NCBI GenBank assembly: GCA_018304465.1
Contig: JAGVWC010000010.1
Coordinates: 1-64,000 of the forward strand
Reading direction: 5' to 3'
Length of the DNA: 64,000 bases
From: Candidatus Iainarchaeum sp.
GTDB lineage: Archaea > Iainarchaeota > Iainarchaeia > Iainarchaeales > JAGVWC01
The notes under the pieces were generated by a model, which worked only from the letters and a program-made list of their open reading frames with translations, was not told the origin of the DNA and ran no database searches. Numbering within the stretch: the stretch's first letter is position 1; each line of letters starts with the position of its first letter. Made by a program: the position numbers and the translations under genes. Shown piece after piece: positions 1 through 64,000 of the stretch.

Positions 1-1791
1 AGTAACAATATCCGTCTGGTCCGACAACAACTGACGGTTTAAAACAATCTTTTCGAATGCATGTTTTGAGGTCAGGTGGATTTGTCAGAGTTGTAGGGGG
101 TATAGCTCTGACAACCTCATTAGTAGCTCGTGATAATGAGCTGTTTTCTTGTTTTTCTGGTTTTATAGCCAATTCGAGCCATTCTGTAAAGCTCATTAGC
201 GAATTCTGGGGTAGATAGCATTTGGCAAGGTATGACTTGGCTTCCTCGAGGGGGGCGACACTTCCCATTTTCCGGTAACGAGCTTCGTAAAACGCGTCCG
301 TTTGGCTTAAAAACCCATTTAAATCAAGAATAGGTCTTTTTAATGAGTTAGTAATGAGGTTCCCAAGAGGTCTCCAATAAATATTTGATGATCCAAGCCG
401 TTCTTGGTTCAGAAAACCCGCGTCAGACAATGATTTCAAATAACCGTATGCGGTAATCGATGAAATTCCAACAATTTCAGCGGCCTTGTTTTTGTCCACG
501 GCTGTGTCGCGCCCGAATGGGATCCTTTCCAAAAGTTCGAGCGCGGCTCGTGAAACCTGTGACGCTGTTAAACGAATAGCCACATCCCAAACCGCGACTG
601 CCACAATAAAATCTTCAGGTTCCGCGAGAACGTGAATTCCACCAGCCGTCAAGCGACGCTTCTGGTTCATACGAGCCGCGGCCTTGATCAGCGAAAGGAA
701 AAGCGGCAACAGGCGACGGTTCCCCAAAACCGGAAACGAAATATAGTCCGCGAATGGAACCAAAACAACGCACGGCGGCGCGTTGAAAATCTTTTCATTC
801 ACAGAACACAAAAACTCTTTTTCGTCATCCGAAAGTTGTTTTAGTCCAAGGCCGACGGTCTGAATCTGAAAATTAAAAACGGCTTGGTCTTGTTCACGTG
901 ATTCGTTCGGATTCAATAGCAACAAGCGGTTTTTCAATTGGTCATCGCTGACAGCGGAAACGGAATTAAACCACAACAAGGTTTTTCCTTTGAGTTCGAG
1001 CTTTAGCAAATCCCGTTTTGGTCCGAGCGTGAAGTGAACCGGTTTTCTGTTCGAACCACTATCAGTGAGCAAACGAAGCATCGCGGCCTTATCTTCATCG
1101 CGTGGATCGAGCACGAGTTCGGGCGTGTGGACGATCATTTGTGAAAAGTTTTTTTCGGAATCACTTTGCGCATAATAGAAAGCCTTCGGCGAAAAGCTCG
1201 CTAATCGGAGTGTGTTCTTATTTGGAAAAAAATCGAACACGGTTCCGGCGACATGGCTTTTTCCTCTCGAGCTCGCACCGACCGTGTAAAGCGACAGCGG
1301 ATCGACCCCGTCTAATCCAAGTGAATGCCCGGAGAGAAAATGCGCTAACAAAATTTCTTGGTCGCCGACATGTATTTTTCCTGCGGCTTCAAGCAAAAAT
1401 GGAATCGGATTATTTTTGACAAGAAATCTTTCGATTTTTTTTTCGGGCGAAACAAGATCCTCAATCTCTTGACTAGATAAACCTTTTTTGGTCAACAGTT
1501 CACCTGCAGTTTTTTTTGGTTGGCGATTTTTTCCGGACCGCCCAAACCGGCAACATGGATAGTGTGGATAAGCGAAAATTTTGACATGTGGATCGCTGGG
1601 ATTTTGTCGATTATTTGTTGAACCGCCGCAGTTCCACCAAAAGAATCGACGCATCGAACACAAATGAAAAACGGTCGGTGGGCGGCTCCAAGAAAACGTA
1701 AACGCCGTTTTTCGGATAAAGAACAGAAATGACAAGCGGGTTTTACCAATGACTCCCGCACTTCATTTAAATTTTCAACGACTAAAATCAT
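1..1791 (-). CDS. P-loop ATPase with Cys-rich N-terminus, frame interrupted at an A8 run; C-terminus runs off the window start
   Basis: N-terminal ORF (1492..1800) has CHFC...CVRC. After a -1 shift at 1510-1517 the frame stays open to base 1 and contains a Walker A-like LYTVGASSRGKSHVAG; manual reverse-complement translation. Confidence 0.6.
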
Positions 1792-2005
1792 ATAGCACAA
1801 CTTCTTGGGTCCCCCGACCCGAAATTTTTAATCTTTCTTGCCCACCTCTGCAAGAACTGCTGAGATTAGTGGGAATTCTTTTATTCTTGTTTTTTCGTCC
1901 AGGCAAAGAATCGCTTTTGCCAAGACCCGGTACTGTTCCAAACTGCTCACCTGGTAGTACATAGGTTTTTAAAATATTTATACTATAACGGTGTTGGGGA
2001 GTAAA

Positions 2006-2530
2006 ATGTACCAAAAAACACCGTTTCTGACATCAAAACAATTATATGCCGCGTTTGAAGCAGTATTGCTGGGTAGCAACACTGTTGAAGGACTAGCCAC
2101 CGCGTTAAACAAACCGAAGAGAACCGCCTTGAACAGATTGAACCAATTAATGAAATTTGGGTTAATCACAAGTTCTCGTCTAAAATACACAGACCCCAAT
2201 GCCGCAAATGGCCATATTCGTTGTTATTTGATCAGTCCTCAAAATCAAATTGTTTTTTGGCAAGAATACTTGAACTGGCTTAAAACAAAGGGGAAGATTA
2301 TTCGAGTATCCCCCGACAAACTCGTTGATGGAATGAGGGAACTTCAAGCAAAGAAAGTACAGGCGTTTGCATCCTTGTTAGAATATGTATCTGACCACCC
2401 CAAAGAAAAGCACGAAACTTTTACATGGTCCAGTTTCAAAAAGATCGGTGGTATTGATTTGCCGACTACTTTTGAAGAACATTTTGTTCAATGGAGTTTG
2501 GCTTTCGGAAAATATATTGAAAACGCGTAA
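2006..2530 (+). CDS. winged-HTH transcriptional regulator (MarR/TrmB-like)
   Basis: ORF 1991..2530; YAAFEAVLLGSNTVEGLATALNKPKRTALNRLNQLMKFGLITSS resembles a wHTH; AT-rich TATA-like sequence just upstream. Confidence 0.55.
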   Translation: MYQKTPFLTSKQLYAAFEAVLLGSNTVEGLATALNKPKRTALNRLNQLMKFGLITSSRLKYTDPNAANGHIRCYLISPQNQIVFWQEYLNWLKTKGKIIRVSPDKLVDGMRELQAKKVQAFASLLEYVSDHPKEKHETFTWSSFKKIGGIDLPTTFEEHFVQWSLAFGKYIENA

Positions 2531-2592
2531 AATAGAAAAACCCGCGCTTGTTAAGGCGCGGTGTTATCACGGCTATGATTAAAAATTGTTTT

Positions 2593-3969
2593 TCATGGTC
2601 TTTTCACCTCCGCGTTAAGCAATAATTGCATTCCGCGCACGGTTTCTTCTAATTCAAGCATTCGCGCTTCGCTTCGAGTTTGTTCACTGATCAAAGCCGT
2701 TGGATCAAGGCTTAAATTACATTTCAAACAAAGCGAGGCGTTTGCCGGATAGCGCGAACCACATTTGAAACAAGTCTTTGGCGAATCCAATGCTTTGCCA
2801 TTCTTTGGATTGGTTAATCCAACCGTTTCAGCATAGGCTTCGTTTGAATCATCAAACAACATAGCCGAATAAACCTTGGCCATGCTGGATGATTCGTTTC
2901 CATGGGTTCGCTTCAAAGCAACCGCCATATTTTTCATGTTCTTCAAACACCAAGTAACATGGCTTCGCCGAAACATAGTCCAAAAAACCGGTTCACCATC
3001 GTATTGGTTGTAATAAAACCGATTGTTGGTTTTGTGTTTCTTCCATTTTCCCAATCCCGCCTTAACAGCGATCCGGTGTAATGTGTCGCTCAATGCTTTT
3101 TCGGTCATGGGTCTGAAACCGTTTTTTTGCACCAAGAAAACAAAATCGTTAGGGTCTTTTTTGGGAGATTCTTCAAACCAAACCGCCAAAAATCCGGCAA
3201 GTGTTGGTTCTAACAAAATTCCACGCCTTGGCGTTGTTTTGGATTCAATGAAATCAATGGACGCGCTTTTGTTTTCAGGGTTGAACAGCACGTCACGTCT
3301 TCGCAATCCCAAAACTTCGCCAGCGCGTGGCCCCATGCCATAACCCACGGCTACCAATGCTTTTTCTTGGGTGTTCCCCGCGTTTAATAATTTCAAAAAG
3401 CGTTCTTCGGTTATCAAAAAGTTTTCGATTCGGAGTTTTCGTTTTTTGTTTGCTTCAGGGCCGTATGGGTTGCCTGTTTTCATTTCGTCTTTGAGTTCCA
3501 AAAGCATGTTAGGGTATTCTTTTGGATTACACCACTTAATCAGAATCCGAAGGTCTTTGATTCGTCCTTTCCATGTTTGAAGGTTTGGTTCTCGGCCTTC
3601 TTTGCGTTCTTTTTGTTCAAAGTGCTTGATGATTTGCCGGATTTTGTCGGTTCCCAAGGGTGTTAATGGTTGGTCACCCAGTGCTTCGGCGAATTGTCTT
3701 AATGCCCTGGCTAAAAAGTATTTTCGACAAAGCCCGGGGGCTTTTCGTTCATGGGTGTAGTTGGTTAGAAAGTCATTGATTGTTTCTTGGTTTGGTTTGG
3801 ATAATTGGTTTATCTTGGTTGTTTCGCTTTCATATCTTCCTTGTATATAGTGTGGATCGAATTCCCCTGTCATAATACCCCTCTCTTTTTCGAAATTTAA
3901 AAGGAGTGAGGCGTGGACTACAACCAACAACCCAAGAGCATCTGCGGGGCTATTCTTTTTTTCAGACAT
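2593..3969 (-). CDS. tyrosine recombinase/integrase with C-terminal zinc ribbon
   Basis: R...H-x-x-R...Y-like region (GPRAGEVLGLRRRDV; FRRSHVTWCLKNM; MAKVYSAML) and CFKCGSRYPANASLCLKCNL; start chosen at MSEKKNSP. Confidence 0.75.
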   Translation of the reverse strand: MSEKKNSPADALGLLVVVHASLLLNFEKERGIMTGEFDPHYIQGRYESETTKINQLSKPNQETINDFLTNYTHERKAPGLCRKYFLARALRQFAEALGDQPLTPLGTDKIRQIIKHFEQKERKEGREPNLQTWKGRIKDLRILIKWCNPKEYPNMLLELKDEMKTGNPYGPEANKKRKLRIENFLITEERFLKLLNAGNTQEKALVAVGYGMGPRAGEVLGLRRRDVLFNPENKSASIDFIESKTTPRRGILLEPTLAGFLAVWFEESPKKDPNDFVFLVQKNGFRPMTEKALSDTLHRIAVKAGLGKWKKHKTNNRFYYNQYDGEPVFWTMFRRSHVTWCLKNMKNMAVALKRTHGNESSSMAKVYSAMLFDDSNEAYAETVGLTNPKNGKALDSPKTCFKCGSRYPANASLCLKCNLSLDPTALISEQTRSEARMLELEETVRGMQLLLNAEVKRP

Positions 3970-4016
3970 ATTTAATAACTCTCGTCTACTTATTTTGAAA
4001 AAAAGGACGGATTCGA

Positions 4017-4610
4017 ATGCCTCGCCCGAGAAAACCAATTGCAAAACCGTTGCCAAAAATTGCAAAACCGCTGCCAACGATCGACCCCACCCATATATTC
4101 GTAACCACTTCTGTGGCCGCCCGAAAACTAAAAGACTATGGCGTCAAAATCACGGAAGGACAATTGGGAAAATGGATCGACAACGGATTATACACCGGCG
4201 CCCGAATAGTTCATCATCCGCGCAAAGCACGGATCATCGAAGAAAACGTAGTCGATCAGATGATCGCAAACGCAGCCGCCGGACAAAAACTGTACGCCGG
4301 CCTCAAGGCACCCAAAAAAGGCTTTGGGGCCCCGTCAGTTGATCAACGCAAAGAAATTTCCCGACGAATCGCCGCAAACAAAAGAAAAAGTGCAGCGGAC
4401 TGGAGGCAATTCGGAGGCAACATCGAAAAGAATCTGGACACAATCGCTCCGCTGCGAAGAGAACTCTTTTTGCGCGACGACGTGGATTACCAAAAACTGC
4501 TTGTGCTTGACCGGAAAATCAAAGAAGGATTAAAGCTTCCGCCCAAAGAATTCAACCAAAAAATCGTTCTGGTCATTCGACGCGTGCTAGCGAAAAAAAC
4601 CAAGCCGTAA
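4017..4610 (+). CDS. hypothetical, possible DNA-binding protein
   Basis: 197-aa basic ORF; TTSVAARKLKDYGVKITEGQLGKWIDNGLYTGARIVHHPRKARII resembles an excisionase/MerR-like HTH; divergent from the integrase. Confidence 0.45.
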   Translation: MPRPRKPIAKPLPKIAKPLPTIDPTHIFVTTSVAARKLKDYGVKITEGQLGKWIDNGLYTGARIVHHPRKARIIEENVVDQMIANAAAGQKLYAGLKAPKKGFGAPSVDQRKEISRRIAANKRKSAADWRQFGGNIEKNLDTIAPLRRELFLRDDVDYQKLLVLDRKIKEGLKLPPKEFNQKIVLVIRRVLAKKTKP

Positions 4611-5118
4611 ACAACTCATTTTTTCACTTCCCTTCAAAAATAAAAAATTATAAAAGTGAATGAACCCAGGTATTCGAACAACATCTCAAATCAAAAAGGG
4701 CGTTAAAACCATTTGTATCCAATAACGGCCAACTCATCGGAGTCGCCAGCGGAAAAGAGCTCATTGGTCTTTGCATGTATGTTCCGGTTCGGACCGACTG
4801 GAATTTCATTTCGTTTATCTGGACACATCAGCGATCTCCGCACGCCAAAGAATTCAAAAAAAACTTTGGGTTGACCCCCGCCCAACAAATCTTTGAAGAA
4901 TTCTCCAAAAATGGAATGCGGTTCTTTTCCCACAACGAAACCACTCCCGCCGGAAACCGGTTTTTGGACTGGTTTAGGCGCGGAAACTTCGTGCGAAAAA
5001 CAGGCGAAAATATATTCGAATTCAATCCCGAAACGGAACATCCAAAAACAAATCCACGGTCCGCCATGCGACGAATCGTTCACCGGTAAACGGAAAAGCC
5101 GTCAGGGAAACAAATATA

Positions 5119-6048
5119 TTGATCAAGTTCTTTTTGTATGAAATGCCCAAAACACCCAAAGTTCAATTGGCATACCAAAAATACCGGCGGTTCCCCGGCC
5201 GCAAAATTTCTTTTAAAAAATTTTCCAGAATTGTGAACGCAGCTCCAAACGAATCAGTTTCCCATCTGGCCCAGCGGATTTCGTCACATATCCCGACTGT
5301 TCGACGAATCCTGATTCTTTCCGGACGAACACAAGAACAAATATCGGACGCAGGACGAAACGCGCACCAGCTTGCCAATCGCATTGATACCTACATGGAT
5401 CCCGCTACGATGCAATGGGTTGAGAACCAACTGAGTGCAAACCAGTTGACCATCACGAAAATTTCGTCCAGATCAGGAATATCCAAAAAGGCTTTACGAG
5501 GAATTAACAGCCGGAAAAAACTCCGACCCCATTCCCGAAGCAGTGGAAGCAGAATCCAGTGGAAAGAAAGACGAGAACCGGTGTGGGTTAGAATCAAAGG
5601 ACTGCTCAAGGCAAGAACCGTGGACGGAGATCTTAAATACACCGAAAAAGAAGTCAAAGATTTGCTCAGGAAAACTGGCGTCAGAGCAGGCCACGATCTG
5701 ATCGTCAAGATCGCCCAGCAAGTACGTTCCGAGGAAGAGCGAGCGTCAATGCAAGGACGGCAAATTCCCGCGACCGCCCGGCGTGAAACATTCCTGCGCA
5801 GAGCCCTTCGATCCACCTTCGAACCCACTCAAAGAATCATTCGGCGTGCGATCGACCGCGAGGCAGCGCACGGAAGAAAACCGTCTAAAGCAGGAATCCA
5901 ACTTGCCCTCACCCGCTTCAGTTCCAACCAACCCGGACAAAAGCGCAGATTCTTGGAAGGAGAAACCAACAAAAGAAAGATCATTCAAAGATATGCAAGA
6001 AAACTCCGCCCCCAAAAATTCAACTGGGAAGCCATGGCGACGAAATGA
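5119..6048 (+). CDS. hypothetical basic protein with HTH-like segments
   Basis: 309-aa ORF; LTITKISSRSGISKKALRGINSRKK resembles an HTH. Confidence 0.45.
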   Translation: MIKFFLYEMPKTPKVQLAYQKYRRFPGRKISFKKFSRIVNAAPNESVSHLAQRISSHIPTVRRILILSGRTQEQISDAGRNAHQLANRIDTYMDPATMQWVENQLSANQLTITKISSRSGISKKALRGINSRKKLRPHSRSSGSRIQWKERREPVWVRIKGLLKARTVDGDLKYTEKEVKDLLRKTGVRAGHDLIVKIAQQVRSEEERASMQGRQIPATARRETFLRRALRSTFEPTQRIIRRAIDREAAHGRKPSKAGIQLALTRFSSNQPGQKRRFLEGETNKRKIIQRYARKLRPQKFNWEAMATK

Positions 6049-6218
6049 AAATGCCTGTTTGGTTCATCCGCGAAACAATTTCGGAAGAATATCTTCGGCA
6101 GGGGTATCATCCAACCCGAATAACGGAGTTAACAGGACTACCCGAACCGGAATTATACCGACTGCGGGAAAACGTCAGACAGCAAACCAAACGAGGTAAA
6201 AAACCCGCCGCGGTTTAA
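6045..6218 (+). CDS. 57-aa HTH-like small protein
   Basis: ATGA overlap with the upstream stop; MKMPVWFIRETISEEYLRQGYHPTRITELTGLPEPELYRLRENVRQQTKRGKKPAAV; absent from the supplied ORF track in this frame. Confidence 0.4.
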   Translation: MKMPVWFIRETISEEYLRQGYHPTRITELTGLPEPELYRLRENVRQQTKRGKKPAAV

Positions 6219-6288
6219 ACAAGAACGGTATCGCCAAGGATTAACGGTACAAACAAATCATTTTCATCTTTTTTGTTGTTTTTGAATT

Positions 6289-6444
6289 TCAGGGAAACAA
6301 ACGCATTTTTAATAAAACCAGAAAAATGATGCCCAAGACTTCGATCAACGGCAGCCATCCCAAATGCTTGTTGTACGCGTCGACTTTGCTGATGACCCAG
6401 GCGCCGCGTTGCAAGACGCGATGCGATTTTTTCTTTCGAGCCAT
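6289..6444 (-). CDS. 51-aa small single-pass membrane protein
   Basis: Manual translation MARKKKSHRVLQRGAWVISKVDAYNKHLGWLPLIEVLGIIFLVLLKMRLFP; basic N-terminus and one hydrophobic helix. Confidence 0.4.
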   Translation of the reverse strand: MARKKKSHRVLQRGAWVISKVDAYNKHLGWLPLIEVLGIIFLVLLKMRLFP

Positions 6445-6555
6445 ATTTTTTCAACACTTGGGAGTTGACCATACTTACGCGATTGAGAAATAAAAGCACT
6501 TCGGTTGCAAAACCGAACCAATTGATGCAAAAAAGTTGTCCTGGTTTGTGCGGAT

Positions 6556-7092
6556 TCACGCATATAATTCCGCGTTTTCAAGGTGAATGAGCGCCATGCG
6601 AATCGCCTGCTGGGTATAATCTTTTCGGGTCACGCGATTACGCGTCAAAATTCCGATGATTCCTTCTTCTTTTCCCAAAGAATCGCTTTTCGTCAACCCC
6701 GCGTCTTTGACGGCTTTGGCCAATTCCATTTTTTGATGCAACACGCGGTCCATCACTTTAATGGGAACTTCGAACGCAGATGAACACCCGATATGAGCTT
6801 CTTTTCCGTCAAAAATCACGCACACGGTCACTTCCAAAAAACCCGTTTTGGTGTAAGGCACTGCCATCAAACCCGATTCGATTCCAAAACTCAAATCACA
6901 ATCCGAAAAAGCGTTTTTGGCACGCGCAATCGCGCCTTTGAGGATTTCTTCCAAAGACAACGGCTGTTCCGATACATCGGATGACACCGGGCGAAGCTCA
7001 AAAGACGCGTCCGCCAACAAGGGGTATTCGGGAATCAAATCCGTGACCGCCAATAACTTCACGGGGTTTTTCGACGCAACAACGATTTTCAT
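6556..7092 (-). CDS. inosine/xanthosine triphosphatase (DUF84/YjjX family)
   Basis: MKIVVASKNPVKLLAV...FGIESGLM...GKEEGIIGILTRNRVTRKDYTQQAIRMAL match the family pattern. Confidence 0.85.
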   Translation of the reverse strand: MKIVVASKNPVKLLAVTDLIPEYPLLADASFELRPVSSDVSEQPLSLEEILKGAIARAKNAFSDCDLSFGIESGLMAVPYTKTGFLEVTVCVIFDGKEAHIGCSSAFEVPIKVMDRVLHQKMELAKAVKDAGLTKSDSLGKEEGIIGILTRNRVTRKDYTQQAIRMALIHLENAELYA

Positions 7093-7503
7093 GCTATTAC
7101 TCGGAAAGAAAAAGACTAAAAAACCGTTTGAACCAAAAAAACCCAAAGAATATATACTGTTGAAAAAGAATGATTAAACCATACGGAGCACCATGACCCG
7201 CATCAAAGGAATCCGATATACCCCAAACGACGTTTCCCGCGTCCAACGGCGGCGAAAACTACTTGTCGGAGCCACCGCAACAACGAAATGTATTACGGAA
7301 AAATCCATTGGAAAAAAGAAAACTTTCTCGGATATCCCGGAGCCGCGCGATCAACAGGTTTCGCAAACCCTTGACCCACGAAGGTTTTTCCGATTCGCGG
7401 TTCAAACCCAGATGCGGTCGCAGCAACAATTCTTTTCAATACTCCAAGGACAGCATAGCCGAAAAGAAACACGGCGGTTCGAATTAAAAAGGTTTTTGAA
7501 GGG

Positions 7504-8259
7504 TCACTCGAGAAACGTCAGGAAAAACATGACCAGAACTCCTAACGCCATGAGCAAGGTATGCGCAAAAATCGCGGAGGGCTTGGTTTCTTTTTTGGTT
7601 TCCGGAATCAAATCCGCCGCCGCGATGTAAAGCATTCCGCCGGCCGCGATCGGCAGCAAAAAAGTCTGAACCATCCCCATTTTTTCAAATAAAAAAAACG
7701 TGATAAGCGCTCCGAGCACGGCACTCAACGCCGTAACAAAATTGAACAACAAGGCTTTTTTTTTGGAAAACCCAGAATACAACAAAATTCCAAAATCCCC
7801 GATTTCCTGGGGAATCTCATGAAAAATAACCGCCAAGGTGGTCGCGACTCCCGCCGGAAACGAAACCAAATACGCCCCCGCGATAATCATTCCATCAAGC
7901 AAGTTATGAATGCCGTCCCCCAAGAGATTCATAAACCCCAACGAATGCTGGTGCATTTCTTCTCCCACCGGGGTTCCCGAATGATGGTGCCAGTGCATGG
8001 TTTTTTCGATCAACAGAAAAATGAAAAAACCCACGCAGAAAAAAATCCCAAACGACCGCAACGATTCAGTGGATCCTTCAATGGCTTCCGGAATCAAGTG
8101 CAAAAAAACATCGCCCAACAAGGTGCCCGCGGCAAAGCTCACGAAAAAAAGCAGATATTTCTGCAAAATCGGAGATCTCCAAAACAACAACACGATTCCG
8201 ATGACCGAAACCAAACTGACCGTGAAAACGCTTCCCAAAATCCACAACAACGGATCCAT
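7504..8259 (-). CDS. ZIP-family divalent metal transporter
   Basis: GDGIHNLLDGMIIAGA and IFHEIPQEIGDFGILL are ZIP signatures; His-rich loop HWHHHSGTPVGEEMHQH. Confidence 0.9.
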   Translation of the reverse strand: MDPLLWILGSVFTVSLVSVIGIVLLFWRSPILQKYLLFFVSFAAGTLLGDVFLHLIPEAIEGSTESLRSFGIFFCVGFFIFLLIEKTMHWHHHSGTPVGEEMHQHSLGFMNLLGDGIHNLLDGMIIAGAYLVSFPAGVATTLAVIFHEIPQEIGDFGILLYSGFSKKKALLFNFVTALSAVLGALITFFLFEKMGMVQTFLLPIAAGGMLYIAAADLIPETKKETKPSAIFAHTLLMALGVLVMFFLTFLE

Positions 8260-8327
8260 ACAACAACCGCCCACACACGATTTTTTTCGGCCATTCAAAG
8301 CCCGAAACTACTAATAACTATTTCTAA

Positions 8328-8349
8328 AATGTTATTATCAAATAACATT
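8328..8349. promoter_or_regulatory. 9-bp perfect inverted repeat AATGTTATT-ATCA-AATAACATT, candidate operator
   Basis: Direct reading; lies between divergent ZIP and NikR-like genes. Confidence 0.6.
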
Positions 8350-8371
8350 AAAAACGGGTTTGTTAATAAGT

Positions 8372-8770
8372 ATGAAGGAAGAAGTTATGAAAATCGTTTC
8401 GGTTTCGTTTACGGAAAAAAACCTCGACGACATCCGCCAACTCAAACGCGACTTGGGCCTTGGGAATTCCTCGGAAACCCTGCGTGTCGCGCTCCAGTTC
8501 GCGCTGGAAAAACACACCGAAGAAAAAAAAATCCGCGGAAACCAAACCGCGGCCTTGGTGATCCGGCATTCGCACAAAACCGAACGCTTCGTTTCCGACA
8601 CCAAACACGACTTCCAAACGCTGGTCAAAAGTCAGAACCATTACTGCCAAAACAGCGACGAATGCGTCGACATGTTTTTGCTGTCCGGACCCGCCGAACA
8701 AATCAAAAAAATGCGAAACCAACTGCTGTCAAGCAAAGAAATCGGAAAAGTCGCTTTTTTGCCGCTTTAA
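8372..8770 (+). CDS. NikR-like metal-responsive regulator (RHH + ACT-like)
   Basis: MKIVSVSFTEKNLDDIRQLKRDLGLGNSSETLRVAL RHH start; H...H...C pattern RHSHKTERFVSDTKHDF...NHYCQNSDECVDMFLLSG. Confidence 0.75.
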   Translation: MKEEVMKIVSVSFTEKNLDDIRQLKRDLGLGNSSETLRVALQFALEKHTEEKKIRGNQTAALVIRHSHKTERFVSDTKHDFQTLVKSQNHYCQNSDECVDMFLLSGPAEQIKKMRNQLLSSKEIGKVAFLPL

Positions 8771-9345
8771 TTTTCGTGCAGATGGTTTCTTGAAAGCTCG
8801 AACGAAAACACTTCGTGGGCCGGTTTTCTGGAACCGACAGGGGCTTTGTTCGAAACCGCCGAATATCCGATCCCGACCATCAAAGGAACGAAATCCCCGT
8901 GTTTTGCATTCAAGAGTCTTTTAGCGATTTCGTTGTCCGGCGTCAGGATGCAAGAGGCAAGACTCAGGTCAGTTGCCGCAAGCGACATGCACAACGCGGG
9001 CATTCCGGCCGAAAGAAAACTCTCGTAAAAACCGAGTTTTTTTTCCTTGATTCCTCGGAAAAATTCTTCGCTCCAATAACCTTCTTTCAAAACAACCGCG
9101 ATGATCGCGTTTGGAAGCGACGCGAAATGACCGTACTTCGCACAACCCACCAGATCGGAAATACGCTGCCGATCACGCACGAGCACGAACTCCCACGGTT
9201 GCACATTCAAATAGCTCGGCGAATATTGCGCACACGAAAGGATTTCATCGAGCAGTTCGGACGGAACTTGCTCGGAGGAATACGCGTACTCCGAGCCGCG
9301 CAATTTGAGCAAGGACAAGAAAGATTTGGGTGAAAACGCATCCAT
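8767..9345 (-). CDS. nitroreductase family protein
   Basis: FLSLLKLRGSEYAYSSEQVPSELLDEILSCAQYSPSYLNVQPWEFVLVRDRQR...APVGSRKPAHEVF. Confidence 0.85.
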   Translation of the reverse strand: MDAFSPKSFLSLLKLRGSEYAYSSEQVPSELLDEILSCAQYSPSYLNVQPWEFVLVRDRQRISDLVGCAKYGHFASLPNAIIAVVLKEGYWSEEFFRGIKEKKLGFYESFLSAGMPALCMSLAATDLSLASCILTPDNEIAKRLLNAKHGDFVPLMVGIGYSAVSNKAPVGSRKPAHEVFSFELSRNHLHEN

Positions 9346-9486
9346 GTCAGGGCCTATAAACAATCCCAACGTAAAAAATATAAATTATTCATACGGGGGT
9401 AAACCACACAAACTATTTAAACGTCGATTGACGAAAGTTAAACGTATTGCTTTAAATTATCCCTGTCTTTAATGTATACTAATGGC

Positions 9487-9564
9487 TCTGCAAGGGGGAT
9501 TGCACAGCAATTAGCGAAAATCGGGGAAAAATTGATTTTCGTTCGCCAATTCCAGCATTGCAGA
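9487..9564 (+). ncRNA. candidate structured leader RNA/ncRNA
   Basis: TCTGCAA (9487-9493) pairs with TTGCAGA (9558-9564); GCGAAAATC (9514-9522) pairs with GATTTTCGT (9534-9542, one G-U). Confidence 0.35.
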
Positions 9565-9607
9565 ACCTGACTTTTCACAGCAATCATCAAAAGGGGAGGA
9601 AACGTAA

Positions 9608-9940
9608 ATGAATATGTCACAAATCGGCGCATATGCCTTTATCGTGGGCATCATCATCGCCATCCTGGCCGGAATCGTTGCACTTGACGCCAACACCACG
9701 CAATGGATTCTCTGGTTGATGGTCGTGCTGGGTCTCATCATCGGATTGCTCAATGTAACCGAAAAAGAAACAACTTCGTTTTTGGTTGCCGCGATCGCTC
9801 TGATCATGACAGCAACCGCACTCTCCGTACTCGCAGTCCCAATCATTGACCGCGTCGTCGGAAACATCGCGGTGCTTGCCGGACCGGCTGCACTCATCGT
9901 TGCGCTACGCGCAATCTGGAACATGGCCAAAAGCGCATAA
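9608..9940 (+). CDS. small multi-pass membrane protein
   Basis: 110-aa hydrophobic ORF preceded by AAAGGGGAGGAAACGTAA (SD-like). Confidence 0.75.
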   Translation: MNMSQIGAYAFIVGIIIAILAGIVALDANTTQWILWLMVVLGLIIGLLNVTEKETTSFLVAAIALIMTATALSVLAVPIIDRVVGNIAVLAGPAALIVALRAIWNMAKSA

Positions 9941-9978
9941 AAGCGCCAACTCAACCATCTTCCTTTTTTTCTATTTTT

Positions 9979-10782
9979 TTATTTTTTTCGGATCTTAGCA
10001 TCCGCGCGCAACAATTTGGCGTTTTCCTTTAACGCCGATTTAAAATCCGACCGTAAAAAAACGCCCAAATAGCCCACCGCCAACAACGAGCCGAACAAAT
10101 GCGCCCAATTCGCTACGGGAACCTTTTGTTCAAACGCCACGCTTTCCTTTCGCTGTTCGATGGTTTGCTCCACCCGGTTCAATTCCTCCACTTTCTTTTC
10201 GATTTCCGCGGAATCGTTTTGGTCCAGCGCTTCCACCAATTCCGATTGCGCCTGATTTTTCCACGAATCCAACGCCGATTCGAAAGACGAATGCAAAAAC
10301 GGCAGAAGCGACGCCGCCAACACCACGATCACGACGGAGGCAAACAATGCGCCCAAGGCTTTTTTCGGATCCATTATCAACGCCGCGGTCACAAGCCCCA
10401 CGGCGCCACCACTGGCCCCGATCCCAAAAAAATTCAACTGAAAAAAATTGTACAACACCACGGAAAAAATCCCGCAAATCAAAAACAATCCGATCACATG
10501 AATCTTCGAAACCCGTTTTTCCAGCACAAACCCCGCAAGCAAAATCAACACGACATTGGCAATCAAATGGCCAAACCCCGTGTGAATCAGCAAAAAGAAA
10601 AACGCGTTTTCCGGCCGGAAAAAAACATTAAAAGCAAAGCGATGCAACGACTCCACCGAAATAAACCCCATTCCGGCGGAAAAAAACCAAAACGAGGCAA
10701 TCAAAACCACGCCCAGCGAAATCGAAGGCGAAAAAGCACTCAAAAACCAGGCAAAATGATTTTTCGAGGAATTCACAACCAC
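9979..10782 (-). CDS. rhomboid-like intramembrane serine protease with coiled-coil insertion
   Basis: HTGFGHLIANV; GASGGAVGL (catalytic Ser motif); ANWAHLFGSLLAVGY (catalytic His helix). Confidence 0.75.
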   Translation of the reverse strand: MVVNSSKNHFAWFLSAFSPSISLGVVLIASFWFFSAGMGFISVESLHRFAFNVFFRPENAFFFLLIHTGFGHLIANVVLILLAGFVLEKRVSKIHVIGLFLICGIFSVVLYNFFQLNFFGIGASGGAVGLVTAALIMDPKKALGALFASVVIVVLAASLLPFLHSSFESALDSWKNQAQSELVEALDQNDSAEIEKKVEELNRVEQTIEQRKESVAFEQKVPVANWAHLFGSLLAVGYLGVFLRSDFKSALKENAKLLRADAKIRKK

Positions 10783-10837
10783 GAAAAAAGGGCAAAAACA
10801 TTATAAAAACTCTGATGTACAAACATATTCGATTTTA

Positions 10838-11155
10838 ATGGTAAAATTCCGATTCTGTCCCGCGTGTGGCGCCATCGACATGCACGTGCAATCCGACGGA
10901 ACCGACAAATGCGGAACCTGCAAGTACGTCGGAACCGCCATCGAAGGCGCTCCAGACAAACTCAACGAGTACAAAAAAAAGCTCAAGAACGGAACCGCCG
11001 GACCTCAAAGCCATAACCCCGAACCGGCTCCCGGTGTTGCACCCACGCCTTCAACGAACCCGCTCATCGGATCAACCACCGTTAACCAGACCAAAAAAAA
11101 CGGATTAATCGAAAAACACAAGCCCAAAGCAACCGACGAGTTCGAAATCTGGTAA
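10838..11155 (+). CDS. zinc-ribbon protein
   Basis: FCPACGAIDMHVQSDGTDKCGTCKY. Confidence 0.65.
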   Translation: MVKFRFCPACGAIDMHVQSDGTDKCGTCKYVGTAIEGAPDKLNEYKKKLKNGTAGPQSHNPEPAPGVAPTPSTNPLIGSTTVNQTKKNGLIEKHKPKATDEFEIW

Positions 11156-11175
11156 TTTGAAGCTTTAAAAAACGA

Positions 11176-11595
11176 TTGGATATTAATAACAACAAAAACG
11201 AAAAAGAATTCGCGAAAAAAGGAGAGATGTGTGTGGATGACTTGACGGTCACGAGCGATTTGTACCCGTTTCGTGTCAGCATGAAAAACAAAGAGCAATG
11301 GGAATTGATTTTAAACATCGAACACCGGGGCACCAAACCCATGAAACTATCGCTTGAAATTGATTTGCCGCGCCAAGTCACGTTTTCGAAAGTCGGACTC
11401 ACCGACAAATACGAAAAACGCTACGACACCTTCAAACCCGGCGACACGATTCGGCTCAAAGAACCGATTTACCTGTCCAATCAAAGCCAAACCGGCAATT
11501 ACTCAGGCTACGTCAAAATCGCGGAACACTTCGGCGATTACGGCTACGAAATGCAAACCAAAAAAAGAGAAGTCCTCTTTCGAATCGTTCCCTAA
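11176..11595 (+). CDS. hypothetical protein
   Basis: 139-aa ORF with likely TTG start; beta-rich sequence. Confidence 0.55.
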   Translation: MDINNNKNEKEFAKKGEMCVDDLTVTSDLYPFRVSMKNKEQWELILNIEHRGTKPMKLSLEIDLPRQVTFSKVGLTDKYEKRYDTFKPGDTIRLKEPIYLSNQSQTGNYSGYVKIAEHFGDYGYEMQTKKREVLFRIVP

Positions 11596-11874
11596 ACCCC
11601 CTGAACCAGGGAACGCTTCATCCGAATTTTTTTTCCTTCCAAGGTTCGGTTCGCAAACAGCAAAACCATTTACAGACCAACCGCGTATTCAATACAGCTT
11701 GGGGAAAAAGGGGGTTGAACAATGACGATCCTTTCAAGCAACAAGGCGCGCAGATGACCCCGATGACATCATTCGCGCCAACGTTCATTCTTTCAAAAAT
11801 ATTGAAACCATCAAATACTTTTCCTGCCCGCCCTAAAAACGGAGTTTAAATAAAGTTCTTCATTTGGCTTGCAT

Positions 11875-12732
11875 ATGTCAAAACCAGATGATCACTACGA
11901 GCTAATTAGCCCAACCGCATGGGCTGTGGCCCACAGCATAACTTTCTCTGACATTCCCTTTGCTAAAGAAATCTTTGAAGCAATCGAAAAAAATGAAACT
12001 ACAAACGGAAACACTTCCAAATTCACCGAGCTACGCCTTGGTGAAGTCGCTCCCACTTATGAAGCTAGATACAAACTGGTAAATCATCTGTTAGAACAGA
12101 GCAAAGAGATACAGATATTGGAAATTGCCTCAGGACTATGTCCACGCGGAATTTCAATGACAACAAAAACCAATATTCGCTACGTTGAGATGGATTTACC
12201 CGAAGTGATTGCACAAAAAATGGCGATCTTACAATCTGTTGCGGTTCAACTTCCAGCAAACTTGCATCTGGAACCTGGCAACGCACTTGAACCAAAAGAC
12301 TTGCAATCCGCCTCGCGACACTTTGATACCGCTCAAGAGATTGCTGTGATCAACGAAGGATTATTGCGTTATTTGACCTTTGACGAAAAAGCAAAGGTCG
12401 CAAAAAACGTTCATTCACTTCTACAAAAATTCGGTGGTGTTTGGATCACGCCCGACATTACTCTCAAAAGCGGGTTAGCCAGAGAAAATAGGGCCGTTTG
12501 CATTGTCAAAAACACCAAACAAATGACTGGGATCGACATCCAGCAAAACGCGTTCGAAAATGTGGAACAAGCCAAAAAATTCTTTGAACAATTTGGCTTC
12601 ACCATCGAGATTCATAGCTTCTTGGAAATCGAAAAAGAACTCGTTTCTCCTGCAAAACTCAACCTTTCCGCAGCCAAAGTCAAAGACCTCATCGGCCAAT
12701 GGGTCGTTTTTGTGATGAAGATTACAAAATGA
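11875..12732 (+). CDS. class I SAM methyltransferase, leucine carboxyl methyltransferase (LCM/Ppm1)-like
   Basis: IQILEIASGLCPRGISM...YVEMDLPEVI...AVINEGLLRYLTFDEKAKVAKNVHSLL. Confidence 0.75.
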   Translation: MSKPDDHYELISPTAWAVAHSITFSDIPFAKEIFEAIEKNETTNGNTSKFTELRLGEVAPTYEARYKLVNHLLEQSKEIQILEIASGLCPRGISMTTKTNIRYVEMDLPEVIAQKMAILQSVAVQLPANLHLEPGNALEPKDLQSASRHFDTAQEIAVINEGLLRYLTFDEKAKVAKNVHSLLQKFGGVWITPDITLKSGLARENRAVCIVKNTKQMTGIDIQQNAFENVEQAKKFFEQFGFTIEIHSFLEIEKELVSPAKLNLSAAKVKDLIGQWVVFVMKITK

Positions 12733-12760
12733 GAAACAGCCCAGCCAAAAGCCATGTTAT

Positions 12761-12815
12761 TTCCGGTTCGTTTTTATTCCAGCGGATGAAACTGTCTTCC
12801 CAATACAGGAATACG
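12761..12815. repeat. dispersed repeat copy 1
   Basis: ttccggttcgtttttattccagcggatgaaactgtcttcccaatacaggaatacg. Confidence 0.6.
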
Positions 12816-12909
12816 TTATTTGATTTTCATACGATAAAAATATGGAATCGGACCGAATTCGCGTCGGAATTTGAATAGTTTTTTATAACGGTCTTCACAT
12901 TATTTATTC

Positions 12910-13158
12910 ATGTATTCGTCAAAAATGGTGCCCGTTTCGCTTCCAATTGTAGTTAGCAAGGAAGGCGAATGGTTTGTGGCTTCTTGTCCGCTCCTGGATA
13001 TCGCTACGCAAGGGCAAACCGAAGAAGAAGTTAAGGAAAACATGCAGAATTTAATTCAGGACTATTTTGCGGATGAAGATACGAAAAAACCGTCTCTGGA
13101 AGAGATTTCTTCCGCGTCTGTTTCATTAATGAGCGTTTCGGTCAAACTAAAGGTGTAA
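12910..13158 (+). CDS. hicB: HicB-like antitoxin
   Basis: LPIVVSKEGEWFVASCPLLDIATQGQTEEEVKENMQNLIQDYF; directly before HicA. Confidence 0.85.
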   Translation: MYSSKMVPVSLPIVVSKEGEWFVASCPLLDIATQGQTEEEVKENMQNLIQDYFADEDTKKPSLEEISSASVSLMSVSVKLKV

Positions 13159-13161
13159 CCC

Positions 13162-13380
13162 ATGACCGGCCTTCGGCCTCTTGACCAAAGCAGAGTCATC
13201 CGAATGCTCGAACAAAACGGATTCAAACAGGCACGATCTGGAAAACATATCACGTTCAAGAAAACAGACGCCGATGGAAACGTACTGACGACATGGGTTC
13301 CGCACCACAAAACTGTCACGGTTTTCGTTATCAAATACATCATCAAACAAACCGGAAAACAAAAACAAGAATTCTACTGA
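13162..13380 (+). CDS. hicA: HicA-like toxin (dsRBD-like mRNA interferase)
   Basis: RVIRMLEQNGFKQARSGKHITFKKTDADGNVLTTWVPHHKTVTVFVIKYIIKQTG. Confidence 0.85.
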   Translation: MTGLRPLDQSRVIRMLEQNGFKQARSGKHITFKKTDADGNVLTTWVPHHKTVTVFVIKYIIKQTGKQKQEFY

Positions 13381-13502
13381 TCACCCGATATCTTCCCACG
13401 ATTCCTCTCCGCTGCGCGATTTACCGACGCGTTTCGGAAGATGGCTAGCTGTAGCATCTTTTTTTTGAGAATTTTCCAGACGCATTAAAGGAATAAAAGA
13501 GA

Positions 13503-13859
13503 TTACTTTCTTTTATGGGTTAAAATAGCTTCCAAGTTATTCCATAGCTGTTTGAACTGGCTCGGAGAACAGCTTTTTTGCAATTGCAAACGAAAGGATT
13601 CCTTGCTGATGATTCCTGAACGGATTAACTGGGCTGCAAACCCAATCCTAAACTGTTCGCTTTGAACAATCTTCGGAACCTTGATCGCATTTTCAGGTAT
13701 AAAAACTGGACCCGTGTATCCTCGATCTACCTGTTTCTTGGCATATCGATTCATTTGTCGTTTTACAGTTTCAACCGTTTTTCTGACCTGACGCCCAGTA
13801 ACTCGTCTTGTTGGTATTACCTGTTTCTTTTTTGGTTTATTTTGTTTTCTCATAGCCAA
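13503..13859 (-). CDS. hypothetical basic protein
   Basis: 118-aa ORF. Confidence 0.5.
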   Translation of the reverse strand: MAMRKQNKPKKKQVIPTRRVTGRQVRKTVETVKRQMNRYAKKQVDRGYTGPVFIPENAIKVPKIVQSEQFRIGFAAQLIRSGIISKESFRLQLQKSCSPSQFKQLWNNLEAILTHKRK

Positions 13860-13914
13860 TCCAAAGGTCAGGCAAATATCTTTTTAAGCAATGCAATCAG
13901 CCAAACGCCTTATT

Positions 13915-13970
13915 TTCCCTGTTCGTTTTTATTCCATTTGATAAAGATGTCTTCCCACTACTTGAATACG
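13915..13970. repeat. dispersed repeat copy 2
   Basis: ttccctgttcgtttttattccatttgataaagatgtcttcccactacttgaatacg. Confidence 0.6.
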
Positions 13971-14013
13971 CTGAACGACTTTTAGACGGATTTCAGAAGA
14001 AGTGTGGCTGAAA

Positions 14014-14826
14014 TTAAGCGTCTTCTGCAGGCAAAAAATTTTCGATCCGCAAAACGCTTTCCTCTACTGCACGAATCGGGAGTTTATAACGATTCGCAAT
14101 ATCGGGTACCGATGGTTGCTGGCCTTTCTTGTGCAGCGCATTCAGAAACTGAAGAATACGAAAATCCACCATAGCTTTTTCCCGTGCAACCGGGTTTGTT
14201 CGCATGACAAATACTCTCATCGGTTCAGAGTGCGGTTTTTGGTGCGCCCAAGAAGTAATCCATATCCGCTTTCCGGTTTCCTCAAATGTTGCCCCGTACG
14301 CTTTTGCCAATTTTCGCATTCTGGAAAGATCTGCACGATGATCTTTGCGATAAACCAGGTTCATGTAATACGAGCGCATCAAAAATATCCCGCCTTTTTT
14401 ATTCAGCAAAGACCTCGCCAAAACAAGCGGAAGTCTAGGCCAAAGTGGAATCGGTTCAAAAGAAAAGCTCCAATCGAAACGGTTTTCGGTTCTAGGCATT
14501 AATTCGGCGATACGCGCTCGAACCGACGTAAGAGTCTGGGCTTTATTTTCACGCACAAAGTGTACGGCGGTTGGACTTATATCCGTATAATGAACTTCTG
14601 CGAATTGGCCGATCGCTTTAGCCCAGTCGCCATAATCTCCCGCAAAAACCAAAACCTTTTCCCCCGGTTTGATGCCGATCTTTTGCCCTAATTGGGAATC
14701 CTCAGGGACCAAGTCTTGGGTCTTTAAACTGCGTGGTTGATTCCAAAATCCAAGATCCGACCAATATTTTTTACTCCACGCGCGGTGAACAGGGAATTTA
14801 AGGGACACTGATTTTCGATTTTTCAT
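14014..14826 (-). CDS. class I SAM methyltransferase-like protein with C-terminal HTH-like segment
   Basis: GEKVLVFAGDYGDWAKAIGQFAEVHYTDISPTAVHFVRE; C-term PSVPDIANRYKLPIRAVEESV. Confidence 0.55.
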   Translation of the reverse strand: MKNRKSVSLKFPVHRAWSKKYWSDLGFWNQPRSLKTQDLVPEDSQLGQKIGIKPGEKVLVFAGDYGDWAKAIGQFAEVHYTDISPTAVHFVRENKAQTLTSVRARIAELMPRTENRFDWSFSFEPIPLWPRLPLVLARSLLNKKGGIFLMRSYYMNLVYRKDHRADLSRMRKLAKAYGATFEETGKRIWITSWAHQKPHSEPMRVFVMRTNPVAREKAMVDFRILQFLNALHKKGQQPSVPDIANRYKLPIRAVEESVLRIENFLPAEDA

Positions 14827-14890
14827 GATGAACAATAGCCGTTTGAACTTTAAAAACTGAATCCCCAAAAATCAGGCAAGAAGTTTATTT

Positions 14891-14935
14891 TTCCTGTTCG
14901 TTTTTATTCCAGCACATAAAGATATCTTCCCGGAA
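14891..14935. repeat. dispersed repeat copy 3
   Basis: ttcctgttcgtttttattccagcacataaagatatcttcccggaa. Confidence 0.6.
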
Positions 14936-14954
14936 TTTTTCTTGCCAAGACGGA

Positions 14955-15503
14955 TTACACTTCGTTCCAAACCGTCACGAAATTGTCCACAAGATTATCC
15001 AGAAAGCTTCCCTGGTATTCGGACAACATTTGTGCGACTTTGTCCTTGTCCAGAATAAAAAAAGCGGTTTTGGCACCGGTTTTTTTCCGACCCAAAATCC
15101 CGATTTCCACCATTTTTTTCAAATACGTGGAAACCGTGGAAGGCGACAACGAAATCGCTTTTGAAATCACTTCATTGGTCGCAAAACGCTTTTGCAGCAA
15201 AAACAACACGATGTGACGCGGTTGCTCTTGACGCAACGTATTCATAAGTTCCTTGTTTTCCACGATTTTCGTGGTTTTCATCGCGTAATAACGGACGAAT
15301 TTTCCTTCTTTGACGGTGTGCACGAAACTTTTTTTGGACAAGTAATCCAAATGATACTGCAGGCTTCCAACCGCGATTCCGCTTCGTCGCTGAAGCTCCC
15401 TAAAATGCAGTCCCGGGGATTCCTCGATGATCCGGTACAAGCGATTACGCGTCTCAAGTTCGAGCGTGTTATCCTCAAATCGTTTCCGAAGCATCAACAT
15501 CAA
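14955..15503 (-). CDS. tandem winged-HTH transcriptional regulator (ArsR-like)
   Basis: GLHFRELQRRSGIAVGSLQYHLDYLSKKSFV and FATNEVISKAISLSPSTVSTYLKKMVEIGIL. Confidence 0.8.
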   Translation of the reverse strand: MMLMLRKRFEDNTLELETRNRLYRIIEESPGLHFRELQRRSGIAVGSLQYHLDYLSKKSFVHTVKEGKFVRYYAMKTTKIVENKELMNTLRQEQPRHIVLFLLQKRFATNEVISKAISLSPSTVSTYLKKMVEIGILGRKKTGAKTAFFILDKDKVAQMLSEYQGSFLDNLVDNFVTVWNEV

Positions 15504-15916
15504 TCTTTTCGCATGATCGCCAAAAACAAGGCAATGAGCACGAACAAATCAAACACGTTTTGTGCCGCCGAAGAAAAAAAATCTCCCGGACTATACACGG
15601 CATCCACGAGTTTAATTCCGAATTTGGCGAAAATGATTCCAAACGCCAACGTCAAAAACAAAAAACGGTTCGAACGGTTTTTTTCAAACGCTTTGGCGGA
15701 AACAAACAACATTCCCGCAGCCAACAAAAAAACCACGCCGGTCGTCACCCATTTAAGAGACTCCGCCACGGACTCCAGCGGTCGAAGCGAATTCCACAGC
15801 GGATTCTGGGTGTTTTCAGCCCAAAAAACGGCTCCCCACAACACAATGAGCGCTGCCACGGAAAGCAGCAGAATCGTACTTGCCTTCAAAAAGAAACCCC
15901 CGAAATACTCATGCAA
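15500..15916 (-). CDS. multi-pass membrane protein co-transcribed with wHTH regulator
   Basis: 138-aa hydrophobic ORF overlapping the regulator start by 4 nt. Confidence 0.65.
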   Translation of the reverse strand: MHEYFGGFFLKASTILLLSVAALIVLWGAVFWAENTQNPLWNSLRPLESVAESLKWVTTGVVFLLAAGMLFVSAKAFEKNRSNRFLFLTLAFGIIFAKFGIKLVDAVYSPGDFFSSAAQNVFDLFVLIALFLAIMRKD

Positions 15917-16081
15917 TGGTGCAACAAAACAAAGAAAAAACAGTCAGTGAGGAGGGAAAAGGGCATCCCGCCCCTTTGCCGCAAAACACGAAGATGAGGT
16001 GTAACTATACCTATTTCCGCCGGGGGTTAATAAACCCATTTTGGTACAAATCAGGAAAAAAACAGGTTACACCAAAAAAAG

Positions 16082-17479
16082 CTATTTTTTCTTGATTTTT
16101 TTTTCGATAAAACCCTGCAATTCCCGCGGATTGGCTTTTCCCTTGGCTTGCCGCATCATCTGACCCAACAAAAAATTCAAGGATTTTTGGTTCCCCTGTT
16201 TTAACTCCGACACGGCTTGCGGATTTGCCAAGAGCACCGATTCCACGATTTTTTCAGTATCCACGGAACCCAAATCAATCAACAAACCGCTTTTTTCCAA
16301 AAACACTTTCGGAGCAACCCCCGACAACACGTATTCGATCGCCGCTTGTTTGGCGTTTTTTTCCGAAACCTTTCCGCTTTCCAAAAGTTCCAATAAATCC
16401 CCCAGTTCTTTTTCCGACAACGCCACGGAATCAATTTCAAGACGGTTAAAATTCAGAATCCCCAACAATTCCCGTGACAAAAAACGACTTCCAAGACCCG
16501 GCGACACCCGTTTCGAAACGCTTTCGAACAAATCCGACAATTTTTTGTTCGAACACAACACTTTCGCGTCATAATCCGACAAACCGAATTCACGGACAAA
16601 ACGACGGGCTTTTTGGAACGGAAGCTCGGGAAGCGTTGAACGAATCGCATCCATCCATTTCGAATCAATCGTCGACGAAACCAAATCCGGTTCGAAAATA
16701 TACCCGTAATCCGCCTCGGTTTCTTTTTCACGCTGCAACACCGTGCGACCTGATTTGTCGTCAAAACCCCGGGTTTGCTGGCGGATTTCCTCGCCTTGCG
16801 ACAACAATTCGCGCTGGCGTTTTTCCTCGGCCAGCAACGCGCGCTCAACCGCTTGAAAACCCGAAACGTTTTTGATCTCTACTTTTGCATGACCCGAAAT
16901 CGAAAGATTACAATCCGCTTTCAGCACGTCTTCGCCCGGCGAAAACACGTCCAAAAAACCCAAAATCGTCCACAATTTATTCAAAAATTCCCGCGCTTCC
17001 CGGGCGCTTGCCAAATCCGGCTCCGTCACGATCTCAATCAACGGGATTCCCGCGCGGTTATAATCCACCAACGTAAACCCTTTTTCGTGAATCAACGCCG
17101 CGGGATCTTCCTCCAAATGCAACCGGCGAATACGGATTTTTTTTCCCGAATCCAATTCCACAAACCCGTTTTCCGACAACGGAATTTCATACTGCGTAAT
17201 CTGAAAATTTTTGGACATGTCAGGATAAAAATACGTTTTTCTCGAAAAGAAAAAAGACGGGTTTACCTTGCAGTTTAACGCCAACGCCACCTTGGCTGCC
17301 ATCTCCACCGCGGTCTTGTTCAACACGGGTTTTGACCCCGGATGCCCCAAACACACCGGACACACCGCGGAATTCGGTTCTTTGCCCCGCGTCGGACACG
17401 CACAAAACAACTTGGATTTGGTGGACAACTGAACATGCGATTCAAGCCCGATCACTGTTGGAAGCGAATCGATTTTCAT
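16082..17479 (-). CDS. gatB: Asp/Glu-tRNA amidotransferase subunit B
   Basis: GLESHVQLSTKSKLFCACPTRGKEPNSAVCPVCLGHPGSKPVLN; HLEEDPAALIHEKG; DYNRAGIPLIEIVTEPD. Confidence 0.97.
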   Translation of the reverse strand: MKIDSLPTVIGLESHVQLSTKSKLFCACPTRGKEPNSAVCPVCLGHPGSKPVLNKTAVEMAAKVALALNCKVNPSFFFSRKTYFYPDMSKNFQITQYEIPLSENGFVELDSGKKIRIRRLHLEEDPAALIHEKGFTLVDYNRAGIPLIEIVTEPDLASAREAREFLNKLWTILGFLDVFSPGEDVLKADCNLSISGHAKVEIKNVSGFQAVERALLAEEKRQRELLSQGEEIRQQTRGFDDKSGRTVLQREKETEADYGYIFEPDLVSSTIDSKWMDAIRSTLPELPFQKARRFVREFGLSDYDAKVLCSNKKLSDLFESVSKRVSPGLGSRFLSRELLGILNFNRLEIDSVALSEKELGDLLELLESGKVSEKNAKQAAIEYVLSGVAPKVFLEKSGLLIDLGSVDTEKIVESVLLANPQAVSELKQGNQKSLNFLLGQMMRQAKGKANPRELQGFIEKKIKKK

Positions 17480-18807
17480 GGGTTCACCACCGACTCGATT
17501 CCTTTTCCGATTTCGGCAACGGATAATTCGTCAAAATGCTTTCCCGTTAACATCAAACCCACCGGTAATTTTTCAACTTCTTTAACCGGAATCGACAAAT
17601 GCGGAAAACCACCCAGGTTCGCGGGCACCGTGCACAAATCCGCCGCGTAATTTTGCATCGGAGACAACTTTTTGATGTCGGAAAAACGAGGCGCCACAAA
17701 CGGCATCGTCGGATGGCAAACCACGTCGCAATGCTTGAAAACTTCGAAATACTCTTTCATCAACGCCGAACGCGCTTTAAGGGCTTTCAAATAATAGGCA
17801 TCGCGGTACCCGCTCATGCGCGAAAACGTTCCCAAAATCACGCGGCGCTTGGCCTCGGCTCCGAAAAACTCGGATCGAACACGCGAAAAAAAATCGTCAA
17901 AATGACCCTGCAACGGCAATGACTGGCCAAATCGCATGCCGCAATACTTCGCCAGATTCGTGCTGGTTTCCGCCATGGCAATCAAATAATACGCGGCGAC
18001 TCCAAACCGCGCGTTTTTGGAAAGCGACACGGAAACCACCTTGGCCCCAGCGGATTTTGCGGCATCCAACGCGTTTTCGCACGATTTTGAGACCTTGGAA
18101 TCAATTCCGTCGCCGAAAAATTCTTCGACGATTCCAATGGTTTTTCCTTTTAACACGGGTTTTGCGTTTGAAATCTCGGGCACCGGTTGGTTCACGCTGG
18201 TCGAATCCCGCGGATCAAACCCCATCAAAATCTCAAGCAATAACGACGCTTTCGAAACGGTTTTTCCCATAGAACCGATTTTATCCAAAGAATTCGCATA
18301 ATCAATCAAACCAAAACGCGACACGCGGCCATACGTCGGAGTAAAACCCGCGACCCCGCAAAACGCCGCCGGACACGCGATGCTACCACCGGTTGATTCC
18401 GCCAAAGCGGTATGCGGAGCCGACGCAAACCGCGTAAAACCCGCGGCGCCACCGCTGCTTCCACCGCAACTACGGTTTGGATCCACCGGATTTTTGGGCA
18501 TCGAAAGCCCTTTTCCGATGTTCACGGAAAACGTTCCGAAACCAAACTCGTCTTGACTGGTTTTGCCGACAATCAAACCGCCTTCCGCCAACACTTTTTC
18601 AATCACGGTCGCGTTAAACACGGGAACGTAATTCGACAAAATCGCGCTTCCCGCGGTGGACGGCAATCCTTCCACGCAAATATTGTCCTTGACCGAAATC
18701 CCGATGCCCGCCAAACGACCCTTCGAAAAAGCTTTGGGGTTGGGATTAATCGCGTTAAACAACCCGAATTTTTCCTTGGCGACCAAGGCTTCGTCCATGA
18801 TTTTCAT
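17476..18807 (-). CDS. gatA: Asp/Glu-tRNA amidotransferase subunit A
   Basis: GIGISVKDNICVEGLPSTAGSAIL; RSCGGSSGGAA; ALAESTGGSIACPAAFCGVAGFTPTYGRVSRFGL. Confidence 0.97.
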   Translation of the reverse strand: MKIMDEALVAKEKFGLFNAINPNPKAFSKGRLAGIGISVKDNICVEGLPSTAGSAILSNYVPVFNATVIEKVLAEGGLIVGKTSQDEFGFGTFSVNIGKGLSMPKNPVDPNRSCGGSSGGAAGFTRFASAPHTALAESTGGSIACPAAFCGVAGFTPTYGRVSRFGLIDYANSLDKIGSMGKTVSKASLLLEILMGFDPRDSTSVNQPVPEISNAKPVLKGKTIGIVEEFFGDGIDSKVSKSCENALDAAKSAGAKVVSVSLSKNARFGVAAYYLIAMAETSTNLAKYCGMRFGQSLPLQGHFDDFFSRVRSEFFGAEAKRRVILGTFSRMSGYRDAYYLKALKARSALMKEYFEVFKHCDVVCHPTMPFVAPRFSDIKKLSPMQNYAADLCTVPANLGGFPHLSIPVKEVEKLPVGLMLTGKHFDELSVAEIGKGIESVVNP

Positions 18808-19100
18808 TCCATCGCCCTGGGTCCTTTGAAATACGGCGCTTGCTTGTGCACGGCGTTTTTTAACGCCGACGCATTATCCAGACTTTTTCCAATCACATCC
18901 GCGCGAAACACGTTTTCAAGCTTCACCGGCTGAAACGCGGGCGATTCCTTGGAAACATCCAGTTGATTGAGGGTTTCAAACGCCTTCAAAATGTTTTCCA
19001 ATTGCAAAAGCAGTTCGTCTTTTTCCGTCTCGGTTAAAACCAACCGGGCGTTTTTCGCGACTTTTTCAAGCAAATCACGGTTAATTATCATTTGGGTCAT
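18804..19100 (-). CDS. gatC: Asp/Glu-tRNA amidotransferase subunit C
   Basis: LLEKVAKNARLVLTETEKDELLLQLENILKAFETLNQLDVS; overlaps gatA. Confidence 0.9.
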   Translation of the reverse strand: MTQMIINRDLLEKVAKNARLVLTETEKDELLLQLENILKAFETLNQLDVSKESPAFQPVKLENVFRADVIGKSLDNASALKNAVHKQAPYFKGPRAME

Positions 19101-19175
19101 CGATACACCATACAAGCGAAAACCAATAAAAAACCCAAACGTGACAATAAAACAGCGAATCATCCAAAAAAATGG

Positions 19176-19520
19176 TCAGCAATCCGACGGACACGCACCA
19201 GGCGTTTCGCCCCGCAACGAATCGCATAACCCGTCCTGGTTACACGCAAAACAATCGATCATGCAACTGACTTTGGTTTCGTTTTCTTCGCAAATCTTGT
19301 TGCCGCAAAAAAAACGCGGCAACCCGTTAGTATCGATGCCGTCCAGGGATTTTTTGTTGGGAATGGGGCCCGCATCGGAACCCGTCCAAAACAAGGTTCC
19401 CAAACCATACAACACGATGCCCACGATCGCGGCAATCACGGTCAGTTTTAAAACGCGTTCAAACGACGCAAGCTGGTTCGATTTTTTTTCGAAAACAATT
19501 TCATCCGAAGACGAATCCAT
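19176..19520 (-). CDS. membrane-anchored Cys-rich protein
   Basis: One TM then CGNKICEENETKVSCMIDCFACNQDGLCDSLRGETPGACPSDC. Confidence 0.65.
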   Translation of the reverse strand: MDSSSDEIVFEKKSNQLASFERVLKLTVIAAIVGIVLYGLGTLFWTGSDAGPIPNKKSLDGIDTNGLPRFFCGNKICEENETKVSCMIDCFACNQDGLCDSLRGETPGACPSDC

Positions 19521-19702
19521 GACCATTACGTAGATTCAACGAAAACAGACTATAAAAAAGTACCGAAACAGCTCTTTTAATCCGAAAAATCCGGCCCAGG
19601 GAAACGGATGACACCACAGAACCGGAGACATTCGGATTTTCGGACATGAATAGAAAACCATTTCATCCAATTTAATGGTTTTGCCCGGAACAAAAAAAAC
19701 CG

Positions 19703-21475
19703 TTACTTATCCAAATCCAGCTTTAAGTGCAGTTCGCGGAGTTGCTTTTGGTCCACGATATCGGGCGCCTCGTCCATGAGCGAAATCGCGGCTTTGTTTT
19801 TTGGAAACGCGATCACGTCCCGGATGCTTTCCGAGTGCGTCAAAATCGTTGCCAATCGATCCACGCCCAACGCCAATCCGCCGTGCGGAGGCGCTCCGTA
19901 ACGAAACGCGGACAAGAGAAAACCGAATCGACGCTCGGCTTCTGACGGAGAAATCTTCAGTATTCCGAACATTTTTTCCTGAAGCGCACGCTCGTGAATT
20001 CTGATGCTTCCACCGCCGACTTCGGAACCATTCAAGACACAATCATAGGCTTCCGCCAAAACCTTCATCGGATCCGAATCCATCAAAGAAAAGAACTCTT
20101 TTTTGGGTCGCGTAAACGGATGGTGGTTGGCCGCGGGACGATTCTCTTCCTTGTCCCACACATACAATGGAAAATCAATGACCCATAAAAAATTCAGTTT
20201 GTTGGGGTCCATCAAACCCAGTTTTTCACCGATTTTTAAGCGAACCGCACCCATTGCCGTGCACGCGGTTTCCCATTCGTCCGCCACGACCAAAATCAAG
20301 TCGTTGTCTTTTGCCGCGGTTTTCTTCAAAACTCCCTTGATTTGCTTTTCGGACAAAAACTTCGTGATGCTTGATTCAAACGACTTGTCCTTGACTTTGA
20401 AGGTAAACAATCCCTTGGCGCCATACACTTTCGCGGCATCCGTTAATTTTTCCAGATCGCCTTTCGAAAACTTTTCGGCTCCATCGGAAACAACCACGGC
20501 TTTGGCTTTTCCGTGATTTTTGAAAACGCTTTCCAATACCTGGAACTCCGAACCCGACAATTCGTCGGTGACATCCAACAATTTCAAATCAAACCGGGTA
20601 TCCGGCTTGTCGGAACCAAACTGATCCATGGCGTTTGCAAACGTCATGCGAACAAACGGCGTGGAAACCTTTTTTCCGGTGGATTTTTCAACGGCAAACG
20701 CAAGGCTTCGTTCCGTCACGTCAATCACGTCGTTTTCATTGACAAAACTCATTTCCAAGTCGATTTGGGTGAACTCCGGCTGGCGATCCGAACGCAAATC
20801 CTCGTCCCGAAAACAACGCGCAACCTGCATATATTTTTCGAAACCCGCGACCATCAACAACTGCTTGAAAATCTGGGGAGATTGCGGCAACGCGTAGAAT
20901 TTTCCGGGGTGAACCCGCGACGGAACCAAATAATCCCGGCTTCCTTCCGGCGTCGACTTGGCCATAATCGGAGTTTCGATTTCAAGAAAACCTTCCTTGT
21001 CGAAAAAATCGCGAAACGCCTTGATCATGTGATGCCGAAAAATAAGGTTGTTTTTCAATTGTTCACGGCGCAAATCCAAAAACCGATACTTCAAACGCTG
21101 TTCTTCGCTTGCCAGCACATGCGCGTCCAGTTCGATGGGCAACGGCTGCTCCGCCTTGTTCAAAATCTCAAGATCGATCGCTTCCACTTCGATTTTTCCC
21201 GACGCGATCTTTGGATTTTCCGTTCCTTTGGGGCGCAACGAAACGTTTCCCGTCAACGACACAACGAATTCTTTTCCCAGTTCTTCCGAGTCCTTATGGG
21301 CTTTTTGGCTGTTCTTGGGATTAAAAACGATCTGGCACAAACCGCTTCGGTCGCGCAAATCAATAAAAATCAAGGAACCGTGATCGCGTCGATTTGCGAC
21401 CCAACCGTTTAACACCACGGTTTGACCCACCATTTTTTCGTTCAATTCTTGGCATGCATGCGTTCTTTTTTTCAT
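19703..21475 (-). CDS. aspS: aspartyl-tRNA synthetase, bacterial type with GAD-like insertion
   Basis: 590 aa; GWVANRRDHGSLIFIDLRDRSGLCQIVF; FRDEDLRSDRQPEFTQIDLEMSF; GLALGVDRLATILTHSESIRDVIAFPKN. Confidence 0.95.
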   Translation of the reverse strand: MKKRTHACQELNEKMVGQTVVLNGWVANRRDHGSLIFIDLRDRSGLCQIVFNPKNSQKAHKDSEELGKEFVVSLTGNVSLRPKGTENPKIASGKIEVEAIDLEILNKAEQPLPIELDAHVLASEEQRLKYRFLDLRREQLKNNLIFRHHMIKAFRDFFDKEGFLEIETPIMAKSTPEGSRDYLVPSRVHPGKFYALPQSPQIFKQLLMVAGFEKYMQVARCFRDEDLRSDRQPEFTQIDLEMSFVNENDVIDVTERSLAFAVEKSTGKKVSTPFVRMTFANAMDQFGSDKPDTRFDLKLLDVTDELSGSEFQVLESVFKNHGKAKAVVVSDGAEKFSKGDLEKLTDAAKVYGAKGLFTFKVKDKSFESSITKFLSEKQIKGVLKKTAAKDNDLILVVADEWETACTAMGAVRLKIGEKLGLMDPNKLNFLWVIDFPLYVWDKEENRPAANHHPFTRPKKEFFSLMDSDPMKVLAEAYDCVLNGSEVGGGSIRIHERALQEKMFGILKISPSEAERRFGFLLSAFRYGAPPHGGLALGVDRLATILTHSESIRDVIAFPKNKAAISLMDEAPDIVDQKQLRELHLKLDLDK

Positions 21476-21813
21476 GTGGACCCCTGCTGTTTTGCTTCCA
21501 AATCAAAAAACCGTTTTCCCAGCACGGTATAATCATTCTTGATGCGCTGGTTTTTTCCGGTTTCCATTTTAATTTTTTGTTCCAACGCCGCGATAAGGCT
21601 TTTGGATGGTTCGTTTTGACGTTTTTCCCTCTTCAATCGGGATGCAAGATCGTTTAATCTCGCATCGCTTTCGCATTTCAACAGATGCAACCCAACCAAG
21701 CGTTTATCCAACTTGGAAATTGAAAACGCCGGCACCCGTTGTTTTAAACGGGTTCTTCGACGCTGTTCGTTTTTGCGGTTCCAAGCCGAAGGATCCGGTT
21801 TTGGTTTTCGCAT
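21472..21813 (-). CDS. hypothetical basic coiled-coil protein
   Basis: ORF 21472..22092 re-started at MRKPKPDPSAWNRKNEQ; overlaps aspS start. Confidence 0.5.
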   Translation of the reverse strand: MRKPKPDPSAWNRKNEQRRRTRLKQRVPAFSISKLDKRLVGLHLLKCESDARLNDLASRLKREKRQNEPSKSLIAALEQKIKMETGKNQRIKNDYTVLGKRFFDLEAKQQGST

Positions 21814-21869
21814 CCTACATATGCCTGAAAAAAGGGTTTTTAAAGCCGTATTTCGGGGATAAACGAAGT

Positions 21870-22871
21870 TTAGGCAAACGCGAATTCCGCCAAAGACTGC
21901 TGGGATTTGTCCCCCAATGCCCGCGCAGGAATCCGAAATTTTCGGGTAACCGCCTGGGCGAATTCCTTGGCATAGCCATGCATCGTCAAGACTTGTTTGG
22001 GGTTTGATTGCTGTACATAATCCAATAATTCGTTGTAATCGCAATGATCCGACAAACAAAACGACTTGTCGAATCCGTATCCGTATGGCCAACCCGTGGC
22101 CACCGCGGACACCACTTTTTTGCCTGTGGAAAACTCAAGCGCCGGCACCAATGTTTTGTCAAACAAACTCGGCGGAATAATCATGACATTTGAATCCTTC
22201 AAATTGTGATTTGCCAGCAGGTATTTTCCGAGCTTTAACCCGAATTTTTCATACACCTGGTTATTCTGAAAAACGCGTTCGTGCACGAGCGGAACCTGAT
22301 TCGAATACTCATTAACGATTTTGGTTAATTCCTGGGATTTCCCCAACGCGTAACCGCACAACACCACAAACTTGTTGGCTTTCACGTTTTTTTCGATCCA
22401 CTGCCCCATTTCCTGATACACGTCTTCACGCGGCGGAAACGCATACTGCGGCAAACCAAACGTCGTTTCCATGACCAGGGTATCACACGGAACCGGAACC
22501 GCGCCTTGGGTCAAAAGCGAATCTTCGAGTTTAAAATCCCCCGAAATCACGGTCGTGGACGCGTTTTCAAGCACGATTTGGCCCGACCCCAAAATATGCC
22601 CCGAATTCTCAAACCGAATATTACACTCGCCGATCGAATGCTGTTTTCCAAACTCAGTCGACTCGGTTTTCTTGACGTTTTTTCCCTGGACTTTTAACAA
22701 CTCGTAGGTGGCCAAGGTCATCAAATACTGCTTGTGCCCCACTGACACGTGATCCGAATGCCCATGCGAAATAATCGCGACATCCGCCTTTTTTTTGCCG
22801 GAAGACGGATCCACCGCAATTTTGGAATTTCCTTCCGAAAACCAGATTCCTTTTTCAAAAAAAAGACGCAT
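21870..22871 (-). CDS. beta-CASP-like metallo-beta-lactamase exonuclease
   Basis: ISHGHSDHV; SGHILGSGQIVLE; VISGDFKLED; LSDHCDYNELLDYV...TMHGYAKEFA. Confidence 0.85.
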   Translation of the reverse strand: MRLFFEKGIWFSEGNSKIAVDPSSGKKKADVAIISHGHSDHVSVGHKQYLMTLATYELLKVQGKNVKKTESTEFGKQHSIGECNIRFENSGHILGSGQIVLENASTTVISGDFKLEDSLLTQGAVPVPCDTLVMETTFGLPQYAFPPREDVYQEMGQWIEKNVKANKFVVLCGYALGKSQELTKIVNEYSNQVPLVHERVFQNNQVYEKFGLKLGKYLLANHNLKDSNVMIIPPSLFDKTLVPALEFSTGKKVVSAVATGWPYGYGFDKSFCLSDHCDYNELLDYVQQSNPKQVLTMHGYAKEFAQAVTRKFRIPARALGDKSQQSLAEFAFA

Positions 22872-22921
22872 ACATAAAAGAAGGAATAAGAAAAATAAAA
22901 GGCTTGGCATTCCAACCGCGA

Positions 22922-24799
22922 TTACAGGCGTTTTTCAATCGCTTTTTTCAATGCCGCGGAAACCCGCTCGCCGGATACCCGGCCCCGCAATTGTTTCATG
23001 ACGTCGCCCATCAACGGACCGATCGCACCGAATTTTTTCGAAGAAACCAACACCATGTTTCTCGAAACCACGTCGTCGCACACCGAAAGAATATCCTCAT
23101 CGGATAATTCGTCTTTGCGATGCGATTCCACCAACGACAACACGCTTTGGGACGGATTGGACGCAAGCGCTTTTAGCAATTCTTTGGCGTTGTCTCGCAA
23201 CACGCGGCCTTTTTTTTCCAATTCGAAAAACGCGACCAGTTTTCCGTTCGGAATCCGTTCCACATAAACGTTTTCGCGCTTTAATTCCACCCAGGTTTCA
23301 AGCAACACTGTCGCGCAAAACGTGGGATTCAAATCTTTCTCGATCAAAGACTCGAAAAAACACGCCCAATTATCGAGTTTCATTTTTTCGGCCAATTGCC
23401 GCGACAACCCTTTTTCAACATACAAACCCACACGAGCGTCCGGGGACAACGGAAGACGCGAACGCAGATTCGAAAGCTTTTCGGGTAACACGTCAATCGG
23501 CGCCAAATCGGTTTCCGGATACATCCGCGCGGCCCCCGGCAACGGACGCAAATACTCCGTGTTGCCGTCTTCCAATGCTTGACGCGTTTCGGGAGGAACC
23601 CCCGACAAACACTGTTGACACCGGTTCAAAGCCTCCGCCAACGCGGTTTGGGCCTTGGTTTTTTCGGATGACACCATCACGAATCCATCGTATTCCTGAC
23701 ACGACAAGGCGTGACGAACCTGCGAAACCTCGGAATCGCTTACGCCGTACCCCGGCAACTCGTCCGAATGCAAAATTCCTTTCAAACCGGTTTTGGTTTT
23801 CACGTAATTCGCGACTTCGGTTCCCACGCGGCGATTCGGCTGGATTTCCCGGCCAAAAAAACCCTTAAACTTCGGCACGCGCACGCCGAACACGGTTTTT
23901 CCAGCCAAAAACTTGCACTCCGTCTTGCCAAAAATACCCGTTACTTCGATGACCGGCTGACGAAAATCGTTTTCTTCGAAACGCTTTTTTTGCAATTCAT
24001 CCCGCACTTCCAATAATTTTTCCTGGCGCTGCATTTCGCGACGCACGAACTCGTCGATCAACTCCAAATCCTGCATTCCCTTGATTTCAATGCGATTACC
24101 GCCTTCAATTGAAATATTCAGGTCTTGACGGATCGTTCCAAGGCCCCGCTTGGCGTTACACGTGCGACGAAACAAGGTTCCGATCGCCAACGCCGCCGCC
24201 TTGGCTTCTTCAGGCGTTTCAATATCCGGTTCCGTGGACAATTCGATCAACGGAATCCCCAATCGATCCAAGCGATACACGATATGGAAATCGGTTTTTT
24301 CCATCGGACGCGCGGCGTCTTCTTCCAACGCCATGGCCTGCAAACGGATTTTCTTGTTTCCGATATCGAGTTCGCCGCCCAAACAAATCAGCGCAGTTCT
24401 CTGAAAACCACTCGTGTTGCTTCCGTCAATCACGGTTTTTCGCATCACGAAAGCTTTGTCGACAAACGTGGAATTACAGAGTACTCCAACCGTCAGAATC
24501 GTATCCAGGGCTCTTTCATTCATCGGTTGCGGCGGCTCGTCATCGGTTTCCACGAGTGAAATTGAATCCTTGTAACACTCGTACCAGTACTCCAATCCTT
24601 TGCGATACTGTTCCAAGGCCGCGGCATCGAATTCACCTAACTCGCTTGCAACCGGCCGCAATCTGCGCTTGATCACGAAATCGGGTTTTTCCTCGCGCAG
24701 CTCCCCGGGAGTCCGGGAAAACAATTTTCCCGTATCGAGTTGCTGGTGCACTTCCAGACCGCACTTTAATTTTGGAACCGGTTTCATTTCATTCGCCAT
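22922..24799 (-). CDS. gatE: Glu-tRNA(Gln) amidotransferase subunit E
   Basis: LKCGLEVHQQLDTGKLFSRTPGELREEKPDFVIKRRLRPVASELGEFDAAALEQY; 625 aa. Confidence 0.97.
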   Translation of the reverse strand: MANEMKPVPKLKCGLEVHQQLDTGKLFSRTPGELREEKPDFVIKRRLRPVASELGEFDAAALEQYRKGLEYWYECYKDSISLVETDDEPPQPMNERALDTILTVGVLCNSTFVDKAFVMRKTVIDGSNTSGFQRTALICLGGELDIGNKKIRLQAMALEEDAARPMEKTDFHIVYRLDRLGIPLIELSTEPDIETPEEAKAAALAIGTLFRRTCNAKRGLGTIRQDLNISIEGGNRIEIKGMQDLELIDEFVRREMQRQEKLLEVRDELQKKRFEENDFRQPVIEVTGIFGKTECKFLAGKTVFGVRVPKFKGFFGREIQPNRRVGTEVANYVKTKTGLKGILHSDELPGYGVSDSEVSQVRHALSCQEYDGFVMVSSEKTKAQTALAEALNRCQQCLSGVPPETRQALEDGNTEYLRPLPGAARMYPETDLAPIDVLPEKLSNLRSRLPLSPDARVGLYVEKGLSRQLAEKMKLDNWACFFESLIEKDLNPTFCATVLLETWVELKRENVYVERIPNGKLVAFFELEKKGRVLRDNAKELLKALASNPSQSVLSLVESHRKDELSDEDILSVCDDVVSRNMVLVSSKKFGAIGPLMGDVMKQLRGRVSGERVSAALKKAIEKRL

Positions 24800-25140
24800 T
24801 ATTTGAATTTCCAGTTGCGCGAATCGACGTCGAGATCCGAAATCTCGTGCGTCATGTCTTTGTCAACCAAGCGCTTAAGCAAAAAACCAAAACCGACAAT
24901 GGTCCAGACGCCGAAAACCAACTGGAACACCACGTCACCTAAAACAAACGCGTAATACAACAACAGAACCGATCCTACCAGGTTCAATCCGTTGTATTCA
25001 ACCGAATACCGCTTCATTTTTTTCATGGCATTCAAGCCCAACGCCGCCGCCAACAGCAAAAAGCCGGCAAGCGCAACGATTTGATTCAAACCCCATTCGA
25101 ACATTTCATCAAACTCCTTTTTTTCACTCCATTTTTTCAT
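24799..25140 (-). CDS. small membrane protein encoded between gatD and gatE
   Basis: 113-aa ORF overlapping both neighbours; several hydrophobic segments. Confidence 0.65.
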   Translation of the reverse strand: MKKWSEKKEFDEMFEWGLNQIVALAGFLLLAAALGLNAMKKMKRYSVEYNGLNLVGSVLLLYYAFVLGDVVFQLVFGVWTIVGFGFLLKRLVDKDMTHEISDLDVDSRNWKFK

Positions 25141-26468
25141 ACATGACTGTCAATCGGTGTAAACGCACTGATTTCTCCGACCAAATTGGTGGCGATCAGA
25201 CGCTTGACTTCGTCTTTGTCCTTGAAATTACCCAAAAGCCAGGCCAGTTTCACAAAAGCTGTTTCCGGCAGCATGTCTTCGCAGCCAACAACCCCCATAT
25301 TCGCAAGATCAACGGCCTTATCATACACATGCATATGCACCCGGCCAAAAAGACACTGACTCGCCATGGCCACCACACAGCCTTTTTGAAGAATTTTCTC
25401 AAGCATTTCCCGATTCTTCAAATTCGGTTTGGAAAGTTCATTCGGAGCAGCGATGGGTGCATGACCCAAGGCCATTCCTTCCAAAACCAACCCGTCGTAT
25501 TTCAGATAAGGTTCCAGCTGGTCTGCAGAAAAATGCGTGTGAAGCTTCACCAACGCAACCCGGTCCGCAAAATCCGGACGAATTAAAGGAACGCGTTTTC
25601 CTTTTCGAAGATAATCGGTTTTCACAAACTGAATCTCCCCGGTTTTTGAATGGACCCGGGCAATAATCGAATCGTTTATCGGCTGAAATGCGTCTCTTCG
25701 AGACGAATGCATTTTCCGGGTTTTACAAGCAGGCAAAATCGCACACCAGTCATCATCCGAAGTTTCATGCATACAGATCGCAACCCCGGAAAAATCGGAT
25801 TTTACGATAAAATTGGCCGCCGCCAACATATTGGTGTGTGCATCACTGGATCCACGGTCGCTTGAACGCTGAGCTCCGACAAAAATAATCGGAATCGGAG
25901 AATTCTGAATCGCAAAAGCCAATGCAGCGGAAGAATAATGCATGGTGTCGGTTCCATGCGCAATAATGATCCCCGCCAGGGACGGGTTTTTTTGAATTTC
26001 TTTCCCGATTTCTTTTGCAATTAAAGAATAATGCGGAAAACGCATGTCTTCAGACCACATTTTTGATAACAAACGCGATTCAAAATTCGCAATCGCTTCA
26101 AGCCCCGGAAAAAGAGGAACCAAATCTTCGGGATTAAACGACGCAAACACCGCACCTGTGCGGTAATCCACGCGGCTAGCAATCGTTCCGCCCGTATGCA
26201 AAATCAAAATCGTCGGAAGCCCCGGAATGTTCTGCAAAGAATTTGAAGGCGCTTTGGCCACGCGTTTTCCACTTGAAAGTTTTTCAACCGAATCAATCGA
26301 CCCGGCATCAAGCCCGACATTATACCCGTTATCCATTTTCAGAACCAAAACCGATTCATCCGACGACGGAATAATCGTGCCTTTGAAAACCGCGCCCGAC
26401 TTTGTCACGGACACATGATCGCCTTCGGCCACTTTATGCTTCTTCAACAACTGGGACGCGTTCAACAA
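25137..26468 (-). CDS. gatD: Glu-tRNA(Gln) amidotransferase subunit D
   Basis: LPTILILHTGGTIASRVDYRTGAV; IIIAHGTDTMHYSSAALAFA; asparaginase-like domain. Confidence 0.96.
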   Translation of the reverse strand: MLNASQLLKKHKVAEGDHVSVTKSGAVFKGTIIPSSDESVLVLKMDNGYNVGLDAGSIDSVEKLSSGKRVAKAPSNSLQNIPGLPTILILHTGGTIASRVDYRTGAVFASFNPEDLVPLFPGLEAIANFESRLLSKMWSEDMRFPHYSLIAKEIGKEIQKNPSLAGIIIAHGTDTMHYSSAALAFAIQNSPIPIIFVGAQRSSDRGSSDAHTNMLAAANFIVKSDFSGVAICMHETSDDDWCAILPACKTRKMHSSRRDAFQPINDSIIARVHSKTGEIQFVKTDYLRKGKRVPLIRPDFADRVALVKLHTHFSADQLEPYLKYDGLVLEGMALGHAPIAAPNELSKPNLKNREMLEKILQKGCVVAMASQCLFGRVHMHVYDKAVDLANMGVVGCEDMLPETAFVKLAWLLGNFKDKDEVKRLIATNLVGEISAFTPIDSHV

Positions 26469-26529
26469 AAATTCCCCGCAAAACGAACGAATAAATATAC
26501 GAAAGAATTAATTTTAATGGGTTTGCATA

Positions 26530-27441
26530 TTGGAAAAACCGTTTATTGCCGGAAAACGACTCGTTAACGCCGCTTTCAAACAACGCTTTGCGATCGGCGC
26601 GTTTAACACCGTGAACCTCGAAGTCAACCAAGCGATCATCGAAACCGCCAAAGAAGAAAACGCGCCGTGTTGGGTTCAAACCTCCGAAAAAACCATTTCG
26701 TACGCGAAAATTCCGAATTTGGTGTCCATGACCCGAATCATCGCAAACGAAAACAAAATTCCCGTCGTTCTCCACTTGGATCACGGGCACTCGGTTACCC
26801 AAGCCAAGGTCTGCATCGACGCGGGCTACTCAAGCGTGATGATCGACACTTCGCTTGAAGAATACGAAACAAACCTGAAATTAACCCGGCAAGTCGTCAC
26901 GTATGCGCGATCAAGAGGCGTCTCCGTCGAAGCCGAACTCGGCGTGCTGTCGCGACAATCCGACATGTACACGGATCCCGATCAAGCCGTCGAATTCGTG
27001 GAAAAAACCGGAATCGATTACCTGGCGGTCGCGGTCGGCACCAAACACGGCGCTTTCAAACTCAAAGGACGCGAAAAAATCGATTTGAAACGATTGAAAA
27101 CCATTCATGAAAAAGTACCGGTTCCCCTCGTATTGCACGGTGCTTCCAGCGTGAACCCAAAAACCGTTAAAACCGCGAACAAATACGGCGCCGCCTTAAC
27201 CGGGCTCAAAGGAATCCCCGAAGAAACCATCCGCAAAGCCATCAAACTCGGAATCGCCAAAATCAACATCGACACCGACTTGCGGCTCGCGTTCACGACC
27301 GGACTACGCCAATTTCTCGCGGAAAACCCAAACGAATTCGGAACCCGCGAAGCATTATTGTTTGCCAAAGAAAAAGTCAAAGAAGAACTTCGGCACAAAA
27401 TCAAATTGTTTGGAATGAAAAACAAAGCCCACAACCCATAG
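26530..27441 (+). CDS. fba: class II fructose-bisphosphate aldolase
   Basis: VVLHLDHGHSVTQAKVCIDAGYSSVMIDTS; VEAELGVLS; LVLHGASSVN; INIDTDLRLAF. Confidence 0.9.
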   Translation: MEKPFIAGKRLVNAAFKQRFAIGAFNTVNLEVNQAIIETAKEENAPCWVQTSEKTISYAKIPNLVSMTRIIANENKIPVVLHLDHGHSVTQAKVCIDAGYSSVMIDTSLEEYETNLKLTRQVVTYARSRGVSVEAELGVLSRQSDMYTDPDQAVEFVEKTGIDYLAVAVGTKHGAFKLKGREKIDLKRLKTIHEKVPVPLVLHGASSVNPKTVKTANKYGAALTGLKGIPEETIRKAIKLGIAKINIDTDLRLAFTTGLRQFLAENPNEFGTREALLFAKEKVKEELRHKIKLFGMKNKAHNP

Positions 27442-27449
27442 GAATCCCT

Positions 27450-28142
27450 TTGCCCACCCGACCACTTCCGCTTTCAATGATCAAACGGCTTCGACAAGCC
27501 GTTTTGCGCCAAGAAAAAAAAGACTCCGGCCAAATCCGCCTAAACCGATTACTTGGAAAACTGCCGATTGCGGATCATCGCCAGCCAAGGCTTCGCGTAC
27601 CCACATATGAAACCGCGAGACCCGGCGGACGCATCCGCGGATTTAGAACCGAACGAAATTATCCCACGGAACCCGAAATCATCATCAAACGCGTTCATGG
27701 AACCGCCGGCGAAAACCAAAAAGCGTCTCAAATCGTTCGAACACTCCAAAAAATCGTGCAAGAGCACAACCGACGATTTCCTTTCACCCGGTACGAATTA
27801 CGGTCACCCCATGCGTACCCGCTTGGAGAACGATTCGTGGCCATGGCAAAAACCACGGTCCCAAGCATCGGAGAAATCCTCGGAAGCCACAAAACCCAAC
27901 GCGGAATAAACTTTTTCAGATACCTCAAAAGAACCCATGGAATTAGAAAACGCGACCTGCGAGAAGCGGTCGCGGAATTGTGTGACCATCTTCGCCCATT
28001 GTACGAACCATTTTACCCCCATGTTCTAAGCGACACTGCCGCCCGTCGAATTCAAAATTCCAACGTACTTAATTCCAACATACTTGTCGCGGGGGTGAAA
28101 AACAAAAAAATAATTTTTGTTCCGCTCATCGACTGGTTCTGA
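27450..28142 (+). CDS. hypothetical protein
   Basis: 230-aa ORF, no recognised motif. Confidence 0.5.
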   Translation: MPTRPLPLSMIKRLRQAVLRQEKKDSGQIRLNRLLGKLPIADHRQPRLRVPTYETARPGGRIRGFRTERNYPTEPEIIIKRVHGTAGENQKASQIVRTLQKIVQEHNRRFPFTRYELRSPHAYPLGERFVAMAKTTVPSIGEILGSHKTQRGINFFRYLKRTHGIRKRDLREAVAELCDHLRPLYEPFYPHVLSDTAARRIQNSNVLNSNILVAGVKNKKIIFVPLIDWF

Positions 28143-28339
28143 AAAAAATTCGTCAACTACCGAAAAAAAAATAGTTTTTCTCTTGTTGTGTAGCAAACTG
28201 AAAGAAGGCATTTAAATGTTTTTATTCTTCATGAATGAAAATAGAGAAAGAAAAACAAATCACTCCCGCTTTTTTGGCAACAACCAATATTCGAGGCATT
28301 GCCAGAGCCAACGGCGGAGAAAACAGGAGAGGAATAGAC

Positions 28340-28993
28340 ATGAACGTATGCGTCCTATTTTCAGGCGGAAAAGACAGTATGCTGGCAACCCAACTGGCGA
28401 TTACCAGCGGGCACCAAATCAAATGCTTGGTATCGTTTAAGTGCGACACAAATTATTTGTTCGACACCATCAACCTAAAATTCGTGGAAATGGCGGCGCA
28501 AGCCATGCAAATCCCGCTGCAAGAATTCGAACTTGGAAGCGGAAAAGACGAAACCCTGCTTTGCCTGCACGAAAGCCTCATCAGCCTCAAAAAACAGTTC
28601 AAAATCCAGGGAATCGTCACCGGCGCGCAAACCCCGTCCGGAAAAAGCCAGCTCCTTGAACGACTCTGCGCCGAACTCCAGTTGACCTGCATTCACCCGT
28701 TGATCGGAATCAAACAACACAACGTGCTGTACGCGGCCCTCAAAAACAAATACAAAGTCATGATCGTCAAAACCGACGGGTATCAACAGCTCTTGGGACA
28801 AGTACTCGACGAAAAAACCATCGAAGAACACGATTCGAAAACCCTCGAACACGCGGTTGACTTCGGGAAAGGATCCATTATCCTGGATTCCCCCTTGTTC
28901 CGCAAAAAAATACACGTCGTGGAATCCGAATCCGTTCACGAAGGCACCATCATGAAACTACTGTTGACAGGAATGGTGCTCGAAAACAAGTGA
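28340..28993 (+). CDS. diphthine-ammonia ligase-like ATP pyrophosphatase (Dph6/DUF71)
   Basis: MNVCVLFSGGKDSMLATQLA; GIVTGAQTPSGKSQLLERLCAELQLTCIHPLIG. Confidence 0.85.
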   Translation: MNVCVLFSGGKDSMLATQLAITSGHQIKCLVSFKCDTNYLFDTINLKFVEMAAQAMQIPLQEFELGSGKDETLLCLHESLISLKKQFKIQGIVTGAQTPSGKSQLLERLCAELQLTCIHPLIGIKQHNVLYAALKNKYKVMIVKTDGYQQLLGQVLDEKTIEEHDSKTLEHAVDFGKGSIILDSPLFRKKIHVVESESVHEGTIMKLLLTGMVLENK

Positions 28994-29003
28994 AACGAAA
29001 AAA

Positions 29004-29966
29004 TCAGTCACAGTGCCCGTTCACCGGAGTCGACAACACCCACGCCGACAAAAAATCGCCTTCCACAAACGACTGGTTCGGATCCGCGTTTTTCCACGCG
29101 AACAAACATTGCGCCGCAAGCACGCATTCTTCGCACGCGAATTTTTTTTTGCACAAATCGTTTTCCGAGTCAAAACTGGTTTGTGGCGGCGCATCCGTTA
29201 TTGCGCGACAGTTGGATTGAACCACGCCAACAGATTTGAAATTAATCGTTTTCGAATCCGAACCCGCTTTTTCCCCGGTCACTTCAACCTGCGCTTCCAT
29301 GTCCCCGATTTGATTCAAAATCACTTCAAACGAAACGGTTTGCGATTCTTGGGCTTCCAATTCCCCCACGGGAAGCTCCCGAAAAGACACCGGAACCAAT
29401 TCCCCGTCTTTTCGAACGAACAAACGCAAAAACACGGTATTCGAAACGCCTCGCACGGAACCCGTGTTTTTGATTTTAACCAAAAACGGCACTTTCGAAT
29501 CCACGGACAAATCCACGACCGGAGAAACAAAAAGCGATTCGATTGAAACCTGGGCGGGTTTGGAACCGACAAACAACGAGCACGCGAAAAAATTGAACAA
29601 TTGTTCACAGCGCACGAAAAAAGGAATTTCCTGACGCGACTGGAACAACACGCGCGACGAATCCCACAACGCGCCTTTTTCGCACGCAACCGAACGATCG
29701 CAACAATACGACGGAGAAGTGCATTCGATCTGCAAATCCACGGCCAGATCCGAAAACGGCTTCGAAGCAAAACCCTCCCCCTGGTTCACCAAAAGCATTC
29801 CGACCGAAACCGTCTGATTGTTTTTCAATTTGGCGTTTTCGATCGCGTCCCGGATCGATTTTTCATTCTGACCCGGAGCCGAAAAAAACGGCGCCATGAA
29901 CTGGTAAAAAAAAACCATCAAAGCCACTGCGGCAATCGCCATCACGAGCAACTGGAACGAATTCAA
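29004..29966 (-). CDS. membrane-anchored secreted protein with CARDB/Ig-like region and Cys-rich tail
   Basis: N-terminal hydrophobic segment; VKIKNTGSVRGVSNTVFLRLFVRKDG; CKKKFACEECVLAAQCLFAW. Confidence 0.6.
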   Translation of the reverse strand: MNSFQLLVMAIAAVALMVFFYQFMAPFFSAPGQNEKSIRDAIENAKLKNNQTVSVGMLLVNQGEGFASKPFSDLAVDLQIECTSPSYCCDRSVACEKGALWDSSRVLFQSRQEIPFFVRCEQLFNFFACSLFVGSKPAQVSIESLFVSPVVDLSVDSKVPFLVKIKNTGSVRGVSNTVFLRLFVRKDGELVPVSFRELPVGELEAQESQTVSFEVILNQIGDMEAQVEVTGEKAGSDSKTINFKSVGVVQSNCRAITDAPPQTSFDSENDLCKKKFACEECVLAAQCLFAWKNADPNQSFVEGDFLSAWVLSTPVNGHCD

Positions 29967-30232
29967 CGCAACCGACCTTTCCGCGCGACGAAAAGATTAT
30001 GAAACTCCATTTGCGCGAGTTTTTTGAGCAAAAAACCCACCGAAAAACTGAACGCCACCAAATACAGGAAGTTTTCCCACTGCCCCGTGAAAAAAAAAGC
30101 GAACAAATATTCGTTTCGCCAGCCATCAATCAAAATAATGGTGCCCGCAACCACGACCAACGTCGCCACTAACACCAACAATTTTTCGAACAAAACAACG
30201 AGGCTCATGGCAAATAAGAACGCAAAACCCAT
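29963..30232 (-). CDS. small membrane protein
   Basis: 89-aa hydrophobic ORF overlapping the next gene by 4 nt. Confidence 0.55.
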   Translation of the reverse strand: MGFAFLFAMSLVVLFEKLLVLVATLVVVAGTIILIDGWRNEYLFAFFFTGQWENFLYLVAFSFSVGFLLKKLAQMEFHNLFVARKGRLR

Positions 30233-30250
30233 TAATATAGGTTACAGAAA

Positions 30251-30697
30251 CTACGGGGATTTGGGTTTGGAATTAAACACCCGCGCCGAAATTTCGCGGT
30301 CCAATTCCGGCGAAGACACCTTGGGTTTTAGGATTCCTTTGGCCACCAACGCGTCGCGCATGGCCACGATTTCGATTTCGGCGTTGTTTCGAAACTCGGT
30401 TAATCGCTCGATTTTCCGCAAAAAATCCGCCAAATCAAACCGCTGCTGCAAGGCATCGAGCGGAATCTGGGACAAAATCGTTTCGGTGCGCGTCACCCGC
30501 TCGTTTAACAAACCGATTTTATGGTTGATCGCAAGCAAATTCGCCGCCGCCACATCCGGGTCCTGCAGCACGGTCATGGAAGCGGCATAATCCCCCGAAG
30601 AACGACGCGGCTTGGTCAAAATCAAAACCGCGTTTCCGACACCGAAAACCCCGACGATTCCAAGCAAAGACCACAAAACAACGTCCACGAAGACCAC
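30251..30697 (-). CDS. membrane-anchored coiled-coil protein
   Basis: N-terminal TM then heptad-like region. Confidence 0.55.
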   Translation of the reverse strand: MVFVDVVLWSLLGIVGVFGVGNAVLILTKPRRSSGDYAASMTVLQDPDVAAANLLAINHKIGLLNERVTRTETILSQIPLDALQQRFDLADFLRKIERLTEFRNNAEIEIVAMRDALVAKGILKPKVSSPELDREISARVFNSKPKSP

Positions 30698-30792
30698 TCA
30701 AAAAAAACGGTTTCAAACACCTTAAAAAAAAACCGGTTGTCCATGGGCTTAAAAAGCCTGCAGGGGACAAAAATAGTATCGGGAGAAACCAC

Positions 30793-31878
30793 ATGACCAA
30801 AACCAACCAAACGAATACGATCAAGACGCGCATTGGCACCAAAACCGAACCGGGTTTTTGGGTTCAATCCATGCCCATCTACATCGGAGTAATGCTTTTG
30901 ATCGTCGGACTGCTTGCGGGATTCGGACTACGCGCCGCTTTTTTCGAAGCCCCCGTGATCACGAACCCGGATCAAAACAACGACACGAACCAAACCAACT
31001 CCATCGAAGTCAAGGTATTCACCGACCAAACCTGCGCCATCTGCAACGAAACCACTTCGTTTGAATTATTGCTTCAAAAACGCGGCGTTGCCTATACCCG
31101 CACCAGCATTGACATTTCAAACCCCCAAAACCGCGCCACATTCGATTCCTTGGATGCCAACACCGTTCCCACGGTCAGCGTCAACGCGGCCGACTTGAAG
31201 AAAAAAGACGCCGCATTGGAAGCCACTCTTTCGCGCCAATTCAAAACCAAAAACGGCCAATTGATCATGGAAGAAATCGAATTGTACGCCGTCACCAAAC
31301 CCGATTATCCGATCCCCGTGAAATTCGTGCAAAATCCTTCGCCTGCCGCGTGCGTGACCGCTCAAACCCCCTTGGTGTGGGAATTCGGAGACTTCCTGTG
31401 CCCCGAATGCTACGATACTTTGCCGCAAGTCGTTCAACTCGAAAGCGATTTTAACAACCAAATCCAATACGATTTCAAACACATGATTTATTTCGGACAA
31501 GACACCGATTCCGAACGGGTCGCGAACTCCGCAGAATGCGCCCGCGACCAAAACAAATTCACCCAATACAAAAAAACCATTTTCGAACAATTCTTCGGAC
31601 TCAATTTTCCCAGTTGGGATCCGGCACGCCAACTGGTGGCCGCCACCCAAGCCCAGATTCCCGACCAAAACCAATTCAAAACCTGCATTGACTCGAACCA
31701 ACACTTCGACAAAGTAAACCGCACCAACGGAACCGACATCACAATCGCGCGCCAATTCAAAGTCGCGATGGTTCCGGCGTTTTTGATCGACTGCCAATAC
31801 CTCGTCTTGCGCCCCGCAAACATCGCGAACACGCTTTGCGGTTTGCACCCCGCGCTTGCCGCCTGTGACAACCAATGA
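30793..31878 (+). CDS. membrane-anchored tandem thioredoxin-fold protein (glutaredoxin-like + DsbA-like)
   Basis: TM, then VFTDQTCAICNE (CxxC), then WEFGDFLCPECYDTLP (CPEC). Confidence 0.75.
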   Translation: MTKTNQTNTIKTRIGTKTEPGFWVQSMPIYIGVMLLIVGLLAGFGLRAAFFEAPVITNPDQNNDTNQTNSIEVKVFTDQTCAICNETTSFELLLQKRGVAYTRTSIDISNPQNRATFDSLDANTVPTVSVNAADLKKKDAALEATLSRQFKTKNGQLIMEEIELYAVTKPDYPIPVKFVQNPSPAACVTAQTPLVWEFGDFLCPECYDTLPQVVQLESDFNNQIQYDFKHMIYFGQDTDSERVANSAECARDQNKFTQYKKTIFEQFFGLNFPSWDPARQLVAATQAQIPDQNQFKTCIDSNQHFDKVNRTNGTDITIARQFKVAMVPAFLIDCQYLVLRPANIANTLCGLHPALAACDNQ

Positions 31879-32423
31879 AAACCAAAGACGCGATCCTGTT
31901 CCTCACTGGATTACTCATCGGCGCAACCCTCAGCGTTTTTTTCGCGCCCCAATTCACCGGTTTTACCACGGGCCCCGGAACAAACCCCGAAAACATATCG
32001 GTTTTTTTCTGTCCAACGGATCCTTGCGCCGAAGAACTCATTTTTCGCATCAATTCCGCGCAATCCTCGGTGGACATCGCGATTTATTCCTTCACCTTAG
32101 ACGAAATCTCGGACGCGTTAATCGACGCCAAACAACGCGGCGTGAAAGTCCGCGTATTGTTTGACGAAGGCGAATCCAAAAGCCAGTATTCCGAAGACGA
32201 AAAACTCGCGGCCAACCAAATTTCCATCAAAAGATTCGAAAAAACCCGGGGCTTGATGCACAACAAATTCGCGATCATCGACCAACACACCGTGATCACG
32301 GGATCCTACAATTACAGCCAAAACGCGACCCAATACAACAACGAAAACCTCATCGCGATCAAAAACACCCGAATTGCCAGCCAATACCAAACGGCTTTCG
32401 AATTCCTCTGGAATCAGAGCTGA
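31875..32423 (+). CDS. phospholipase D-like (Nuc-type) protein
   Basis: SAQSSVDIAIYSFTLDEISDALIDAKQRGVKVRVLFDE; MHNKFAIIDQHTVITGSYNYSQNA (HxK motif). Confidence 0.88.
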   Translation: MKTKDAILFLTGLLIGATLSVFFAPQFTGFTTGPGTNPENISVFFCPTDPCAEELIFRINSAQSSVDIAIYSFTLDEISDALIDAKQRGVKVRVLFDEGESKSQYSEDEKLAANQISIKRFEKTRGLMHNKFAIIDQHTVITGSYNYSQNATQYNNENLIAIKNTRIASQYQTAFEFLWNQS

Positions 32424-32427
32424 AAAA

Positions 32428-33045
32428 ATGAACAACAAAATTTTTGAACAACTCAAAATCACTTCTTTGGAAGGAATTTATCCGATCGGCGAAGACTCGG
32501 AACTGCTTTCAAGCGCACTATTCATCCCCAAAAACGCGTCGTGCCTGGATCTTGGCTGTGGCACCGGCATCCAAGGAATCACCATGGCAAAGCAAGGCGC
32601 AAAAAAAATCACGTTCGGTGACATCAATCCAAACGCCCTAGAAAACGCCCGCATCAACGTTTTGCAAAACCACGTCAAAACCCGGGTTTCGTTCGTGCAA
32701 ACCGACGTGTTCTCGAATGTATCCGAATCCTTTGACGTCATCGCATTTAATCCGCCGTATGTTCCAAGCGACGACATCCAATGGATCGAAACCGACGGCG
32801 GAAAAAAAGGACGGAAAATCCTCGATCGGTTCCTTGAAACCGTTTCCGATCATCTTTCTCCCGCGGGAGAGGTATTTTTTTTGCAAACCAGTTTGAACGG
32901 AACAAAAAAAACCGAGGAAATCCTTCGAAAAAAAGGTTTTCGATTTGAAATCATCTGCCGACAAAAACTGTTCTTTGAAGAACTCCTGGTTTTTCACGCC
33001 CAAAAAAACCCAAAACCGGCTGATATTCGAAAACAAAAAAAATAA
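32428..33045 (+). CDS. HemK/PrmC-like N5-glutamine methyltransferase
   Basis: CLDLGCGTGIQGITMA; FDVIAFNPPYVPSDD. Confidence 0.85.
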   Translation: MNNKIFEQLKITSLEGIYPIGEDSELLSSALFIPKNASCLDLGCGTGIQGITMAKQGAKKITFGDINPNALENARINVLQNHVKTRVSFVQTDVFSNVSESFDVIAFNPPYVPSDDIQWIETDGGKKGRKILDRFLETVSDHLSPAGEVFFLQTSLNGTKKTEEILRKKGFRFEIICRQKLFFEELLVFHAQKNPKPADIRKQKK

Positions 33046-33083
33046 ATAGTTCTTCTTCCTTTGGCCCCATAGGTGACCAAAAC

Positions 33084-33539
33084 ATGCAAAACCAAAAAAT
33101 TTTCCTCGTCTTGATGGCGTTGTTCATCGGCTTGGCCGGATGCACCCAGCCTCCCGCCCCGATGGATGACACCAATTTCCAAAACGAACCCGATCAAAAC
33201 CAGGCCATCGTTGGAAACGATCGGGATTCCCACGGCTGTATTCCATCCGCCGGATACAGTTGGTGCGAAGCCAAACAAAAATGCCTGCGTTCATGGGAAG
33301 AACCCTGCGAAGAAAACAACGCCATGACCGAACAAACCGCCCGCGAAATCGCCCAAAACAGTTCCGCGTGCCAACAATACTTGTCAGCGGATGCCAACGC
33401 GACCTATAACGAAACCACTGCCACCTGGTGGTTTGACCTTGACATTATCCAAAAAGGTTGTTCGCCCGCTTGCGTGGTATTCGAATCGGACGAAAACGCG
33501 GAAATCAACTGGCGCTGCACGGGACTCGTTTCCCCGTAA
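33084..33539 (+). CDS. lipoprotein-like secreted protein
   Basis: Signal FLVLMALFIGLAGC lipobox; Cys-rich. Confidence 0.65.
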   Translation: MQNQKIFLVLMALFIGLAGCTQPPAPMDDTNFQNEPDQNQAIVGNDRDSHGCIPSAGYSWCEAKQKCLRSWEEPCEENNAMTEQTAREIAQNSSACQQYLSADANATYNETTATWWFDLDIIQKGCSPACVVFESDENAEINWRCTGLVSP

Positions 33540-33629
33540 AAAAAAACCGGTTGATTTTCTTTTTTTTTAAAATCCCACCTTCGAAAACGAATCTGAGGTA
33601 TTTTAATCGTTTTTGGGGCTAATCCCCAT

Positions 33630-34769
33630 ATGCCGATTAATGCCGGATACGAGTTTGAGAACGCCAAACGAAAATACGAAGAAGCCCAAACCCCCGAAGC
33701 CAAACTCGCGGCTTTGCAAGAAATGTACACCACGGTACCAAAACACAAAGGCACCGAAAACATCCGCGCGGAATTATCCAAAAAAATCGCGTTAATGAAA
33801 CGCGAAATCGAAAAACAAGCCGAACAAAAATCAAAACGCGGCGGGGGAGAAAGTCTCGCCGTCAAAAAAGAAGGCTGTGCCCAAATCGTTCTCATCGGGT
33901 TTCCCAACAGCGGAAAAAGCACCTGCCTCAAAAACCTCACCAACGCCGACGTCGAAGTATCCGCGTTTCCTTTCACGACCGTCAAACCCCAAATCGGAAT
34001 GATGATGATCGAAGGCGCCAAAGTCCAGCTCGTCGAAGTACCCGCGCTCATCGAAGGAAGCAGTCAAGGCAAAGCCAACGGACCCCAATTGCTCTCCGTG
34101 ATCCGCACCGCGGACGCGGTCGTCCTGGTTCTAGACGCGGACAACGCAAAAAACGAATTCGAAATCCTTCTAAAAGAACTCGAACAAGCCGGCATTCACT
34201 TAAACCGCCATCGCCCCAAAATCATCATCAAAACCGGGGACACCAAAGGAATTTCCATCGGCGGAAAACAATTCTTAAAAATTCCCCAGGACGAACTCGT
34301 CGAATTTCTGAAAAACCACGGCATGCACAATGCTTCCGTGATCATCGAAGAAGAAATCAACAACTTGGCCCAAGTATTCGAAGCCCAAGACGAACGCCTC
34401 GTGTACCAGAAAGCCTTCGCGATCCTGAATTTCAAGGGAAACACCCCCCGGCCCATCGACGGAATCCGGTTTCCCACATTCCCGGTGTCAAACGAAAAAG
34501 AATTCGGACAATTAAAACCCGAATTTTTCGGTTTGCTTGAAATGGTGCGCGTGTACACCAAACGCCCCGGACAAAAACCCGACACCGATTCGCCGCTTGT
34601 GCTCAAAAAAGGAAGCACGATCATGGATCTCGCCGGACACCTGCACAAAGACTTCGCCAAATACCTCAAACACGCCAAATTATTCGGAAAAAACGCCAAA
34701 TTCGAAGGCCAACGCATCCAACAAGACTACGATTTGCACGACGGCGACATCGTCGAAATACAGTCGTAA
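33630..34769 (+). CDS. OBG/DRG-family GTPase with C-terminal TGS domain
   Basis: IVLIGFPNSGKSTCLKNLTNADVEVSAFPFTTVKPQIG; TGS-like tail KGSTIMDLAGHLHKDFAKYLKHAKLFG. Confidence 0.9.
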   Translation: MPINAGYEFENAKRKYEEAQTPEAKLAALQEMYTTVPKHKGTENIRAELSKKIALMKREIEKQAEQKSKRGGGESLAVKKEGCAQIVLIGFPNSGKSTCLKNLTNADVEVSAFPFTTVKPQIGMMMIEGAKVQLVEVPALIEGSSQGKANGPQLLSVIRTADAVVLVLDADNAKNEFEILLKELEQAGIHLNRHRPKIIIKTGDTKGISIGGKQFLKIPQDELVEFLKNHGMHNASVIIEEEINNLAQVFEAQDERLVYQKAFAILNFKGNTPRPIDGIRFPTFPVSNEKEFGQLKPEFFGLLEMVRVYTKRPGQKPDTDSPLVLKKGSTIMDLAGHLHKDFAKYLKHAKLFGKNAKFEGQRIQQDYDLHDGDIVEIQS

Positions 34770-34813
34770 AACGCGAATTCACAAGTTTTTTATAGCACTA
34801 TTGTGATATACTA

Positions 34814-36586
34814 ATGACATTAATGAAACAATATATTGGAATTCTGGCCATTTTGTTTTTTCTTTTGACAAGCATTGTTCCCGTGAGCGCCCAGGTTTCC
34901 TGCGGAAACCATTCCTGTGAACCCGGAGAAAACTCCTGCACCTGCACGCAAGACTGCGGAAGCTGCGAATCCTACTCCAACCAATTCTTTGACTACAAAT
35001 GCGTCGAAACCATCTGTAAACAATTACCCAAAAGCGGCGTGTGTGGAAACAACGTGTGCGAAGAACAATTCAGCGAAGACTACGGAAACTGTCCCCAGGA
35101 CTGCGAACCCAAAACACTCGAAATCGAAATCATTTCTCCCAAACCCAATGATTCTTTTGCCCGAAACGGAAAAGGAACCCTTGAAATCAAAATCACGGCC
35201 AACGGCCGCGACATTCCCGGTGCCCAAGTATCCGCCGTACAGCCTTTTCGCAACATTCAACTCGTCAACACCCTGTTCTCTAACGAATACAAAGGCGAAT
35301 TTCAAATTCCAGCCGACATTGCCCCCAATTCCTACGACGTTGAAATATCCGCGTCGTTTCGAAAAGCCATCGGAAAAACCACGCTCCCGATTACCATTGA
35401 ACCGCGTTTAAACACCACCTTTTCTGTGCAACCCAAAACCCTATTGGGCGACACGTTACTCATCAGCGGTACCATTCAAAACGGATCCGCTCCCGTATCC
35501 ACCCCCATTACAATCAAAATCCTGGATACCGAACGAAAAAGCCTATTCAACCAAACCGTTTCATCGCAAGCGGATGGATCGTTTCAAATCCAATTCAAAA
35601 CCAGTTTAAACGACCTCCCCGGCAACTGGCTGATCACGGGAAACGGAACCGACGATTACAACAACGCCATTTCAGTCGAAGGAACCACCACGATGGTCAC
35701 CCCCCAATCCCAACGCCAACTCGCCATCACCACGTACCTGGACCAAAACGCGTCGGTTTCACGCGGAACCCAACTAACCATCATCGCGCAAGTCACGGAC
35801 TCAAATATTCCGACCACCGACGCAAACCTCGTGCTCGTTTCCCCCAGCCAACAAACCATTCCATTCCAACTGGCTCCCGACGGGAACTACACCTTGTTCT
35901 ACACGATTCCCAGCAACCTGCCGTTTGGAAAAAACACGTTTCACTTACAAGCCACAAAAATCGGAATCATTCCACTGGAAGGACAACTACCGCTTGAAAT
36001 CACCATTATCCCCACCCTGTTTTCAATTCAACTCGTCAAACCCCAAACCACGTTTTTTTCGATCGGAGACAACGTCGAGTTCCGCGTATTCGCGCAATAC
36101 GAATCCGGAGAACCGGTGCTTGATGCCAACACCTCGCTTTTGGTCAACCAACTTGAAATCCCCCTGCAAGCCCAAGGCGGCGGATACTACAGCGGAAACT
36201 ATACCGCGCAAGAACAAGACGCCGGCGAACTACGCCTGAAAATCACGTCGACAGACGGATTCAACCAAACCGCAAGCGCGGACACCAAACTCAACATCTA
36301 CGGATACGGAACCAATTACTATCTGACCCGCTACGGCGCCATTGGCCTTGGTGCCCTCGCCCTATTGATCGTGGGATACTTTGTCGCTGCCAGATTCGCA
36401 ACCAAACGATTCGACCAAACCAAAGCCAAAAAACGCGCCGAACAAATCATCGAACTCGAAAAAGACCTGCAATCCAAATACTTTGAAAAAGGAAGCATCC
36501 AAAAATCAGATTACGAAAGCCAAATGCTTGATTACGAAGACGAATTGAAAAAAATAAAAGAACAACTTGGACGTGCACCCAAATGA
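34814..36586 (+). CDS. secreted/membrane protein with Cys-rich repeats, Ig-like domains and C-terminal TM + coiled coil
   Basis: Signal peptide; CGNHSCEPGENSCTCTQDCGSC, CGNNVCEEQFSEDYGNCPQDC; TM near YGAIGLGALALLIVGYFVAARF. Confidence 0.7.
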   Translation: MTLMKQYIGILAILFFLLTSIVPVSAQVSCGNHSCEPGENSCTCTQDCGSCESYSNQFFDYKCVETICKQLPKSGVCGNNVCEEQFSEDYGNCPQDCEPKTLEIEIISPKPNDSFARNGKGTLEIKITANGRDIPGAQVSAVQPFRNIQLVNTLFSNEYKGEFQIPADIAPNSYDVEISASFRKAIGKTTLPITIEPRLNTTFSVQPKTLLGDTLLISGTIQNGSAPVSTPITIKILDTERKSLFNQTVSSQADGSFQIQFKTSLNDLPGNWLITGNGTDDYNNAISVEGTTTMVTPQSQRQLAITTYLDQNASVSRGTQLTIIAQVTDSNIPTTDANLVLVSPSQQTIPFQLAPDGNYTLFYTIPSNLPFGKNTFHLQATKIGIIPLEGQLPLEITIIPTLFSIQLVKPQTTFFSIGDNVEFRVFAQYESGEPVLDANTSLLVNQLEIPLQAQGGGYYSGNYTAQEQDAGELRLKITSTDGFNQTASADTKLNIYGYGTNYYLTRYGAIGLGALALLIVGYFVAARFATKRFDQTKAKKRAEQIIELEKDLQSKYFEKGSIQKSDYESQMLDYEDELKKIKEQLGRAPK

Positions 36587-37758
36587 AACAACCCCTCGTA
36601 CTCGCTTTGTTCCTGCTGTTATTGATCGGAAGCGTTTTCGGAGCAACAATCCAGCTTGACAAAACCACCGTCCAAAAAGGCGAAACCGTTTTCATCAACG
36701 GAACCTGCGTAACCGCATTCGAACTCGAGATCCGACAAAACAACCGACACATTCAAACCGAACCCGTTCCGTGTTCGGCCGGTGGATTCCAAATCGAAAA
36801 AAAAATCCCGCTGTGGTTTCCAAGCGGAGAAACCCAAGTAGTGGCCCTTGAATCCGGAAGAGAAAACACGCAAACCATCCAAATCAACCCCAGCCGCGAA
36901 AGCGGATTCTTGTCTTTAACCACCCTAAGCCCCACAACGACCGCGATTGAACGCCAAAACACGATTTCCTTCAAAGTCCAAATCCAAGACGGAGTATCCC
37001 TGCTGACCAACGCTATGGTCCAAATCTGGGACCTAAACGGCAAGCAGGTGCCCCTCGTTCACACCCAAGAAGGAATCTACGAAGCCGCATTTGCGATTCC
37101 GTACAATGCCGCATTGGAAACCCATTCGTTTGTCATCACCGCGGTCACGGCGGATGAAAACGCCGGCGGCGAACGAACCCTTGTTATGGAAGTCACACCC
37201 GCCAACATCCAGATTCAGCTGACCCAACCCAACCTCAACAGCATTCCCTCCGCGACCGAAGTGGAATTCGTGGCCAATGCCACGTACGCGGACGGCTCAG
37301 CGCTCCACAACCCAAAACTCGAAGTGGTCCTTGCCGAAACACTTCCCATGGCCCAAACCAATCCCACGACGTTTTCAACGAAAACCGTTTTCACGTCGAA
37401 CGCCGTTGGCAGCGGAACCTTTTTCATCTTCGCCCAAGACGACGCGAACAACACCAAAACCCAAACCTTCGAATACTCGGTGACCCCAACCTTGCAATTA
37501 CAACTGATTCGCTACGCGCCCTACATTCTTGGCCTTGGCCTCTTTTTGGTCCTCGTATGGATCTTCATCATCCCCAAAATCCGCGGAAAAAAAAGTAAAG
37601 CGTCTTTAGAACAGCGAAAAAACCAAATCGAAAAAGAACTGACGGAACTGCAAACCCAATACTTCGAACAAAACGCGATTTCCAAAGAACAGTTCACCAA
37701 ACGCTCCGCGGTACTCGAAAAAGAACTCGCAGAAACAGGCAAAAAATTAAAAACATAG
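36583..37758 (+). CDS. membrane protein with Ig-like domains and C-terminal TM + coiled coil, paralogue of upstream gene
   Basis: 4-nt overlap; signal peptide; tail QRKNQIEKELTELQTQYFEQNAISKEQF resembles the upstream tail. Confidence 0.7.
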   Translation: MKQPLVLALFLLLLIGSVFGATIQLDKTTVQKGETVFINGTCVTAFELEIRQNNRHIQTEPVPCSAGGFQIEKKIPLWFPSGETQVVALESGRENTQTIQINPSRESGFLSLTTLSPTTTAIERQNTISFKVQIQDGVSLLTNAMVQIWDLNGKQVPLVHTQEGIYEAAFAIPYNAALETHSFVITAVTADENAGGERTLVMEVTPANIQIQLTQPNLNSIPSATEVEFVANATYADGSALHNPKLEVVLAETLPMAQTNPTTFSTKTVFTSNAVGSGTFFIFAQDDANNTKTQTFEYSVTPTLQLQLIRYAPYILGLGLFLVLVWIFIIPKIRGKKSKASLEQRKNQIEKELTELQTQYFEQNAISKEQFTKRSAVLEKELAETGKKLKT

Positions 37759-37782
37759 AACCCCTAATTAAAGCGACCGGGG

Positions 37783-38718
37783 ATGAAGACCATGGAAACG
37801 CAAAACAAGAAAAAAGCACTCGCCAAAACGCCCAACCAGCTGGACGCCGCCATCGAAATGCTTGAAAACATGAAGAAAAAAAGCGACACCAAAAACATCA
37901 ACCCCGTTTCCCTGCCGCTACCCGGGACCAACCTTGAAACCACACCCGTAGGAATAGAAGGCGAAATCAAACCCGAAAAAACCAAAATCGAAAAAAAATT
38001 CGAAATTCTCCCCGTAAACGTTGACCGGTTCGACTTGCTGCTCCAAGACGGCGGAATCGAACGCGGACTCACCATTCTCATTTCCGGCGGTGCCGGAACA
38101 GGCAAAACCACGTTTTGCGTCCAATCCTTATACTACAACGCCTTGGCGGGACAACGCGGCGTATACATTTCTTTCGAAGAAGATCCCGAAAACATCAAAC
38201 ACCACATGAAAAAAAATTACGGATGGGACCTATATGAACTTGAAAAAAAAGGACTGCTTGCGTTCATCAAATTCGATCCCGTAAAAATCGCGCGACAAGT
38301 CGAAGAAGTCCTCGTTCAGGAATCCGGAATGCTGCGCATCAAAATTCAAAATCTCGTGCTCCCCATTCAACCCGACCGCATCGTCATCGACTCCATTTCC
38401 GCGCTCGCCATCGAATTCGAAAGCGACAAAAACTTCCGAAAATACCTCAAAGAACTCTTTCACATGCTCGAAAAATACAATTCCCTCAACTTCATCATCG
38501 GAGAAACCGAACAAAACCCGCAAACCTATTCGCGCAGCGGAGTCGAAGAATTCCTCGGCGACGGCGTCATCGTATTCTACAACCTCAAAATCGCGGGCGT
38601 TCGAAAAAACGCGCTTGAAATCCTCAAACTTCGAAGCGGAAAACACGTCAAAGAAATGATTCCATACGCGCTCGACGAAAAAGGAATCGAAATTTACTAC
38701 AAACAAAAATACGACTAA
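37783..38718 (+). CDS. KaiC-like RecA-superfamily ATPase
   Basis: DLLLQDGGIERGLTILISGGAGTGKTTFCVQSLYYNALAGQRGVYISFEEDPENIKHHM. Confidence 0.85.
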   Translation: MKTMETQNKKKALAKTPNQLDAAIEMLENMKKKSDTKNINPVSLPLPGTNLETTPVGIEGEIKPEKTKIEKKFEILPVNVDRFDLLLQDGGIERGLTILISGGAGTGKTTFCVQSLYYNALAGQRGVYISFEEDPENIKHHMKKNYGWDLYELEKKGLLAFIKFDPVKIARQVEEVLVQESGMLRIKIQNLVLPIQPDRIVIDSISALAIEFESDKNFRKYLKELFHMLEKYNSLNFIIGETEQNPQTYSRSGVEEFLGDGVIVFYNLKIAGVRKNALEILKLRSGKHVKEMIPYALDEKGIEIYYKQKYD

Positions 38719-38775
38719 ACCCTTTGTCAGACCCTCTTAAACGCTTTTCTATAAACAAATACCATTGAGTCCCTT

Positions 38776-40041
38776 ATGAGACCCCGCTCGATTTTCCAGC
38801 GCTTGACCGAAGGCGTCAAAATCGTTGCCGACACCATTATCCGGCTTTTTACGGACGCGGAACTCGCGACGGTAGCCGTCAAAAACCTTCGCAACCAAAA
38901 AATGCGCAGAAACCTCACATTACTCGGAATCGTCATCGGAATATCGTCGATCGTCGCGTTGCTCTTGCTTGGCACCGGACTTAACAACGCGATCACGAAA
39001 CAATTCGAAAGCCTCGGACTCAACACGATTCAAATCCAAGCCGGCGAAGACTTTTCATCCGCCGTATTCTCCCGCATGCGCACCCATGACGCCGAACTCA
39101 TCGAACGCATACCGCACGTGGAACACGTAATCGCGTTTTACGAAGGCTCCGGCGTCGCCAAAAACAAAAACAGCGAAGCCAGCGTATTCCTCATCGGCGT
39201 CGAACCCAAAGACTATCCCTACCTTGAAAAAATGGGGTACGTTTCGCTTGCCGAAGGACGCTACTTAAACGAAAACGACGCCACCGGACTCGTCGTATAC
39301 CAGAATTTCGTAGACGACGCTTTTGACCAACCCATCGGATTACGACAAAACATCACGATCAACGGCAAAAAATTCAAAATCGTTGGAATATCCAAACCAA
39401 CCGACGTCGCGTTTGGCGCAACCGGAATTACCAACATGGTGTACACAAGCGCCGAAGCCATGAAAACCCACTTCAACGAAAAAAATCCCACCGAACTCAT
39501 AGTCAATGTTTCAAGCAAAGAAAAAGTACCCGAAACCGCGGCCAGAATCGAAAAAGAACTGGAACGCGACCACAAAGAAAAAGACTTTACGGTCAACACC
39601 ATGGAAAATTTATTGGCGCAAGTGTTTTCCATCATCGGCGCGGTTCAATTCTTCGTGCTTGCGATCGCCGCGATATCGTTACTGGTTGGCGGCATCGGCA
39701 TCATGAACACCATGTTCATGGCCGTCACCGAACGCACCAGCGAAATCGGAACCATGAAAGCCATGGGCGGAACCGACGCGCTTATCCGCAGCTTGTTTCT
39801 GGCCGAAGCCGGCATCATCGGATTCATCGGCGGCGTCCTGGGTATCCTCGTTGGATACCTGCTGGCAATGCTGGTCGGCGTCATCGCGGACCAATCCGGT
39901 TTTCCCCTGCCGATTTCATTCGAACCCGGCATCATCCTGTTCGCGTTGTTTTTCTCGTTGTTTGTCGGAATACTCTCAGGGCTTGCTCCCGCCGAAAAAG
40001 CCATTCGCTTGGACCCCGTTGAGGCGATTCGATATGAATAA
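38776..40041 (+). CDS. MacB/FtsX-type ABC transporter permease
   Basis: NLRNQKMRRNLTLLGIVIGISSIVALLLLGTGLNNAI; GGIGIMNTMFMAVTERTSEIGTMKAMGG. Confidence 0.9.
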   Translation: MRPRSIFQRLTEGVKIVADTIIRLFTDAELATVAVKNLRNQKMRRNLTLLGIVIGISSIVALLLLGTGLNNAITKQFESLGLNTIQIQAGEDFSSAVFSRMRTHDAELIERIPHVEHVIAFYEGSGVAKNKNSEASVFLIGVEPKDYPYLEKMGYVSLAEGRYLNENDATGLVVYQNFVDDAFDQPIGLRQNITINGKKFKIVGISKPTDVAFGATGITNMVYTSAEAMKTHFNEKNPTELIVNVSSKEKVPETAARIEKELERDHKEKDFTVNTMENLLAQVFSIIGAVQFFVLAIAAISLLVGGIGIMNTMFMAVTERTSEIGTMKAMGGTDALIRSLFLAEAGIIGFIGGVLGILVGYLLAMLVGVIADQSGFPLPISFEPGIILFALFFSLFVGILSGLAPAEKAIRLDPVEAIRYE

Positions 40042-40065
40042 AACCCACGGAGACGATGCGTTTCC

Positions 40066-41262
40066 ATGATCGACCAAGAATCGATAAAAACCGCGGCCAA
40101 GACCCTGCAAAGCCAAGGATGGCGCACATCCCTCACGGTTCTTGCCATCGTGCTTGGCATCACCGCCATCATCACCCTGGTTTCGCTTGGAGAAGGACTC
40201 AACGCCAGCGTCACCAAACAATTCCAAAGCATGGGAACCGACACCCTGGTAGTGTTACCCGGCAAAGGATTCGTGGAAAGCGCGTTTGCCCAACTTCGCG
40301 ACGACGACGATGAAACCATCGAAACCGTCCGCGGCGTCTCGTTTGCGGCCGAAATCTACATCGCCAGCCAGCAAATGGAATACAAAGGAGAACGCAAAAC
40401 CCGCCTCGTGATCGGAATCGATCCCGCCCAAATGAGCCAAATGAACATCATCGGACTCGTAAGCCTCGAATCCGGACGCGTCTTATCCCCCCGCGACCAA
40501 ACCGCTGTCATGGTCGGACCCCGCCTTGCCGAAAAAACATTCGAAAAAATCGTGTACGTCAACAACGAAATCAAAATGAACGACGCGCACTACCGGGTCG
40601 TCGCAAGACTCTCAAAAGCCACCAATTCTTTTTACGGAAACTTCATGGACAACGCCGTGATCCTCAATTCGGACCAACTCACCAAAATACAACCCGGCAT
40701 CAAACCCAACCGCATATTCGTCAAACTCGATGAAGGCGTAAAACCCGACGACGTCAAAGAACGCATCGAAAACGAACTCGAACTACGCCACAACCAAACC
40801 GACTTTCAAGTCATGACCCCGTCGCAAGTCGGAGAAACCGCAGGCAGCGTCATCGGACTCATTCAAACCATTCTCGTTGGAATCGCCGCCATCTCGCTTG
40901 TAGTCGGAGGCGTCGGCGTCATGAACACGATGTACATGAGCGTCACCGAACGCACCAGCGAAGTCGGCGTCATGAAAGCCATCGGCGCCGGCAACGAACA
41001 AATCCGAGACATTTTTCTCACCGAAGCCGCGCTCATCGGAATCATCGGCGGCATCATCGGAACCATCCTCGGCGTCGGACTCGCGACCATCATCACGATT
41101 GCGGCCCAATACGGCGGATTCGATCTGGAAGCCGTCATCACCTGGCCAACCATTGCCGGCGCGGTGCTGTTTTCCATGGGACTATGTTTGGTATTCGGTT
41201 ACCTACCCGCCAAACAAGCCGCGGACCTCGACCCGGTTGAAGCCATTCGAAGAAAAGGATGA
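40066..41262 (+). CDS. MacB/FtsX-type ABC transporter permease (paralogue)
   Basis: RTSLTVLAIVLGITAIITLVSLGEGLNASV; GGVGVMNTMYMSVTERTSEVGVMKAIGA. Confidence 0.9.
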   Translation: MIDQESIKTAAKTLQSQGWRTSLTVLAIVLGITAIITLVSLGEGLNASVTKQFQSMGTDTLVVLPGKGFVESAFAQLRDDDDETIETVRGVSFAAEIYIASQQMEYKGERKTRLVIGIDPAQMSQMNIIGLVSLESGRVLSPRDQTAVMVGPRLAEKTFEKIVYVNNEIKMNDAHYRVVARLSKATNSFYGNFMDNAVILNSDQLTKIQPGIKPNRIFVKLDEGVKPDDVKERIENELELRHNQTDFQVMTPSQVGETAGSVIGLIQTILVGIAAISLVVGGVGVMNTMYMSVTERTSEVGVMKAIGAGNEQIRDIFLTEAALIGIIGGIIGTILGVGLATIITIAAQYGGFDLEAVITWPTIAGAVLFSMGLCLVFGYLPAKQAADLDPVEAIRRKG

Positions 41263-41439
41263 CACCGGAATCGGTGTCCCTGCAATAAAGTGAATAATCG
41301 TTCGAGCACTTTTTGTTCCATTAAACCTTTTCTGGTAATAATTTTCGGCTTCGGAATGTAAGTTGACTCCTTTGTCAGTCAAAGACACAGCATACCCCCC
41401 AGTTATTCATCCAAGATATCACGTGTCACAAAGGTACAA

Positions 41440-41556
41440 TGCGGGAGGCAGGATTCGAACCTGCGAAGGCACTAAGCCAGCGGGTCGCTTCAAGACTAAA
41501 ACATCCGCTTCAATCTTGCCTAAGCCCGCCCGAGTAGACCGCTATCGTACTCCCGC
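41440..41556 (-). tRNA. tRNA-Leu (anticodon UAG) with 33-nt anticodon-loop intron (41486-41518)
   Basis: Acceptor GCGGGAG/CTCCCGC; anticodon stem GCGGG/CCCGC; loop CU-UAG-G then intron CAAGA...UCUUGAAGCG; long variable arm GGC-TTAGT-GCC; T arm GCAGG-TTCGAAT-CCTGC. Confidence 0.88.
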
Positions 41557-41669
41557 TTCGCTCAAAAAGTGCAGAAATTCGATCCGCCCTTTTGGGTAAA
41601 TAAATAGCACACAGTAGGTCTTTAAATTTCTTCATTTCCGATTTTGGGGCTTGAGATTACGAAAAAAAC

Positions 41670-41840
41670 TTAGTGCTTGAGGATCTCTAAAGTTTTAACA
41701 TTTTTTTTCATGAGCTTTCGGACATTCGCCATGGCGCGACCCATATCCGAAAGAGGGACCGCTTTAAACTTGGATTGCACCAAGGCTATCTTTGGAATTT
41801 CAGATCCCGAAAAAAGGCGCGTTTCTTTTTTTGAACTCAT
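41670..41840 (-). CDS. 56-aa basic small protein downstream of fic
   Basis: Manual translation MSSKKETRLFSGSEIPKIALVQSKFKAVPLSDMGRAMANVRKLMKKNVKTLEILKH; not in the ORF track. Confidence 0.45.
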   Translation of the reverse strand: MSSKKETRLFSGSEIPKIALVQSKFKAVPLSDMGRAMANVRKLMKKNVKTLEILKH

Positions 41841-41873
41841 CCTATAGTACTCTTCCCCGAACTATTTAAACAT

Positions 41874-42503
41874 TTATTTATCGGATTCTGAATCCCCCTT
41901 GAGTTTTTTCAAAATAGTTTGAATAAATTCAAATAACCAAGGGTGGGCAAATTTCTCATCTTCCGCCCGGATAACAAGGAGCTTGATTTGAGGATAGATA
42001 TCCACCGGACTTTCATAGTTGACGGCCGGATCGGCGCCGCTAAGCTCGAACAAAAGCCGGATCAACTTATACTCTCTGGAACCCTTGTTGTCTTTGAAGG
42101 TTTCCTCGATGGCGGCCAGCGGTCGCTCTCCATTCGAAATGAGTTGGGTTATTTTGTCCAAGGCTTCATTGGATTTTGCCTCGCTGTAAAACGGAGAAAA
42201 ACCGTTGCCCATCAAAAAGATGCTAAAGGATAGAAAAGCGGTTCGTTTGTTTCCATCACTAAACGGATGCCGCTTGGTCAGATAAAAAATGAGATAGCAG
42301 GCCACATAAATAATCTTGGTTTGCACATCCGAAGGAATAATGCCTGCGCTTTCCGGAAATTCGTTAACGGTTTCAAACAAGAATTCAAAATTGCTCTTTA
42401 AAACAAAACCTTTGGCATCCAGCGGAAGCGACTCATGAATTTTCAAAGCCAGTTCCTTTTGAACAGACTTATATTCCAAAGGCATTCCAAGTGAATTAAC
42501 CAT
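41874..42503 (-). CDS. Fic/Doc family protein
   Basis: TKRHPFSDGNKRTAFLSFSIFLMGNG matches HPFx(D/E)GN(K/G)R. Confidence 0.9.
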   Translation of the reverse strand: MVNSLGMPLEYKSVQKELALKIHESLPLDAKGFVLKSNFEFLFETVNEFPESAGIIPSDVQTKIIYVACYLIFYLTKRHPFSDGNKRTAFLSFSIFLMGNGFSPFYSEAKSNEALDKITQLISNGERPLAAIEETFKDNKGSREYKLIRLLFELSGADPAVNYESPVDIYPQIKLLVIRAEDEKFAHPWLFEFIQTILKKLKGDSESDK

Positions 42504-42628
42504 TGTTCCTTTAAGACCATCGAAAAATCGCTTCCAAAAAAAATCGAGCCAAACCAAAGACAAACAGAAAATAGTTTTAAACTGGTTTTGGCGATAATAC
42601 TTTTACAAACCGAAAACCGTTGGCATTC

Positions 42629-43027
42629 ATGACCCAAGAATTCGTCGTCCACAAATCTGTCATTCACGGAAAAGGCGTGTTTGCTTTGCGCGATTTCAAA
42701 CCCGGAGAAATCGTGATTCATTGGGACACCACGCGACAAATTTCCCGCGCTCAATTCGACCAGTTACCTGAAAACGAAAAAGCATTCATCGCAACATACA
42801 AGGGAAAACTCATTGTCCAGCAAGCCCCCGCAAAATTCGTGAACCACTCCTGTGACCCGAATACTCGCGTGAAAAACTTCTGCGACACCGCAATCAAGCC
42901 CATCAAAAAAGGAGACGAAATCACAACCGATTACCGCGACGACCCCGGATCCGAACTCGACATGTCCTGCAACTGTCAAACCCAAAATTGCACCGGGCGC
43001 ATCAAAGGAAAAAAACAAACAGTCTAA
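42629..43027 (+). CDS. SET-domain protein with post-SET-like Cys cluster
   Basis: VHKSVIHGKGVFALRDFKPGEIV; FVNHSCDPNTRV; GDEITTDYRDDPG; CNCQTQNCTG. Confidence 0.88.
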   Translation: MTQEFVVHKSVIHGKGVFALRDFKPGEIVIHWDTTRQISRAQFDQLPENEKAFIATYKGKLIVQQAPAKFVNHSCDPNTRVKNFCDTAIKPIKKGDEITTDYRDDPGSELDMSCNCQTQNCTGRIKGKKQTV

Positions 43028-43599
43028 TTCATCAAGCCTTTTTTCTTGAGCAACAAATAGGGATACCCGCGCTTGTCGGCTTTTGACACATTCAACCCCA
43101 GCGACTCCGCGAACCGATGCACACGCAAACGAGTTTCGTCCACGCCTCCAAAATCCTTTAACGCTTCGATTTCAACGAAAAAACCCAAATCCTTGACGTC
43201 GTCAAGCGCGATTTCAAACTCGTGTTGAAAAACAAAAGCCTCGCGTTTTTTCTCGATCGAAACGATTTTTCGAAAACCCAAAGAAACAAACAAGCGCTCC
43301 AAACCATCGCGGTTGCCCACATCGGTTTCGAATTCTTCGCAATGCGAAAACACTTCCACATTCTCGGGAAAAAAATGCTTGTAATTCAAAATTACTTTGG
43401 GACCGCGTTTTCGAATGCTTAACCATTCGAACGGATAGGCAACCGCCAAAAAATCCCGATGCGGCGCATTGAAATAATCATCCAACTGGTTTGAAACATG
43501 ACTGGCACCGCACGAACCCGATAAGCGTTCGGTTAACCGGTCAAACTCAGCTTTGTCCACCGGAATCTTGATTTCAACTTCCTGATTATGGGCCGCCAT
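43024..43599 (-). CDS. CYTH-domain protein (class IV adenylate cyclase/thiamine triphosphatase-like)
   Basis: QEVEIKIPVDKAEFDRL (ExExK); WLSIRKRGPKVILNYKHF; CEEFETDV; VEIEAL. Confidence 0.8.
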   Translation of the reverse strand: MAAHNQEVEIKIPVDKAEFDRLTERLSGSCGASHVSNQLDDYFNAPHRDFLAVAYPFEWLSIRKRGPKVILNYKHFFPENVEVFSHCEEFETDVGNRDGLERLFVSLGFRKIVSIEKKREAFVFQHEFEIALDDVKDLGFFVEIEALKDFGGVDETRLRVHRFAESLGLNVSKADKRGYPYLLLKKKGLMN

Positions 43600-43689
43600 G
43601 CCGAAGTCAAGGAAAAAAACCGTTAAAAACGCCACGGGTGGCCAAAAAAATAAAAAATGAGAAAAAAATAGAAAAAAAACAGCGATTAT

Positions 43690-43818
43690 TTATTCGTCAA
43701 ATTCTTCTTCGCTGTCCGAATCGTCGTCATCGTCATCGTCCCAGTCGTCGTCACCGGAATCGCTGTCGTCACCCGAATCGTCGTCATCGTCGAACGCCAT
43801 GAAATCTAAGGCTTTCAT
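43690..43818 (-). CDS. 42-aa highly acidic protein
   Basis: MKALDFMAFDDDDDSGDDSDSGDDDWDDDDDDDSDSEEEFDE; preceded by AAAGGAGGGG and ATTTATATATA on the minus strand. Confidence 0.6.
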   Translation of the reverse strand: MKALDFMAFDDDDDSGDDSDSGDDDWDDDDDDDSDSEEEFDE

Positions 43819-43968
43819 CGTTGTGCCCCTCCTTTAGAACTATAAAAAATTTTAACAACTATTTCTCCGTAGTATATATAAATCCGACGGCGGGAAGGGT
43901 TGTATAAGGGAAAAAACCGCCTTTAAAGCCGTTTTAAAGGTTTTTTGGCCTTCCATTACCTCGAAAAA

Positions 43969-44041
43969 GGGCCCATGGTCTAGCGGTTAGGACGCGACAT
44001 TCACACTGTCGAGCTCGCCGGTTCGATCCCGGCTGGGCCCA
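43969..44041 (+). tRNA. tRNA-Val (anticodon CAC)
   Basis: GGGCCCA/TGGGCCC acceptor; anticodon arm CGACA-TTCACAC-TGTCG; T arm GCCGG-TTCGATC-CCGGC. Confidence 0.93.
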
Positions 44042-44088
44042 ATTTTTTTGGTCAAAAAAACCAACCACTATTTTTTTGATAGTATTCA

Positions 44089-44817
44089 ATGTCCTTAAAA
44101 ACAACTTTTCACGGAAAAACATATACCATGGCAGAACACGACCTCCTGCTGATTCGAAAAATCGAAAACCTGCAGCGCGAACTCATCAACACCAAACAAA
44201 AACTCGGAGAAGTCGAGCAACTCAAAAAACAATTCAGTCTCCTCCAAAACGCGTTTAAGGAAATCCAAGAAATGGCAGGACACAACCCCGAACTGGGACC
44301 CGTCATCCAGCGGCACCTTCAAGACAAACAAATCTACACCTGGTTTTACCACCTCAAAACCACGGCGCATCAAACCAACAACCTGTTAAACGACTTCAAC
44401 CAAGACATGGTGGAAGCCACCGCGTTTTTGGAAACCCAACGCACCTGGCGCAATTATTCTTTTCCAAGCCACATCGACCTCATCACGTTTTTGGAAGAAA
44501 CCGGATTCGTATTCGACATCAAAACCTTCAAGTTCCGCCCCAACTACATGGGCGTCATTGATTTTTCGCCGCTCGAAAAAGAAGAAATCATTCTCAAAGC
44601 AACCAACGATTCGTGGACCATCGAACCCTCGAACATCAAATACGTCATCAGCTACCTGATGGACAAACGCGCGCCCGTGAGCTTCAAACTTGAAAACGAA
44701 TTCATGCGATTATTGGTGAAAAACAGCCAAACCGTCAAAATCGAAGGCCAAAACCTCATGATCCGCCGCCTGGATTTGATCGTCAAAACCAAAAACGGAA
44801 CCGTCCAAAACGATTAA
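44089..44817 (+). CDS. hypothetical coiled-coil protein
   Basis: 242-aa ORF with N-terminal heptads LLLIRKIENLQRELINTKQKLGEVEQLKKQF. Confidence 0.6.
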   Translation: MSLKTTFHGKTYTMAEHDLLLIRKIENLQRELINTKQKLGEVEQLKKQFSLLQNAFKEIQEMAGHNPELGPVIQRHLQDKQIYTWFYHLKTTAHQTNNLLNDFNQDMVEATAFLETQRTWRNYSFPSHIDLITFLEETGFVFDIKTFKFRPNYMGVIDFSPLEKEEIILKATNDSWTIEPSNIKYVISYLMDKRAPVSFKLENEFMRLLVKNSQTVKIEGQNLMIRRLDLIVKTKNGTVQND

Positions 44818-44842
44818 AAAAAACAAAAACACTCTTCTTTTC

Positions 44843-45418
44843 ATGCCAAAACCCAAAGAAAACACCCGACGGTTGCGACCCATCGTCGTGCATCTGGGAA
44901 ACATCGGCGAATACCGCAAAGGAGAACGACCCGCCGAAAAAACCCGTCGGTACGCGCGCAGGTTTCCCGGCATCCAATTCATCGGCATCGATTTGAATCG
45001 GTTCGAAGGACGCCAACGCCGAAACTGGCGCCAACTTCAGGACAACTACCGAAAACAACTCAAGCGATATTCCCCCGAAAGCATTTCCTTGATCAGTTCC
45101 GACATGAGTCTCGGCCACACCTTCGAATTCCTCCTCGGACCCAGGGCCACGCACCGCGAAATATTCCAAACGATCTACGAAAAACTAAAACCCGGCGGAA
45201 AATTCTTGATGACGGTCGGCGAAACCCAACTGGAAGGAAAACCCAATGTCGTCATGATGTACTTGCTTGCCTGCGAAATATTCGGGGAACGAAACGTCGA
45301 AATCAAAAAGGTTCCGCCCGGCAAAAGCTGGACGCACTGGATGAAAAGATGGGAAAAAGAAGACAAAACCCCGGTGTACGTGATCACGGCAATGAAAGAA
45401 CGGAGGAAGAAAAAGTAG
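44843..45418 (+). CDS. SAM-methyltransferase-like protein
   Basis: IQFIGIDLNRFE...SISLISSDMSLGHTFEFLL...IYEKLKPGGKFLMTVGETQ. Confidence 0.6.
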   Translation: MPKPKENTRRLRPIVVHLGNIGEYRKGERPAEKTRRYARRFPGIQFIGIDLNRFEGRQRRNWRQLQDNYRKQLKRYSPESISLISSDMSLGHTFEFLLGPRATHREIFQTIYEKLKPGGKFLMTVGETQLEGKPNVVMMYLLACEIFGERNVEIKKVPPGKSWTHWMKRWEKEDKTPVYVITAMKERRKKK

Positions 45419-45471
45419 CCGCGGAAAAAAAGTTATGTAGATTTTAGCGACATAACAAATTCGTGTTTTTT

Positions 45472-48060
45472 TTAATCCGTAAACGCCGTCGCGGTCACGC
45501 CGCCATCCCAACTAAACCGCGGACGAATCTTAACCAACCACAACTTTTCCGTATTGTCATCCAAAATCAACGCATATCCTTTTCCGCGCGGCATTTCCTG
45601 GTACAACTTGTCAAAATCCGAATGCAAATACGTCGGACGAAGCTCCGACACCGCGGCAATATCCGATTGCGCCGTCATGCGATGACTGATAAACAAATCA
45701 CACTGCGAAATCGCGTCCGGATGAATCTTGTTCGGCCGCTGGGTCGCAAGCAACAACGACAACCCCGGCTGTCTTCCGACACGCACCCATTCCAACAACA
45801 CATCCAACGCGACATTTTGCTCGTCTTTGGGCATAAACATGTGGGCTTCGTCAATCAACATCCAAATCAACGGCATTTTCGATTCGCGACTGCCGCCTGC
45901 AATCAAATTCGCTTCTTCTTTTTTCCGATACAACATCCGTTCCTCGAACAGTTTTTTTCCGACCAACGCCACGATAATATCCCGCGGTCCTTCCATTCCA
46001 ATCGCCTGGCGATACGCGGACACATCAATAATCGTCACGACCCCCGGCTTTGCCAATTCGCTTAATTTTGTTCCGTCTTTTTCGAGTAGTCCCCAGGTTT
46101 TTGCGGCTCCGAGCCTTCCGATCAACGCGGACTTTGTCAAGGCATCCGATTCCGGATCTTGTCGCACCATTTTAATCATGTCATCAATGCCGTAATAGGT
46201 TCCCAGTTTTTCCTTGATGTCTTCCACCAACCGCGTCAACAACACGCCTTCGGGATCCTTCCAGGTTAATTTGAACAACGCCAACCATTCTACGCCCTCC
46301 AATTCACTGACTTTTAACGTGAACGCGCCGTCCACCGGAATCCCGTTTTTCTGATAAAACTCGAGTTTTCCCGCGGGCACCATCACGCGCACCGGAGAAG
46401 AATCCGGTTCCAAATCCCACGATTTCAACTCCGCTTTTTCGCGCGAATTCGGAATCTTTAACGTCCAAAAAATCCCCACGGTATCGATCGTGATCACGGA
46501 GATGCGGCTTTTGATATCCGCCATTTGCCGCGCGAACTCTTCAATGATGACGGACATCGTGTAACTGTTATGAACAATAATGTCATTGGCCACGAAATTG
46601 TGGTGCTCCGGCACCGAAATATCGAATACTTCGCACGGACCCGATAATACCCGCACAGACTTTATTTCGTCCCAGAAAATATCCGAATCCGCTAACTTTT
46701 CGATGATTTTGTTATGGTCTAACCGCGCGATCTGCAATAGTTTTAGCCGGGTTGGAGCGTAATGAATCGATTCGCGCAAGCTCTTTGGGAACGTTAATCC
46801 CATTTCTCGTCCGATTTTTGCCCAGGATTCCGGGCGGTATTGGTTCCAGATTTCTTTTGGGATCGTATCCGTGTTCGCATTGCGCTTGATTGACTTTATC
46901 TGTTCCAACGCTTCTTTTTGGCGGGTTTCCTTCTGTCCGAAAAACCCGATTTTTTTCAGGAAAAATTCGACATTGTTTCCTCGCAATTCCAACTCAAAAC
47001 TTGGAAAGACACGTCCTTCAAAAACAGTGTTCTTCTTTCGAAGCACTGAAAGGATCCCGAATCGATTCAACAGATGCTGAACCTGGCGGATTAATTGCTC
47101 CGAAACAGATGCGTACGCGATTCGCCAGGATTCGGTATTCGCATCGAAAAAGATTGTTCCGTCACAGCTGAACAGACGGTTTAGGAAAAGAGAAACTTTT
47201 TGTTCCGGCGACTTCAAGATCGAATCAGGAATAAATTTTGTATGCGAATTAACGTTGAATAGGCTCAATTCCTTCAGACGCTGTTTTAATCGATGCGGCT
47301 TTCGCGTCAGATCCATCTTGACAGGATAATCCCGGTTCTTTTTTGGTCTGAATCCCGCGACAACACGCAAACACGCGTTTGAAGCGACGGGTTCCACTCG
47401 AAGATTCGAGTCAAATTCCTTCAGAGCGTTTTCAAAATCACCCTGAATGGCTTCGTCGGTATTCGAAAACCACACGGCGTGCCGGGCCAAATGCCCTTCC
47501 GCGATCAAATACGCGAGGAGTTTCGTTTCCGCTTCAGAAACGAACTCGCTCCCAAAAAACGGCTGAATTCGCGGTGTTGCGATTCGAGAACCGATCGGAA
47601 GATCCTTGGCCGGAAACCAACCGCTAATCGTCAAAAGCGGATGCTCCGGAGTCAATTTGATCTTTTTTCCACTGTGCAATTCGATTTCAAGAAGTTCGTT
47701 AACAGTTCGGGAAAAAAATTCTGTTTTTTCCGATCCCACGATCTTGTAATCGGCATTCAATGAAGCCACTTTGTTTGATTCTTGTGCCAGTTCGCGGATC
47801 GGTTTTAGGGAACCGTCCGCCAATGGGATCAATGTATCTCCGTCCAGGCACTTTCCCCCACCGCGTTTTCCGCACACCAAAATCATATGCGGCTCGGCGA
47901 TGTCAATCAAGACTTTTCGTCCCAGCACGGGTGTTTGTCCGCCGCTCATCACGACTTTTCCGATGTACGCGGTCGCGCGTTCCCCGTACTTGGCAATCTT
48001 GCTTTCGCTTCGACCCAGAATCTGTATGCCTTCGCCCAAATTCACGTTTTCCATTGCCAT
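45472..48060 (-). CDS. herA: HerA-like DNA translocase/helicase precursor interrupted by an intein
   Basis: Exteins: ...ILVCGKRGGGK | SYTMSVIIEEFARQM...LIDEAHMFMPKDEQ...LATQRPNKIHPDAISQCDLFISHRM. Confidence 0.9.
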   Translation of the reverse strand: MAMENVNLGEGIQILGRSESKIAKYGERATAYIGKVVMSGGQTPVLGRKVLIDIAEPHMILVCGKRGGGKCLDGDTLIPLADGSLKPIRELAQESNKVASLNADYKIVGSEKTEFFSRTVNELLEIELHSGKKIKLTPEHPLLTISGWFPAKDLPIGSRIATPRIQPFFGSEFVSEAETKLLAYLIAEGHLARHAVWFSNTDEAIQGDFENALKEFDSNLRVEPVASNACLRVVAGFRPKKNRDYPVKMDLTRKPHRLKQRLKELSLFNVNSHTKFIPDSILKSPEQKVSLFLNRLFSCDGTIFFDANTESWRIAYASVSEQLIRQVQHLLNRFGILSVLRKKNTVFEGRVFPSFELELRGNNVEFFLKKIGFFGQKETRQKEALEQIKSIKRNANTDTIPKEIWNQYRPESWAKIGREMGLTFPKSLRESIHYAPTRLKLLQIARLDHNKIIEKLADSDIFWDEIKSVRVLSGPCEVFDISVPEHHNFVANDIIVHNSYTMSVIIEEFARQMADIKSRISVITIDTVGIFWTLKIPNSREKAELKSWDLEPDSSPVRVMVPAGKLEFYQKNGIPVDGAFTLKVSELEGVEWLALFKLTWKDPEGVLLTRLVEDIKEKLGTYYGIDDMIKMVRQDPESDALTKSALIGRLGAAKTWGLLEKDGTKLSELAKPGVVTIIDVSAYRQAIGMEGPRDIIVALVGKKLFEERMLYRKKEEANLIAGGSRESKMPLIWMLIDEAHMFMPKDEQNVALDVLLEWVRVGRQPGLSLLLATQRPNKIHPDAISQCDLFISHRMTAQSDIAAVSELRPTYLHSDFDKLYQEMPRGKGYALILDDNTEKLWLVKIRPRFSWDGGVTATAFTD
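46567..47850 (-). mobile_element. 428-aa intein with LAGLIDADG endonuclease inside the HerA P-loop
   Basis: Begins CLDGDTLI after GGGK; TPEHPLL block; LLAYLIAEGHL and LFLNRLFSCDGTI; ends CEVFDISVPEHHNFVANDIIVHN before +1 Ser. Confidence 0.92.
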
Positions 48061-48492
48061 GGCATACTTTACACGAAGTCCGAATTTTTAAAACTGTCTC
48101 ATTGCCAAAAGCAATGGAATAGGTTCAAACCATTCAATGAAAAACAGTCGTTCAAAAACGAAAAAAAAGTGTTATCGTTGACCAGGCAACGACGTGAGTC
48201 TTCGCCGCGAAACCGCGGTTGTTTTGGCGGGAACACTCGAAAAAGCGGTTCGTTCCTCCACGATTTTTTTCCGTGGCAACCGATTCGTTTCAAACGCTTC
48301 AATATGCTGGTCTTGTACGCGTCGACCCGTTACCGAGTTTCTTCGAAAACCCCTAAAATCCACAAATGTATCAGACAAACAAAACCACCTATACTATTTA
48401 TGCGCCCATCTCATTTAATACCCGAGAAACCCGGTTTTTTTGAAAAAAAAGACTTTTTTACTGGAATCGATGGCGTTGGCTGGAAAGAATAG

Positions 48493-48548
48493 GGGAGGAG
48501 AGCCGCGGGGGAGCGGCCCTCCCAAAATCCTTTTGTTGGACAAAAGGA
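48493..48548 (-). terminator. two adjacent stem-loops 3' of the wHTH gene, terminator or structured RNA
   Basis: GGGAGG-AGA-GCCGC-GGGGGA-GCGGC-CCTCCC (48493-48523) and TCCTTTTGT-TGG-ACAAAAGGA (48528-48548). Confidence 0.45.
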
Positions 48549-48579
48549 GGTGGGGTTAAGGGGGGTAATGAAATTAGCA

Positions 48580-49110
48580 TCAATGGTTCGCGAGATACAC
48601 GACCTTTTTTCCGGATTGGATTTTTTTCAGGTAACCTTCTTTGAACAACTTGTTCAAACGCTGACACGCCGCATTCAAGCCTTTGTATCCCAAAGACGCT
48701 TTGACGATTTCGGCGTCGACTTTGCCTTTTTGATCCACCAGGGTCAAAATCATTTGGTCTTGTTCGGGCAATACCTCAAACAAGTTTTTTTTGAGTTCCC
48801 TGGTTTCGGGAGAAGGGGCGGATGATTGCAGGAGGGGGTTAAGGGGGGAAAACCCTGCCTTTTGGGTTTTCCACTCAAACATCAACTGGTCATACTTTTC
48901 ATTTAACTGCGAAAGCAATTTGTTCGTTTCTTGACGCTCTTGCACGAGTTTAAACAACAAGGCCGAAACAACCGCCGGATTGTTCGAAACCTTTAGAATC
49001 TGATTCAAATCCACGGATAAAGAGTGGAACTCCGGAGAAACACTTTTTAAAACCGTTTCTACATCCGTTCTAAGCGCATCTGCTGATTGTTTCGAATCAT
49101 GATTTTTCAT
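48580..49110 (-). CDS. wHTH-like DNA-binding protein with coiled-coil N-terminus
   Basis: C-term QMILTLVDQKGKVDAEIVKASLGYKGLNAACQRLNKLFKEGYLKKIQSGKKVVYL. Confidence 0.65.
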   Translation of the reverse strand: MKNHDSKQSADALRTDVETVLKSVSPEFHSLSVDLNQILKVSNNPAVVSALLFKLVQERQETNKLLSQLNEKYDQLMFEWKTQKAGFSPLNPLLQSSAPSPETRELKKNLFEVLPEQDQMILTLVDQKGKVDAEIVKASLGYKGLNAACQRLNKLFKEGYLKKIQSGKKVVYLANH

Positions 49111-49143
49111 GCTGTATCATGATAGTATCATGATATTTATAAA
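49095..49143 (-). promoter_or_regulatory. three ATCATGAT palindromes plus TATA-like element
   Basis: AATCATGATT (49095-49104), TATCATGATA (49115-49124), TATCATGATA (49126-49135), then AT-rich atttataaat. Confidence 0.55.
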
Positions 49144-49234
49144 TGAATGTGTCCAAACGGGCCTAAAAATAAAAAGGAAAAACTATTTTTGAAAAGACTC
49201 TTTGAACCCAGTTGATCTGCCAAAAAAAGCTTAT

Positions 49235-50077
49235 ATGGTAGAAAGACGTTCTTTTGCCATGAAATTATCCGAGACCGATTTGGCATGGCTCGTCGGCTTT
49301 ATTGAAGGAGAAGGAAGTTTCGGAGTTTCAATTTGCATTTCAAAAACCGACCAAGGCATAAAACCCACTCTTCTTTTCAAACTCGCTTTAGCAGAACGCG
49401 ACAAAGAAGTCATCTACAAGCTGAGAGAAATGCTTGGCATCGGATGGATTACGTTCAAACGAAAAGAACTCTGGCAAAAACACGGCATAAAAAACGCCTC
49501 CAATCAATATTCTTTCTTGGTGACCAGCGTCGATGAATGCCAAACACTCTGTAACCTGCTTGATGAAAGCCTATTCAAAACCGCCAAGAAAAATGATTTC
49601 CTTTTATGGAAAGAAGCAGTAAAAAACATTGGCAATTTTGAACACCTTAAAAAAGATGGATTGCTACGACTCGCAGAAATCCGAGACATGATAAACGGAC
49701 CTGAAAAAACAACAAACTACAAAGCCAAAGCATTTTTCATGAATGCCATTGAAAAAAGACCCCAATTATTCACCATACAAGCCATTGAAAAAAGAACAGC
49801 AAAAGCAATTATTGTTCGGGAATCTATCAAACAAAAGAAATCCAAAATTTCCCAATACAAACCCAAATTTGAGATAGCCCCCGAGGACCACGTGTGCATT
49901 GATTGTAGAAAAAGCCTCGCAGATCGAAACGTCCGAGCCGAGCGATGCGAGACCTGCAGAAGAAAACACCTTAACAAACTTGGATACCAATGGCTCAAAA
50001 AACACCGGGCAGCGGTTCGATACATGGCCCAAGACGTGTTGGCGGGAAAAAAAACCGATCGCTGGCAAAAACAATAA
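49235..50077 (+). CDS. free-standing LAGLIDADG homing endonuclease with C-terminal Cys motif
   Basis: LAWLVGFIEGEGSFGVSI; CIDCRKSLADRNVRAERCETCRRKH. Confidence 0.85.
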   Translation: MVERRSFAMKLSETDLAWLVGFIEGEGSFGVSICISKTDQGIKPTLLFKLALAERDKEVIYKLREMLGIGWITFKRKELWQKHGIKNASNQYSFLVTSVDECQTLCNLLDESLFKTAKKNDFLLWKEAVKNIGNFEHLKKDGLLRLAEIRDMINGPEKTTNYKAKAFFMNAIEKRPQLFTIQAIEKRTAKAIIVRESIKQKKSKISQYKPKFEIAPEDHVCIDCRKSLADRNVRAERCETCRRKHLNKLGYQWLKKHRAAVRYMAQDVLAGKKTDRWQKQ

Positions 50078-50115
50078 TCCGTTCTGATTCAAAGCCTTTT
50101 TTTGATAAAGAACCA

Positions 50116-52173
50116 TCAGCGTTTTACGCTTTCGAAAAAACTTTTGGCGGAATCCGCCACGATTTGGGTGTACGGGGTTTCTTTTTTGATGTCCAGCATT
50201 TGGCGATGCTCTTTGTCCAATGTTTTGTCAATAGCGCCATTCGATAACACCGCGAAAAAACCATAGTCTTCACGGGACCGGGTTAACCGTCCAATGGCTT
50301 GAATGAAATTTTTGCGGGTCGTCAACACGAAAAACCAGGTGTTGGCATCGATTTTCCACTTGTGTTTTTTGGCGAGTTCATCGAATTTTTTGATTTCAAA
50401 ATCATACACTTGCGGATACGGAATCCCGATCAAAAGCAAGATGCGACACCCATTGTCTTTGAGCATATTGCTTCCGCGGGCATATTTGGTGTACATCGTT
50501 GAAAACATGACTTTTTTTCCGCTTGATTGCTTGAATTTTTCCCATTGTTCGTCGCGGCTATGCGACGCGTCCAGTTTTTTTTCTTCGTCCAAAAAAATCG
50601 TAACCCCGTTTTTTTCCAACAAGGAAAACAACGGGTCTTTTACGGGATTAAAGGCTCCGTACGCGTTAAAAAAAACCACGATTTCGCGTTTGACTTCGGA
50701 TAATTCCAAAATCAGGTCGCCGATCATCTGGGCCTTAAGACCAATGTCGGCAAATCGTTTTCGCGACGAAAAATCCAGGGCCGGGTGCTTTAGAATAATG
50801 CCTTGTTTTTGTCCGGTTAACCCCGCGTTTTTTGGAACCGTAAACCAATCGACTTTTTCGCCGAACTGGATTTCAAGCATTTCCTGAAACGGTAACGTCG
50901 CGGACATCACCACGATTTTTTCGAATCGACGCGCTAACGATTGAAAAAACTCGGTGAACACCAAGGGCCGGCGCACGAAAAAAACGTCGGTTTGATCGCC
51001 GCGTTTTCGTTTGGACACCGAATCCACGAACGTAATCGCGTTTTTTTGATCCACCGAAAACGCCAACCGAAAATGAAACGCCAGCACGTGGCGATACGGA
51101 TCGTGTTTTTTGGCGGAATCCGAAATCAATTTGAAAAAATCGCTTTCATTTGCCTTAAACACCTGGTTAAACCGTTCAAACGCCAGTCGATACAACGGAA
51201 CCCCAAAAAACGCTTTTTCGACTTCGATTCCCTTGGGAACATCCATCGGAAGTCCTTTGGAGGCATGATCCAGAAACGTTTTCAGACTCTCGGCATACAA
51301 TTCCAGTTCATACGCCAGTTCGCGACGCTTGTTGATCTCCATTTTTTCAAAATCCCGCAAAAACAAATCCCGATTCGTCGGCCGCAAATCCGACAACACG
51401 TGGGTCAACTGGCTTTGCGACAAACTGATCTTGAATTGTTCGCGCAAACGTTCTTCAAACTTGTCAAACTCGTCAATCACCAGCAAAAACTCCGACGTGT
51501 CTTCTTCCAGATACTTCGGATTGATCAAATACTGATAATCGCACACCTGGATTTTGGCCGAAGAAAAGTTTTTTTTGAACAAATAATACGGACACAATTG
51601 TTTTTCCTTTAAGTTACCGATGATTTGCACCAAATCGTTTTCCCCAAGATCCAAGTGTGGATCCGACAATTTGGAATGCAATTCTTTGACCGCGGCTTCG
51701 CCGGACGGCTTTAATGTTTTCTGACCCGCTTTTTGTTCTCCGAACACGTTTTCGTAATGAACACAATCCCCGGATTCTTTCGCCCGATCGCACAAGGAAT
51801 AAATGCTTTCTTGTCCGTCAATTTCGGACCCGGGTTCGTCCGACAAAAACACGCAGGGTTTATACGTCGGGTTTCCTTTTCCGATCAAAAAACCCAAATC
51901 CACGTTCGACGGATTCAATCCTTCTTGCTTTAAATGATCCTTCCAAAAATTCACGGTGTGATTCGTGGCCGCGGTCGCGATCAACACCCGCTTTTTTTTC
52001 TCCAACACGAAATTCTTGGCCAACCCCAACGCCAAAAACGTTTTTCCAAACCCCGTTGGCGCTTCCAACGCCACGATATCGGATTCTTCCAACGCGTCAA
52101 ACACGTTTTTAGCAATCGCGTTTTGAACCCTGGACCGGGTTTCTTTTGCCGCCGAAATCTCGTATAGCGCCAT
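50116..52173 (-). CDS. XPD/DinG (Rad3)-like superfamily 2 DNA helicase
   Basis: VALEAPTGFGKTFLALGLAKNF (Walker A); LLVIDEFDKFEERL (Walker B variant); CVFL..C..C..Y/CPYYLFKK Fe-S-like cysteines; QAIGRLTRSREDYGFFAVL motif VI. Confidence 0.85.
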   Translation of the reverse strand: MALYEISAAKETRSRVQNAIAKNVFDALEESDIVALEAPTGFGKTFLALGLAKNFVLEKKKRVLIATAATNHTVNFWKDHLKQEGLNPSNVDLGFLIGKGNPTYKPCVFLSDEPGSEIDGQESIYSLCDRAKESGDCVHYENVFGEQKAGQKTLKPSGEAAVKELHSKLSDPHLDLGENDLVQIIGNLKEKQLCPYYLFKKNFSSAKIQVCDYQYLINPKYLEEDTSEFLLVIDEFDKFEERLREQFKISLSQSQLTHVLSDLRPTNRDLFLRDFEKMEINKRRELAYELELYAESLKTFLDHASKGLPMDVPKGIEVEKAFFGVPLYRLAFERFNQVFKANESDFFKLISDSAKKHDPYRHVLAFHFRLAFSVDQKNAITFVDSVSKRKRGDQTDVFFVRRPLVFTEFFQSLARRFEKIVVMSATLPFQEMLEIQFGEKVDWFTVPKNAGLTGQKQGIILKHPALDFSSRKRFADIGLKAQMIGDLILELSEVKREIVVFFNAYGAFNPVKDPLFSLLEKNGVTIFLDEEKKLDASHSRDEQWEKFKQSSGKKVMFSTMYTKYARGSNMLKDNGCRILLLIGIPYPQVYDFEIKKFDELAKKHKWKIDANTWFFVLTTRKNFIQAIGRLTRSREDYGFFAVLSNGAIDKTLDKEHRQMLDIKKETPYTQIVADSAKSFFESVKR

Positions 52174-52251
52174 ACTCAAAACACCATACGAAAAGGGTTT
52201 TAACCACCCGTCTTCATCGCAATCCTCGTTAAACCGCCGCAAATAAAAGCG

Positions 52252-52461
52252 ATGGGCTCCAACCCAAAGAAAAAGAAGCGGCTTTCCAACGATGGCAAAA
52301 CGATACCCGCCCGATCGCGTCCGCATCTGGCCAAAGACGGCACCAAAACCGATTTTGAAAAACCCACTCTAAAAGACATGGTAAAAGTCTATGACCAATG
52401 GGTCGAAGCACCCGGTGCCATCACGATTCGCTGGCGAAAAAACGTCCGATCCTATTTATAA
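52252..52461 (+). CDS. small hypothetical protein
   Basis: 69-aa ORF ending TLKDMVKVYDQWVEAPGAITIRWRKNVRSYL. Confidence 0.4.
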   Translation: MGSNPKKKKRLSNDGKTIPARSRPHLAKDGTKTDFEKPTLKDMVKVYDQWVEAPGAITIRWRKNVRSYL

Positions 52462-52509
52462 AAAAAAAACATCAAAACCCTTTAATTCTACCGCTTCGAA
52501 ATACTTGAC

Positions 52510-53196
52510 ATGCCGTCACGCCGAAAACCCGTTACGCGTCTCACCCGCCCCACAGCCGTTTTGCGCCGGCCCTTGCGACCGGCCCACCCACGACCCTATC
52601 GAATCATTGAAAAAACCCCTAACATTGCGCGCGCCGAAATGGCCTGGTTTCGATCCAAAGGAAAACCCGGTTACTTGCGCGAAAGTGCATCCGCGCGCCG
52701 ACTGGACCATGTGTATCCCGGACCCCCAAAACCCGGCGAACACGCGTTTGTTCACACCCACCCCTTCACGCGCGTCATGGGAACCGTTTCGACTCCGTCA
52801 TTATCCGATCTAGCGACTTTTTTTGCCGAACACGTCTTTGATTCCGACGTACGGGTATGGGAAATCGCAACTGTGGACAAAAAAGGAAAAGAAATCGGCG
52901 TATTCGCTTTTCGCGCCCAAAAAAAACTATTGGATTCACAAACAGAATCTGACCGAATCCGATTCCTGATCGAACGCGTTTTCATCAATAACCTAGACAA
53001 ACCCACCGTGGAAAAATACCGTATCGCCGAACGACTGCGGCAATACCTCGTAAAAAACAAATTTTTCGTCGAACACGCCGTAAGCCGGCGCGGATACGAA
53101 TTCGCATACGATTCCAGTCGACACGTCGGATTTTTCAGGAAAAAACGAAAAAAACCAGGCGAAGAAATCACGAAAACGTCAAGCCAACGCCGTTGA
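52510..53196 (+). CDS. hypothetical protein with possible JAMM/MPN-like motif
   Basis: EHAFVHTHPFTRVMGTVSTPSLSDL resembles HxHP...SxxD. Confidence 0.45.
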   Translation: MPSRRKPVTRLTRPTAVLRRPLRPAHPRPYRIIEKTPNIARAEMAWFRSKGKPGYLRESASARRLDHVYPGPPKPGEHAFVHTHPFTRVMGTVSTPSLSDLATFFAEHVFDSDVRVWEIATVDKKGKEIGVFAFRAQKKLLDSQTESDRIRFLIERVFINNLDKPTVEKYRIAERLRQYLVKNKFFVEHAVSRRGYEFAYDSSRHVGFFRKKRKKPGEEITKTSSQRR

Positions 53197-54003
53197 TTTC
53201 AACGCGTTCCACGCCTTGAACCCAAAAAACGCTGAAACCGCGACAAAAACCATTAAAGCGCCGTATACTTCGAATAAACCCGCGGTTTGCGCCAAATACA
53301 CGACGACCGCGTCCACCAACGAATGCAACACAATCGCGAGAATTAACCAAATTTTGTTCGACTCCACGATGCTTCGAAACACCAACAACGAAAACGACAA
53401 ATGCAATCCCATCGCAAGCAATCGTTCCAACAAACCCGGCAACGCATCGACCGGAGTCAAGTTTTTCACGGTTTCTTGCTGTTGCTTGATTTGATCCACT
53501 TGTTCTTGGGTTAACGTTCCGCCGGATTGTTGATTCAAATCCGCAATTCCCGCGTCATCCAAGGATTCCAAGGTCGAAAACCCAACCGCGGTCACAATCA
53601 AGATAACGCCAATCAACATGCATTCGACGCCGCCCCACCCCACTCCAAACAACAAACCGTTTTCACGCGAAAGCGACACTTTTTGATTCTGAAAAACATA
53701 TTTGAACACGAGCCAGCGTCCGATTTCCTCGAACAACCCCGCAAGCAAACCCAAATACAAGGCGGAAAGCACCAATGGAATCGGGGGTTCAAACCAACCC
53801 GAAAACAAACCCGACAACGGAGTTTGGGTCAAAAAAACGAACGGCACGTGTAGGACTTGCACCAAAATGAAAAAACCAAGTCCAAGACCAAACACTTTCC
53901 ACGAAAGATGATACTTTTTAACAATCCAAAACCCCAATGCCAATGGAATCAAGATCTCAAGCAAGGCGACGATTCCAAACGTCAACAAAACAACGGGGTC
54001 CAT
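53179..54003 (-). CDS. YhfC-like intramembrane metalloprotease family protein
   Basis: LAGLFEEIGRWLVFKYVF; GWGGVECMLIG; AIVLHSLVDAVVVYLAQ. Confidence 0.75.
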   Translation of the reverse strand: MDPVVLLTFGIVALLEILIPLALGFWIVKKYHLSWKVFGLGLGFFILVQVLHVPFVFLTQTPLSGLFSGWFEPPIPLVLSALYLGLLAGLFEEIGRWLVFKYVFQNQKVSLSRENGLLFGVGWGGVECMLIGVILIVTAVGFSTLESLDDAGIADLNQQSGGTLTQEQVDQIKQQQETVKNLTPVDALPGLLERLLAMGLHLSFSLLVFRSIVESNKIWLILAIVLHSLVDAVVVYLAQTAGLFEVYGALMVFVAVSAFFGFKAWNALKSTALA

Positions 54004-54086
54004 GCAACACCACTTTACCGACAAGTTTTAACGGGTGTGCTAAAAAAACATGCTAAAAAAGAACAACCCTGTTACGAGAAAGTAGG

Positions 54087-54395
54087 TCAGGCTTGTTTAA
54101 TTTTTTTTACTTTCTTAACCCTAAACACAGATAACATCAATTTTCTTGCAATTGGTTGATAGATAAGTAAGAACAATCCACTTCCAGCAAAAATTGGCAT
54201 GCTATAGTCAATCATGGTTTTTTGGACTTCATTCAATGTATGACCTTGCAAGAGAACCCAATAGACAAGCAAAATTTCCACCCCGCTAATAATCAGCACT
54301 AGAACACTAAGCACACTAAGGAACCATATAAACAGAGAGCAAAACAAGTCTTTTAGGGCAAGCGGTTTTTGAATAGGCGTTTTTGGTTTTATCAT
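54087..54395 (-). CDS. small membrane protein
   Basis: 102-aa ORF with hydrophobic segments; 4-nt overlap with the next gene. Confidence 0.5.
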   Translation of the reverse strand: MIKPKTPIQKPLALKDLFCSLFIWFLSVLSVLVLIISGVEILLVYWVLLQGHTLNEVQKTMIDYSMPIFAGSGLFLLIYQPIARKLMLSVFRVKKVKKIKQA

Positions 54396-54706
54396 TTTTT
54401 ACGCCTCCAATCTAAAGGTTGCCAACAATTTGGACAAATTGGCGCATCTTTTGCCACAGGGTAGTTACATCGGGGACAACGATTTTGGTTAAGCGCATCA
54501 ATAATTAGCTTCCCTAAAAGTATCATCCCTGCCGCGTCGACAATATCTTTTATCCAGTCATCTTTTGCCATAAACCAATTTGGACTAGCTACGAATTTTT
54601 GTATCTTACTATTTGTTCTATCTAGTGAAAAACGAGGATGCTTGCAGTTGAAATTCCCCCGCGATTGAAAAAGCTCATTCGCAAACCATAAAAACCCCAA
54701 ATGCAT
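54392..54706 (-). CDS. zinc-ribbon protein (start uncertain, MAKDDWIKD possible)
   Basis: [25 protein letters not shown]. Confidence 0.6.
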
Positions 54707-54711
54707 TCTAT

Positions 54712-56262
54712 TTGCATAAAAGAAGACCCCTCATGACAAAAATTACTAATGGAACCAAAGAAGGTTTCGAACAAAAAATGTGGACCGCCGCCGACAAAAT
54801 GCGAAACAACATGGACGCTGCCGAATACAAACATGTCGTCTTGGGCCTTATTTTCTTAAAATATATTTCTGATCGGTTTGAAGTCATACATAAAGAATTG
54901 TCCAAAGATCCTGAAGGCTTAGGGCCCGAAGAACGAGACGAATACATTTCCCGCAACGTATTTTGGGTTCCAAAAAAAGCACGTTGGGGCTATTTACAAG
55001 ACCGCGCCAAACAACCCGAAATCGGACAATTCCTCGACGATGCCATGGAACTTGTCGAAAAAGAAAACCCCACGCTAAAAGGCGTATTACCCAAAGATTA
55101 CGCTCGCCCTACACTCAACAAACGAAGACTTGGGGAACTCATCGACCTAATCGGAACCATCACACTGGGAGACGAAGAAAGCAACAAGAAAGACGTTTTA
55201 GGACAAGTATATGAGTATTTCTTGGGCCAATTCGCAGATGCAGAAGGAAAAAAAGGCGGCCAATTCTATACCCCGGCTAGCATTGTAAAACTCCTCGTTG
55301 AAATGATCGAACCCTACAAAGGCCGTGTATTCGATCCGTGCTGTGGAAGCGGAGGAATGTTCGTTCAAAGCGAAAAATTCATTTCCGAGCACCAAGGAAA
55401 AATTGACGAAGTATCCATTTACGGCCAAGAAAGCAACCCGACCACCTGGAAACTCTGCAAAATGAACTTGGCGATACGCGGAATCGACGGAAACATTTCG
55501 CTTGGAGATTCTTTTCACCAAGACCAACACAAAGACCTCAAAGCAGACTTTATTTTAGCCAATCCACCCTTCAATGTCTCCGACTGGAGCGGAGAAAGCC
55601 TACGCGACGATTCCCGCTGGAAATACGGAGTTCCACCAACCGGAAACGCCAATTTTGCATGGGTCCAACACTTTATTTCCCATTTGAGTCCCACCGGAAT
55701 CGCCGGATTCGTTCTCGCCAACGGTTCCATGTCATCTAACCAATCCGGCGAAGGCGAAATTCGAAAAAAAATCGTTCAAGAAGACCTAGTGGATTGCATG
55801 GTGGCACTTCCAAGCCAATTATTCTTCAACACCATGATCCCTGCCTGCTTATGGTTTGTGGCACGCGACAAAAAAAACAATAAACACCGCGACCGCCGCG
55901 GACAAGTACTATTCATTGACGCTCGCAAAATGGGGACCATGATTGATCGCCGCCACCGCGAACTCACCACTGAAGACATCCAAAAAATTGCTTCAACTTA
56001 TCACGCGTGGCGAAACAAAGATGGGAAACACCAAGACATCAAAGGATTCTGCAAGTCCATATCACTCAAAGAAATCGAAAAGCAAGGATTCATCCTAACC
56101 CCCGGACGATACGTTGGAACCGAAGAAATAGAAGACGACTGTGAACCCTTCGAAGAAAAAATGAAACGTCTCACGAACGAATTAAAAATGCAATTTGAAG
56201 AATCGAAACGTCTAGAAAAAGAAATTGAAAAAAATCTGAAGGGGATCGGTTTTGACTTTTAA
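54712..56262 (+). CDS. hsdM: Type I restriction-modification methyltransferase subunit
   Basis: [54 protein letters not shown] (NPPF). Confidence 0.97.
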
Positions 56263-56719
56263 CATTTTCATAAGTTACTCAACAAAGGATATCGAAACGG
56301 CTAAAAGACAGCAGAATTATTTTTCTCAAATTCAAGGAACGCGAGTTTTTCTATCTGAGTCAAGCCTGATTTTGGGTCAACTAAGTGATGTATTCATTAA
56401 CGAAATCAAAAAGTGTGATTTATTCATAGTCCTTTACAGTAAGAATTCTCAAAATTCGACTTATGTTCAACAAGAAATTGGTGTTGCGAAAGGAAACGGA
56501 AAACTTGTTATCCCCGTTCTGCTTGATGCTGAAGCAAAACCGGATGCAATGCTTCAAGGTATTAGTTATCTTTCAATTTACGATGAAGAAAAGCGCAACA
56601 CACAAATGCCTCGGTTATATCAGTACATCACACAAGAAACACAAAAGAAAGCAACTGGAGAAACACTTCTCTTTCTTGGAGCGCTTTATACACTATACTC
56701 TTTGTCGAGACACAGGTGA
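56252..56719 (+). CDS. TIR-domain protein
   Basis: [62 protein letters not shown] start overlaps hsdM, stop overlaps hsdS. Confidence 0.85.
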
Positions 56720-57978
56720 CTATAGTGCCCAAGTTTAAAGAAACGGAAAACGGAAAAATTCCCCCTGGCTGGGAAGTTACTATAATTAGTAATGCAATCG
56801 AAGTTAATCCCGAGAGAGCGCTAAAAAAAGGATCAAATGCAAAGTCAGTTGCAATGCAAGACTTAAAAGAGTTTAATAAAAAAATACAAAATTTTACAAT
56901 TAAATCCTTCAGAGGAGGTTCAAAATTCAAAAACGAGGACACTCTGATGGCTAGGATTACGCCTTGTTTAGAAAATGGTAAAACAGCATTCGTTGATATT
57001 CTTGAAAAAGAGGAAATCGGGTTTGGATCTACAGAATTTATAGTTCTATCCGGAAAACCAGAAAAAACAACAAATGAATTCGTCTTCTACTTATCTATTT
57101 CCCCAAAATTAAGAAGCGAAGCTATTCAATCAATGTCCGGTACATCCGGAAGACAAAGAATTCAAACCGATTTATTCAGGTCTAAGGAAATTGCGATACC
57201 AAAAATTTTCGAACAAAAGGCAGTCGTAAAAATTCTTTCAGATTTAGATTCTAAAATCGAATTGAACAATCAGACGAATCGTACGCTCGAACAAATTGCT
57301 CAAACTTTGTTCAAACATTGGTTTGTTGATTTTGAATTTCCAAACGTAGAAGGAAAACCATACAAATCCAGCGGCGGAAAAATGATTGAATCTGGGCTTG
57401 GATTGGTTCCCGAAGGGTGGAAAGTTCGATCATTGGATCAAATTGCTGATTTTCTCAATGGCCTTGCGTTACAAAAATATCCCCCTGCAGGAGAAGATTT
57501 TCTTCCAGTAATAAAAATTCGAGAATTGCGACAGGGAGTTACAGTGGATAGTGACAAAGCAGATATTTCCATTCCAGATGAATATATTGTTGAAGATGGA
57601 GATGTACTTTTTTCTTGGTCTGGCAGTTTAGAAGTGGTTATCTGGTGTGGCGGGCCTGGAGCATTAAATCAGCACTTATTTAAGATTACATCAAAAGAAT
57701 ACCCTAAATGGTTTTTTTATCAATGGACCAAATATCATTTAACCGAGTTTCAGCTTATCGCAGAGGGAAAAGCAACAACAATGGGGCACATACAACGCCA
57801 CCATTTAACCGAAGCAAAAATTTTGGTTCCACAACGGGCAATCTTAGAAAAAATTAATAAAATTATGGCCCCAAAATTCGAATTGCTTGTTAATAACAAA
57901 ATTGAAATTCGAAACTTGACACAGATTCGTGATTCTTTGCTTCCAAAACTAATGTCTGGAAAAATCCGAGTGAGTTGA
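56716..57978 (+). CDS. hsdS: Type I RM specificity subunit
   Basis: Two target-recognition halves separated by LDSKIELNNQTNRTLEQIAQTLFKHWFVDFEFP; ends SLLPKLMSGKIRV; GTGA overlap with the TIR gene. Confidence 0.95.
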   Translation: MTIVPKFKETENGKIPPGWEVTIISNAIEVNPERALKKGSNAKSVAMQDLKEFNKKIQNFTIKSFRGGSKFKNEDTLMARITPCLENGKTAFVDILEKEEIGFGSTEFIVLSGKPEKTTNEFVFYLSISPKLRSEAIQSMSGTSGRQRIQTDLFRSKEIAIPKIFEQKAVVKILSDLDSKIELNNQTNRTLEQIAQTLFKHWFVDFEFPNVEGKPYKSSGGKMIESGLGLVPEGWKVRSLDQIADFLNGLALQKYPPAGEDFLPVIKIRELRQGVTVDSDKADISIPDEYIVEDGDVLFSWSGSLEVVIWCGGPGALNQHLFKITSKEYPKWFFYQWTKYHLTEFQLIAEGKATTMGHIQRHHLTEAKILVPQRAILEKINKIMAPKFELLVNNKIEIRNLTQIRDSLLPKLMSGKIRVS

Positions 57979-57982
57979 TGTA

Positions 57983-60900
57983 ATGTCGTTTATTGTAGAA
58001 CAGGATATCGAAGAAGCCGCCTTGGACATTTTGAAGGAATTAGGGTACACGATCTATTATGGGCCATCTATTGCGGTGGATGGTGAAAATCCAAAAAGAA
58101 CGGCTCGAGACGACGTAGTGTTGAAAGAGCATTTAATCACCGCAGTCCGAAAGATAAACCCACCCTCAATTCCTACTGTGGCAATTGAAGAAGCTGTCAA
58201 AAAAGTAATGAGAACCACGAGTGCAAAAACAATTGTGGATAATGAACGATTCCACGAGTTTTTAGTAAATGGCGTTGAAGTCGAAATCCGAGTCAAAGAC
58301 CGAATAAAAGGAATCAGTGTAAAACTATTTGATTTTGAAAAACCTGAAAACAACGATTTTGTTGCGATTAATCAAGTTACAATCGTAGAAAATGGAAATA
58401 ACCGACGACCAGACATTCTCCTGTTTGTAAACGGTTTGCCCCTGGGTTTACTCGAGTTGAAAAATCCTGCTGCACCCAATGCAACCATTTATTCGGCTTT
58501 TGAACAAGTCCAAACGTATTTAGCCGAAATTCCAAGTGTCTTTACGTATAATGAATTTGTTATTTTGGCGGATGGAACCACCGCCAAAATCGGGTCAATC
58601 ACTTCGCCTTGGGAATGGTTTTTGCCCTGGAGAACCATCGACGGAAAAAGCCGCGCCCCAAAAACAATCCCTCAATTAGAAGTTGTATTGAAAGGAATGT
58701 GCAATCAAAAAGTCGTTTTAGACTTGGTCAAAAACTTTGTCGGATACCAAAAAACAAAAAAAGAAACCATCAAAGTCATCGGCGGTTATCACCAATATCA
58801 TGCCGCCAACAAAGCCGTGGAACGAACCGTCAAAGCGATTGGAGGATCAAAAAAAGCCGGTGTCGTTTGGCATACGCAAGGAACGGGAAAATCCCTGACC
58901 ATGGCTTTTTTTGTCGGAAAAATAACTCGCGATCCTCGAATGAGAAATCCTTCCATTGTTTTACTCACAGACCGAAACGATTTGGATGACCAATTGTTTA
59001 ATACTTTTTCAGATTATCGCCAGATATTTCGCGAAACCCCCAAAAAAATCAACAACCAGCCCGAACTAAAGGAAAGCTTGAAGATTTCATCGGGCGGAAT
59101 CTTTTTTACTACAATCCAAAAATTCTTAGACAAAAAAGAATCTTCTTTCGAGCTACTTTCAAAAAGAGACAATATTGTCGTTGTGGCCGATGAAGCCCAT
59201 CGAACGCAATATGGATTAAAAGGAAAAATCAGTAAAGATCAAAAATTACGATTTGGTTTTGCAAAATACTTAAGAGACGCGTTGCCGAATGCTTCTTTTC
59301 TTGGTTTTACTGGGACTCCGATTGATTTTGCCGATAAAAGTACTCGTGCGATTTTTGGGGATTACATTGACATTTATGACATGCATTCGGCAATTGAAGA
59401 TTGCCGCGTTGTTCGGATTTTTCACGAACCCAAACTGATTAAACTGGGAAAAAACGAGGATATTTTCAAAGAACTGGATCAAGACCTTGCGGATGTGACG
59501 GAATTTGAAGAACAAAACAACCGAGAATATCTAAAATCCAAGTGGAGCAAAGTAGAAGCATTGGTTGGAACAAAAACCAGGATTGAAACCATTGCCAATA
59601 CAATCGTAAAGCATTATGAATTACGCCAAGCCACGCAAAACGGAAAAGCATTGGTTGTTTGTATGAGCCGTCGAATTTGTGTGGACTTGCATGATCAAAT
59701 TAAGCGAATTCGACCCGAATGGTATCACACGGAAGATACTAAGGGACGGATAAAAATCATTATGACGGGTTCAGCTTCCGATGGAAAAGCTTGGCAAGAG
59801 CATATTCGCACCAAACAAAAAAGAAGAGAAATGGCAGAACTGTTTAAAGATTCTGATTCAGACTTCAAAATCGCTATTGTCAGAGATATGTGGTTAACCG
59901 GATTCGATGTTCCGGCATTAAATACCATGTATTTGGATAAACCCATTCGCCACCATAACCTTATGCAAGCCATTGCTCGCGTAAACCGCGTATACAAGGA
60001 CAAACAAGGCGGAATCGTGGTAGATTTTGTTGGGATTGCAGAAGAATTGAAGAAAGCCATTACTATTTACACACAAAGTGGCGGAAACGGAAGCCCCGCA
60101 TATGAAATCGAAGATGCAATCAAAGTAATGATGGAACGATACGAAGTTGTCAAATCAATCGTTGGCAAATTCGAATACGCAAAATTTTTTACCGGAACGC
60201 ATCAAGAAAAAATGCGCGTAATTCCGGGACTGATGGAACAGGTTCTTGGACAAGCAAAAGGAAAAGAACGTTTCATGAAAAACACCATTGCTCTGACGAG
60301 GGCATTTTCGTTGGCTTCCGCGACTCCGGAAGCCCAACAAATCCGAAACGATGTGGCGTTATTCCAAGCAATTACAAGTGCTTTTACAAAAACCGATACC
60401 ACTCAAGGCACGAGGTCCGATTTGATGGATACGGCCATCAAGCAACTGGTTTCCAAAGCAATCGAAGCCTACGGCGTAATCGATATTTATCGAGAACTCG
60501 GCGTGGAAAAACCAGAAATTTCAATTTTATCCGATAAGTTTCTAGATGAATTTCAAAAAATGGAATACAAAAACCTCGCATATGAAGCTTTGAAAAAATT
60601 GTTATATGAAGAAATTATCCTGCGATTTAAAACGAATAAAATAAAATCAAGAAAATTTTCGGAAATGCTCGAAGAAGCGATTCGAAAGTATACCAATCGA
60701 AGCATCGATTCCGCCCAAGTCGTCAAAGAACTCATCGAAATTGCTAAAGAAGTTCGAGAAGCCCAAAAACAAGGTGAAGAATTAGGTCTTTCAGAAGAAG
60801 AAGTCGCTTTTTACGATGCCTTGGCCAATAACGAAAGTGCGGTCGATTCATTAGGCGAAGAAATTCTGAAAAAAATTGCACGAGAATTAACCGATATGAT

Positions 60901-61090
60901 TAAGCAAAATACCTCTATTGATTGGAAATTCAGACAGAGTGTACGCGCCAAACTACGGCTCATGGTAAAAAAACTATTGAAAAAATATGGTTATCCTCCG
61001 GATAAAACTCAAATCGCAACAGATCTCGTGTTAGAACAAGCCGAAATTCTTTCCGATAAATGGGTAGATTTGCAGTACGCTACCGTGTGA
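57983..61090 (+). CDS. hsdR: Type I RM restriction subunit
   Basis: RPDILLFVNGLPLGLLELKNP (PD-ExK); WHTQGTGKSLTMAFF; VVADEAHRTQYG; 1035 aa. Confidence 0.97.
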   Translation: MSFIVEQDIEEAALDILKELGYTIYYGPSIAVDGENPKRTARDDVVLKEHLITAVRKINPPSIPTVAIEEAVKKVMRTTSAKTIVDNERFHEFLVNGVEVEIRVKDRIKGISVKLFDFEKPENNDFVAINQVTIVENGNNRRPDILLFVNGLPLGLLELKNPAAPNATIYSAFEQVQTYLAEIPSVFTYNEFVILADGTTAKIGSITSPWEWFLPWRTIDGKSRAPKTIPQLEVVLKGMCNQKVVLDLVKNFVGYQKTKKETIKVIGGYHQYHAANKAVERTVKAIGGSKKAGVVWHTQGTGKSLTMAFFVGKITRDPRMRNPSIVLLTDRNDLDDQLFNTFSDYRQIFRETPKKINNQPELKESLKISSGGIFFTTIQKFLDKKESSFELLSKRDNIVVVADEAHRTQYGLKGKISKDQKLRFGFAKYLRDALPNASFLGFTGTPIDFADKSTRAIFGDYIDIYDMHSAIEDCRVVRIFHEPKLIKLGKNEDIFKELDQDLADVTEFEEQNNREYLKSKWSKVEALVGTKTRIETIANTIVKHYELRQATQNGKALVVCMSRRICVDLHDQIKRIRPEWYHTEDTKGRIKIIMTGSASDGKAWQEHIRTKQKRREMAELFKDSDSDFKIAIVRDMWLTGFDVPALNTMYLDKPIRHHNLMQAIARVNRVYKDKQGGIVVDFVGIAEELKKAITIYTQSGGNGSPAYEIEDAIKVMMERYEVVKSIVGKFEYAKFFTGTHQEKMRVIPGLMEQVLGQAKGKERFMKNTIALTRAFSLASATPEAQQIRNDVALFQAITSAFTKTDTTQGTRSDLMDTAIKQLVSKAIEAYGVIDIYRELGVEKPEISILSDKFLDEFQKMEYKNLAYEALKKLLYEEIILRFKTNKIKSRKFSEMLEEAIRKYTNRSIDSAQVVKELIEIAKEVREAQKQGEELGLSEEEVAFYDALANNESAVDSLGEEILKKIARELTDMIKQNTSIDWKFRQSVRAKLRLMVKKLLKKYGYPPDKTQIATDLVLEQAEILSDKWVDLQYATV

Positions 61091-61094
61091 GAAC

Positions 61095-61481
61095 ATGAAA
61101 TACTGGCTGGTAAATCGCTCATGGGAATCGTTTAAACGAACCCAAGAGTTTTGCGGTTTTATTTCTGAGACAGAAAGAGATAAAATCATTGTTGGAGACA
61201 AAATAGTATACTTTGGAAACGGGATTGTTTTAGGGGTTTTCGAAGCAATCGCGTTACCCAACTTCGAGTTTAAGGGTTGGCAAAAGAACTATCCTTTTCA
61301 AGTTAAGTTAAAATTGCTCTCCATCTCAAAACGAGGATTGCTCGCCAAACCACTGGAAAGCAAGATTTTGATGCAAAAAAGCCAAGGCCAATCCCAAAAC
61401 CTGGTTGAACTCACCGAAAAAGAATTCCATCAAATAAAAGACGTGATAGATGCCAATGAAAAGGAGTTGATATTTAAATGA
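61095..61481 (+). CDS. EVE/PUA-like domain protein
   Basis: MKYWLVNRSWESFKRTQEFCGF...VGDKIVYFGNGIVLGVFEAIALP. Confidence 0.55.
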   Translation: MKYWLVNRSWESFKRTQEFCGFISETERDKIIVGDKIVYFGNGIVLGVFEAIALPNFEFKGWQKNYPFQVKLKLLSISKRGLLAKPLESKILMQKSQGQSQNLVELTEKEFHQIKDVIDANEKELIFK

Positions 61482-61708
61482 CTGGGAAAGCATGGGTTGC
61501 TGGAATTCAAGAACCTGAAAAAATGGATTTGAATTGTCCGAAATGCGGCGCATTAAACGAAGTATTGTATTTTCCGGGCTTTACACAATCATATGCCGTT
61601 ACGGGTTCGACAGGTAAAGGAAGTCGAAGAATCGATCGCAAACCTGAAAAAGTTGACGGCGCGTGTAAGGATTGTGGGTACAAATTCAAGTCAAAGGATT
61701 TGGAGTAG
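61478..61708 (+). CDS. zinc-ribbon protein
   Basis: LNCPKCGALNEVLYF...GACKDCGYKFKS; ATGA overlap with upstream gene. Confidence 0.65.
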   Translation: MTGKAWVAGIQEPEKMDLNCPKCGALNEVLYFPGFTQSYAVTGSTGKGSRRIDRKPEKVDGACKDCGYKFKSKDLE

Positions 61709-62357
61709 CTTCACTAACTGAATAATAGGGTTCATGGTCGATAGGTTCTAATCGCATAAACTTAAATCGGTCCAAGTGATAGGCTACGATTGCTCGTTTG
61801 GCTTGCTTGCAAAACGTTTCGTCGTTGGTAACAAAGCGATTAAGATCCGTTTGAAGCATGGCGGCAATACATTCGATAAAAATTTCCCGGTCCTCAGAAT
61901 CGGAAAAAACAGCCGTTTTGAGTTTTTCCCATAACTCAAGTTGCTCCACAGTTAAGTCTGATAGCGAAACCCAATTAATTTTTCCGATGATTTCCGATAG
62001 TTTGGTTTCAAGGCTTGCTTTCGCCATCGGAATGCTGGTTTCAAAGTCAATTACGCCGATTCCGGTTTCATTTTTTCCAATCTCGGATAATATTAGTCGA
62101 TGAAAGTTTTCAAACTGAGGCGATAGTTTATTCAGTTCTTCAATTGTCGGCAAACAAAAATGGATATTTGTAAAAGCAATAATTTCAGAAAGCGAGTCCA
62201 AATAATGCTGTAGGAATTTAGTTCGGGTTTCAATGAGAACACTGTCCAAAAGGAATAATTCTTCTTTTTGGTCACGATAGTAACGGAAAGAAGCTTGATG
62301 CAAGCGATCTTTGGGATTAATCAAGCCAATAATCAAATTGGTATCATACGCGTACAT
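61686..62357 (-). CDS. PIN-like nuclease-fold protein
   Basis: MYAYDTNLIIGLINPKDRLHQAS (D at strand 1); FSDSEDREIFIECIAAMLQTDLNRFVTNDETF. Confidence 0.6.
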   Translation of the reverse strand: MYAYDTNLIIGLINPKDRLHQASFRYYRDQKEELFLLDSVLIETRTKFLQHYLDSLSEIIAFTNIHFCLPTIEELNKLSPQFENFHRLILSEIGKNETGIGVIDFETSIPMAKASLETKLSEIIGKINWVSLSDLTVEQLELWEKLKTAVFSDSEDREIFIECIAAMLQTDLNRFVTNDETFCKQAKRAIVAYHLDRFKFMRLEPIDHEPYYSVSEATPNPLT

Positions 62358-62365
62358 TTTTTTAC

Positions 62366-63070
62366 CTAAAAGTTAGTCAAGGCAGCCCAGTAATCTTTGA
62401 ACCGTTTCTTTTCTTCGTTAGAAACTGGGATCGGATTCGCCGCAATTGTTTTTAGCAATTGCTCTTCCGAAACAGTTTTGTTCAAAAAAGCGAATGTTTT
62501 GAGTAAAAGAACAATAAAAGAAATTTGAAAGCGTTCAATACGATTAGGGTTTTTGTTTTTTAGTTCTTGGATAATTACCTTGGTGAGAATGCTCAACTCA
62601 AGAATCGCTTGGTCAAAAACCAGAATTTTTTTGATCTGGGTTTTATCGTTCGTTAGACCGAGCGCATTATGATTAAACGTTCTGATTTCGGCTAGTTTTC
62701 CTTCAATTCGAACATACAATTGAAGCGTAAATGAAAGCTGCTGATTTTCGGGAATTGCCTCAATGTGCTTTCGTAACGAAGAAAACTTTTTACTTTCAAA
62801 CAAGTTTCGAAACGTATCCAGAACATTCTGTTGGTTCCTCGGGGATAATTCTGTTTTTCCCAGTTCTTCCATCGTTTTGAGTAACGAAGGATCAGGAGTG
62901 CTAGCAATTTTTTCGAGTTCTTGAAACGCTTTGACAAGCGCTTCACGCTTTGGTTGATGTAAGTCGACCTGTAATTGAGTGCTTGAAACCGATTGAATAA
63001 CATAGGTTAAGGGAGATAAGGCTAACTCAAAAGGGTTTGGCGTTACAGCATCGCTTTTTGATGGGTACAT
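62366..63070 (-). CDS. unknown protein between ArdC-like and PIN-like genes
   Basis: 234-aa ORF on the same strand, close spacing. Confidence 0.6.
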   Translation of the reverse strand: MYPSKSDAVTPNPFELALSPLTYVIQSVSSTQLQVDLHQPKREALVKAFQELEKIASTPDPSLLKTMEELGKTELSPRNQQNVLDTFRNLFESKKFSSLRKHIEAIPENQQLSFTLQLYVRIEGKLAEIRTFNHNALGLTNDKTQIKKILVFDQAILELSILTKVIIQELKNKNPNRIERFQISFIVLLLKTFAFLNKTVSEEQLLKTIAANPIPVSNEEKKRFKDYWAALTNF

Positions 63071-63092
63071 AACAATCCATTCTTTTTTATTG

Positions 63093-63983
63093 TTAAAAAC
63101 ATATCGATTTTTCGTATTGTTGCGGATAAAGGAAGTTTAGGATGATTTTGGCGGTTTTTGAAATTGCTTCGAAAAAATAAGTTAAATCTTTGGAAGGAAA
63201 CCCCAAAGGTGCCAGATATACCGAACTTTTAGAGTTTAAGCCAATGGCTCTGGTCACTACATAGCAAACGCTTTCCGCTTGAATTTCTTTTGCTCGCGTA
63301 GGCAAAGAAGAATACGGTAAGGAATAATGTAATAACTCATGGGCGATCTCATGAATAAGTGTACAGGTTTTCATATCGATGGATTGATCTTCTCCAATAA
63401 TGATTTTTCCACCGGCACTATAACCGTAAGCATTGTGTAAGCCCAATTTTTCGAATGACACTTTTATTTTTTGAAGTTCACAAAATTCAATTAACCGAAG
63501 GAATGTTGATTCATGAAATGAACTATTAATCACTGGAGACGCATCTAGCAAAGGAGCTCCACTGGTTTGAGAAATATCAAACACGGATACGGAATGAAAA
63601 TATACCCGTGTTTCTTCCTCTTCATTTCCAGTAGTTTCAGATGAGGTTAATTTTTTCTTAAACGGAGCGAGAATTTTAATAGCTTTTTCTCCTGCGTTTA
63701 CCTGGCGACCCAATGCGCACCAGGCCCGATACCCTGCCACGCGCGTTGCGGTTTCTTTTTGCGCTAAGATAAGCAACTGGTTGCGATAAGAGTAATTCCA
63801 AAAACGAGTCAACAGGTCCAAGTAGTTCTTGAATTTCTCAGATTGACGAACTGAATTCGTTTCTTGGGCCAAATCCTCCAAATACTGTTTTATTTTTGTA
63901 TCGAGGATAGAATTTTCATACTGTTGCATTCGAAGGAATATCTGCTGAGCTAAGAAGAATGTTTGTAGGCGCCGCATTGCCAC
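63093..63983 (-). CDS. ArdC-like protein with zincin metallopeptidase domain
   Basis: NYSYRNQLLILAQKETATRVAGYRAWCALGRQVNAGEKAIKILAPF; TLIHEIAHELLHY (HExxH). Confidence 0.85.
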   Translation of the reverse strand: MAMRRLQTFFLAQQIFLRMQQYENSILDTKIKQYLEDLAQETNSVRQSEKFKNYLDLLTRFWNYSYRNQLLILAQKETATRVAGYRAWCALGRQVNAGEKAIKILAPFKKKLTSSETTGNEEEETRVYFHSVSVFDISQTSGAPLLDASPVINSSFHESTFLRLIEFCELQKIKVSFEKLGLHNAYGYSAGGKIIIGEDQSIDMKTCTLIHEIAHELLHYSLPYSSLPTRAKEIQAESVCYVVTRAIGLNSKSSVYLAPLGFPSKDLTYFFEAISKTAKIILNFLYPQQYEKSICF

Positions 63984-64000
63984 TGATATTGTCGAAAAAA

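Follow-up and report, generated by a model that had tools for sequence, protein, structure and literature searches.

The window, a stretch of 64,000 nucleotides from Candidatus Iainarchaeum sp., contains a forward-strand operon with the gene order hsdM-TIR-hsdS-hsdR. Its source, a DPANN archaeon from the same order as Candidatus Forterrea multitransposorum, is represented by a draft metagenome-assembled genome (MAG; 1.25 Mb in 15 contigs, 92% complete), in which the contig with the operon is 307 kb long. The first gene, hsdM (54736..56262), encodes the N6-adenine methyltransferase subunit, with the Pfam domains HsdM_N and N6_Mtase and an NPPF motif (PF02384, E value = 1.1 × 10−114; PF12161, E value = 7.3 × 10−27), and its product is 75% identical to an HsdM from KSB1 and 71% identical to one from Forterrea. 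Its start is ambiguous (TTG at 54712 or ATG at 54736), and the ORF map places its TAA stop at 56260-56262. The second gene (56252..56719) encodes a TIR-domain protein of 155 amino acids; it starts at a TTG that overlaps hsdM by 11 nt (56252) and stops at a TGA (56717-56719) that shares a 4-nt GTGA overlap with the GTG start of hsdS (56716). The specificity subunit encoded by hsdS (56716..57978) has two recognition domains (two Methylase_S stretches in Pfam, PF01420; PADLOC Specificity_I), and hsdR (57983..61090) encodes a Type I restriction subunit of the T1RH family (HSDR_N, SWI2_SNF2, and T1RH-like_C; PADLOC REase_I, 1095 bits). All four proteins matched their own families far above the cutoffs (Pfam and PADLOC). 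With HsdM, a two-TRD HsdS, and an HsdR carrying a nuclease and an SWI2/SNF2 motor in one operon, the locus qualifies as a Type I restriction-modification (RM) system by the same two resources. These results confirm the order, coordinates, and overlaps given in the earlier note, as well as its view that the three hsd genes are intact.

Directly downstream on the same strand lies a gene (61095..61481) that is probably the last of the operon. Its 128-amino-acid product had no Pfam match and is called EVE-like here for its sequence appearance only; it is 44% identical to a protein encoded beside the Forterrea hsdM (L142), and ORFs resembling it adjoin hsdM at two other loci (L144 and L145).

Next, we looked into the TIR protein itself. 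It matched TIR_2 (PF13676) with 58.2 bits against a cutoff of 28 (E value = 1.5 × 10−15) and, more weakly, ThsB_TIR, so that its reading as a TIR protein from sequence held; it is the product of the only PF13676 gene in the whole genome. A TIR core (residues 5-114, 56264-56593) is followed by a helix-rich stretch and then by a hydrophobic C-terminal segment. A glutamate of the catalytic type, previously suspected, is indeed present: Glu75 (codon 56474..56476) is invariant across six aligned archaeal TIRs and aligns in a PDB profile search with the Glu position of the TLR and Cat1 TIRs, which makes it the putative catalytic glutamate. The structures matched by the profile of the six archaeal relatives were the TIRs of TLR, Cat1, AbTIR, and SARM1, and a conserved Glu is required by all examined TIR enzymes (PMC10022894). 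The BB-loop region is atypical, reading SESSLILG here versus AHEDIPPG in other archaeal TIRs. AlphaFold2, run on the sequence by itself, gave a poor model (pLDDT 52) with the beta/alpha order, and the 15 top Foldseek matches to this low-confidence model were all TIR-domain structures, including SARM1, BcTIR, ThsB, SPARTA, and plant TIRs, at TM-scores of only 0.33 to 0.41. The C-terminal segment (56663..56707) has a hydropathy of 1.43 over 15 residues; values are higher in the relatives L124 (2.70), L180 (2.01), and L178 (3.32). The hydrophobic C terminus is thus a genuine and shared feature, possibly a tail anchor or an oligomerization helix.

We also searched for relatives of the TIR protein. 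Single-sequence searches found none in 87 genomes of the host phylum, in plasmids, in phages, or in viral contigs, and an alignment of six TIR sequences had no match in the viral contigs. A family search of 371 genomes from the phylum of a Pacearchaeota locus (L008) yielded one full-length relative, 58% identical and with the tail included (L117/L124), while a subfamily profile search of 380 genomes from the phylum of L043 gave one weak match. The TIR gene of L124 is free-standing, with a PD-(D/E)XK-like gene next to it and no hsd genes on its 8.9-kb contig. Identities between the two TIR genes at the three codon positions (0.63/0.76/0.41) show that purifying selection has acted. Identity is 67% in the core and 31% in the tail, and Glu75 with its surrounding motif is among the best-conserved parts. 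A hydrophobic tail also occurs in the more distant archaeal TIRs L180 and L178, the former at a defense locus with a Lamassu-type LmuB and the PADLOC candidate defense protein PDC-S46. Since L124, L180, and L178 also bear such a tail elsewhere, these proteins form a small TIR-plus-tail effector type with more than one genomic context. Moreover, the free-standing, full-length L124, its shared tail, and the purifying selection argue that the TIR gene is not a relic.

We then asked how often a TIR gene sits in hsd operons. The HsdM search returned 80 related operons, in 78 of which the hsdM-hsdS junction could be classified. No TIR gene was found at this junction in any of the 80, all TIR profile matches there falling outside the hsdM-hsdR stretch, so that a TIR cannot be regarded as a regular component of this RM family. 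Conversely, no hsd genes recognizable by the queries used lay near other TIR genes in 81 locus segments (some overlapping, mostly about 1.5 kb per side). Nor did we find a report in the literature of a TIR inside an hsd operon, which does not prove that none exists.

The junction itself is nevertheless often occupied by other cargo. Although hsdS directly follows hsdM in 58 of the 78 operons, another gene lies between them in the remaining 20 (special cases in these counts being L030, whose contig ends within the cargo, and L008, which has no recognized hsdS). The cargo proteins include DUF1016/YhcG nucleases (7), PIN_12 (5), and SLFN_AlbA_2 (2), the rest being nucleotidyltransferase (MNT)/HepT pairs, ParDE, HicA, Uma2, HEPN, and unknowns. 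Within the host phylum, a gene other than hsdS follows hsdM in all five HsdM-bearing loci found, two of which are on contigs that end before any hsdS: the TIR here, two membrane proteins plus a PIN gene in Forterrea, a Shedu-type SduA_C in two loci, and a small ORF plus a PIN gene in one. Plasmid copies also carry cargo after hsdM (7/10 inspected; MNT-HEPN, VapBC, Uma2, and Fic). Mapping the cargo onto an 80-row HsdM tree requires at least 17 changes of type and at least 10 of presence or absence, and L019 and L021 have near-identical HsdM proteins with different cargo. Because the TIR is absent from all 80 operons and hsd genes from all 81 TIR segments, yet other cargo is frequent, the TIR case is a singleton within a common slot. 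The earlier note had proposed that a gene almost never found in homologous operons would point to a chance insertion; this rarity holds for the TIR, whereas the slot is filled by another effector-like gene in roughly one operon out of four, and we therefore prefer to see the TIR as one cargo of a swappable slot. A pure chance insertion is disfavored by the repeated use of the same slot by other effectors. The position of the TIR is not random, the slot being shared with other effector-like genes.

The slot comes with a start signal encoded in hsdM. In aligned hsdM 3′ ends, the codons for the common C terminus NLxGIGYEF-stop contain AGGGGG-like Shine-Dalgarno sequences together with an out-of-frame ATG or TTG, from which the resulting ORF overlaps hsdM by 11 nt. 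Here, this translation-coupling socket (56240..56254, forward strand) consists of the Shine-Dalgarno sequence AGGGG (56240-56244), a 7-nt spacer, and the out-of-frame TTG (56252-56254). An in-frame start at the position of the 11-nt overlap is available to hsdS in 49 of the 58 operons without cargo and to the cargo in 9 of the 20 with it. At L062, the DUF1016 cargo ends in ENLGGIGYEF, which duplicates the tail of hsdM, and the socket is thereby recreated for hsdS. In the operon studied here, the TIR begins at the socket start that relatives normally use for hsdS, and hsdS is coupled instead via the GTGA at the TIR stop. Translation of the TIR therefore appears to be coupled to that of HsdM and HsdS, the two subunits of the methylase, a coupling shown only at the sequence level. 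Two further suggestions of the earlier note, that the TIR is coexpressed stoichiometrically with the RM subunits and that it is activated by RM, are conjectural.

The explanation we consider best, with about even confidence, is a Type I RM operon that carries one interchangeable effector, the TIR, in a recurrent hsdM-hsdS slot, where it would be kept latent and then be unleashed as an abortive backup. The TIR would hydrolyze or cyclize NAD+ via Glu75 and would be held latent by or near HsdM/HsdS, its tail possibly at the membrane; infection or an anti-restriction factor would perturb the RM complex and release it, with abortive backup as the outcome, as for PrrC and EcoprrI. We infer the cleavage of NAD+, the latency, and the release by analogy with PrrC and with the biochemistry of TIRs (PMC3874165, PMC3506569). 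The earlier proposal of a backup role agrees with the example of PrrC and with the types of genes that relatives carry at the junction, and the TIR is probably an NAD+-cleaving abortive backup, an activity ascribed to it by analogy. Several observations weigh against this explanation: the combination is a singleton in both surveys, contact of the TIR with HsdM/HsdS is hypothetical, neither an antitoxin nor an activator was identified, this copy has a short tail of weak hydrophobicity, and the BB-loop region diverges from that of other archaeal TIRs. Furthermore, RM partners are dispensable for the protein, as the free-standing L124 shows.

Because this closest relative is free-standing, a serious rival casts the TIR as a self-sensing protein of abortive infection that acts independently and came to rest in a permissive slot, using only the transcription and translation start of the operon and having no physical or regulatory link to RM. 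Such a passenger, which we regard as plausible but less probable, agrees with the lack of hsd genes around L124, with the single TIR-in-hsd occurrence, and with the presence in the slot of unrelated toxin-antitoxin pairs that are complete and independent of any RM partner. It also agrees with codon usage: GC3 is low in both the TIR (0.30) and hsdS (0.29) versus 0.47 in hsdM, as if the two had been acquired together or recently (hsdR, 0.37; whole window, 0.46), and joint acquisition of the TIR and hsdS downstream of hsdM would fit these values. However, the exact two-sided coupling, repeated with other cargo, suggests selection for linked expression, and PrrC demonstrates that such embedding can be functional. 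A bolder version of the effector-slot explanation is that the hsdM 3′ end serves as a portable socket for effector exchange, that each cargo is a guard controlled by the methylase, and that the TIR is the first RM-guarding NADase; we put this forward tentatively and hold it to be rather unlikely in full.

The TIR could also lack enzymatic activity and, as a scaffold or regulator, tune how HsdM/HsdS assembles or how active restriction is. Its location between the two genes and its divergent BB-loop region might suggest this, but it is improbable, since the Glu and its motif are among the best-conserved parts in L124, which has no RM partner, and the other slot cargo consists mostly of nucleases or toxins, not regulators. 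A recent nonfunctional insertion or an assembly join would suit a single example with a compositional step from hsdM to the TIR in a MAG of 15 contigs, but it is very improbable given the intact frame with its purifying-selection codon pattern, a start that falls precisely on the one encoded in hsdM, a 4-nt stop/start overlap that is just as exact, and the 307-kb contig.

If the TIR of the interchangeable-effector operon is RM controlled, the principle of PrrC, by which restriction failure leads to self-directed damage, would extend from tRNA cleavage to NAD+ signaling and to archaea. More embedded effectors can be sought by a simple genomic rule, namely the recurrent hsdM-hsdS slot and the translation start built into it, and the many independent natural swaps at this slot offer a way to test the hypothesis of a coupling between immunity and suicide (Makarova et al. 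2012, PMC3506569).

We compared the operon with known systems. The TIR shares its domain with Thoeris ThsB, to which it had weak matches (PADLOC and Pfam), but differs in being RM embedded and in having a hydrophobic C-terminal tail; membership in Thoeris was rejected, as a profile search with a positive control found no SIR2-type ThsA (SIR2_2) in the genome, nor does the operon hold a ThsA-type gene. The free-standing archaeal tailed TIRs (L124, L180, and L178) have the same small architecture but do not adjoin hsd genes. Similar in setting is the RRDM island of EPEC, where DarTG2 is nested in a Type I RM operon at the hsdS-hsdR junction, a site proposed to be a recombination hotspot (PMC12255303). 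Both are cases of defense toxins nested inside an hsd operon, but DarTG2 has its own antitoxin, whereas the TIR is a single gene at the hsdM-hsdS junction. Another likeness is to PrrC, a stand-alone toxic effector encoded within the Type IC RM operon EcoprrI that acts as a backup upon restriction inhibition (PMC3874165); EcoprrI keeps it inactive, and inhibition of EcoprrI by T4 Stp releases it (PMC3874165, PMC3506569). PrrC is an ABC-ATPase plus a HEPN tRNase (an anticodon nuclease), whereas the protein here is a TIR only, of 155 amino acids, encoded between hsdM and hsdS in an archaeon, and control by RM has been shown for PrrC but is hypothetical for the TIR. The TIR as cargo, the archaeal host, and the use of an hsdM-encoded start by exchangeable cargo are features that we could not find described. 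The operon is nonetheless of a known kind and not a new class, namely that of Type I RM operons with an embedded effector, in which we place it beside those of PrrC and DarTG.

At locus L062, one of the compared loci from other genomes, a DUF1016 gene lies as cargo between hsdM and hsdS (9433-10569), and its 3' end repeats the C-terminal tail of hsdM, Shine-Dalgarno sequence and start codon included. The sequence reads as if the hsdM-hsdS junction had been duplicated upon cargo insertion. Besides its PIN cargo at hsdM-hsdS, the Forterrea operon (L142) carries an AAA_15/OLD-like ATPase between hsdS and hsdR (3258-5141). In two genomes of the window's phylum, a Shedu-type SduA_C nuclease directly follows an HsdM of a different family (L143:633-1634 and L145:6942-7862).

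A tail-bearing TIR (L187:3416-3955) has as neighbors a PDC-S46 protein, scoring 867 bits, and an LmuB-type ATPase, and it is possibly the effector of a Lamassu-like locus. Among three genes just 3' of hsdR in Paenibacillus wynnii (L041:14088-16320), the middle one matches a TIR profile. By eye, the third gene looks ThsB-like.

Within the window, a protein with an ArdC N-terminal domain, an antirestriction domain, and an M78 peptidase domain is encoded on the minus strand (63093-63983); the RM operon is roughly 2 kb away. Also on the minus strand, an ATPase open reading frame (45472-48060), HerA-like by eye, also seems by eye to hold an intein: a Walker A motif, GKRGGGK, is followed by CLDGDT, and the frame picks up after IIVHN.

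A Pfam search with the 128-amino-acid protein at 61095-61481 (MKYWLVNHSWESF...) matched no model; from its sequence, the protein looks EVE-like. A protein of this kind adjoins hsd genes at four loci of the window's phylum, namely, the window, L142:9962-10348, L144:4137-4523, and L145:4611-5090. Archaeal type I RM systems accompanied by EVE proteins are on record (PMC7641849).
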